A stretch of DNA of 30,211 nucleotides from a virus. A program made the translations under genes and the position numbers. The DNA lies in IMG/VR virus record IMGVR_UViG_3300031539_000205, positions 1 through 30,211 of that record; one strand, written 5' to 3'. Below the pieces are notes generated by a model. The model was given only the letters and a program-made list of their open reading frames with translations. It had not been told where the DNA came from and ran no database searches. Positions 1 to 30,211 of the stretch are shown here, piece by piece. How positions within the stretch are numbered: position 1 is the first letter of the stretch; each line of letters begins with the position of its first letter.

Positions 1-1381
1 CGGACTTGGCGTAGCCGAAGAAATCAATGAACAGGTCCGGAGAGATGTCATGGGCCTGGATGGTCCTGGCAGCATAGCCGGCTTCTGGGCCGGCCACGGT
101 GACTGTCTTCTGATAGATCTTGCGCCCGTCAGTCCAAATCAATCCCGTGTCCTGCTCGGCAGTCGAGAAGTTGATCGGGAAGTCCCGGTGAAGAGAGCTG
201 CCGGTGTCGCCCTCTTCCATCTCTTCCATCTCGACCCACTCGAAGCCATCTTCCTCTTCGTTGACGGCCAGGACCTTCCCGCCTTCTCCAGCGATGGCCG
301 GCACATCGTCCAGGGTCTCGAAGTCGTTGTCCTCGAACTCCAGGGCGTCCTCCCCAGCGTTGACGACGACTCTCTTGCCCCCGTCGCTGTCGTAATCGGA
401 CGGGGTGTCAGTCAGCTCCAGGAACGTCTCGGCACCCGTGCCGGTCGATCCTCCACCCTCAGCCTGCTCGACCCACTCGAAGCCGTCCGACGTTTCGTTG
501 ACCGCCAGGACCTTCCCGGCTTCTCCGGCGATGGCGGGAATGTCGTCTAGGGTTTCGAAGTCATTGGCCTCGAACTCCAGGGCATTCGCTCCTGCATTGA
601 CGACGACTCTCTTGCCCTCGTCGTCGGTGTAATCGGACGGGGTGTCGGTCAGCTCCAGGAACGTCTCGGCCCCGGTCCCGGTGGCGCCCTCTGCCATCTC
701 GACCCACTCGAAGCCGTCCGACGTTTCGTTGACCGCCAGGACCTTCCCGGCTTCTCCGGCGATGGCCGGCACATCGTCCAGGGTCTCGAAGTCGTTGGCC
801 TCGAACTCCAGGGCGTCCTCTCCCGAATTGACGACGACTCTCTTGCCCCCGTCGCTGTCGTAATCGGACGGGGTGTCAGTCAGCTCCAGGAACGTCTCGG
901 CGCCCGTGCCCGTAGATCCTCCCTCGGCCATCTCGACCCACTCGAACCCGTCTGCCGTGCTGTTGACCGCCAGGACCTTCCCGGCTTCTCCGGCGATGGC
1001 CGGGACGTCGTCCAAGGTTTCCAGGAGGTTGTCCTCGAACTCAAGGGCGTCCTCTCCCGAATTGACGACGACTCTCTTGCCCCCGTCGCTGTCGTAATCG
1101 GACGGGGCGTCAGTCAGCTCCAGGAACGTCTCGGCGCCCGTGCCAGTGCTTCCGCCACTGCTCACCAGGTCCCACGAGGACCCATCCGAGATGTAGAGGA
1201 GGTCGGTGTCCTGGGCGATCACCAGGCAGTTCTCGTAGGCAGCAGCCGAGGGAAAGGCTGCGGCGTTCGCATATCTGGCGATTGGCAGGGGGGTGTTGAA
1301 GACCAAGGCGAAGTTGTCGTTGATGGTCGTGTCCCACCCCTCCAGGCCATGATTTACTGTTCCGTGTTCCGGTCGGGCCAT
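1..1381 (-). CDS. Repeat-built tail fibre / tip protein (partial, C-terminus outside window)
   Basis: The frame opens at an ATG (1381) six bases after the J-like gene's stop, with GAGGA overlapping that stop as ribosome binding site, and stays open for 460 codons to the left edge. The N-terminal ~80 residues carry a short phage-fibre-like lead (starts MARPEHGTVNHGLEGW). Four near-identical acidic repeats follow, each with two related halves (ETFLELTDTPSDY..., then FETLDDVPAIAGE...). After the repeats comes STAEQDTGLIWTDGRKIYQK, the (E)xxTGxxWIDGKPIYxK-type motif common in phage fibre and receptor-binding proteins. Position downstream of J and repeat structure suggest a host-contact fibre; this is inference. 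The C-terminal receptor-binding part is not in the window. Confidence 0.85.
   Translation of the reverse strand, partial: MARPEHGTVNHGLEGWDTTINDNFALVFNTPLPIARYANAAAFPSAAAYENCLVIAQDTDLLYISDGSSWDLVSSGGSTGTGAETFLELTDAPSDYDSDGGKRVVVNSGEDALEFEDNLLETLDDVPAIAGEAGKVLAVNSTADGFEWVEMAEGGSTGTGAETFLELTDTPSDYDSDGGKRVVVNSGEDALEFEANDFETLDDVPAIAGEAGKVLAVNETSDGFEWVEMAEGATGTGAETFLELTDTPSDYTDDEGKRVVVNAGANALEFEANDFETLDDIPAIAGEAGKVLAVNETSDGFEWVEQAEGGGSTGTGAETFLELTDTPSDYDSDGGKRVVVNAGEDALEFEDNDFETLDDVPAIAGEGGKVLAVNEEEDGFEWVEMEEMEEGDTGSSLHRDFPINFSTAEQDTGLIWTDGRKIYQKTVTVAGPEAGYAARTIQAHDISPDLFIDFFGYAKS
230..1132 (-). repeat. Four tandem ~231-237-bp coding repeats in the fibre gene
   Basis: Units begin at 1132, 898, 667 and 430 (coding direction), so spacings are 234, 231 and 237 bp. 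The last unit is shorter (ends near 230). Anchor text on the plus strand is cagtcagctccaggaacg, which recurs with at most one or two changes. The units are highly similar at nucleotide level, so duplication or gene conversion looks recent. Spacing changes are whole codons, so the frame is kept. Confidence 0.9.
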
Positions 1382-1387
1382 TAGTCC

Positions 1388-4300
1388 TCACAATCTCGTT
1401 ACGGTAAGTGTGTCAGTTTCGCTTGCATACCCCCCGCGCAGCGAAGAGACGCGGAGCTTCAAAGAGGCAGGCTCCGACCCAAAGTCGGAAACCATTGTCG
1501 CGTTCGTGTAAGTGTAGGTCGGCTCATCCAAGATCTCCGACCTAATCAGTGTATCCGATCCGTCCAAGATCTCCAAAAGGAATTGTCCGTCCACGTCAGC
1601 CACGCCCCCGACGATGCCGTAGCCTTGCATGCCGGCCCCGGACCCAACGGTCAAGGCGCTGAGGTAGTCCCAAATGGCCACAAGATCGTTCCCGGTCTCA
1701 AAGGCCGGCACGCAGGGAATGGGGCTCGTCAGGCGAAGGTTCTCCGGAGACATGGGTCTGATGCCCTTGCCGTAGAGAACGTCCTCAGCGGGCTCTATTG
1801 AGTCCAGGGACACGGGCTCGGGCTGGCTCTTGACGTAGAGGGTGATCCCGACGCCCAGAAGGATGTCCTGCAGGGCCTTGAGGTTCGTGTTCGAGAAGAT
1901 GAAGACGGTGTCCCCCACCGAGTGAAGCTCCCTGCGGGTGTCATAGCGGGCCCGGAGAACCCCGTCCAACCGATAGGTCGTGGAGTCGATGGCTGTAATC
2001 TTCTGGACGAACAGGATCTCATCCCCGATGACGGCCACTTGCCGGCCCTTCCTCCAGCTTGTCTCGTCTGCGGACAGGTCCAGCGTGGCGGAAGCGATGT
2101 CCGGCCCGAGGATAGTGAAGGTGGGGCCCTCCTCCTGGTAGAAGTTGTCGTCTGCAGCCATGGCGTCGATCAGCGTTCCGCCGGTGTGCAGGTTGTCGTC
2201 GTAGTCGATGAAGGTGTAGGAGCTGTCGTCCAGGGAGAAGTGCGTGGCTGCACGGGCGACCAGGGCGTTGTCCCGGATGCGAGGCACGCCAATGGCCTGC
2301 TCGCCCCTGGGCATCAGGTATTCCGGGATCTCCAGGATCCTGAAAGCCAGGTCCGGGGCCGGGGGCTCCGGGTCGGGCAGCAGCCGGCCGGGGAGGACCT
2401 TGTAGGTGCTCGTGGGGGCCCCGAAGACGTCGACGATGGTCTGGATCTTGACTGTCCCGCTGTCGCCCTGGAACTCCACTCCGGTCACGCGCAGCAGCTC
2501 GTCGAAGTCATCCACATCCAGCACGTCCCCTGGGAGAAGCTCGCGCCCTTTCCGATTCAGGTTCAGGGCCACGGCTACGGCGCCGGACAGCTCCTCTTGG
2601 CTTCGGCGTTCCGCCACCGTGGCTGCCGCATCGAATTGATTGATGACCGGCAGCGAGACTTCCCGGGCGTTCGCATATTCGAGGCGCCCAGAGTGCCCGT
2701 CGTCGTCAATCGAGATCGTGGTGTTCCGGTAGCTGAAGTCCCGGTCAGGGAAGGAGAAGACCAGGCGGTCGACCCCACGGGAGTCGTGGTCCGTCTCAAT
2801 TTTGGGCAGGGGCTCGAGAATGATGTCTGCGGAGATCGAGATGATCTCGGACGGGGACGACTCATCTGGGTCACGGACCAGCTTGAACGTGAGGAGCCCT
2901 GTCCTTGTGTGGAAGAAGATCGCCAGACCAAGGTCTTGCATGCCGCTGCCGAGAAGCTCCTGCACGGTCAGGCCGTCCGGAGCGAACCAGGACGTGTTGA
3001 GCCGCTCGACGAGCGACATGTGAGTCCCGACCTCTTCCAGAGACGTGAGGTCCCACTTGGTGGAGTCCAGACCGAGCCCGAACGGCCACGGGGCGAAGAG
3101 CATCTCAGCGATTGCGTGAGCTGGATTCACGCCGCTGTCGGACTTCTTGTTATACTGCATGACCGTGCCGCTGCCATCGGCGGTCTTGACGTTCTCCTCC
3201 AGGTAGACCCTCGTCTTCCCGCTCACGTATTCTGCATAGTCGACGAGGTAGTCTCCGTCTGCAATTCCGTTGCCGGACAGGCGGATGACCTTCCACTTCT
3301 GGAAATACCAGACGAAGTCTCCGCTGATCTCCAGGTAGCCTCGCAGCTCCTCGTCCCACTCCTCGCTGTGGGCAACATACTCAAGGGTCAGCAGGTTGTA
3401 GGTCCCATCTCCGATCCCATTGCCTTGGACCTGGATATCCCCACGACTGAGGTCGATGGCCCAGTTCCCGCCGATGGACAGATAGCCGACCCCCTCGGCG
3501 CCATCCAGGTATCCCTTGATGGGGATTTCCATCTGAGCGTCGTGAGGATCTCCGTCATCATCATACCAGACGTAGGGCTCGATGATGTAGCCGAATCCGT
3601 CCGCCCCGGAGACACCGCCCTCCAGGTATAGGCGGGTGGCGTTGTATGTTACGGACTCTCCCTCGTCTCCTGGATCTTCAGGGACAAATTCTGCACTGTC
3701 CACATCGTAGTCTCCATTCGCCATTGAATTGCCATTCAGGTAAATGGAATCTCCGAGCGGGGTCTCCAGGTGGGAAGTCCAATCTCCGTCCGGTGCATAT
3801 CCAGGGTGTGGGCCGATAGAGAAATAGCCCTCCCCCTCAACCCCATCATGGTTCCCAACCAAGGAAATGACCGCGTCGGTCATGGCGTCGATGTGGATGG
3901 TGATCGTCCCATTGAGGTCGGAACCAGAGACCCCGCCGGCTAGGAAGATCTTCGTGAAGCCATCAGCAGGCGTTCCCTCGGTGGGCTCGTTGTGGAATCC
4001 GGACACGTTGAAGATGCTGCCCGTGGGGATCCTGCTGGGGGTGATCCAGTTTGCAGACTCAGTCAGGACCTCCGTTGTAACCTTCCTGGAGACCGTGTAT
4101 TCGAGCTGGGGCCATGCCGGGCTGGACCCAAGGCGCTTCTTGTTCCAGACGACGTAGCAGAGCCCAGGCCACCGGCTGGAGATTCCAACCCTGTCTGCAT
4201 CCCCGAGGAAGGTGTTGATCGGCTGATCCAGCTCGCCCCAGAAGATGTAGAAAGATCCCTCGTTGCCTCCCAGCTCGATAAGGGATCCAGACGGATGGGA

Positions 4301-4681
4301 CGTGCTGTTGATGGCCCCATCCCAGATGCACTTCCCTCCCTGGAAGATACCGGACAGCTCATCGACGGGGCCTACAGCAATCTGATGCCATCCGGCCTCG
4401 AAGTAGATGGAGACCTTCTCCTGGGAGCCCCCAGCGAATCCCTTCCCTCCGCCGGCCGTCTTCACCTTCTCCTTGCGGATCTCCCGGCTGCCGGCCCAGC
4501 CGAACACCGGGGCAACCCGGCGCTCTCCGACGAGCCACGGGACATAGGATCCACGAGTGGTGAGCGTGGTGGGCTTGTTATCGAAGGGAGACTTCGGGGC
4601 CTTCGGCTTGAGCAGGTAGGCTGCCAGCATGGACAGCCCGACGCTGAGTAGCATGAGCCCGACTTCGACGATGCAGATCAT
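1388..4681 (-). CDS. J-like central tail tip protein (Phage-tail_3 / GTA megatron type) with inserted repeat modules
   Basis: A 1097-residue protein at the tail tip, the likely hub that carries fibres and contacts the host. Residues 1-26 hold a hydrophobic segment (VGLMLLSVGLSMLAAYLL) typical of this family's N-terminus. Residues ~40-215 form the first hub domain (SYVPWLVGERRVAPVFGW). Residues ~217-507 hold repeated insertion modules. The conserved J core follows (AIAEMLFAPWPFGLGLDSTK, then SWFAPDGLTVQELL). The C-terminal third has the GTA-like LDGVLRARYDTRRELHSVGD stretch and an Ig-like end. The ATG (4681) overlaps the peptidase gene's TGA as ATGA, so translation is probably coupled. Order NlpC, then J, then fibre matches lambda-like tails. 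The family assignment is confident; receptor specificity cannot be read. Confidence 0.9.
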   Translation of the reverse strand: MICIVEVGLMLLSVGLSMLAAYLLKPKAPKSPFDNKPTTLTTRGSYVPWLVGERRVAPVFGWAGSREIRKEKVKTAGGGKGFAGGSQEKVSIYFEAGWHQIAVGPVDELSGIFQGGKCIWDGAINSTSHPSGSLIELGGNEGSFYIFWGELDQPINTFLGDADRVGISSRWPGLCYVVWNKKRLGSSPAWPQLEYTVSRKVTTEVLTESANWITPSRIPTGSIFNVSGFHNEPTEGTPADGFTKIFLAGGVSGSDLNGTITIHIDAMTDAVISLVGNHDGVEGEGYFSIGPHPGYAPDGDWTSHLETPLGDSIYLNGNSMANGDYDVDSAEFVPEDPGDEGESVTYNATRLYLEGGVSGADGFGYIIEPYVWYDDDGDPHDAQMEIPIKGYLDGAEGVGYLSIGGNWAIDLSRGDIQVQGNGIGDGTYNLLTLEYVAHSEEWDEELRGYLEISGDFVWYFQKWKVIRLSGNGIADGDYLVDYAEYVSGKTRVYLEENVKTADGSGTVMQYNKKSDSGVNPAHAIAEMLFAPWPFGLGLDSTKWDLTSLEEVGTHMSLVERLNTSWFAPDGLTVQELLGSGMQDLGLAIFFHTRTGLLTFKLVRDPDESSPSEIISISADIILEPLPKIETDHDSRGVDRLVFSFPDRDFSYRNTTISIDDDGHSGRLEYANAREVSLPVINQFDAAATVAERRSQEELSGAVAVALNLNRKGRELLPGDVLDVDDFDELLRVTGVEFQGDSGTVKIQTIVDVFGAPTSTYKVLPGRLLPDPEPPAPDLAFRILEIPEYLMPRGEQAIGVPRIRDNALVARAATHFSLDDSSYTFIDYDDNLHTGGTLIDAMAADDNFYQEEGPTFTILGPDIASATLDLSADETSWRKGRQVAVIGDEILFVQKITAIDSTTYRLDGVLRARYDTRRELHSVGDTVFIFSNTNLKALQDILLGVGITLYVKSQPEPVSLDSIEPAEDVLYGKGIRPMSPENLRLTSPIPCVPAFETGNDLVAIWDYLSALTVGSGAGMQGYGIVGGVADVDGQFLLEILDGSDTLIRSEILDEPTYTYTNATMVSDFGSEPASLKLRVSSLRGGYASETDTLTVTRL
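3161..4033 (-). repeat. Degenerate protein modules inserted in the J-like protein
   Basis: About residues 217-507 of the tip protein recur as a pattern: a strand ending in GNGIADGDY or GNSMANGDY, then VDxAEYV/F, then TRxYLExxVxxADGxG. A second element (EGYFSIG, GVGYLSIGGN, RGYLEISGD) alternates with it. I count three to four copies of each, all diverged. They interrupt the hub just before the conserved AEMLFAPW core. Confidence 0.6.
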
Positions 4682-5202
4682 CGGCCTGCCCCCCAGGATT
4701 CTCTGCCGCCCTTGCGAAAGACCTTGAAGATCCTCTGGTAGCCCTCGGCAAATCCGAAGCCGGTCCTGGAGACGCCACTCGGGGCGGCGTGCCAGAGCGT
4801 GTTCGGCTCGAATCCAACGATCAGCCCGTGTCCCGGGCCTCCCCGAGTCGGGCCGATGACCACCACATCGCCTGGCTCGACCACGCCGCCAAGGACGATG
4901 TCGATGGGCTCATAGCCTCGTAGGATGTTGCGCATCGCAGCGATGGCCCCGGCCCTATCATGGAGGGACGTGTCGGCCGGGATGATCTTGAGCGGGGTGG
5001 CGGACATCCCGTGAAGCTCATCGAAGACCTTGCAGATGAACCGCACGCAATCCACTCCAACCCCTGCCACCTGCTGGCCCGGCATGTAGGGCGTTCCCTC
5101 CCACCTGAGGATGGCACGCTTCAGAGCCAAGGTGGCCGCTCCGGCTGCCGGCTGGGGCAGAGAGATGGGACGCCAGGACCACTTCGGGATGTAGTTCCTC
5201 AT
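4678..5202 (-). CDS. NlpC/P60-family tail peptidase (gpK-like)
   Basis: A 174-residue cysteine peptidase of the kind found in tail tips, which cleaves peptidoglycan or assists tip assembly. Cys52 in GVGVDCVRF is the expected nucleophile, His125 in GGPGHGLIVG the general base, and His138 in NTLWHAA the third polar residue; EPGDVVVIG before the His is typical of the fold. A longer open frame reaches 5403, but its first 67 residues are out-of-frame antisense-like text within the upstream gene. ATG 5202, overlapping the upstream TGA as TGATG, is therefore the better start. The gene ends in an ATGA overlap with the J-like gene. Neighbours (DUF2163, then J) match GTA and lambda tail-tip order. Confidence 0.88.
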   Translation of the reverse strand: MRNYIPKWSWRPISLPQPAAGAATLALKRAILRWEGTPYMPGQQVAGVGVDCVRFICKVFDELHGMSATPLKIIPADTSLHDRAGAIAAMRNILRGYEPIDIVLGGVVEPGDVVVIGPTRGGPGHGLIVGFEPNTLWHAAPSGVSRTGFGFAEGYQRIFKVFRKGGRESWGAGR

Positions 5203-6044
5203 CACTCGCTCCCATCCTCGATGATCGGGTTGTAGGGCGGAATGGCGTAGCCAAGCCCCATGAACGTCTCCTCCGAGTCGTAGAGAGCCCTGCACGCCTC
5301 GATGGTCTTGGGGCATCCTGTGTAGGCATCGATGGATTCCCCCAGCCATTCCAGGGGTGCCGGCCGGACCAGATAGAAGTCCAGGGGGGAGGCCAGGCGC
5401 CATTCGCGGATGGCGATCCGCAACCCATCCAGCAGGACAAACCCCCGGTGGAAGTGCCTGTCAGACAATCCGGACGTGCTCATTGCGGAGACGGTCAGGA
5501 GGCGCCCGGACAGGTTGGCCACCTCCAGGCTCGTTCGGATAATGGGGGAGGCCCCGCACGGAGATTTCCCAAGCGTCCAGTTGCACAGGTGGTTCGCCTG
5601 GAGCCCCAGGGGGACTTCCAGCTCGCCCTTCGGAGAGATGGCCCGGATCTCCACGATGTTGCGTTTCCCCTCGGGGTGCCTCACCGTGGTGATGACTCTC
5701 CCGGAGAAGACAGTCAGCTCGTCGGACAGATCCGTTCCGTCGACGTCGGCGGATTCCAGGTTCTCCCAGACCTGAACGAAGCAGGGGGAGTGGGCCACGC
5801 CGCTGGACAGGCGGTCGACGAACGTGCCTCGGGGCATCCGAATTTCCAGCTCCTTGTTCTCCAAGGTGCCGACGTTCTCCGGTAGCTTGACCTCCATCGC
5901 GGGCAGGGACTGGAACGTGGGAGGGCCGTCGATGGAGGCCGTCCAGTTTGTGAAGGCCGCCTGGGCCGGATCTTCCGGATCCCCGTAGGAGAACAGGACT
6001 AGCTGCCAGGTCTTCTTCGTTGAAGTGTCCAGGACCCTACTCAT
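5202..6044 (-). CDS. DUF2163 / BR0599-type minor tail protein (gpL-like)
   Basis: A 280-residue tail-tip protein. The N-terminal two thirds resemble DUF2163 (FSGRVITTVRHPEGKRNIVE), and the C-terminus has the BR0599-like IDAYTGCPKTIEACRALY. Four cysteines form two pairs: HLCNWTLGKSPCG (spacing 9) and GCPKTIEAC (spacing 7). The same pair spacings are recalled for the Fe-S-binding cysteines of lambda gpL, so a metal or Fe-S site is plausible here. Start ATG 6044 overlaps the upstream TGA (ATGA), and the stop overlaps the peptidase start (TGATG), so the gene lies inside a tightly coupled tip operon. Confidence 0.85.
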   Translation of the reverse strand: MSRVLDTSTKKTWQLVLFSYGDPEDPAQAAFTNWTASIDGPPTFQSLPAMEVKLPENVGTLENKELEIRMPRGTFVDRLSSGVAHSPCFVQVWENLESADVDGTDLSDELTVFSGRVITTVRHPEGKRNIVEIRAISPKGELEVPLGLQANHLCNWTLGKSPCGASPIIRTSLEVANLSGRLLTVSAMSTSGLSDRHFHRGFVLLDGLRIAIREWRLASPLDFYLVRPAPLEWLGESIDAYTGCPKTIEACRALYDSEETFMGLGYAIPPYNPIIEDGSE

Positions 6045-7276
6045 TCGACCTCTCCCTCCTCCAGCAGCTCGATCACGGAGAACTGGGTCTCCATGGTCTC
6101 GTCCGTGTGCCAGGTCTCCTCCATTGCGTCGGAGTCGAACCGCACGAGCCGGGCTCGGGCGACGGACGAGATGTTCGCCAGCAGGAGACCGACTGGAAGC
6201 GCTGAGGTAAATGATACGGTCCAGTAGGTGGAGTTGTCCACTATTTCGTCGACTTCTCGAACCGTTACATCCCCATTGATGTCTCTGATCGCAACATATT
6301 CGAGGTCAGCCTCGAAGTCCTCGAACTCGCCTTCGGGCTCGATGTTGATCGACGAGGCGCCCAGGGCGAGGGGATCCCAGACGTTCTCTGGGTCCGGCAT
6401 CCAGAACGGGAGCGTCCGCCCGAGCCTGCACTCGAAGAACCGGAGGAGCCCAAGCGCGTCCTCGCGCTCCATGAGGACCGACACGGTCTGGGAAACGCGG
6501 GCCCGGTCTCCGCGCAGGTGGGTGACCATGCCTCGCCCCAGGGCCTCGTGGGAGCCCTCACGAAGGAATGTAGTCGACAGGTCCTGCACCCAGTTGTGCT
6601 CGATGTGCAGGATAGGGATGTCCTGGAAGGTGGAGAACCCGCTCGGCACGCCCTCCCACCCGGGCAGGAGGCTGGGCCCCACGACCTCCTGGGCGACGAT
6701 ATTCACGCTCCCGGCCCTCCGGGTGTGGAAGTCGATCTGCGGGTCCAGGACGGCCATCACGTCGATGCAGGGCATGATGAGGGTCCTGCCGACCGAGTAG
6801 GTGTTCGACAGCTCTCCGTCCAGGACCAGGTGGGCGTCGGCCACGGAGTCGATGGTCTGGAACTCGAAGTGGTCGACCTCGCCGCTGGTGCCCAGCCCAA
6901 GCACGACGACCCGGCCCCCGGCGAAGAACCGGCGGAGGAGGGTCGAGCAGTAGAGGGTTGTGCCGGAGGCGTAGGCCACGGTGAGCGGAGCCTGGTCGGG
7001 GTAGAGAGGGGCGACCCAGGTGCCGCTGGAAATGTTCCGGAGGTTGATCAGGATCTTGTTGAGGGCCGACCTGGAGAGGCCGGTCCAGGAGAAGGAGACG
7101 ATCCGGCCAGGGTAGCCGAGCAGGGCCCGCCTCTCCTCCGACACGGAGTCGGCTGCAGAGGTGATGACCGTCTGGAACGAAGTCTCCACCTGGACCGTGT
7201 TGAGCCAGTTGTGCAGCGGGATGGCCAGGTTCCAGTCCGGGGCAGCCAGCGGCGTTTCGACTGTCCCGTAGCTCAT
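6041..7276 (-). CDS. Tail tip protein, distal-tail-like (DUF2460-position)
   Basis: A 411-residue protein between the tape measure and the gpL-like gene, where GTA-type and many siphovirus genomes encode the distal tail protein. It contains FFECRLGRTLPFWMPDPENV, like the (R)GRxxxFWxPxW stretch of such proteins, and an aromatic N-terminus (TVETPLAAPDWN). An upstream GTG would add 181 residues, but those overlap the tape-measure C-terminus in another frame and look like shadow sequence. ATG 7276, in an ATGA overlap with the tape-measure stop, is chosen. The functional name rests mainly on position; a different tip role is possible. Confidence 0.75.
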   Translation of the reverse strand: MSYGTVETPLAAPDWNLAIPLHNWLNTVQVETSFQTVITSAADSVSEERRALLGYPGRIVSFSWTGLSRSALNKILINLRNISSGTWVAPLYPDQAPLTVAYASGTTLYCSTLLRRFFAGGRVVVLGLGTSGEVDHFEFQTIDSVADAHLVLDGELSNTYSVGRTLIMPCIDVMAVLDPQIDFHTRRAGSVNIVAQEVVGPSLLPGWEGVPSGFSTFQDIPILHIEHNWVQDLSTTFLREGSHEALGRGMVTHLRGDRARVSQTVSVLMEREDALGLLRFFECRLGRTLPFWMPDPENVWDPLALGASSINIEPEGEFEDFEADLEYVAIRDINGDVTVREVDEIVDNSTYWTVSFTSALPVGLLLANISSVARARLVRFDSDAMEETWHTDETMETQFSVIELLEEGEVE

Positions 7277-10200
7277 TTCAGGATTCCTTTCAAGGTGGAC
7301 TTGTGGTCCTTCATGAACTTGAACATGGCTCCCTTTCCACCGGAGAGCAGGCTGTCCATCGCCTCGTCGTTGGCTACGATCACGGCCTGGGAGAATCCGG
7401 AGGGGCCGGACACGGGCACGGTGTCGGAGGACCGCACTTCTCCGCCCGTGGCGAAGCCGCCCTTGGGAGCTGCCGGCCGGGCCGAGGCTCCTGCAGTCTG
7501 GGTCAGGCCCCGGAGCGCCATGGGGTTGACCAGGCCGGCGTTGATGGCAGCCAGGGCATTCTCCCCATACTTCCGGACGGCGCCCACCTTCATCATGAAT
7601 TCCCCCGGGGTCGCCCAGATGGGGACCGTGTCGGAGGCCGGCAGGCCCTTGGGGCGTCCGCCCATGGCCAAGCCCTGTGGCGCGGAGAAGTGCGCGGCCC
7701 CCAGCCGACCTCGGCGGATTCTGCCACCCGAAGCCGCTCCCGGAGCCGTGGCGGTCGGGGCGCCGGGGACAGACTGGAACCCACCGAAGAGCCCGAGGGC
7801 TGCCTTCATGATTGCCCACTTGATCATTTCCTTGATGATCATGGAGGACAGCTCCTGGAGGAACCGAGCGAACCTCTCCTTGAGGGAGGTCTTCTCCGTG
7901 GGGTCGAATGCCTTGACGATGGAGTCACTGATGAAGCTGGACAGGCTCGTCACGAATCCGGTCGTGAGAGACTGCACGCTCTCCAGGATGCTCTGGTAGT
8001 TTCCGACGAATCCCTCGAAGCCCTTCTGCAGGGCCATGTAAAACGACTCGGGGCCGGTGTAGGCTGCCCTCTGCTTCTGGGCAGTGATGTCCATAGACTT
8101 GCCAAGCTCGTCCTGCGCCTGCTGGACTTCTGCCAGGGCGGCCTTGGCTCGTTCAGCCAGGCTCTCATACCCAGCTCCAGCTCCACTGGCCTTGTTGCCG
8201 AGATCAGACAGCTTCGAGGAGACCTCACCAAGGACGTCGCCCAGGCTGGTGATCAAGGCCTTCGAGCGATCCTCGATAGCTTGCTTGCCACCCTTATCCA
8301 GGGCGTCCCCTGCGCTGGCCCAGATCTCTTCCCAGGTCTTCTCTCCTTTGGCCTTTGTGTCCTCCCAGGCCTTCTGGACGACCCCGGTCAGCTCATTTGC
8401 CTTCTTGGACGCGCCGCTCTTTGCCTCTTCGAACCTCTTGTCAATGGCTGCGGAGAGTTCAGGGAACAGATCTGTTTTCCACTCTCCAGAGGCCTTTCCA
8501 ATCTTGTTGAACTCCTCACGGAAGTTGATGGCCCCTTTCTTAGCCGTGTCGAGAGAGTTGGACAGATTCAAGATCGCTGTGTCCAGCCTGGCGACCGGAT
8601 CCCAATTACCGGTGACGATAGACTGCAGGATCTCAATCTCCCTGTATCCCTTCAAAAGACCAAGAAGGATGCTCTTGAAGGTTCTTTCGATCCAACCGAG
8701 CGCTACGTTGAAGAGAAGGCCGATGGTCTGAGCCGTGGCTCTACCAACATCCTTGATTGCTTTGAAGGCGGCTACCGCATTGTTGGCCAGAAATAGGGCT
8801 GCTTTCGCAATAGAAAGGAATCCAAGCTCCATGAAGCTGATCAAGAATTTGGCAGCACTGTAGGCCACCGTCAGGCCATTCACCACGACCGTTGCCACCT
8901 GCTTGGCACCTGCTTCAAGGATACCGAAAAGTGCAGCGATCTGGGTAGTGTAGCTGAACGCTGTCCCGTTAAGCTCTTGGGTCACGTCATTGAAGATCTT
9001 GGCAATGACTCCGATGACTGTGGCCATGGCAATCATAGGGGCACGAGTGAGGAGCACATTCACAAGCAGTGCCCTACTGAGGGATACCAATGCTCCAAAG
9101 ACATTGAAAAGGGAGGTGGTCAGTCCCTTGCTGATTGATAGCAGCACTGTGATCCCGAGCCACAGAGTGTAGAACTGCGCACCCAGCCGGGTCATTAGAG
9201 AAAGCCTCTCCGAAGAGACCCACATGGACTCAGCAAACCCTCTGGCCATAGAGGACAGTTTGCCGAACAAGACAAAGGCTCGTCCGATGCCGACAACCGC
9301 ATCCACAACAAACCTTCCAATAGATCGAACGGCCCCTGCAATGCCCTCCATCGAAGAGAAGGCGGACTCGAAGTCCAGGGACTTGAAAGCCGTCACCAGA
9401 TAGGATACGACGTCACCGATGGCGGTGAACAGCAGCTTCATGGTGGCCAGGACCTTGTCGTTGACCCGGACGCCCTTCTCGTCGATCACAACGAGGAAGT
9501 CAATCATTTCCCTGAAGGTGTCCTTGATCTGCCCGAAGAACTGCTCGCCTGCCTTGCCGAGGGCGAAGCTCATGGCCGCGTTCATACGCCCGAGCAACCC
9601 GGAGAACGTGTCGGCCAGTTTCCCCTCGGCCTGCTGGAAGGCGTCGAACCTCTTGAACAGCTCGGTCGACAGGGTGCCGGCTTCTTTCCAGCGCTTGATG
9701 TCGTCGTTGTTGATGTTCAAGACGGTGGCGATGCGGGTCGACTGCTTCCGGATTGTGCCCTGAAGGAGGGACCTGATCTCCTCGGGGAGCTGCCGCTGCT
9801 CCATGCCCAGGGTAGTGGCTGCCTGGGAAATGCGGCGGGACAGTAGGCGAATGTCGTCTAGGTTCATGCCGGCCTGAAGGCCCGGGGCCACGGCTACCTG
9901 GTAGGCATTGGCAAGCTCCTCGAAGGACGCGGACGTGAGCAACGTCTCTTTCCGCAAGAGAGCCATCTGCCTCTTGGACTCCACCGTGGCAGCAGCGAAT
10001 GCCTGCGCCGGGCTCAACATGTTCCCCTGCTCGTCCACAACCTTGGCAGAGGATGCGATGAGGGCCGCGATGGAAAGCTGGGAGGTCTCCAGGGACCTGT
10101 TGAAGTTGAGGCTCGTTCGGACCAGTGCCTTGAAGCCGGCGGACACGGCACCTGCCCCTGCGAAGAAGAGCAGGGCCGTTCCCATGCGGCGGATCGTCGA

Positions 10201-10371
10201 CGTGGCCCTGGAGGAACTGGCATTAAGAGAGTTGATCCCTCCAGAGACTCCCACGAACCCGGTCTGCATCCTCTTCTGCGACAGGTTCAGTCTCTGCATG
10301 GAGGCCTGCAGCCGGCTCAACCCAGTCAGATTTGCTCCGGTCGTTACGTTGACCCGAATCTGTCGCGTCAT
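7273..10371 (-). CDS. Tape measure protein
   Basis: The largest tail gene after J (1032 residues), lying between the chaperones and the tip genes. It sets tail length and is probably ejected with the DNA. Residues ~1-60 are basic and helical, and a hydrophobic stretch lies near 65-85 (TALLFFAGAGAVSAG). Several long hydrophobic helices lie between ~385 and 570, and lysine/glutamate-rich helices between ~600 and 760. The C-terminus has the tell-tale glycine-rich tail with SDTVPIWATPGEFMMKVGAV followed by KYGENALAAINAG. ATG 10371 has an excellent ribosome binding site (AGGAGGATCC). At about 0.15 nm per residue, the family rule predicts a tail of roughly 150 nm. Confidence 0.93.
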   Translation of the reverse strand: MTRQIRVNVTTGANLTGLSRLQASMQRLNLSQKRMQTGFVGVSGGINSLNASSSRATSTIRRMGTALLFFAGAGAVSAGFKALVRTSLNFNRSLETSQLSIAALIASSAKVVDEQGNMLSPAQAFAAATVESKRQMALLRKETLLTSASFEELANAYQVAVAPGLQAGMNLDDIRLLSRRISQAATTLGMEQRQLPEEIRSLLQGTIRKQSTRIATVLNINNDDIKRWKEAGTLSTELFKRFDAFQQAEGKLADTFSGLLGRMNAAMSFALGKAGEQFFGQIKDTFREMIDFLVVIDEKGVRVNDKVLATMKLLFTAIGDVVSYLVTAFKSLDFESAFSSMEGIAGAVRSIGRFVVDAVVGIGRAFVLFGKLSSMARGFAESMWVSSERLSLMTRLGAQFYTLWLGITVLLSISKGLTTSLFNVFGALVSLSRALLVNVLLTRAPMIAMATVIGVIAKIFNDVTQELNGTAFSYTTQIAALFGILEAGAKQVATVVVNGLTVAYSAAKFLISFMELGFLSIAKAALFLANNAVAAFKAIKDVGRATAQTIGLLFNVALGWIERTFKSILLGLLKGYREIEILQSIVTGNWDPVARLDTAILNLSNSLDTAKKGAINFREEFNKIGKASGEWKTDLFPELSAAIDKRFEEAKSGASKKANELTGVVQKAWEDTKAKGEKTWEEIWASAGDALDKGGKQAIEDRSKALITSLGDVLGEVSSKLSDLGNKASGAGAGYESLAERAKAALAEVQQAQDELGKSMDITAQKQRAAYTGPESFYMALQKGFEGFVGNYQSILESVQSLTTGFVTSLSSFISDSIVKAFDPTEKTSLKERFARFLQELSSMIIKEMIKWAIMKAALGLFGGFQSVPGAPTATAPGAASGGRIRRGRLGAAHFSAPQGLAMGGRPKGLPASDTVPIWATPGEFMMKVGAVRKYGENALAAINAGLVNPMALRGLTQTAGASARPAAPKGGFATGGEVRSSDTVPVSGPSGFSQAVIVANDEAMDSLLSGGKGAMFKFMKDHKSTLKGILK

Positions 10372-10379
10372 GGATCCTC

Positions 10380-10625
10380 CTATATTCCTCTACCGAATTT
10401 ACGGGCAAGGGCTCCCGTATCTTCAGGTCCGTCAAATCCGGCCCGCTTCTCCAGATCCTTCATGAAGTCCTTGTAGGCCTTGCCGTCTCCGTTGACTGCC
10501 ATCCTCTGCACGATCAGGCTCATGTAATCTTTGCGGGCCATCTCCCTGTCAACGCTGCCCATGAGGGCGTCAAACGAAATCAAGTCCAATCCAATCACCC
10601 AATCAATGGGCAAGCCGCAGATCAC
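10380..10625 (-). CDS. Tail assembly chaperone distal part (gpT-like frame, probably made by -1 frameshift)
   Basis: An 81-codon frame (from GTG 10625) between the first chaperone and the tape measure, which is the gpT position. It ends LARKFGRGI. The GTG has only a close AAGGG, a poor start signal. The same frame remains open upstream without an ATG, GTG or TTG through the end of the preceding gene and across the CCCTTTA at 10724-10730. Translation as the second half of a 281-residue frameshift fusion is therefore more likely than independent initiation. Sequence alone gives no domain match. It should be annotated with the preceding gene. Confidence 0.7.
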   Translation of the reverse strand: MICGLPIDWVIGLDLISFDALMGSVDREMARKDYMSLIVQRMAVNGDGKAYKDFMKDLEKRAGFDGPEDTGALARKFGRGI

Positions 10626-10630
10626 GGCCC

Positions 10631-11224
10631 TTACGACTGCGTCTTGGAGTCCTCTCCAATAGTCTCCTGCTCCCCCGATACGGCGGCCAGTCCCCTTTTC
10701 AGGAGTCCCTCCGCCTTGCCCGCTAAAGGGCCGAACACAGACTTGTTCCCCTTGGCCAGGCCGACCAGCATGTCGCTCATGGCGGGCAGGGGCATCTCGT
10801 CCACGAATCTCTTGATCTCGTCCTTGGAGAGCTGCTGCCCGGAGAAGACGTCCCGGAGGGAGTCCACGAGAAGCATCCCGATGACGAGAGAATTGTCAGG
10901 GTCGAGCAACGAGCGGATGGCGTCTCCTACAGCCTTCTCGCGCTCCTTGGTCCGCAGCTCCGCCAGCTCCTTGTCGATGGCGTCGATGTGAATGTCTTGG
11001 GTCTCCAGACCCTGCTTCTTCTGGGTCTTCTGGCTCTCGGCCCTGTCGCCGTCCCGCTTGGTCAGTAGGGTAGAGAGGGCTTGCATGAGACTCTGTGCCG
11101 TCGACCTGATAGACCACGCGGTCTTGACGGAGATGGGATAGAAGGTGAAGACCTTGCCCTGCACGGGGTGATCGACGCCTTCGGGTGCGATGAATGAGAA
11201 CGAATCTTTCCAGGACATGCTCAT
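10631..11224 (-). CDS. Tail assembly chaperone (gpG-like)
   Basis: A 197-residue, charged, mostly helical protein between the tail tube gene and the tape measure. The middle (residues ~60-95) is a coiled-coil-like stretch (DIHIDAIDKELAELRTKERE). Tail chaperones of this position bind the tape measure during tail polymerisation. Near its 3' end the codons read GGC CCT TTA, which contain the slippery heptamer C CCT TTA; a -1 slip there would fuse the first 167 residues to the following frame. Start ATG 11224 (MSMSWKD) or 11218 cannot be separated. The role comes from position and frameshift architecture, not sequence similarity. Confidence 0.75.
   Translation of the reverse strand: MSMSWKDSFSFIAPEGVDHPVQGKVFTFYPISVKTAWSIRSTAQSLMQALSTLLTKRDGDRAESQKTQKKQGLETQDIHIDAIDKELAELRTKEREKAVGDAIRSLLDPDNSLVIGMLLVDSLRDVFSGQQLSKDEIKRFVDEMPLPAMSDMLVGLAKGNKSVFGPLAGKAEGLLKRGLAAVSGEQETIGEDSKTQS
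10724..10730 (-). other. Candidate -1 programmed frameshift site CCCTTTA
   Basis: In the zero frame the codons are GGC CCT TTA GCG, so the heptamer fits X XXY YYZ exactly. Slipping back one base gives CCC TTT AGC and enters a frame open to the TAG at 10380. The product would be 167 + 114 = 281 residues. Such G/GT slippage is established for lambda and many siphoviruses; this exact heptamer's efficiency is not known to me. Confidence 0.6.
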
Positions 11225-11241
11225 ACCTCAGTTGGGAAACG

Positions 11242-11269
11242 GCCGGCCCGGAGAGGTCCCCGGGCCGGC
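11242..11269 (-). terminator. Hairpin between tail tube and chaperone genes
   Basis: A perfect 10-bp GC stem (11242-11251 with 11260-11269) and an 8-base loop, 7 bases after the tail tube stop. No strong U-run follows. It probably acts as a partial terminator or mRNA 3'-end stabiliser that lets the tail tube gene be expressed above the chaperones. Confidence 0.6.
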
Positions 11270-11276
11270 TCAGGGT

Positions 11277-12125
11277 TTACGCCTGCGGATGGGTCACGAT
11301 GGTCAGGATGGGGCTGTTCGGATCGGCCACCACGTTGCGCTCTGCGGTGCCGGTCAGCGGGAGGGTCGCCCACTCGTCGGTGATCAAGGGCAGATCGCCC
11401 TCGGCCGCCAGACGGACCTGGTGGAAGTTGTATTCGACGAACTTGTTGGCGTCGGCCGGGTTGACGGCCACGAACTTCAGGGCGCCCACCACGGACGAGC
11501 CGGTGAGAACGCGAACCTGCTGGACGTTCGCCACTGCGGTGACGTTCGCGGCCACGTCGACGTCGTAGGATCCAGCGGTCATGTCACCGCCCTCGATGAC
11601 GAAGATCCGACCGAGGTCCAGGTCGACGTCATAGTCGGTGCCCTCGACCAGAGCAGAACCTCCAGCGGTGGGGGTGATGGTCACTTCACCGATGTCGTAG
11701 ATGCGGCTCGCCTGGATGTCGGAGGTCGGCATCCCGGCGGCGTCGGCGTAGAGGTCATACCACCGGCCCTGGGTCACGACGGCGACGTTGGCTGCGCCCG
11801 AGATCGAGTCCCCACCGTCGTTGGTCCTGCTGGAGGCAGCACCGCTGAAGAACAGGGCCATGTTCTCGAAGTTCAGCTCATCGAGCACGAGCCGAATAGA
11901 AACCTTCTGGCTGACGACCACTTCGAGGTCGACCAGCTTCAGGCCCTCGCGGGAAGACTTGTGCTCCAGCTTCTCCGTCTCGACCGACACGACCAGCTCG
12001 GGAGCGTTCCCGAGGTCGCGCCATTCGACGGGGAGGCTGTCCGTCAGTTCCGAAAAGTAGACCTTGCCGCGCCCCAGGTTGTAATCGGAGGTCCTGGGTT
12101 CCCCCGTAGAGTTCAGGCCTGGCAT
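11277..12125 (-). CDS. Major tail tube protein
   Basis: A 282-residue beta-rich protein that would polymerise into the tail tube. Position directly before the chaperone pair and tape measure is diagnostic. The N-terminal half has tube-like text (NLGRGKVYFSELTDSLPVEW, then LVVSVETEKLEHKSSREG). Residues ~145-205 (ITPTAGGSALVEGTDYDVDL) look like an inserted beta domain. The ATG at 12125 has a strong site (AAAAGGAG, 5-base spacer), stronger than most neighbours, and a hairpin follows the stop; both fit a highly expressed structural gene. Family membership is inferred from context and composition. Confidence 0.85.
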   Translation of the reverse strand: MPGLNSTGEPRTSDYNLGRGKVYFSELTDSLPVEWRDLGNAPELVVSVETEKLEHKSSREGLKLVDLEVVVSQKVSIRLVLDELNFENMALFFSGAASSRTNDGGDSISGAANVAVVTQGRWYDLYADAAGMPTSDIQASRIYDIGEVTITPTAGGSALVEGTDYDVDLDLGRIFVIEGGDMTAGSYDVDVAANVTAVANVQQVRVLTGSSVVGALKFVAVNPADANKFVEYNFHQVRLAAEGDLPLITDEWATLPLTGTAERNVVADPNSPILTIVTHPQA

Positions 12126-12136
12126 AGTAGCTCCTT

Positions 12137-12559
12137 TTAGATGGGCGAAATTACCGCCTCGAACGAGTAGAGGATGTTGGTGCCTTTCACGGCCCCCTGA
12201 CGAGTGGGGTGCTCATAATCGGCATCGGACAGAACAAGGGAAACCTGACGGAGTTCCGCACTCCTGGGGATCAGGATAGGGGTTTCACACAGGGACGCCT
12301 CGAAGTCTTCAGAGATGACCTCGTGGGGGAATTCCAGAAACAACTGCCACATCCAGTCGGACTTCTCTTGCATGTAGGATCTCCGGTTCCGAACCGGAAG
12401 GCCGAACTTCGCGGTCTGCTCCCACACCAACACGGTCGCAGCAGGGATGCCGTTCTCCACGATGGTCATGGACCTGCCGCTGTAAATCACAGGACGAAAC
12501 CTGCCGGCGAGGCCCACTTCCATCATCGCGTCGTAGATCGTTTTCTTGTAGGATGCCAT
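12137..12559 (-). CDS. Neck/tail protein, tail-terminator position
   Basis: A 140-residue protein immediately before the tail tube gene, where lambda-like phages encode the tail terminator (gpU) or tail completion protein. It has aromatic and charged patches (QEKSDWMWQLFLEFPHEV) and ends in LYSFEAVISPI, beta-like text. I recognise no family motif. ATG 12559 follows the previous stop by 3 bases. The role is inferred only from order. Confidence 0.65.
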   Translation of the reverse strand: MASYKKTIYDAMMEVGLAGRFRPVIYSGRSMTIVENGIPAATVLVWEQTAKFGLPVRNRRSYMQEKSDWMWQLFLEFPHEVISEDFEASLCETPILIPRSAELRQVSLVLSDADYEHPTRQGAVKGTNILYSFEAVISPI

Positions 12560-12562
12560 AGC

Positions 12563-13039
12563 TTACCCCAGCGACGTGAAGTTCCCGGAGTGACGGTCTT
12601 CGAGCGGGATCTGTCCGCACAAGACCCTGATGTTTCCAGTGGTATCTTTGATCAGCTTGTGGCGAAGCACGTCGATGTCTGCGGGCCCCACCTTCCGGAA
12701 GGCTCCCTCCTCCTGGAAAACCTCTCTCGCACCTGCCGCGCCGTCCATGAAAAGCATGGGCAGCAGGTAGGTCAATTCGAGTTTCACCAGGTCGATCTCC
12801 GTCAGCTCCGCCAGCTCCCTGAGGTATTCCGACAGCTCATCCGGAGCGACCGGGCTGTCCTGGGTGTAGGCCTGCAGGATGTTGATCCTGGACTGCCCCA
12901 GCTTCTGCCTGAGCGTGATTCGCACCTTGCGGATGGCCTGCTCGATGGTCGTGTCCAGATCGGTGTTCAGATCCGAGGAATTGGACAGGCGAAGGTTCTC
13001 CTTCAGCACAGTGATGCTGGTGACAAATAGTGGATCCAT
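12563..13039 (-). CDS. Head-tail connector / neck candidate
   Basis: A 158-residue, mainly helical protein. The first ~95 residues contain two helical blocks (DTTIEQAIRKVRITLRQKL; DELSEYLRELAELTEIDLVK), and the C-terminus is more beta-like. Small helical head-completion adaptors occupy this place between capsid and tail genes in many siphoviruses. ATG 13039 overlaps the upstream TAA (TAATG), so translation is coupled. No catalytic motif is visible and the exact connector type cannot be fixed. Confidence 0.65.
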   Translation of the reverse strand: MDPLFVTSITVLKENLRLSNSSDLNTDLDTTIEQAIRKVRITLRQKLGQSRINILQAYTQDSPVAPDELSEYLRELAELTEIDLVKLELTYLLPMLFMDGAAGAREVFQEEGAFRKVGPADIDVLRHKLIKDTTGNIRVLCGQIPLEDRHSGNFTSLG

Positions 13040-13227
13040 TACTCCGCCTTCCTCCCAAGAAAGTCATTCGACAAGATCGAGATCGCCTTCTCCTTAGAAT
13101 CCGGGAGAGGGCATTTCGGATCCCTCTCCCGGACCAAGACAAGAAGCTGGTCGAAAGAAAGTGGCTCAAGCAGCAGAGGATCGATGTTCCATTTGGTCAC
13201 CCGTGTCTTCCTCTGCTGCTTGACCAT
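13039..13227 (-). CDS. Small hypothetical protein downstream of capsid
   Basis: 62 residues, starting 3 bases after the capsid stop and overlapping the next gene as TAATG. After a basic N-terminus (MVKQQRKTRVTKW) comes PLSFDQLLVLVRERDPKCPL and a second helix (KEKAISILSNDFLG). This two-helix pattern weakly recalls the SAP/HeH-type small DNA-binding domains found near phage head genes, but that is speculative. The tight junctions support it as real. Confidence 0.6.
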   Translation of the reverse strand: MVKQQRKTRVTKWNIDPLLLEPLSFDQLLVLVRERDPKCPLPDSKEKAISILSNDFLGRKAE

Positions 13228-13230
13228 CTC

Positions 13231-14292
13231 TTACGCCACTTCGTAGCTCACGGACGCGCCCGGCCGGCGGGGGACGCAGAGCGGGCGGCTGGCGGCGAGG
13301 GCCCACAGCACGCTCGGATCTTCCTGCTCCCACGACTTGGCGAACCGCTTCCCCTGGAAGAGGCGGCCCTTGAGGGCCTTGTGGTCCGCGATGGCGGCGT
13401 AGTAGGTCTTCCACTCCGCTGCGGGAACGGCGGCCACGATCTCGGCGTAGTCGGCCCGGACCAGGGAGGTGTCGGTTCCGGCGATCTCGATCTGGGAAGC
13501 ATATTCCCAGACCTGGAGTCCACAGAAGTCGCCCAGGTAAAGGCCGCCCTGGGTGTCGAACTGGGTGTCGTAGAGCACGTTGCCGGCCCGGATGCGCCGG
13601 TTGTCGAGAAGGGTCTCGACGCGGGCGTTGCCGAGGAACGCTGCAGCAGCGTCCTGGCCCAGGATCATGTGGGTCGGGGCGAGCCCGGTGGCGGCAGCGA
13701 TGAGCCTCTTCGCGGCCAGAATGTCCACCTCGGGGGTGGAGACCGCGGACCACAAGGTGCCCAAGGTCGCGGTGTGGGCGGCCGGCTTCGGGAAGGTGAT
13801 GGTGAACACTTCCTCGTCCTCGACCTCGTATTCGATGGTCCCGCGAAGGGCCATGGCAGCGAGCCACTCCTCGGCGTTGACGATCTGGCTCTCCATGTAG
13901 GCCATGTCGCGGGCGACGTGGGCCTCCAGAGCGCTCATCTGCTCCCCTGCGGTGGGGAAGACGACGGTCGAGGGCTTCCGGTCGAACAGAAGCTCGCTGG
14001 GAGTGAAGGGCCGCTTGATGCGGATGTTGGGCGCCTCGACGGTGGCCTTGGTGCTCCCCAGCCCACCGACGATGAGGGCCTCGCCGTTCTTACGAACGAA
14101 GGGCGCCATCACCTTCCCGCCGACCAGGTAGTCGATCTCCAACACCTCGGTGTTGAAGGTCTGTTCCCGACCGAAGAGCAGGTTCTTCAGGAAGAACTGG
14201 GGGCCCTTGATCTCGTTGATCATGGCCGTGAGGGAGAACCACTGGAGGATATCCATGGATCCCCGGGCGAACGCCTTGTTGGAACGCTTCAT
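13231..14292 (-). CDS. Major capsid protein, lambda gpE family
   Basis: A 353-residue capsid subunit. The N-terminal part has the gpE-family look: FSLTAMINEIKGPQFFLKNL, then NTEVLEIDYLVGGKVMAPFV. The middle has the helix ARDMAYMESQIVNAEEWLAA and a loop with GLAPTHMILGQDAAAAF. The length is usual for the family. ATG 14292 has a near-perfect anti-16S match (GGAGGTGA, 6-base spacer), the best site in the window, as expected for the most abundant protein. It follows the decoration gene by one base and precedes small connector genes. Confidence 0.92.
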   Translation of the reverse strand: MKRSNKAFARGSMDILQWFSLTAMINEIKGPQFFLKNLLFGREQTFNTEVLEIDYLVGGKVMAPFVRKNGEALIVGGLGSTKATVEAPNIRIKRPFTPSELLFDRKPSTVVFPTAGEQMSALEAHVARDMAYMESQIVNAEEWLAAMALRGTIEYEVEDEEVFTITFPKPAAHTATLGTLWSAVSTPEVDILAAKRLIAAATGLAPTHMILGQDAAAAFLGNARVETLLDNRRIRAGNVLYDTQFDTQGGLYLGDFCGLQVWEYASQIEIAGTDTSLVRADYAEIVAAVPAAEWKTYYAAIADHKALKGRLFQGKRFAKSWEQEDPSVLWALAASRPLCVPRRPGASVSYEVA

Positions 14293-14293
14293 G

Positions 14294-14698
14294 TTACCTC
14301 ACCTCCGTCAGGCCGCGCACGACGAGGCCGCGAGCCAGGCACTGGGTCCGAAGAGCCTCACGCAGATCGGCCGCCGACTCGCCGTCCGGCCGAACCACGT
14401 CCCGAAGGTGGATGTCCCCCTGGACCATGACCTGTCCGATGACGTCCGCCGTGGCCGCGAGCTGGATGGGATCCGGGTAGACGAACCCCTTGATCTCGTC
14501 CGTGTCGCCGGTCCCTGCAGCCGACCAGACTTCCCAGTTGAAAGTCGCCTCGTTGAAGGCCACCGGAGTCCCCACTGCAAGCTCGTCCTCGGCCGCATCC
14601 GGACCGAAGGTGCAGGGCAGGACCCGCTTGGGTCCGATGCTGGGGAACGCGCTCTTGTCGGCGCTGTCGAACAGTTCCCTTTCCTCGTAGGTCGCCAT
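14294..14698 (-). CDS. Head decoration protein, lambda gpD family
   Basis: A 134-residue protein between scaffold/protease and capsid genes, where gpD-type cement proteins lie. The core GFVYPDPIQLAATADVIGQV followed by MVQGDIHL matches the HDPD family pattern, and the preceding GTPVAFNEATFNWEVW is also typical. It would bind trimeric sites on the expanded capsid and stabilise it after DNA packaging. ATG 14698 overlaps nothing but lies just past the protease stop (TAATATG), with GGAGGGAAG as ribosome binding site. Confidence 0.9.
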   Translation of the reverse strand: MATYEERELFDSADKSAFPSIGPKRVLPCTFGPDAAEDELAVGTPVAFNEATFNWEVWSAAGTGDTDEIKGFVYPDPIQLAATADVIGQVMVQGDIHLRDVVRPDGESAADLREALRTQCLARGLVVRGLTEVR

Positions 14699-14699
14699 A

Positions 14700-15074
14700 T
14701 TACTTCCCTCCCTTGTTGTAGGCCTGGGCGACCTTACGGGCGCGGGCCACTGCCTCGTCGACTTCCTTGTTCAGGGACTCTTCGTTGGTCCCCTGGTTCG
14801 ACTTGCCGGCGGCCTTCTTCAGGTCCTCCAGCTCCTTCTCGGCCTTCTCGGCGCGGGCGATGATAGCCGCGTCGGCGGCCTTCTTCGCGTCGGCTTCCTC
14901 GGCCTCTTTGCGAGTGGCGAACTCCTTGTCGAGCTTCGCCAGTGACTCGGCCTGCGCCTTCTGAGTGGCGGCCTGGGCCTTCTGCCCCTCGACCAGCTCC
15001 TTCAGGGTCTGAGCAAAGGCCGCCTGGCCCTTGGTGACGCCCTCCAGAAGCTCCTTCAGCTCCTTCGGATCCAT
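14700..15074 (-). CDS. Nested scaffold protein from internal in-frame start
   Basis: Inside the protease gene, AAAAAGGAG (15089-15081) lies 6 bases before an in-frame ATG at 15074, giving a 124-residue Ala/Glu-rich helical protein starting MDPKELKELLEG. A second ATG at 15080 abuts the same site and is too close. This mirrors lambda C/Nu3, where the scaffold is made from an internal start of the protease gene. The signal is better than that of the full-length gene. Expression is inferred. Confidence 0.6.
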   Translation of the reverse strand: MDPKELKELLEGVTKGQAAFAQTLKELVEGQKAQAATQKAQAESLAKLDKEFATRKEAEEADAKKAADAAIIARAEKAEKELEDLKKAAGKSNQGTNEESLNKEVDEAVARARKVAQAYNKGGK

Positions 15075-15638
15075 GTCCATCTCCTTTTTGGAAAAGAGGG
15101 CCTTCACGCTGGCCCAGAAACTCACTCGCTCCTGCTCTTCCTTGGAGGCCGGCTCGAACTCAGCCAGTCCGCCAAGAGACACACCGTTCCACTTCCCTTC
15201 GCGGTAGAGCTTCCGAAGCTCCTCGTCCATGACCTTGATCACGACGGCCCAGCCCCCAACAGGGTCGATGGCATGCCCGTCATAGGTCTTGAGACCGCTG
15301 AACCTCTGATCTGCCCCGTTGACCACGAAGCTCTCTGCCACGAAGGCCCGGCTTTTCTCGATGGGCTTCCCGTCATGTCTCATGTCGAGAGACGCCCCTT
15401 CCTGCATGAAGGAGTAGCACATCTCCTTCACCACGGCTGGGGAAGCCGAGTCGCCATCAAGGTCCTCGATCCCAGGAATGTAGACCAAGGCCGCGATTTC
15501 TCCAGCCTCGTCCATGCCCTTAGAGGCCAGGGCCAGCTCGACTTGTCCGTCGCTCTTGTAGGCCACGGAGAGGTTGTTGGCGCCCTTCGGCACCAGACTT
15601 ACGAACCTCACCTTGATCCTTTTGATCTTTCGAGCCAT
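14700..15638 (-). CDS. Capsid maturation protease (XkdF / Peptidase_S78_2-like) fused to scaffold
   Basis: 312 residues in two parts. Residues ~30-165 resemble the XkdF-type prohead protease: EIAALVYIPGIEDLDGDSAS, SLDMRHDGKPIEKSRAFVAE, GGWAVVIKVMDEELRKLY and GKWNGVSLGGLAEFEP. Residues ~190-312 are Ala/Glu/Lys-rich and helical (KELEDLKKAAGK), as in scaffolds. A linker with charged KALFSKKEMDMD joins them. Start ATG 15638 is the first after the divergent gap; its ribosome binding site is weak (AGAAG). Gene order protease-scaffold, decoration, capsid is standard. An internal start could yield the scaffold alone. I do not assign catalytic residues. Confidence 0.87.
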   Translation of the reverse strand: MARKIKRIKVRFVSLVPKGANNLSVAYKSDGQVELALASKGMDEAGEIAALVYIPGIEDLDGDSASPAVVKEMCYSFMQEGASLDMRHDGKPIEKSRAFVAESFVVNGADQRFSGLKTYDGHAIDPVGGWAVVIKVMDEELRKLYREGKWNGVSLGGLAEFEPASKEEQERVSFWASVKALFSKKEMDMDPKELKELLEGVTKGQAAFAQTLKELVEGQKAQAATQKAQAESLAKLDKEFATRKEAEEADAKKAADAAIIARAEKAEKELEDLKKAAGKSNQGTNEESLNKEVDEAVARARKVAQAYNKGGK

Positions 15639-15665
15639 TTTCTTCTAGCCTCTCCTGGGCGTGCC

Positions 15666-15714
15666 GCGTATCATACTTGATGGCGCGGGCGTGTGACCGC
15701 TTCTCATGATACGC
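15666..15714. repeat. Inverted repeat in divergent gap: 9-bp arms
   Basis: Arms gcgtatcat (15666-15674) and atgatacgc (15706-15714) are perfect reverse complements, 31 bp apart. The left arm overlaps the palindrome GTATCATAC (15668-15676). The arms lie over the -10 candidates for the capsid operon, so an operator pair is plausible. Confidence 0.55.
15670..15697 (-). promoter_or_regulatory. Second weaker -10/-35 candidate, capsid direction
   Basis: On the minus strand: GTCACA (15697-15692), 16-base spacer, TATGAT (15675-15670), within the palindrome GTATGATAC. The -10 matches 5 of 6, while the -35 is weak. The leader would be short, about 25 bases. Confidence 0.25.
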
Positions 15715-15735
15715 ACGACTGGAGAGAAAGATCAA
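15706..15735 (-). promoter_or_regulatory. Candidate sigma70-type promoter for the capsid operon
   Basis: On the minus strand: TTGATC (15735-15730), 18-base spacer, TATCAT (15711-15706). The -10 matches 5 of 6 and the -35 4 of 6. Transcription would start near 15699, giving a ~60-base leader to the protease ATG. The -10 coincides with one arm of the inverted repeat. Confidence 0.45.
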
Positions 15736-15769
15736 CACTTTTTTGAGGATTTGATAGGGGTCGCAAATC

Positions 15770-17197
15770 ATGGAACAAGAAAAACTAGTTATCAGAATCG
15801 AACACAAGTCCAACCCCATCTTCGGGCACTGGAGCGAGAAGCACAATTTCCTGGAGATCGTCCTGAAGGCTGCTGTCCAGCCGGAGTTCTCCAACCTGGA
15901 CGCCAACCCGGGCCTGAAGGTCCACCCCCTGAACTTCATTGAGATCCTCCGGCTCCGGAACGCGAATCCCTACCACTCCACCTGCCTGCAGACCAAGAAG
16001 CAGGCTGCAGTTGGGCTCGGGTTCATGACCGAGGCATCCAAGAAGAAGCGCGAGGAGAAGAAGAAGCTCCAGGAGCAGGGTGTGCAGTTCAACCCTGGCG
16101 GGGTCCAGCCTCCTCAGAAGCCCAAGGGAGTCAACAAGGAATCGAGCGACGAGGACAGCTCGAAGGTCTCGAAGATCCTCGATGCGCTCTGCACTGTCTC
16201 TTTCCAGGACGTCATCGACGATGTGATCGATGAGTTCTACCAGGTTGGCAACGGGTTCATCGAGGTTGTTCGGGACGGTCCTGGTGGGAGCATCCTCGGC
16301 CTCCATCACATCCCGGCCCACCAGATCTTCATCCACGTCCTGGAGGACTACACGACCTTCTACGAGGTCGTCAACGGCTCCGAACCTGGTGGGTTCGCCT
16401 CTGGGTCCTTCTCGCGCATCTTCGCCCCCTTCGGGAAGTCCAAGGAAATCGAGGCCATCGAAGAGGCCAGGAACATCAAGCTCCACCGGGGGCCCATCGG
16501 CCAGGTCTCCGAGGTGATCCACTTCCGCAAGCCCTCCTCCCTCAGCCGGTGGTATGGGTTCCCGGACTGGCTCTCCGTCGTGCCGGGCGTGGAGGTCTCC
16601 CAGAAGCTCCGGCAGTTCCAGCACGACTTCTTCGACAATCGTGCCGTCCCGGAATTCGCCTTGTTCATCACCGGGGCCCAGCTCGACCCGGAGGTCTACA
16701 AGAAGCTGGAGGACACCTTCAAGTCCGGGATCGGTTTGGGGAACTCCCACAAGTCCGCCATTATCAATCTCGACGCTCCGAATATCAACATCCAGATGGA
16801 GCGGCTCTCCAGCGACACGAGCAGCGACAACGCCCAGGCCGGCCTCACGACCTCCTTGGCCCTGGAGATTGTGACGGGACACCGCGTGCCGCCGCTCTTG
16901 GCAGGAATTCAGGTCCCCGGGAAGCTCGGCGCCGCGAACGAGATGGTGTCCACGATGAAGGCCTTCCAGTCACTCGTCATCGGCCCGGACCAGCACAACA
17001 TCCGGACGACTCTCTCCAGGACCCTCGGCAACGCCGCCCTCAACGGCGGGCTCGGGCTCACCGAGGATGACATGGAGCTTCGCAAGATCACCGACGAGAT
17101 GGAGGTCGAGCAGCTCGACACCGTCTCCAGGATGAGGCAGGACGTCAATGCTCCCCAGAACAAGGACAGAGACCCGAACGAGGGACTGAAGGACTGA
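15770..17197 (+). CDS. Portal protein, PBSX/Phage_portal family
   Basis: A 475-residue protein that would form the dodecameric DNA-entry ring of the head. Family landmarks: VIDEFYQVGNGFIEVVRD, LGLHHIPAHQIFIHV, VSEVIHFRKPSSLSRWYGFP followed by DWLSVVPGVEVSQK, and FFDNRAVPEFALFITGAQLD. The C-terminus has the ALEIVTGHRVPPLLAGI stretch. ATG 15770 has AGGGG nine bases upstream. It reads opposite to the capsid operon, across a 131-bp divergent gap, and overlaps the next gene as TGATG. I could not identify a convincing plus-strand promoter in the gap. The terminase normally beside the portal is absent here. Confidence 0.92.
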   Translation: MEQEKLVIRIEHKSNPIFGHWSEKHNFLEIVLKAAVQPEFSNLDANPGLKVHPLNFIEILRLRNANPYHSTCLQTKKQAAVGLGFMTEASKKKREEKKKLQEQGVQFNPGGVQPPQKPKGVNKESSDEDSSKVSKILDALCTVSFQDVIDDVIDEFYQVGNGFIEVVRDGPGGSILGLHHIPAHQIFIHVLEDYTTFYEVVNGSEPGGFASGSFSRIFAPFGKSKEIEAIEEARNIKLHRGPIGQVSEVIHFRKPSSLSRWYGFPDWLSVVPGVEVSQKLRQFQHDFFDNRAVPEFALFITGAQLDPEVYKKLEDTFKSGIGLGNSHKSAIINLDAPNINIQMERLSSDTSSDNAQAGLTTSLALEIVTGHRVPPLLAGIQVPGKLGAANEMVSTMKAFQSLVIGPDQHNIRTTLSRTLGNAALNGGLGLTEDDMELRKITDEMEVEQLDTVSRMRQDVNAPQNKDRDPNEGLKD

Positions 17198-18216
17198 TGG
17201 CCAAGGATCCCTACAAGCCGAACAGGGCCCTGGAGGACGAGGCGACTCGCATCCTCAAGCAGGCCCGCATCAATGCCAAGTCTGAGCAGCGGGCCGCCAG
17301 GCGGGCGGAGAAGACCATCGGCAGGGAGGAAATGCGGAACGCCAAAAGGGAGGCGGACCGCATCCTGAAGGAGGCGAAGGACGCTGTCAGGCAGCGTGGA
17401 AGCTCCATTCGAAGGAACGAGTCCACGATCAAGGTCACGCTGACCTACATCATCGCCAACACCCTCCGGGCCCTCGCCATCAAGGAGTGCGGCTCACGAA
17501 CTCTTCAGCAGGTCCTTCGGCACACCCGGCTGCCGGGGCAGGCGCGGGGAGGTCTGTTCCAGCGGAAGACCTCGATCAAGATCGGGATCAACCACTACTG
17601 GGCCTCCTTCTATCACGATGGCTTCAGGGGAGGGACCTTCAACGGACATGTCTCCCGGAGCGGGAAGAAGCCTCACCAGCGCTGGGCCAGCTCGCCCAGG
17701 GGATTCTGGCTGGCCTTCGTCCAGGGAGGGAAGTGCAACGGCATGGACCCCCGCCGCCCCAGCCGGGCCATCGACGAGATCAAGCAGACACACTACAAGA
17801 GGAGCTTCCTGCGCAACCAGACTCCGAGCTTCCTGCGGTCGGTGATCCGCCTGCGCGGGCAATACATGGTCTTCTTCAGGAAGCGGAAGAGTTGGCCTGG
17901 GGATCCATTCTTCACCCGGGCGGAACAGCAGCTCAACGATTTCCTGGCCAACCAGATTTCCAAGTCAGCAGTGCCGGCCCTGCTAGCCTCCGCCATCGAC
18001 GGTCTTGTGGGCAGGGCATTCGGCCGCCAGGTCCGGGCTTCTGATCGCTTGGTTCGACTCTCCAGGTTCCGGGATCCTTACCGCCTGCTCAACATCGAGA
18101 TCGACTACGTCCGCACCAGGGAGATCTCGAACATCGAGGGCGACGTGGGATCCCTGGCCGGCGGAGATGCCGGCCTGGATTTCGACTCCATGAGCGAGCG
18201 CCTGGGCCCCCATTAA
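17197..18216 (+). CDS. Minor head/neck protein candidate, gp10-like C-terminal core with basic N-terminus
   Basis: 339 residues, coupled to the portal gene (TGATG). Residues 1-70 are a strongly charged Arg/Lys/Glu helix (EQRAARRAEKTIGREEMRNA). The central part has IGINHYWASFYHDGFRGGTF and later PGDPFFTRAEQQLNDFLANQ. This pair recalls the 'aHyvEfGT ... PFlrPA' pattern of HK97 gp10-like neck/tail-completion proteins, though here the glycine-rich loop is longer. An acidic tail follows. Position after the portal is also where minor head proteins (gp7-like) occur. Neck or minor head protein is the best guess; the family is unproven. It ends overlapping, tail to tail, the ruvC-like gene. Confidence 0.6.
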   Translation: MAKDPYKPNRALEDEATRILKQARINAKSEQRAARRAEKTIGREEMRNAKREADRILKEAKDAVRQRGSSIRRNESTIKVTLTYIIANTLRALAIKECGSRTLQQVLRHTRLPGQARGGLFQRKTSIKIGINHYWASFYHDGFRGGTFNGHVSRSGKKPHQRWASSPRGFWLAFVQGGKCNGMDPRRPSRAIDEIKQTHYKRSFLRNQTPSFLRSVIRLRGQYMVFFRKRKSWPGDPFFTRAEQQLNDFLANQISKSAVPALLASAIDGLVGRAFGRQVRASDRLVRLSRFRDPYRLLNIEIDYVRTREISNIEGDVGSLAGGDAGLDFDSMSERLGPH

Positions 18217-18229
18217 ATGGGCTGGCGCT
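18197..18229. terminator. Imperfect hairpin at convergent stop codons
   Basis: Arms AGCGCC (18197-18202) and GGCGCT (18224-18229) enclose a second stem CCCAT/ATGGG around TTAATAA-like stop codons of both convergent genes (18213-18216). It could end transcription in both directions, but there is no U-run on either side. Confidence 0.3.
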
Positions 18230-18746
18230 CTGCTCCCCACATGGCGAGCCCGAGGGCGTCCACGACATGCTTCCACTCGTCCGGGCGGAGCTTGTTCAGG
18301 CGTGACGGAGGATTGGTCGGGTAGGAGTAGCCCTGGGTCTTCTTGTAGAGCCATCCCAGCCTGCTCAGGACACGCGCCTGGTGGATAGGCTTCGGGACCT
18401 CACCCTTCCATTTGCGTGGCCTGGGCATGGTCACAGACGTCGCACAGATCGCATGGAGGATGGCCGAGGCTCCGCCTGCGACCTGGGAGAGCAGGAGGAT
18501 GGAGTCGGGTGAGACCTTGCTCTTCCCGTAGTAGATCTGCTGGCCCTCCACGACGCCGTGGAAGCTCACCCCTTCGAGCCACAGTGGGAGGTCGACCGAG
18601 AGCTGCTTGAGCATGGCCTGGACGGCGGCCTCGCCCTTGAGACTCTTCGGCACCCTGCAGACGTTCACGGACTCGACCACCCCATCCAGAATGATGGCGA
18701 CTCCCGTGTTGTGGAGGTCCGGATCTATGCCGACGACGTAGCTCAT
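18213..18746 (-). CDS. RuvC-like Holliday junction resolvase
   Basis: A 177-residue RNase H-fold nuclease. Asp8 in VVGIDPDLHNTGVAII, Glu67 in GVVEGQQIYYGK, and His160/Asp163 in EWKHVVDALGLAMW fit the RuvC acidic active site in order and spacing. Phage RuvC-like enzymes resolve recombination or branched replication intermediates before packaging. An upstream in-frame GTG would add 19 residues of shadow text; ATG 18746, in an ATGA overlap with the GT2 gene, is preferred. It is the last gene of the coupled replication/glycan chain and converges on the plus-strand neck gene. Confidence 0.85.
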   Translation of the reverse strand: MSYVVGIDPDLHNTGVAIILDGVVESVNVCRVPKSLKGEAAVQAMLKQLSVDLPLWLEGVSFHGVVEGQQIYYGKSKVSPDSILLLSQVAGGASAILHAICATSVTMPRPRKWKGEVPKPIHQARVLSRLGWLYKKTQGYSYPTNPPSRLNKLRPDEWKHVVDALGLAMWGAERQPI

Positions 18747-19510
18747 AAGACCATCCCTTTCCTGATTTCCTGGTAGATCGCCCCGTATTCCTCTCCACAC
18801 CATTCTACCAGGATCTTCCCTCCTCGGTCATGGGCAAACCCTTTCGGGCGATGGCCGACCCCGATACCGGACCTACCCGGCAGGCCCTTCATTCCGATCA
18901 CGGAGTCCCTCTCCGGCTCGAAGATGTCCAGGCGCCCGCCCGAGGACTGCCCAAGCTGCCAGAGCTTGGCGTCGATGCCCTTGTGGCCCAGGATCCCCTG
19001 CTGGCAGGCCTCGCGCAGGAGAGGAAACATGGACGACCTCATCCCCGTGGAGCAGAAGGCAGAGCCCCTGTTCCGGAACGTCCTGTAGGAAAGGCTGGGC
19101 AGGTGATAGTATTTCTGCCAGACCGTGCCCACCAGGTCGGAGTCCAGGAGCCTGCCGAACATCTCCGACAGATACCATTCCCGGTAGCAGTCGTCATCCT
19201 CCATGATGAGGAGCTTCTGTGAGGAGATGGCCTCCATGCCGGCCAGGACGTTCCTGGCTAGGCTCCTTGGCCCCTGGTCCTCCTTGATGAACTTCCTGCG
19301 GAGGTAGAAGACGGAGATGCCGAAGTTGGCCATCGTGCTCTCCCCGACCTCCGAGATGGCCCGAGCGCAGGCATTGGACTGCCCGTCGTCGACCAGGACC
19401 CACTCGACAAGGAGTCCTCGCAGGTTCACCTGGCGCATCAGAAATTGGCACAGGAGCTTGATGCTTTCGTAGCGGTCCCCCGTGGGCGTGATGATGCTGA
19501 TATTGTTCAT
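18743..19510 (-). CDS. Family 2 glycosyltransferase (GT-A fold)
   Basis: 255 residues. The N-terminus ISIITPTGDRYESIKLL is the usual GT2 first strand, DD41-42 in WVLVDDGQSN would bind the nucleotide, and the DDD at 105-107 (LIMEDDDCYREWYL) is the DxD metal site. FCSTGMRSSMF and a later acidic stretch complete a short GT-A domain. There is no membrane segment, so it should be cytoplasmic. An in-frame extension upstream lies over the GT-D-like gene and is shadow. ATG 19510 overlaps that gene's TGA. The donor and acceptor cannot be read from sequence. Confidence 0.85.
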   Translation of the reverse strand: MNNISIITPTGDRYESIKLLCQFLMRQVNLRGLLVEWVLVDDGQSNACARAISEVGESTMANFGISVFYLRRKFIKEDQGPRSLARNVLAGMEAISSQKLLIMEDDDCYREWYLSEMFGRLLDSDLVGTVWQKYYHLPSLSYRTFRNRGSAFCSTGMRSSMFPLLREACQQGILGHKGIDAKLWQLGQSSGGRLDIFEPERDSVIGMKGLPGRSGIGVGHRPKGFAHDRGGKILVEWCGEEYGAIYQEIRKGMVL

Positions 19511-20247
19511 AGCCCCGCCAGGTTCCTTTCGTAGGTCTCCTTCGACATCTTCTTGTGGTAGGAGCGGCTGGGGGCGCCGCAGAACACATCCCACAGCGAG
19601 CCGAGGTCCAGGAGGCTGGCTTCCGGCATGAGCGGGGCCAGCTCGTGGATGATGGGCTTGGCGGCCATGGATGCGGAGATGGAGAAGGTCCGGTGGCCCC
19701 TCTTGTAACACTGATAGATCGACCCCTTGATGGTGGCTTTTGAATCGTAGCAGTTCAGGGATGGGATCTCGATGTGGCTGATGTTCCTCTTGATCCTCTG
19801 GTCCAGCTTCTTGAAGATCGGGGGCCCGACGAGAACTGGGGTCCTGGCCAGGAATGCCCGGAGGAACGGGGCCAGCTCTCCGGCGATGCTGGCGCGGTGG
19901 AGGAAGTCCCCATGGAACCAGACCGCGCCTGGGGACATCTCGTCCACCATTCTGATCGCCTCCTCGGTCGGGATCCCCATGAGGCTTGCCAGGAACTTGG
20001 GATCCTGCATCCCATAGCGGACTGCCTTCTCCTTGACGAGAGGAGCCTCCCGGAGAACGTGGAGCAGATCGAGAGCCAGTGGCAAGGTGTAGTCGTGCCG
20101 GTCGCAGTTGGTGGCCCTGGCCTTTCTGCCGTAGATCTCCTGGAGCATGCACATGAACTCCCCATCACCATAGCGCAAGAAGGAGATGGGCTTCTTGACG
20201 GTGAGGTCGAGGATGACATTGGAAACGGTCAAATCATAGTTTCTCAT
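19507..20247 (-). CDS. GT-D-like (DUF1792) glycosyltransferase
   Basis: 246 residues. SFLRYGDGEFMCML near residues 22-35 matches the RxGDGE motif of the DUF1792/GT-D fold family, where Asp28 and Glu30 form the DxE metal site. The later ASLLDLGSLWDVFCG matches the family's C-terminal 'D-GS-DV' region. Characterised GT-D enzymes extend glycans on bacterial surface glycoproteins. Both ends overlap neighbours as ATGA. The substrate here is unknown. Confidence 0.75.
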   Translation of the reverse strand: MRNYDLTVSNVILDLTVKKPISFLRYGDGEFMCMLQEIYGRKARATNCDRHDYTLPLALDLLHVLREAPLVKEKAVRYGMQDPKFLASLMGIPTEEAIRMVDEMSPGAVWFHGDFLHRASIAGELAPFLRAFLARTPVLVGPPIFKKLDQRIKRNISHIEIPSLNCYDSKATIKGSIYQCYKRGHRTFSISASMAAKPIIHELAPLMPEASLLDLGSLWDVFCGAPSRSYHKKMSKETYERNLAGL

Positions 20248-20933
20248 GAGAGGAATCTCCTACCAAATTTACGGGTCAGGTTTCTGGGACGAAGGATTGC
20301 CTGCTTGCCTCCGTGGGTGAAATACTGGAAGAAATCGTTGTTCCGGAAATGCCCAGCGAAGTGGCGCGTCCGGATTCCTGCTGCCCATGCAGCGTAGTCT
20401 ACACTCATCTGGTCCCGGACGCAAACGAGGATCTCCTTCCACCAGATGTCGTGGAACACGCGCATGGATGGAGTGTGCCTCCGGTATAGGAAGCCGGTGC
20501 TGGTGACGTAGTTAGGAAGCTCGAATCCCTGGGCCTGGAACCTCTGGATCTGCGCCCCCAGGTCCTCCCGGGGGATCTTCAGGGAGGCATTGATCTGGTC
20601 GGCCTCCTGGAGCAGATCATCGTTCTTGGGGTGGACCAGGCCCACCAGCTCGAAGCCCCTGGCCTTGAGAATGATCTCATCCGGGTTGGCGAGCAGGTGC
20701 ATGTTGGCGTCAATCCAGACCGATTCCGTCTCCTTCGGGAATAGCTCCTCGGGGTGTGTCTTCAGCCACCTGGCCTGGAGTCTGCCATCCTCTGGGATGT
20801 TGTGGACCTTTCGAATCTCCCACACATCACTCTTGATCGGCAGGTCGGTGAAGCAGATGAACGAGTGATGCCCCGGATTGGAGGGGGCGTAGAGCTTCTC
20901 TTCCTTGCCGATGATTGCGGTGTAGACGATCAC
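20244..20933 (-). CDS. DUF616 (TOD1/MUCI70-like) glycosyltransferase, copy A
   Basis: 229 residues, GTG start (20933) inside a GTGA overlap. RLQARWLKTHPEELFP followed by SVWIDANMHLL is the 'R..R..K..P...FP...WiDan' hallmark of DUF616, with Asp75 as the likely metal ligand. VRDQMSVDYAAWAAG near residue 180 is shared with the next gene upstream. Family members act as glycosyltransferases in plants and also occur in bacteria and phages. Specificity is unknown. Confidence 0.75.
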   Translation of the reverse strand: MIVYTAIIGKEEKLYAPSNPGHHSFICFTDLPIKSDVWEIRKVHNIPEDGRLQARWLKTHPEELFPKETESVWIDANMHLLANPDEIILKARGFELVGLVHPKNDDLLQEADQINASLKIPREDLGAQIQRFQAQGFELPNYVTSTGFLYRRHTPSMRVFHDIWWKEILVCVRDQMSVDYAAWAAGIRTRHFAGHFRNNDFFQYFTHGGKQAILRPRNLTRKFGRRFLS

Positions 20934-21613
20934 TTGCTGCTCCTATCACTGAAGAAGGTAGCTCCAGGGAACTTGTAGTAGAGCCCAGGCAACCACCTGG
21001 CCCTGACACCGGCCTTCCAGATAGAGTAGTCGAAGCTCATCTGATCCCTGCCGTGGCGATATTTGTTGAACTCCTCGAACCAGATCCTGTTCATCTCTCG
21101 GATCTTGGGGCAGTTCCTGCGGATCAGGAACCCTCCACAGGACTGCTCCTTCTGGTCGAACCCCTGGGCCAGATAATCCGCCACCTGGTGATCGAGTAAG
21201 GGCCAGTCAGCCTCGCGGACCTTCCCGCATTCCTTCAGGGCCTGGGCCTCCTGGATGATGCTGGAGTGGCAAGGATGCTTGAAGCGGGCCAGGTCCATTG
21301 CCTTGGGCTGGAGGTATTTCCGGATCATGTCCTCCGGCATCATGCGGAGTTTGAAGCTGGCATCCATCCAGATCCAGTATTCCGCAGCCTTCTCCGGCCC
21401 ACCCTCGTGGCACATGATCTTGACCATGCGAGTCAGGTGGACAGGATCCGTGCCCTTGATCTCACGCCTCTCCCAAGGTCCGGAGATTGGAGGATGCCCG
21501 GGGGAGACGTAGGCTATGAACCTGGCCTTGGTCTTACGGGAGACGGACAGCTTCGGGATCCGAATCGTGTCGGAATGGTGACCTAGGCTGGCCGTCACCA
21601 CGTAGATCTTCAC
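20930..21613 (-). CDS. DUF616-like glycosyltransferase, copy B
   Basis: 227 residues, GTG start (21613) inside a GTGA overlap with the methyltransferase gene. YWIWMDASFKLR (Asp84) and GRDQMSFDYSIWKAGVRARW align with the equivalent motifs of the neighbour, so the two are tandem paralogues that have diverged strongly. The middle differs, with a longer insertion around SCGGFLIRRNCPKI. It probably transfers a different sugar or acts on the other's product; this is inference. Confidence 0.7.
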   Translation of the reverse strand: MKIYVVTASLGHHSDTIRIPKLSVSRKTKARFIAYVSPGHPPISGPWERREIKGTDPVHLTRMVKIMCHEGGPEKAAEYWIWMDASFKLRMMPEDMIRKYLQPKAMDLARFKHPCHSSIIQEAQALKECGKVREADWPLLDHQVADYLAQGFDQKEQSCGGFLIRRNCPKIREMNRIWFEEFNKYRHGRDQMSFDYSIWKAGVRARWLPGLYYKFPGATFFSDRSSK

Positions 21614-22206
21614 CCTCGCACCAGAGTCAGGAGGCCATGGCCGTAGGGGGCGTGCCGCTCGATGCGCCAGTGGGGATTGGCCGCCATGAACTCGTCGATG
21701 GCGAGGCGGATGCCGTGGGATGCCGGATCGAAGCAGGAGCGGTCATCCGGCTGGGGAAGGTAGGTCCCTGTCTCCAGGTTCGCCCCCATCGTGGCGAAGG
21801 TGATCGTGTCATGGAAGACGAGCCATTTCTTCGATTCGTTGCCCCACATGGACAGCTCGTTGCGCAGGTGCTTGTAGGTGTGGAGGGAGTCGAAGAAGAT
21901 CAGGTCTGGGGTCGCGCAGCCTGCGAAGGATGAGTAATCGATGGAGTTCCCCTCGAACAATCTCCACCTCTTCTTGTCCACGGCCTTCTTGAGCTGCCGG
22001 GCCTTGTTCGTGGTCACCAGGTCCACGCTGAACAACCTGCCCTCTGGAGGAAGGCCGGCCAAGAACGCGCTGGAGGAGTGGCCGCACTTCACACCCAGCT
22101 CCCAGATCGAGGTGCATTTGCCGGCCATTTCCTTCAGGTAAGGGAGGTGCTTGGCCGTGGCTACCCTGCTCGCGCAGTTGTTCCTGAAGATCTTTTCGAG
22201 CGACAT
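21610..22206 (-). CDS. Class I SAM-dependent methyltransferase (Methyltransf_24-like)
   Basis: 198 residues. SIWELGVKCGHSSSAFL (residues 33-50) is motif I for SAM binding, RLFSVDLV is motif II, and DLIFFDSLHTYKHLRNEL with KKWLVFHDT gives the FxDxxHxY...HD pattern typical of Methyltransf_24 enzymes, which often O-methylate small molecules or sugars. It lies among glycosyltransferases, so a sugar hydroxyl is the likely target. The start overlaps the upstream stop (TAATG). Confidence 0.8.
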   Translation of the reverse strand: MSLEKIFRNNCASRVATAKHLPYLKEMAGKCTSIWELGVKCGHSSSAFLAGLPPEGRLFSVDLVTTNKARQLKKAVDKKRWRLFEGNSIDYSSFAGCATPDLIFFDSLHTYKHLRNELSMWGNESKKWLVFHDTITFATMGANLETGTYLPQPDDRSCFDPASHGIRLAIDEFMAANPHWRIERHAPYGHGLLTLVRG

Positions 22207-22754
22207 TAGAATTCCTCCAAGGTTAAAAACGGAAGTGACGGAAGGTTAGCTATCTTGGAGCAGTTGAGCAGCTCCACTTTCTTCTCCGCCAGCTTGTCCC
22301 TCATGGACGCCAGGTGCTCGTTGATGGCTTTCGCGCTCCGGCTCATGTGGTGGTCTGGCAGGAGGTCCATGCCGATGACGCCAATCCTCTTCGCCCCGAG
22401 CTTGTAGGCAAGGTGGATGGCAGCGAAGGGTGAGGTCCTGAAGTGCAGGAGGTCCTCCACGTCTAGGTTCGCCCTAGGGCTGAACCTCTGCAGATGGAGC
22501 TTCCGGATCGCCTTGGCGCCCAAGCGTGGCATCCAAGCATCGTGGCAGATCCAGGCCACCTCTGCTGGGCAGATGTCGATGTAGAGGAGCCTGTTCTCCG
22601 TGAACCTGCGGGGGGCGTCCAGGACCAGAAGGTGGGTGGGGCTCAGGAACCGGGCCACGTCGTTCACGCCGATGGTCGTGAACTCGCAGAGCGCATCTGC
22701 CTGCCTCACAGCAGAGGCCCCGAGCCCCACCACAATGATCGTTTCAGTCGGCAT
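22206..22754 (-). CDS. DUF115/GT42-like Rossmann protein
   Basis: 182 residues. TIIVVGLGASAVRQADAL opens a Rossmann-like fold. FTTIGVNDVARFLSPTHLLV and SPFAAIHLAYKLGAKRIGVI followed by GMDL recall the pattern 'IvGlGpS...tigvN......D....sp.aAi.lA..LGak.I.l.GmD' of DUF115 and GT42 sialyltransferase-like proteins. It could be a transferase or a sugar-binding partner. The ATG lies 11 bases inside the DUF5664 gene, tying the glycan genes to nucleotide metabolism. Confidence 0.55.
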   Translation of the reverse strand: MPTETIIVVGLGASAVRQADALCEFTTIGVNDVARFLSPTHLLVLDAPRRFTENRLLYIDICPAEVAWICHDAWMPRLGAKAIRKLHLQRFSPRANLDVEDLLHFRTSPFAAIHLAYKLGAKRIGVIGMDLLPDHHMSRSAKAINEHLASMRDKLAEKKVELLNCSKIANLPSLPFLTLEEF

Positions 22755-23106
22755 CGGGAATTTCTTTCTCGATGTTCTCCTGGGCCCAGACCGCCATGGC
22801 GGCCCGGCAGATCACATGCCCGAGATGATCCTCGGTCTTGTCTCCTGCCAGGTATTCGATCACATGGCGGATCAGATGGTTCAGGTGGCTCTTGAGCGGG
22901 ATCCCGTGCCAGTTGTTGTCGCTGTATTTCCTGGCACCATAGGCCAGGACCTTGGCCAGCCGGCGCATCGCTTCCGGTGGGAGCAGGTCGTAGCGCTCCT
23001 CCAGCTTCGACTGCTGGGCCCCGTTGGGCAGGGTCTCCCGCTCCTCCTTCTTCTTCGCGGACTCGCTCTGCATCTTGATGATGTTCATGGCTTCTTCAGG
23101 ACTCAT
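22744..23106 (-). CDS. DUF5664 dATP/dGTP diphosphohydrolase-like protein
   Basis: 120 residues. ERYDLLPPEAMRRLAKVLAY followed by GARKYSDNNWHGIP and HLIRHVIEYLAGDKTEDHLG match the DUF5664 pattern (yDLlPpeal..la.Vl..GarKY...NW...RH...y..Ge..D). Members of this all-alpha MazG-like group hydrolyse deoxynucleoside triphosphates. The N-terminus is a charged helix. It may shape the nucleotide pool for the polymerase a few genes upstream. Both junctions overlap (ATGA upstream). Confidence 0.8.
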   Translation of the reverse strand: MSPEEAMNIIKMQSESAKKKEERETLPNGAQQSKLEERYDLLPPEAMRRLAKVLAYGARKYSDNNWHGIPLKSHLNHLIRHVIEYLAGDKTEDHLGHVICRAAMAVWAQENIEKEIPDAD

Positions 23107-23270
23107 TTGTGCTCCTTCTTATACGCCAGAGCTGCTGTGAATGACGTAGTCGTGTGCTCCTTGATCTCTTCCCTTCCGTCGTGGAACTTCCTGATCACAT
23201 ACCACTTGTCGCTGAAGTAGCACTTTGTGACCACCAGGAAAGACTTCTTCGCATCAGTGGACTGGTTCAT
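23103..23270 (-). CDS. Small basic hypothetical protein
   Basis: 55 residues (MNQSTDAKKSFLVVTKCYFS...), ending LAYKKEHK. The frame is open further upstream, but ATG 23270 has GAGGG nine bases before it, while ATG 23279 is too close to the site. It overlaps both neighbours. FLVVTKCYFSDKWYVIRKFH looks like beta strands. No family is recognised. Confidence 0.6.
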   Translation of the reverse strand: MNQSTDAKKSFLVVTKCYFSDKWYVIRKFHDGREEIKEHTTTSFTAALAYKKEHK

Positions 23271-23553
23271 CTGGCGCATCCCTCTTCGTGACACTGCCGG
23301 TCCGAATGTGGACCTTAGCATCGACCCCCAAGTCTATCACAATTTTTGTGAGTTGGCGTCGGAGGAGATGCGCTTTTTCCCAGGTTGGCGCCCTGAGGAT
23401 TGGCTTTATACGAGTCACTCCGATCTTTGCCAGGACCGACCACCAGCGATCCTTGGGAGGAGTCTGGGAGAAGTGGGGCCGGACCACGATGAACTCCGTG
23501 ACACCGGCCAGGTCGACCTCGGTGATCTGATCCTTCAGGAGGAGGGAGACCAT
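23254..23553 (-). CDS. Hypothetical protein after DNA polymerase
   Basis: 99 residues, starting MVSLLLKDQITEVDLAG and ending RDAPDEPVH. The ATG lies 19 bases inside the polymerase gene. Predicted strands (EFIVVRPHF) are followed by a basic helix (WEKAHLLRRQLTKIVI). A longer frame upstream overlaps the polymerase in antisense-like style and was discarded. No motif I recognise; replication-linked by position only. Confidence 0.6.
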   Translation of the reverse strand: MVSLLLKDQITEVDLAGVTEFIVVRPHFSQTPPKDRWWSVLAKIGVTRIKPILRAPTWEKAHLLRRQLTKIVIDLGVDAKVHIRTGSVTKRDAPDEPVH

Positions 23554-25577
23554 ATCTGCAGCCGTCCTTTCTCGTCTCGCACTGGTTCTGCCGCCTTGTC
23601 CCAGCGGCGCATAAGGCAGGGGGAAGCACCGATTGGAACGTCGGGCAGGATCAGGTGCATCTGGCTCTTCCAGATCTCCGCCACCTTGTCCGCCTTCTCT
23701 CCCATGTCCGGGCCCTCTGGGATCTCCAGGAGAATCTCGTCGTGGATGAAGGCCTGGGGGTAGCATCCCTTGAGGTCCCCGACGTAGCAGGCCTTTGCCA
23801 CCTCGAAGACGGCCAGCTTGGCTCCCTCAGCGGCTGGGCTCTGCAGGGCGGCCCCGTTGGCGCAGGCGCAGTAGGTGGCTCCGGCCCGATACATGCCGAG
23901 GGGCGTGGAGTAGCAGTAGGAGTCAGGATCGTATGGATCCTTGCACCCCCTGTTGACCCACTGGAAATAGTCCTTCATCTCCAGGTAGATGGCGAACCAA
24001 ATCTGCCTGAGCTGGACGGCCTCTTCTCGGGTCACCAGGACGTCGTAGGTGTCCTTGGCGTAGGTCACGAACGTGTCCGGCCCTAAACCGCCGGGGAACC
24101 CCAGGCCTGTCGGCTTGGCGAATTTGCGCCAGTGCCCGAAGAACTTCTTTGAGCCGGGCCAGCTCTTCAGCTTCAGAAATTCCCGGTAGATATCGTCCGG
24201 CTGGTCGCAACCGCTCCACTCCCTGAACTCCTCATCGAAGTGCCAGGCGAGCTGGGCCCCGAGGAACGCATGGAGATCGTAGCCGGCCATGACCTTGTCC
24301 CAGTGGACAGAGTAGCCGAACAGCGATTTCGTCTTCTGGGCCAGGGCCACAAGCTCCAGGGCAGAGTAGTCGATGGAGCAGATCACGAACCCGGGGCGGG
24401 CGACAAAGCAGCCCCTGGCCCGTGGGTCTACCTGCTGGATGTTGGTGGCCGGGTAGGGCTCCATCGGGGCTTCCTTGCGGTTACCGTAGGACGACGTGCG
24501 CCCAGTCTCCTTCAGGATATCGAAATTCGGATGGACCGAGTCGGCGGCCAGCTTGGGAAGCTCCGTGCCGGCCAGCCGGGCGAGGGCCTGCCGCTTCTGG
24601 TATTCCGCGAGGCGCTCGTCATAGGGCGCCAGCTCGGTGATCGTGCCGGCATCGGCCGCCACCTGGTCGGTCGCCGTCTTCTTGACTTCCCTTCCGTTCT
24701 TCTCGCACACCTCGACGATCACTTCCCCCAGCCTCTTGGTGTTGATGGAGGTGGGCTTTCCCTTGGTCGTGCCTTTGCCATTCTTGTAGGCCCGGGGAGG
24801 TTCAGATGGCCGAAGGATTCCAGATTGGATGAGGAGCTGCAGGTTGTCCTCGTGCAGGTCGACGGCCAGCTCCGCCGCCAGCTTGTCCCGGTGCTCCTGA
24901 TCGATCTTGAAGCCTCGGACGGTCATGAGGCGGAGCGCGAAGTCCACGGAGGTCTGGAAGGTGTGGGTCGTCATGGAGCCGGGGCCTGTAGGGTTCGCCT
25001 GCTTCTCCTGCTCCTCCCAGATCCTCAAGGTGTCGATGGCGTCCTGGATGGCGTAGCGCGAGGCCTCCTCGGGGTATTCGGAGATGGGCTTGCCGTCCAG
25101 CTCGCTGTAGCGCAGGCGCCAGGCATCGGGGGAGTTCTTCTCCTCGGACCTGTCCTCACCGAACCTGTTGAGGACGAGCGCGGCCAGGGAATAGGCGATC
25201 TTCTGCTCACTTCCGTCAGGCATGTAGAGCTTGTCGATCTTTCCGATGGTCGATAGGTTCAGGAGCTTCTCCCGGATGCGCGTGTCCGTCACTCTGTGCG
25301 CGTCCAGGGCCTTGAAGATGACGGGCAAGAGGTGCGGCCAGGTCCTGGCAATGACTGTCAGATCGTATGCGGTGTTGTGGCCGACGAGCAGCGTGTCCGG
25401 ATCGTCGAACAGGCTGTGAAGCAGGACCGGCAGGCTGTCGTCGCAAGAGGCCAGCAGATCCCTCTTGATGACCCCGTCGATACGTGAAGCAAACGACGCG
25501 CAGACCACCTTCGGCGCCACGGCATCTCCAGGGCCGATGAGATAGGTCTCCGTGTCGAATGCTACCACGTTCTTCAT
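23535..25577 (-). CDS. Family A DNA polymerase with 3'-5' exonuclease
   Basis: 680 residues, the phage replicase. The exonuclease domain is intact: VAFDTETYL (Asp8, Glu10), LVGHNTAYDL (Asp72) and YAIQDAIDT (Tyr175, Asp179). There is no 5'-3' exonuclease domain. The polymerase domain has motif A ICSIDYSALEL (Asp403), motif B RKFAKPTGLGFPGGLG (Arg484, Lys488) and motif C FIHDEILLE (Asp613). Motif B differs from canonical Pol I RxxxKxxxFGxxYG: the Phe762 position is Leu492 and the Tyr766 position is Gly496. ATG 25577, in an ATGA overlap, is preferred to a longer upstream frame that is shadow. A basic stretch near residue 265 (NGKGTTKGKP) looks like a loop insertion. Confidence 0.93.
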   Translation of the reverse strand: MKNVVAFDTETYLIGPGDAVAPKVVCASFASRIDGVIKRDLLASCDDSLPVLLHSLFDDPDTLLVGHNTAYDLTVIARTWPHLLPVIFKALDAHRVTDTRIREKLLNLSTIGKIDKLYMPDGSEQKIAYSLAALVLNRFGEDRSEEKNSPDAWRLRYSELDGKPISEYPEEASRYAIQDAIDTLRIWEEQEKQANPTGPGSMTTHTFQTSVDFALRLMTVRGFKIDQEHRDKLAAELAVDLHEDNLQLLIQSGILRPSEPPRAYKNGKGTTKGKPTSINTKRLGEVIVEVCEKNGREVKKTATDQVAADAGTITELAPYDERLAEYQKRQALARLAGTELPKLAADSVHPNFDILKETGRTSSYGNRKEAPMEPYPATNIQQVDPRARGCFVARPGFVICSIDYSALELVALAQKTKSLFGYSVHWDKVMAGYDLHAFLGAQLAWHFDEEFREWSGCDQPDDIYREFLKLKSWPGSKKFFGHWRKFAKPTGLGFPGGLGPDTFVTYAKDTYDVLVTREEAVQLRQIWFAIYLEMKDYFQWVNRGCKDPYDPDSYCYSTPLGMYRAGATYCACANGAALQSPAAEGAKLAVFEVAKACYVGDLKGCYPQAFIHDEILLEIPEGPDMGEKADKVAEIWKSQMHLILPDVPIGASPCLMRRWDKAAEPVRDEKGRLQIWSPSS

Positions 25578-25834
25578 TTCCGCAGCTCCTCTTTGATGAA
25601 CATCATGATGTGCTTGGCGAGTTGTCGAGACAGGCCCTTGTCCTGCTCCACCCCGTTGATGAAGATGCGCTCCAGTTGCTCGTTCTTGTCGAGGTGGATC
25701 TCCAGCCGCTTCGTCGGCAGGTCGCTGGTCATCCAGTTCCCTCCCAGGATGCGGGTCGCCCACAGGTAGGTGTCGTTTGGGGAGGCCAAGATCTTCCTGA
25801 TCTTGCCCTGGTCGTCTTTGATGAGCACTGTCAT
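25574..25834 (-). CDS. Small hypothetical protein upstream of DNA polymerase
   Basis: 86 residues (MTVLIKDDQGKIRKILASPN...), coupled by ATGA overlaps on both sides. The first half looks beta-rich; the C-terminal KGLSRQLAKHIMMFIKEELR is an amphipathic helix. No family is recognised. Its place between a zinc ribbon and the polymerase suggests a replication or regulatory role. Confidence 0.65.
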   Translation of the reverse strand: MTVLIKDDQGKIRKILASPNDTYLWATRILGGNWMTSDLPTKRLEIHLDKNEQLERIFINGVEQDKGLSRQLAKHIMMFIKEELRK

Positions 25835-26085
25835 CGCATCAGCTCCCAGGGCTTCTTGGCCCCAAACTCGTCCTCGTTCTTGTCCTGCGCCTTGGCGTAG
25901 GACGCCTTCTTCTTCATGTCGTTGCCAGGGAACCCAGAGCCTTTGAAGATGGTCCCCTGGCCTCCGGTGATGCGTCGGTTCATGTCGCAGCCACAAGATG
26001 GACAGGCCACCTGAGGGTCCTCTGTCATCCCATGGTTGACTTCCGATTCCTTGCCGCATTGCGGACATCGGTATTCGTAGATCAT
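25831..26085 (-). CDS. FmdB-type zinc ribbon protein
   Basis: 84 residues. The start MIYEYRCPQCGKESEV and ACPSCGCDMNRRI give Cys7, Cys10, Cys28 and Cys31, the CxxC...CxxC of the FmdB small zinc-ribbon family; the following GGQGTIFKGSGFPGND is also typical. The C-terminus is lysine-rich. Such proteins probably act as regulators or nucleic-acid binders, but the function is not firmly known. First gene after the hairpin gap; ATG 26085 has GGAGG upstream (CTGGAGGCAATC). Confidence 0.85.
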   Translation of the reverse strand: MIYEYRCPQCGKESEVNHGMTEDPQVACPSCGCDMNRRITGGQGTIFKGSGFPGNDMKKKASYAKAQDKNEDEFGAKKPWELMR

Positions 26086-26105
26086 GATTGCCTCCAGAGA
26101 GAAGG

Positions 26106-26167
26106 AGTCCCGCCGGCCGCGCTGTCCACCCCTGAGGTATGATACGGGCGCGGCGACCGGCGGGACT
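26106..26167. repeat. Long GC-rich hairpin in the replication-operon gap
   Basis: Arms 26106-26122 and 26148-26167 pair over 17 bp (11 perfect outer pairs, a 3-base CGA bulge on the right arm, 6 perfect inner pairs). The 25-base loop carries the palindrome GTATGATAC (26137-26145). It occupies nearly all of the 88-bp gap between the 172-residue gene and the zinc-ribbon gene. It may be a terminator, a processing site or an operator; no good -35 was found beside the -10-like TATGAT. Confidence 0.75.
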
Positions 26168-26173
26168 TTTGAA

Positions 26174-26692
26174 TTATTCGAGTTCCGCCAGGCGCTCCTG
26201 CTCCTCGGCGGTGAGGAACTTCTCGATGACGTCGGCGGGGATCTTCTCCTTGATCTCCTCCGCGTCCAGGCTGCGGACGTAGTTGACCAAGGTGAAGGGC
26301 GTGTCCTTCTTGGTCATGACGATCTTGTTCTGCAGCTCCACGACGCGCCCGGACAGCGGCTGCTCGTCGGAAACCACTTCCATGGCCTCCTCCTCGCCCA
26401 CCTGGCTCTCTTCGACCGCCATCACGTTGGACACGAAGGCCTTGAAGTTGGGGAGGAAGGAGTCGTTCTTCCGCATGAGCAGTTGGCTCATCTGCTCCCC
26501 GGGGCGGTGCGCCTGCTCGGCCGGGTCCTCGGCCAGGGTGACCAGGTTCACCATCTCGATGGCGACGAAGTCATCCCCCTTGCGGGTCTTGTCCTGCTTC
26601 ACCCGGCGGATCAGCACCAGGTAGTGGCCGGCCTTGACGTAGTTGGCTCCACGGCTTGCTTTTGCGTCTTTGATCCCGTCGAAAAGTCCCAT
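26174..26692 (-). CDS. Hypothetical protein, possible OB-fold ssDNA-binding protein
   Basis: 172 residues, acidic at the end (FLTAEEQERLAELE). The N-terminus MGLFDGIKDAKASRGANYVK is followed by beta-rich text (GHYLVLIRRVKQDKTRKGDD, then FVAIEMVNLV) resembling the small OB-like phage proteins that bind single-stranded DNA. I cannot identify a named family. Position beside the helicase and upstream of the polymerase fits a replication accessory. A hairpin follows its stop. Confidence 0.65.
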   Translation of the reverse strand: MGLFDGIKDAKASRGANYVKAGHYLVLIRRVKQDKTRKGDDFVAIEMVNLVTLAEDPAEQAHRPGEQMSQLLMRKNDSFLPNFKAFVSNVMAVEESQVGEEEAMEVVSDEQPLSGRVVELQNKIVMTKKDTPFTLVNYVRSLDAEEIKEKIPADVIEKFLTAEEQERLAELE

Positions 26693-26694
26693 GT

Positions 26695-26874
26695 TCAGTT
26701 CTCCATTTCTTCTTCTTCGACACAGATCTCCGCTACACTGCGAAGGTTACGAATCCATTCTGAGAGCAGGTCTTCTTCGTCCTCCCGAAGATGCGGCCAG
26801 AACTCGCTCTGGTCAAACCTGTCGCACTCGTCCTTGATCTTGTCCCACCGGACCTGTTTCTTTGTCGTTTCCAT
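26695..26874 (-). CDS. Small acidic hypothetical protein
   Basis: 59 residues from ATG 26874 (a TTG two codons earlier is possible). It is helical and acidic, with FWPHLREDEEDLLSEWIRNL and an EEEEMEN end. Only 2 bases separate it from the 172-residue gene. No family is recognised; it could be a protein-binding partner of the neighbouring helicase. Confidence 0.55.
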   Translation of the reverse strand: METTKKQVRWDKIKDECDRFDQSEFWPHLREDEEDLLSEWIRNLRSVAEICVEEEEMEN

Positions 26875-26882
26875 GCCCAACT

Positions 26883-28967
26883 CTACTCCCCCTTGTCCGC
26901 GCTGTCAACACCGAATCTTTCCTGGAAAAATCTGACCTGCTCTGGGTTCAGCGGCTTGGGCTGGAGGCCCTTCTCTCTGAGGAACTCCTGAGAGTAGATA
27001 CGCGGCATGGGAGTGTGAGTTCCAAAGATTAGCTTCTGTCTCATTCCGGTCGTCTGCTGGATGTAGGTGGCATCCGACAACGTCGCGGCGTAGAGCACAT
27101 GCTCCCAGGTCATGGTGTGGAAGGTGTGGACCAGAAGCTCGTCCGCCGACTGCCCGTTGCGATGGGTCCTGCCGACGATCTGCTCGGCGTCCTTGGCAGG
27201 CCTGGGCCACTGGACGAAGCATTGGTTCTTGAAGTGCTGGAGGTTCTTGCCAATGCCGTGGGCCGGCATGGAGGCCACGCAGAGCTTCCCGGCGTTCCCG
27301 GGGTCGCAGATCCTGCGGTTGCCAGCCTCTCCAGCCGCGCACTCCAGCCCCGGCAGGCCGGCCTCCAGGAGCGCCTCCAGGATCCACCGGCCGATCTCCT
27401 GGTGGTAGACCCACAGGATGGCCCCTTCACCCCCCAGGGACTGGGCCCACTTCACGACATGGCGAATCTTGTAGTCGCACACCCGCACGGTGATGCTGTC
27501 CCGGTTCGGGCGCCCCTCGAAGTCCAGGTCCTTCATCCTTCGCCAGAGCCCGGCCAGCAGCCCTCCCACCTTCTTTCCGCCGTTGCGGGAGATCTCCGAC
27601 CCCACGAGCATGGGAGTGTCCATCCCCTTCGGGGGGTCGTGCAAGAACTCTCGGAGCCCAACAGCATACTCCTGAGCCGCATGGTGGTGCTCCTTGGCGC
27701 GATCTAGGCGGGAGGAGGCTTCCGACACGGGCAGGCCCTCGCGTGCAGCCAAGGCCTCTGGTTCGGGCCATACGAGAGAATTGAAGAATCCAGCCGACAG
27801 CTCATAGAGCCACTTGTATGTGTGGATGGCGTGCTCGATCTCGTCGCCGTTCGGCGTGAGGAATTTGTCCTGGACCTGGTTGATGAGGTGCTCCAAGTGG
27901 GTGAAGCCCTCCGCCGCCTCAGGCTTGTCCACTGGCAAATTCTGGAACACCAGGCTTGTGCCGATGTCTGAGTCGCTGGTGGAGACGACGCCAGGGCAGG
28001 TCGTGAGCCGGAGCCGGTAGGCCTTGCGGAGCCCAGGCTGGGTGGCAGGGAACTTCTCCGCCGGCTGGATGCCCTTGGCCCATTCGAGGAGTGGGAAGAG
28101 CACTCGCATCTGGTCGTCGTTGGGAGGCTCGCTCGTGGAGTCGAGGACGGCTCCCCACTCCTGGCACATGATCGGGCTGCGCGGCAGGGGGCAGTTCTCC
28201 CCCAGGCAGAACCGGATCAGGTGGGAGTAGTCGGAGATTCCCTTGGAGGTGATGGTCCCGGACAGGCAGACGAGCTGGGGATTGTGGTCCCGGATGAAAT
28301 TCATGAGACGCTTGGTCCGGGCCGCCGTCCTGTTCTTCAGGAGGTGAGCCTCGTCCGCGATGATCAGCCCCGGCTCGATGGTCTCTAGGATCTTCACGGA
28401 GTCTGTAGTGGACAGGAAGGAGTAGGGGATCACGTAGCAGCCGATCAGCCCCTTCTCGATCATGTGGGCCCTCTGCGCCTTGGTCTTCCCCGCCATCCCA
28501 TGAAACTGGACGGGCAACACGGTCCGCTTCCTGGCCCACGGGATATCCCGCTTGAAGAGCTGCTCATAGACCTGGGGCGGGACCAGGATCACAGAGCGGT
28601 GAATGTGCAGCTCCTTGTAGGCATGCGCCGCGATCAGGAGGGTGATCAGGGTCTTACCCTGCCCGACCCCGATGGGGGCGAAGAGCCCGCCGGCCTCGCG
28701 GTAGGCTGCTACGGCAGTGGCTTGGATGGGGAACAGGCGCCAGCCGGACTCGAACGTGTCCGCGAGGAGGACCTCACGGTTGAGCTTCTCCAGCTCGAAT
28801 TCCTTTGCAAGCTCCCGGATCGGCAGGTTGGTCACCCTTCTGACTTCTGCCACGTCCGGGGGAATATCCCGCCTCCCGATCCGGAGCCGCTCCAGTAGAC
28901 TGGAGGTTTTCTTCGGCTCCGGATCGGGCATCCGACCTCTCTCCTTCAGCTTGTCAAGGAGGCTCAC
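26883..28967 (-). CDS. SF2/SNF2-like DEAH-box helicase
   Basis: Up to 694 residues. Walker A IGVGQGKT (residues ~99-106), IIADEAHLLKN (DEAH, 205-208), LSGTITSKG (motif III, ~236-239) and QIVGRTHRNGQ (motif VI, near residue 620) form a full SF2 set; the HRNGQ ending resembles SNF2-type enzymes. Phage helicases of this type open origins or remodel DNA for replication or recombination. A GTG at 28967 starts the longest frame; ATG 28931 (MPDPEPKK) has a better site (AAGGAG, 9-base spacer). I keep the longer form because its first residues match those of two neighbouring proteins. Confidence 0.87.
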   Translation of the reverse strand: MSLLDKLKERGRMPDPEPKKTSSLLERLRIGRRDIPPDVAEVRRVTNLPIRELAKEFELEKLNREVLLADTFESGWRLFPIQATAVAAYREAGGLFAPIGVGQGKTLITLLIAAHAYKELHIHRSVILVPPQVYEQLFKRDIPWARKRTVLPVQFHGMAGKTKAQRAHMIEKGLIGCYVIPYSFLSTTDSVKILETIEPGLIIADEAHLLKNRTAARTKRLMNFIRDHNPQLVCLSGTITSKGISDYSHLIRFCLGENCPLPRSPIMCQEWGAVLDSTSEPPNDDQMRVLFPLLEWAKGIQPAEKFPATQPGLRKAYRLRLTTCPGVVSTSDSDIGTSLVFQNLPVDKPEAAEGFTHLEHLINQVQDKFLTPNGDEIEHAIHTYKWLYELSAGFFNSLVWPEPEALAAREGLPVSEASSRLDRAKEHHHAAQEYAVGLREFLHDPPKGMDTPMLVGSEISRNGGKKVGGLLAGLWRRMKDLDFEGRPNRDSITVRVCDYKIRHVVKWAQSLGGEGAILWVYHQEIGRWILEALLEAGLPGLECAAGEAGNRRICDPGNAGKLCVASMPAHGIGKNLQHFKNQCFVQWPRPAKDAEQIVGRTHRNGQSADELLVHTFHTMTWEHVLYAATLSDATYIQQTTGMRQKLIFGTHTPMPRIYSQEFLREKGLQPKPLNPEQVRFFQERFGVDSADKGE

Positions 28968-28970
28968 AGT

Positions 28971-29285
28971 TCAGAACTTCTTTCCCCCATGCCGATACGC
29001 ACGGGTGTCGTTGTAATCCATCTTCGCCCGGAGGGCCCCGATGAGGTCCAGCTTCAGCTCCTTGGCCATGTCCAGGATTCTGATGATCGTGTCCGCCAGC
29101 TCCTCCTCGACCCCGGAAAACTCCGGGATCTTGTCGCTCTGCATGTTCACCCTCTCGGCCTCCAGGGCCTCGGACAACTCCGAGTGGACGAGAGCGATCA
29201 AGGTCCCGAACTCCCTGGGCTTGTCCCACCAGCCCTTGTCGTGGGCATACTGGTTGATCCGGTCCATGAGATCCTGGATGCGCAT
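28971..29285 (-). CDS. MazG-like nucleotide pyrophosphohydrolase
   Basis: 104 residues. VHSELSEALEAER (Glu36, Glu39) and EEELADTIIRILD (Glu62, Asp65) form the ExxE...ExxD metal-binding set of all-alpha MazG proteins. KMDYNDTRAYRHGGKKF is the usual C-terminal signature of phage-borne members. It would hydrolyse (d)NTPs to monophosphates or, as suggested for phage MazG, lower host (p)ppGpp. ATG 29285 overlaps the upstream TGA (TGATG); a longer frame upstream is shadow of the AT-hook gene. Confidence 0.88.
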   Translation of the reverse strand: MRIQDLMDRINQYAHDKGWWDKPREFGTLIALVHSELSEALEAERVNMQSDKIPEFSGVEEELADTIIRILDMAKELKLDLIGALRAKMDYNDTRAYRHGGKKF

Positions 29286-30121
29286 CAGATTCCCTCCACG
29301 ATGTTCTCGAACCGGGAGCGGAGGCCCTGGACGAATGCCTTCATCTCGGGGGTCGAGTCCGGGGCCGCCACGAACACGTCGGTCAGGATCTCGACATGCC
29401 CTGCCGCGAGGGTGAGCATGTCCCGGCGCTTGAAAACATCCAGGGACCAGAAGCTGTCGGGAGCATCGTCCCCGAGGTCGGCCAGGATCAAGGCCATGGC
29501 AGCCTTGAAGATCCGCTCCACGCAGTTCACGGTCCGGCCCACAGGCATGCACCGGACGTAGAGCGTCGGCCCTTCCGGGGGCTCCACAGGGAACGTGCCG
29601 GCCGACACGATCCTGGCCTCGGGCGGCAGGTAGGCTTCCGGTGGGAAGGGCGTCGTCTGGATGGGCTTGGCGATCTCGTTGAGCATCGCCGGGGGTTCCT
29701 CCTTCAGCGGCTTGACTTCCTCCTCAACCCCAGTCTGGCCCGTGATCTCGATGGGCGTCTTGTTCTTGCTCCCCTTGGGCCGGCCCCGGCGCTTCGGCTT
29801 CTCCTCGGCAGGTCCGGGGACTTCCGGGGGGACTTCCGGGGCGACTTCCGGGGCGTCTGCTGGGGAGTTTGGAGGAGCCGGTGCCGGCTCCGGAGCGCTG
29901 GCGGTCTCAACGACGGGCGCGGGCTCCGGAGTCGGGGCCGGTGGAACTTCCATGTCCTTGTTGGAATCCATGCAGGCCTTGCACGGGAACCCCTTGGAAT
30001 TCTGGCCCTTCCCTCCGCAGGCGATGCAGGGTATGGCGACTTTGGGATCCTCGACGGCCGGAGCTTCGGGCTCGGCCTGGCATGGCAGCTTCTTCTTCTT
30101 CATCTTGTCGAACAGCGACAT
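29285..30121 (-). CDS. Zinc-finger / AT-hook protein of unknown function
   Basis: 278 residues in four parts: basic N-terminus MSLFDKMKKKKLPC; a four-cysteine finger IPCIACGGKGQNSKGFPCKA (Cys32, 35, 47, 50), like DnaJ-type fingers; a Pro/Ala/Glu-rich linker (~55-108) ending in the AT-hook EKPKRRGRPKGSKNK; and a C-terminal domain of ~125 residues with TLYVRCMPVGRTVNCVERIF. Binding to AT-rich minor groove by the hook is established for that motif. ATG 30121 has AAAAGGAG nine bases upstream. The frame is open to the right window edge, so a longer form cannot be excluded. Confidence 0.75.
   Translation of the reverse strand: MSLFDKMKKKKLPCQAEPEAPAVEDPKVAIPCIACGGKGQNSKGFPCKACMDSNKDMEVPPAPTPEPAPVVETASAPEPAPAPPNSPADAPEVAPEVPPEVPGPAEEKPKRRGRPKGSKNKTPIEITGQTGVEEEVKPLKEEPPAMLNEIAKPIQTTPFPPEAYLPPEARIVSAGTFPVEPPEGPTLYVRCMPVGRTVNCVERIFKAAMALILADLGDDAPDSFWSLDVFKRRDMLTLAAGHVEILTDVFVAAPDSTPEMKAFVQGLRSRFENIVEGI
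29818..29854 (-). repeat. Three 12-bp tandem repeats in the AT-hook gene linker
   Basis: The core gacttccgggg recurs three times at 12-base steps and encodes the APEVAPEVPPEVP stretch. In-frame slippage would lengthen or shorten the flexible linker by four residues per copy. Confidence 0.7.
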
Positions 30122-30211
30122 TTCTTCCGTCTCCTTTTGGTCAAACTGCTGACCCGACTTGTCTATGATCTGCTTGATCCTCTTGGTGTAGTCCTTGATC
30201 GAATTCTTTCC
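30122..30211 (-). other. Right edge: open frame continuing into the AT-hook gene
   Basis: On the minus strand the last 90 bases stay open in the same frame as the AT-hook gene (KNSIKDYTKRIKQIIDKSGQ...), while the other two frames meet stops. The text looks coding. It is either an N-terminal extension of that protein starting outside the window, or leader sequence before ATG 30121, which has its own good ribosome binding site. Confidence 0.4.

Follow-up and report, generated by a model that had tools for sequence, protein, structure and literature searches.

A six-gene glycan cassette in the replication operon of a phage lineage and its possible link to virion glycosylation

Phage DNA glycosylation is well known, and a run of six translationally coupled sugar-transfer and methylation genes inside a viral replication operon raises the question of what such a cassette decorates: the viral DNA, the host or the virus particle. 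We addressed this question by comparing the locus with related contigs, by assigning the encoded proteins to families, and by determining where their relatives lie in other genomes.

Organization of the window and the cassette

The window analyzed here is the whole IMG/VR record IMGVR_UViG_3300031539_000205, which comprises 30,211 bases with a GC content of 61% and is probably a fragment. The left part of the window encodes tail proteins, the tape measure, the major tail protein, the major head protein, a protease and the portal, and the right part is a replication module with an SNF2-type helicase, a MazG-like protein (assigned by eye) and a family A polymerase. The six genes (g1 to g6; Table 1) occupy the minus strand from 22754 to 18743 between these modules, with a dATP/dGTP diphosphohydrolase gene on one side and a RuvC-like gene on the other. 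The distance from the cassette to the capsid gene is approximately 4.5 kb, and within the lineage the cassette sits at the boundary between the replication and head genes.

Upon re-reading all of the junctions, we found the coordinates, the minus-strand orientation and every overlap given in a preliminary description of the locus to be correct. The diphosphohydrolase gene overlapped g1 by 11 nt, g1 and g2 were joined by TAATG, the g2/g3 and g3/g4 junctions were GTGA, and ATGA overlaps were present at g4/g5, g5/g6 and g6/RuvC. The start of g6 was located at 19510; the longer listed ORF (18743-20152) is an open frame only. The polymerase gene was followed by two small ORFs (~23254-23553 and 23103-23270) and then, as the third gene, by the PF18909 gene that overlaps g1, which was consistent with the upstream coupling to a dNTP pyrophosphohydrolase three genes after the polymerase that had been described. 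Scans for promoters and terminators returned about as many hits as expected by chance, and we therefore make no claim about transcription. Base composition did not support a recent acquisition of the cassette from a foreign source, as the GC3 values of 0.78-0.86 were the same as those of the neighboring genes.

Two further features of the window were observed. The portal and MuF-like genes (15770-18216) are encoded on the plus strand, in reverse orientation relative to the other head genes. In the window, this inverted pair overlaps the end of the RuvC-like gene by 4 nt; the inversion is common to the two related species L005 and L025 described below. Additionally, the window contains two genes of the nucleotide pyrophosphohydrolase type, one MazG-like by eye (28971-29291) and the other the PF18909 gene, and no PurZ gene.

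Table 1. Positions and assignments of the cassette genes and the two flanking genes in the window
Feature	Coordinates	Strand	Assignment	Length	Remark
g1	22206..22754	-	predicted GT42/DUF115(MptE)-like glycosyltransferase	182 aa	
g2	21610..22206	-	SAM-dependent methyltransferase, Methyltransf_24, sugar O-methyltransferase-like	198 aa	
g3	20930..21613	-	TOD1_MUCI70 (DUF616) GT-like protein	227 aa	missing in L025
g4	20244..20933	-	TOD1_MUCI70 (DUF616) GT-like protein, g3 paralogue	229 aa	DUF616 common to all three species
g5	19507..20247	-	putative GT-D-like protein	246 aa	missing in L025
g6	18743..19510	-	GT2 transferase, phage-enriched subfamily	255 aa	
Flanking diphosphohydrolase	22744..23106	-	dATP/dGTP diphosphohydrolase (PF18909, E 4.5e-21)		not counted in the glycan pathway
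Flanking RuvC-like resolvase	18213..18746	-	phrog_1770, E 2.9e-7		

Protein families and conservation of the cassette

The six gene identities proposed in the preliminary description (a DUF115/GT42-like protein, a methyltransferase, two DUF616-like proteins, a GT-D-like protein and a GT2 enzyme) were supported by Pfam, PHROG, profile and motif comparisons. The g1 protein matched phrog_4603 and phrog_2111, its match to PF01973 was below the curated cut-off (E 0.048), and a nine-sequence g1 profile matched the sialyltransferase CstII with an E-value of 1.1e-6. Structure prediction, one of the checks that had been suggested for this locus, gave an AlphaFold2 model of g1 with a pLDDT of 86, for which the best PDB fold was CstII (8e-6) and a Maf transferase showed a TM of 0.67. 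These matches support a GT42-like predicted fold for g1, similar to those of CstII and the Maf transferase. In contrast to CstII, g1 is shorter and has C165 at the position of the catalytic His188, and sialyl transfer therefore cannot be claimed.

The g2 protein was over the cut-off of PF13578 (Methyltransf_24; E 2.9e-10), and its match to RMNT_CmcI was weak. The g3 and g4 proteins, which share approximately 32% identity, were both over the curated cut-off of PF04765 (TOD1_MUCI70, the former DUF616), with E-values of 3.3e-14 and 3.8e-13, respectively. Likewise, g6 was over the curated cut-off of PF00535 (E 1.2e-5) and contained the subfamily signature ITPTGDR...MEDDD...KGLPGRxGIGxGH. The match of g5 to PF22882 was weak (E 0.037; 13.8 bits, where the cut-off is 27). 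Two motifs, RYGDGE and DLGSxxDxFxG, were common to g5 and two PF22882 members over the cut-off (L055 and L061), which adjoin DUF616 genes in two larger phages, and a GT-D-like assignment of g5 thus appears to have moderate support; the structure model of g5 itself had a pLDDT of only 37, which precluded a fold search. The 19-residue hydropathy maximum was below 1.4 in all six proteins, under the value of 1.6, which indicated that they contain no membrane segments.

We compared the cassette with those of two separate species, L005 (3300031539_000527) and L025 (3300035698_010279), the capsid proteins of which are approximately 60% identical to that of the window. Both species kept the order diphosphohydrolase, g1, g2, DUF616, g6 and RuvC, followed by the inverted portal pair. 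L025 contained no g5 and only a single DUF616 gene, which aligned best with g4; the constant core thus consists of g1, g2, one DUF616 gene and g6. Between the window and L005, dS was 0.13-0.22 for g3-g5 and 0.65-1.3 for the other genes measured, and dN/dS was 0.12-0.19 for g3-g5 within a whole measured range of 0.12-0.56. In particular, g3 and its L005 copy were 96% identical at the amino acid level, with a dS of 0.14 and a dN/dS of 0.13. The low dS and dN/dS values of g3-g5 indicated a recent exchange of these central cassette genes and purifying selection acting on them.

Another contig, 3300031566_000287, was 99.8% identical to the window over 19469-30211 and then switched to 3300031539_000527-like sequence. 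This switch (L003/L004; window ~19469-19620) is either natural recombination or a chimeric assembly; the latter may account for the switch in one contig but not for the low dS in L005. As the block recurs in L005 and L025 with dN/dS values in the range given above, it is not a chance reading, and we conclude that the six genes form a genuine glycan cassette that is conserved and in part mobile.

Relatives of the cassette genes and candidate acceptors

A tblastn search of INPHARED with g1, g2, g5 and g6 gave no match, and distant relatives were therefore sought by profile scans. The scan with the g6 alignment, which was blind to position, revealed 13 more viral loci, and a wider g6 alignment revealed two loci in bacterial genomes; by relatedness, the g6 loci collapse to about five groups. 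The contexts of L019, L013, L017, L021 and prophage L047 were tested with PHROG and those of L014, L016 and L022-L024 were judged by eye only, while the viral locus L020 (2.5 kb) was too short to judge and the second bacterial locus (L048) appeared chromosomal. Outside the lineage, every phage locus whose context was readable had its g6 relative within a cluster of virion genes. The order in L019 was terminase, capsid, portal, Ad1, the group of g1-type, GT2 and DUF616 genes, Hc1, tail terminator and major tail protein, and that in prophage L047 was terminase, portal, major head protein, adaptor, the group of methyltransferase, GT2 and g1-type genes, Hc1, neck and major tail protein. The GT2 gene was found between the portal and MuF genes in L013, after the adaptor in L017, beside a ClpP-type protease and the portal in the L021 group, and after a putative capsid gene (phrog_24071, of unknown function; capsid by position) in L012, L015 and L018. 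A g1-type gene accompanied the GT2 gene in L012, L014-L019, L021, L022 and L047, as did a methyltransferase in L012, L015 and L047. In L018 (9047-11416) and L012 (9170-11437), we also observed fusion proteins that combine a g1-type domain with GT2 domains and are encoded immediately downstream of the putative capsid gene.

The g1 family was also present in phage isolates, where the g1-family profile matched PAJU2 gp10 at 6e-35 and P7 hdmB at 1e-22. In the Pseudomonas phages PAJU2, D3 and Psp6, the g1-type gene occupied the head-neck region between the head and tail genes, together with a methyltransferase, and in P7 it was located within the hdm operon, which the depositors annotated as head morphogenesis. 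These isolates resemble the cassette in having a GT42-like gene beside a methyltransferase or another transferase (in P7 hdmB/hdmC, corresponding to P1 pmgO/pmgP). They differ in their head/tail location and in partners of other families, as the other cassette proteins had no match among the PAJU2, D3, Psp6 and P7 genes, and the function there is also putative. The C1-controlled P7 operon (NC_050152 81973-84531; L043) encodes the GT42/MptE-like hdmB and hdmC and an annotated glycosyltransferase, hdmD, and the virions of P1 and P7 could be glycosylated. A further gene separated the g1-type gene from the methyltransferase gene in PAJU2 (gp11, 275 aa; L042:5516-6343) and Psp6 (L046:5906-6736); this type of protein had no Pfam match and looked GT-B-like by eye. 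A trypsin-like serine protease (PF13365, E 8e-25) was observed beyond the tail genes of a related phage (L039:2897-3736).

Relatives of the DUF616 proteins were scanned for with a three-sequence profile, as a seven-sequence profile was too divergent to scan with. In bigger phages, the DUF616 and GT-D relatives belonged to large glycan clusters that also contained nucleotide-sugar epimerases and a pyruvyl transferase, and a head/tail context was rare among the relatives of g2-g5. These contexts bear on whether the cassette acts early on the host surface, where altering or capping the LPS core, the capsule or another envelope glycan would block superinfection or the re-adsorption of progeny. The replication-side position of the cassette is consistent with such an early role, as are the presence of the DUF616, GT-D, GT2 and Methyltransf_24 families in polysaccharide clusters, the occurrence of the relatives in L052, L053 and L061 with a UDP-GlcNAc 2-epimerase, an epimerase and a pyruvyl transferase, and the large glycan cluster carried by S-SCSM1; glycan clusters of this kind in jumbo phages have been interpreted as modifying outer polysaccharides (PMC7824862). 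However, the cassette encodes no membrane-spanning protein, flippase or GtrA/B-type gene, its six proteins having no Gtr family match and the low hydropathy described above, and the g1 and g6 relatives lie among head, neck and tail genes rather than in conversion islands. We consider host-surface modification possible but less likely than virion decoration.

The coupling of the cassette to the diphosphohydrolase and RuvC genes near the DNA polymerase would fit glycosylation of a pre-modified base by the transferases, as in T4-like or TET-encoding phages. The likeness to the T4-type DNA glucosyltransferase systems is phage-encoded glycosyl transfer; in contrast to those systems, the cassette proteins had no AGT/BGT match. 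No thymidylate-synthase-type hydroxymethylase, TET/JBP, C5-methylase or PurZ (PF00303, PF12851, PF00145 and PF00709) was found in the four lineage contigs, all of which are possibly incomplete and which extend ~6.5 kb upstream of the window and, at the other end, ~8 kb outside the tail genes; such a scan misses enzymes that belong to unknown families. This agreed with the absence of a base hydroxymethylase noted in the preliminary description, and the nucleotide-sugar synthase reported there as absent was not seen either. The upstream extension encoded a DUF5906 primase/helicase, a PD-(D/E)XK nuclease and a weakly matched SprT-like protein. A 2-aminoadenine (Z) genome was considered in view of the diphosphohydrolase and rejected, as PurZ was absent from the four contigs. 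The related enzymes in head/tail modules and the resemblance of g2 to small-molecule/sugar O-methyltransferases also argue against DNA hypermodification, which we regard as unlikely.

Virion glycosylation as the preferred reading

As the g1 and g6 relatives lie among head and tail genes, the sugars are most likely located on the virus particle and not on its DNA. We propose, with a probability of about 0.5, that the cassette would be a cytosolic glycan assembly line that decorates a virion protein. The preliminary description had preferred DNA hypermodification or early surface remodeling over virion decoration on account of the location of the cassette in the replication operon, and the position of these relatives inside head/tail modules of several unrelated phage groups speaks against that preference. 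Additionally, Maf transferases target flagellin, a protein, and the resemblance of the predicted g1 fold to Maf counts for a protein acceptor. The same resemblance would fit another soluble acceptor, such as host flagellin or pilin or a small molecule, modified to change host physiology or block competitors; however, the neighborhood gives no sign of a host target, and the head/tail position of the relatives would be left unexplained, which makes this alternative improbable. A counterpoint to a virion acceptor is that the cassette of this lineage is in the replication operon and not in the head operon, and the head-operon position of the relatives is not proof of a virion target. Among the structural proteins, none was notably Ser/Thr-rich and no acceptor was found.

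In the proposed virion pathway, the six translationally coupled genes would act as one cytosolic assembly line, in which the soluble g1, g3, g4, g5 and g6 would in turn assemble a short sugar chain on a protein of the virion. This acceptor would probably belong to the head, its decoration protein included, or to the tail tube. The g2 enzyme would methylate a sugar to give one methyl cap. The donors would be host nucleotide sugars, and must come from the host given that no nucleotide-sugar synthase was seen. The best candidates for starting the chain are g1 or g6, since no other pair co-occurs as often beside head genes. The constant core would be supplemented by g3 and g5 as add-ons that alter the chain and move between phages. 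The multi-sugar, probably methylated product suggested earlier is supported; the chain itself, the order of transfer, the sugars, the late activity and the acceptor are inferred.

Cluster O mycobacteriophages are reported to carry an O-methyltransferase gene followed by three tandem transferase genes, which modify the capsid and tail tube (PMC11600133, PMC12363180, citing Freeman 2023); Che8 gp110 and Corndog gp38 are described as essential for capsid glycosylation (PMC12363180). As in the Corndog group and Che8, we found several tandem glycosyltransferases with an O-methyltransferase in one operon of a tailed phage. The supporting position of g1 and g6 relatives among head/tail genes was seen elsewhere but not in the window's own lineage. 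The cassette differs from that of cluster O in its five transferases and its location in a replication operon.

It is conceivable, although rather doubtful, that in this lineage a virion-glycosylation line left the head operon and became coupled to DNA replication, with the swappable middle (g3-g5) giving related virions different coats. The locus also advises caution, as gene position alone is a poor ground for reading a cassette as DNA hypermodification. In the literature covered here, phage virion glycosylation has been demonstrated for a few actinobacteriophages only. If the virion reading is true, virion glycosylation would be far wider, and the g1/GT2/methyltransferase module would be a marker of glycosylated virions in several unrelated phage groups, among them the laboratory phages D3, PAJU2 and P1/P7, which are open to direct testing.

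Follow-up and report, generated by a model that had tools for sequence, protein, structure and literature searches.

Phages are known to produce pairs of proteins from in-frame internal starts, as with T7 gene 4A/4B and lambda C/Nu3. Cas11 small subunits originate from internal in-frame starts in large-subunit genes, for example Cas11b within cas8b (PMC11899642). The phage locus described here, which lies in a 30,211-nucleotide stretch of viral DNA analysed as a whole (the window), resembles the Cas11 case in that one ORF contains an internal Met codon with a Shine-Dalgarno (SD)-like sequence and the product would correspond to the C-terminal part of the ORF. Here, however, a phage PD-(D/E)XK nuclease takes the place of the large subunit as parent, and the putative short product combines an AT-hook with an orphan fold. 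A nested in-frame product within a phage gene would be shared with T7 4A/4B and lambda C/Nu3, although the proteins differ and, with lineages defined by clustering at 55% helicase identity, the nuclease-tail site is found in many of them.

The nuclease domain is that of the Cas4/RecB-type phage exonucleases (phrog_69/PF12705), including four conserved cysteines, to which the gene described here adds a long tail with a candidate internal start. The distant nuclease homologue annotated in A3Wally spans 936 bases and has no extension of this kind. The order nuclease-tail, small gene, helicase, SSB-like gene and polymerase is the same in MW202816 (ctsHD2, Manatee Spring), where MSLLNRSKK follows the nuclease but the helicase, unlike that of the window phage, has no N-terminal peptide. 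A described counterpart of the phage single-strand DNA-binding protein (SSB) is PrgE, the OB-fold SSB of plasmid pCF10; its N-terminal arm binds the neighbouring subunit, and PrgE without its 12 N-terminal residues is monomeric at 300 mM NaCl (PMC11137577).

A nuclease-tail reading frame at the window edge

All window features given below are on the minus strand. The initial annotation had placed MSLFDKMKKKK at the N-terminus of an AT-hook protein. This peptide is encoded from an ATG at 30121, but the ATG is not the true 5' end of the gene: the 90 bases from there to the window edge contain no in-frame stop codon and encode the last 30 codons of a nuclease part that the edge cuts off (30122..30211; GKNSIKDYTKRIKQIIDKSGQQFDQKETEE). 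The whole nuclease part is found on a sister contig (L004:7050-7934) with 3 mismatches to the window in 8,924 bases (99.97% identical). There the AT-hook frame runs on into a PD-(D/E)XK iron-sulfur nuclease as a single 573-aa ORF, in which MSLFDKMKKKK begins at residue 296. By sequence, the window edge truncates a gene whose 3' half had been taken for the "AT-hook protein", and the open frame upstream rules out ATG 30121 as its sole start.

The nuclease matched PF12705 (E 7.8e-15; 55.9 bits against a curated cut-off of 22) and the phrog_69 exonucleases (E 8e-19). Residues D127, D138-H-K140, C14, C252, C258 and C264 are invariant in a four-sequence alignment (A6); we take these to be the active-site D...DxK and the four Fe-S cysteines, with roles assigned from the PD-(D/E)XK (Cas4/RecB-type) family. 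Between the nuclease-tail gene and the helicase lies a gene for a MazG-like pyrophosphatase (28971..29282; phrog_3301, E 3e-31), and the same module encodes a family A DNA polymerase (23535..25574; Pfam DNA_pol_A, 1.4e-13).

Single-protein scans of viral contigs matched the sister contig alone, and a genome-contig scan gave 23 loci, mainly weak helicase matches, which were set aside. The comparison comprised 128 loci in total, two of which (L001 and L002) come from the window's phage, and lineages were defined as single-linkage clusters at 55% helicase identity. Forty-five lineages (43 with complete ORFs) carry the tail domain in frame within the nuclease ORF, and one carries it separately; the domain was undetected in 28 of 96 nuclease ORFs, leaving 22 lineages without any fused member.

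From the internal ATG, the tail protein would be 278 aa long (29285..30121), with the N-terminal peptide MSLFDKMKKKK followed by a Pro/Ala-rich linker, an AT-hook and a C-terminal domain. It also contains a CxxC...CxxC zinc-knuckle-like stretch (29972..30028; CIACGGKGQNSKGFPCKAC), a pattern present in the tails of 8 of 64 lineages. AT-hook motifs have a GRP core with basic residues on both sides, and KRRGRPKG (29771..29794) satisfies this definition; [KR]..GRP occurs in the tails of 27 of 64 lineages and the nuclease domains of 7 of 64.

The C-terminal tail domain (LYVxCxP...; 29288..29575) is predicted by AlphaFold2 to be a small alpha/beta fold (mean pLDDT 92.7; 37 sequences). No PDB or BFVD match was obtained at E <= 0.001, and the best result of the fold search (VIA Z 6.0, rmsd 3.8, 90 aligned) was below the tool's informative level. 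A Pfam scan matched 0 of 37 members, while PHROGs returned four families with one weak member apiece. A tblastn search of the tail and the SSB against a phage collection gave zero matches.

Recurrence of a probable in-frame internal start

The internal ATG is preceded at a distance of 9 nt by the SD-like sequence AAGGAG (30131..30136), and homologues have an SD core there. For the count of this arrangement, 21 of the 96 nuclease ORFs, L059 among them, were left out because their match was weaker than E 1e-10, the Fe-S pattern was missing or the sequence was too short, so that 75 ORFs in 52 clusters were used. After the nuclease domain, an in-frame ATG with an SD core was present in 39 of 52 lineages, and each of three control sets had one in 5 of 52 (Fisher 4e-12, up to 55 codons past the Fe-S cysteines), the motifs and the 55-codon window having been set only after the sequences had been read; the signal was missing in 13 lineages. 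Met-Ser stood at the internal start in 28 of 52 lineages and in 2, 3 and 1 of 52 in the control sets. Ser followed 31 of 99 linker Mets, whereas elsewhere (341 Mets) it was outside the six commonest residues at this position. The site also peaks in position, with 0.39 and 0.26 of lineages in the first two 20-codon bins past the domain, 0.08 in the third and 0 to 0.06 in the others.

In the 50 clusters having an ATG, the SD was compared with synonymous-codon shuffles. It was present in 40 lineages versus 20.7 expected (0 of 100,000 simulations), and amino-acid content thus accounts for about half of the signal. For control ATGs within the nuclease domain (n = 307), the observed and expected SD frequencies were 0.107 and 0.118. 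For the gene in the window itself, synonymous shuffles gave an SD just as strong (fraction 0.6).

L059 encodes the tail on its own, in a gene that starts MSLFDEL and overlaps the end of the nuclease in another frame. Its C-terminal domain is that of the fused tails (E 2e-9), and its N-terminus had the top score of 1,348 other genes under a profile of tail starts. The L059 start is without an SD core as defined here.

Phages only distantly related to one another share this start signal, so that two proteins are probably made from the one gene, and judging from codon-level conservation the internal ATG is very probably a genuine second start. The fusion must also matter, since the tail is in frame in 45 lineages, and initiation at the internal site might be infrequent. 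In the literature covered, which includes few subscription papers, nothing was found on translation starting inside a nuclease gene of a phage. The putative nested start is a stronger feature of the locus than the peptide similarity noted initially, and it had been overlooked.

N-terminal peptides of the tail, the SSB and the helicase

The initial annotation had proposed that a common N-terminal tag on the AT-hook protein, the helicase and an OB-like protein could dock to one partner, for instance a clamp or SSB. The SSB begins as claimed, with MGLFDGIKDAK from ATG 26692 (26660-26692). The full protein (26174..26692) is predicted to be an OB-fold SSB. Its phrog_378 match (E 3e-4) covers residues 2-50 only and was found for 1 of 21 members of the alignment (A10), and the SSB alignment, used as a profile against the PDB, gave no match. 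The AlphaFold2 model has a mean pLDDT of 92.6 (88 for residues 1-10, 69 for residues 11-20). Its top Foldseek match is PrgE (E 1.3e-5, prob 1.00; VIA Z 8.2, rmsd 5.0, 106 aligned), so that the phage SSB is predicted to share the OB fold of PrgE. Both proteins have a short segment ahead of the OB fold, the alignment running from residue 18 of the phage SSB and residue 15 of PrgE. The PrgE arm (MKYERPLKRES) is polar and differs in sequence from that of the phage SSB, and identity in the PrgE rows is 17-19%. Many relatives of the SSB also begin with M[GS]xFxGI, some of them picked with a pattern containing the motif itself; the SSB cluster L072-L084 does not have it.

The helicase (26883..28967) is SNF2/DEAD-like (Pfam DEAD 2.7e-9, SNF2-rel 3e-7). 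From a GTG at 28967 it begins MSLLDKLKERG (28935-28967), and SSLLERLRIG, the second stretch that had been noticed, is found at residues 22-31 (28875-28904). The helicase start is ambiguous between this GTG and ATG 28931: the ATG has an upstream SD core and was chosen by an automatic caller, and the GTG is without one. GTG 28967 is favoured by nine near relatives, alignable from a comparable N-terminus, that were picked by eye from fourteen relatives at >=39% identity; L016, L017, L019, L022 and L036 were omitted because their N-termini seemed less alike. Both helicase stretches align in the ten chosen sequences despite variable linkers, with few columns reaching 70% identity. With automatic starts, 2 of 15 near helicases matched a strict form of the peptide pattern and 3 of 15 a loose form (p 0.01 each); with ten starts set by eye and five automatic, the counts were 5 of 15 and 7 of 15. 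Across the wide helicase set, 3 of 32 lineages exceeded the 95th percentile of similarity (84 loci dropped), and the distant homologues L007, L008 and MW202816 lack the peptide. A peptide common to all helicases was rejected on this weak similarity.

Under the tail-start profile, SSB N-termini scored high (AUC 0.82, p 8e-10) and helicases weakly (AUC 0.63, p 6e-5), and neither nuclease (0.54) nor polymerase (0.46) N-termini gave a signal. The strict pattern matched 9 of 52 tails, 12 of 1,348 other genes of the same contigs, 0 of 75 polymerases and 0 of 30 SSB lineages; over the patterns used, 0.9 to 3.1% of the other genes and 0 to 1 of 75 polymerases matched. Similarity of the SSB to the tail N-terminus ranked first among the genes of its own contig in 4 of 18 phages (window phage, 1 of 21; L011, 1 of 17; L013, 1 of 16; L152, 1 of 7), with a median percentile of 0.45 over the 18. 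The tail and SSB peptides did not covary within phages (p 0.34), and a strict within-phage peptide code was rejected accordingly. In the linkers, two motif types were enriched over shuffles (11 vs 0.4; 9 vs 1.7), and PFxG[IV] stretches that look like the SSB arm occur in the linkers of L103, L139 and L074. The F-x-[GAK] motif exceeded shuffles in polymerases too (46 vs 29.8).

The common-tag proposal is supported in part. Homologues do conserve these residues to some extent: the tail start is widely conserved, the SSB N-terminus recurs in many relatives and the helicase stretch can be aligned in the nine near relatives, with weak support from automatic start calls. On sequence comparison the shared peptide is conserved only in part. 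A pattern search of the genome yielded next to no further members, the one loose match being the gene at 21610-22206, which starts MSLEKIFRNN at 22206 and does not match the strict pattern. One of the three N-termini sits inside a larger ORF, contrary to a common-tag reading.

Possible roles of the free tail and competing explanations

We infer that initiation at an upstream GTG would give the nuclease-tail fusion, while initiation at the internal ATG, with its AAGGAG, would give the tail alone with MSLFDKMKKKK at its N-terminus. Cas11 provides the analogy for supposing that the free tail probably assembles with the fusion, whose stoichiometry on DNA it would set; that there is an internal start and that the free tail has a role is, taken together, likely. 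The peptide MSLxxKL would be the free N-terminus of the short product and may form a short docking helix, of which the helicase would bear two copies. The leading candidate partner is the SSB, whose arm looks similar, and the closeness of the SSB fold to PrgE, whose arm binds a neighbour, suggests docking there; on this analogy such docking is conceivable but doubtful. If a free tail is made, many phage lineages have a protein that gene callers overlook, since it lies in frame inside the nuclease gene. The locus would then be a phage counterpart of Cas11-type nested genes, with a small protein domain that has no recognised relative in the libraries searched, and would suggest, in a form open to testing, how the nuclease, helicase and SSB of phages are brought together.

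The internal ATG and SD could instead be left over from the joining of two genes, with the fusion alone being made and the peptide serving as the first helix of the linker. The in-frame tails of the 45 lineages, the two-gene state displayed by L059 and the SD cases that amino-acid content alone yields are all consistent with such a relic. We consider it improbable, because a relic should decay, yet Met followed by Ser persists and SD cores exceed synonymous shuffles across lineages separated at 55% helicase identity. Binding of the peptide to the host sliding clamp is far less probable still. The clamp motif is QL[SD]LF, whose end EMSLF resembles, and the homologue L119 reads AQMSLID; however, the window's tail has no Gln at the first motif position, on which ground clamp binding was rejected as the main reading, and the residue before Met is K, T, F and P in L011, L060, L087 and L089.

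The likeness of the tail and helicase peptides to the SSB arm can be read in more than one way. SSB subunits may link by an N-terminal peptide as in PrgE, with the tail and helicase copies using the same groove of the SSB filament. The PrgE-like model, the loss of PrgE oligomers upon deletion of the arm, the recurrence of M[GS]xFxGI and the PFxG[IV] linkers fit this idea, which we nevertheless regard as unlikely: there is no within-phage covariation, many lineages have no match, the L072-L084 cluster lacks the motif, the PrgE arm is polar and the structural alignment begins at residue 18, past the arm. An extended form is less likely again: in a widespread phage module for replication and recombination, which would make an extra protein from inside its nuclease gene, copies of the SSB oligomerization arm would link free tail, helicase and SSB, and the filament would recruit these and the nuclease-tail by a single interchangeable peptide code. 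Convergence of the three N-termini on M-S/G and a short amphipathic helix, with no common partner, we place somewhat short of an even chance. Proteins often begin with a short helix, MSLEKIF starts a gene of this phage that looks unrelated, and convergence would accommodate the missing covariation and the low helicase values (AUC and automatic starts). It does not readily account for the rarity of matches among the 1,348 other genes and the polymerases, or for the two helicase stretches that align across variable linkers.

The AT-hook frame and its upstream nuclease

The initial annotation had described similar peptides at the start of three replication-region proteins, and we found all three where it had placed them, on the AT-hook ORF, the helicase and the OB-like protein (SSB). 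They are surrounded by a minus-strand replication module encoding nuclease/AT-hook, pyrophosphatase, SNF2/DEAD-like helicase, a small ORF, SSB, a Zn-ribbon protein and family A polymerase. The virus record of 30,211 bases may be a fragment, and the AT-hook ORF is truncated by its edge. The sister contig (L004; IMG/VR 3300031566_000287) extends ~7.8 kb further upstream and is identical to the window except for 3 mismatches in 8,924 bases. On this contig the AT-hook frame has no stop and merges into a 573-aa ORF (L004:7050-8771), the first half of which is a PD-(D/E)XK nuclease (PF12705 7.8e-15; phrog_69 8e-19) with four conserved cysteines. Because the frame is open into the nuclease ORF, MSLFDKMKKKK (ATG 30121, minus strand) is an internal peptide starting at residue 296, not the first residues of a separate gene. 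In phage ctsHD2 (MW202816) and two related loci (L007, L008), a single ORF likewise covers nuclease and linker, and gene order is unchanged.

A DUF5906 primase/helicase-like gene lies upstream of the nuclease gene at L004:4000-6609, so the module reaches past the window edge. The sister contig's BLAST match stops at window position 19469 while its sequence continues; the two contigs may thus diverge there.

A probable internal start in the nuclease gene

Scans returned 128 loci with distinct helicase ORFs (two from the window's phage), forming 83 clusters, or lineages, by single linkage at 55% helicase identity; a nuclease ORF was present at 96 of the 128. In segments read by eye, many loci carried an in-frame Met, often Met-Ser-Leu-Leu, at a similar position after the iron-sulfur cysteines. 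We tested this with a fixed 55-codon window, using as controls one random window per lineage in each of three regions (nuclease domain, remaining tail, and helicase/polymerase interiors). An ATG with a Shine-Dalgarno (SD) core occurred in 39 of 52 lineages, compared with 5/52 in each control region (Fisher 4e-12), and Met-Ser in 28/52 compared with 2, 3 and 1. Across 63 lineages, the positional profile in 20-codon bins after the domain, given as fractions of lineages, read 0.39, 0.26 and then 0.08, with 0 to 0.06 in other bins. Upstream of the internal ATG, 40 SDs were observed in 50 lineages against 20.7 expected from synonymous-codon shuffles, so amino-acid content accounts for about half of the signal; the SD count at 307 control ATGs did not exceed such shuffles. 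The window's own SD was no stronger than its synonymous shuffles, and the claim therefore rests on the lineage set rather than on this gene alone. Very probably, the internal ATG is a recurring second start inside the nuclease gene, and comparative support is strong for a putative nested in-frame gene as the main feature of the locus.

In a related phage (L059), the nuclease ends 14 residues past the last cysteine and the tail begins M-S-L-F-D-E-L at an ATG in another frame, overlapping the nuclease end, with no SD core by the rule used here. This separate gene has the same C-terminal domain (E 2e-9), and when 1,348 other genes were scored with a profile built from tail starts it ranked first, indicating that at least once the tail starts independently at that place. 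The domain lies in frame in the nuclease ORF at 68 loci in 45 lineages (64 loci in 43 lineages for complete ORFs only), so the fusion is maintained as well. It was not detected in 28 nuclease ORFs, which include 22 lineages without any fused member. The best explanation is that one gene would give two products, a nuclease-tail fusion and a free tail, as for Cas11 (PMC11899642).

In the tail, the N-terminal peptide is joined by a Pro/Ala-rich linker, which includes a CxxC pair in 8/64 lineages, an AT-hook core (27/64 lineage tails vs 7/64 nuclease domains) and a C-terminal domain. The last was predicted confidently (pLDDT 92.7). Foldseek searches of PDB and BFVD gave no match to it at E <= 0.001; none of 37 members matched Pfam, and PHROG matches were not consistent. 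The best VIA-align match (Z 6.0, rmsd 3.8, 90 aligned) fell in the range the tool deems common. Tails of four loci (L028, L096, L026, L101) contain several LLxKL-like stretches spaced by Pro/Ala-rich linkers, resembling repeated short binding motifs. One short nuclease in which the tail domain was not detected (L118) ends in a repeated motif, DPFAAFKN...DPFAFF.

Similarity among the N-terminal peptides

With the tail-start profile (leave-cluster-out, automatic starts), SSB reached an AUC of 0.82 against other genes and helicase 0.63; nuclease N-termini scored 0.54 and polymerase 0.46. Stricter start rules gave 0.66 for helicase, with 3/32 above the 95th percentile. Two patterns, both defined after the sequences had been seen, matched 9/52 (strict) and 14/52 (looser) tails, 12/1,348 and 42/1,348 other genes, 0/75 and 1/75 polymerases, and 0/30 and 9/30 SSBs. 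For the window helicase and fourteen near relatives, matches were 2/15 and 3/15 with automatic starts (p 0.01 each) and 5/15 and 7/15 with ten starts chosen by eye. Linker motifs exceeded shuffles (11 vs 0.4 for the first, 9 vs 1.7 for the second). The first also did so in helicase N-termini (4 vs 0.56) and tended to in nuclease domains (6 vs 2.9, p 0.055); the second was above shuffles in polymerases too (46 vs 29.8). A further gene of the same phage (window 21610-22206) begins MSLEKIFRNN, a loose match.

The proposed common tag, M(S/G)L(F/L)D(K/G)xK, thus held in part: SSB and tail starts recur and the helicase stretches align in nine chosen relatives, but one peptide is internal and the stretches are absent from distant helicases. 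Within the window's clade the similarity is suggestive; elsewhere it is partial. It could reflect a shared partner, and docking of the tag on SSB would be a reasonable idea by analogy, if an unlikely one. Tail and SSB peptides from the same phage were no more alike than those from different phages (p 0.34). Convergence, the other possible cause, has a little under an even chance.

The SSB arm and the helicase start

Many relatives in an unselected set, some with ambiguous starts, have M[GS]xFxGI at the SSB N-terminus; one SSB cluster (L072-L084) lacks it. M1 was invariant and F4 at least 90% conserved in a 21-row alignment whose rows were chosen by a pattern that includes the motif. The SSB model (pLDDT 92.6; residues 1-10 at 88) best matched PrgE (E 1.3e-5; Z 8.2), suggesting a similar fold, with the alignment beginning at SSB residue 18, past the N-terminal arm. 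PrgE subunits bind their neighbours through the N-terminal tail, and protein lacking 12 N-terminal residues is monomeric in 300 mM NaCl (PMC11137577). The arm sequence of the presumed prgE gene differs from the SSB arm of this phage. One locus (L139) has SPFAGIENIKTEKEN in its nuclease linker, and the same phage's SSB begins MSIFAGIGNVKATEQ; similarly, another (L103) has NPFAGISEV in the linker and GVFGGIGGV at the SSB start. A copy of the SSB arm inside these two nucleases is possible.

In the helicase, two short stretches of the L..[KR][LIV]..R type could be aligned despite unequal linker lengths in nine near relatives, picked by eye among fourteen at >= 39% identity, with few columns reaching 70% identity. 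This favours GTG 28967 (MSLLDKLKERG) as the start, whereas the SD favours ATG 28931. The two in-frame starts span window 28931-28967, and the better SD, that of the downstream ATG, is encoded within the KLKERG codons. A second helicase isoform from ATG 28931 is possible.
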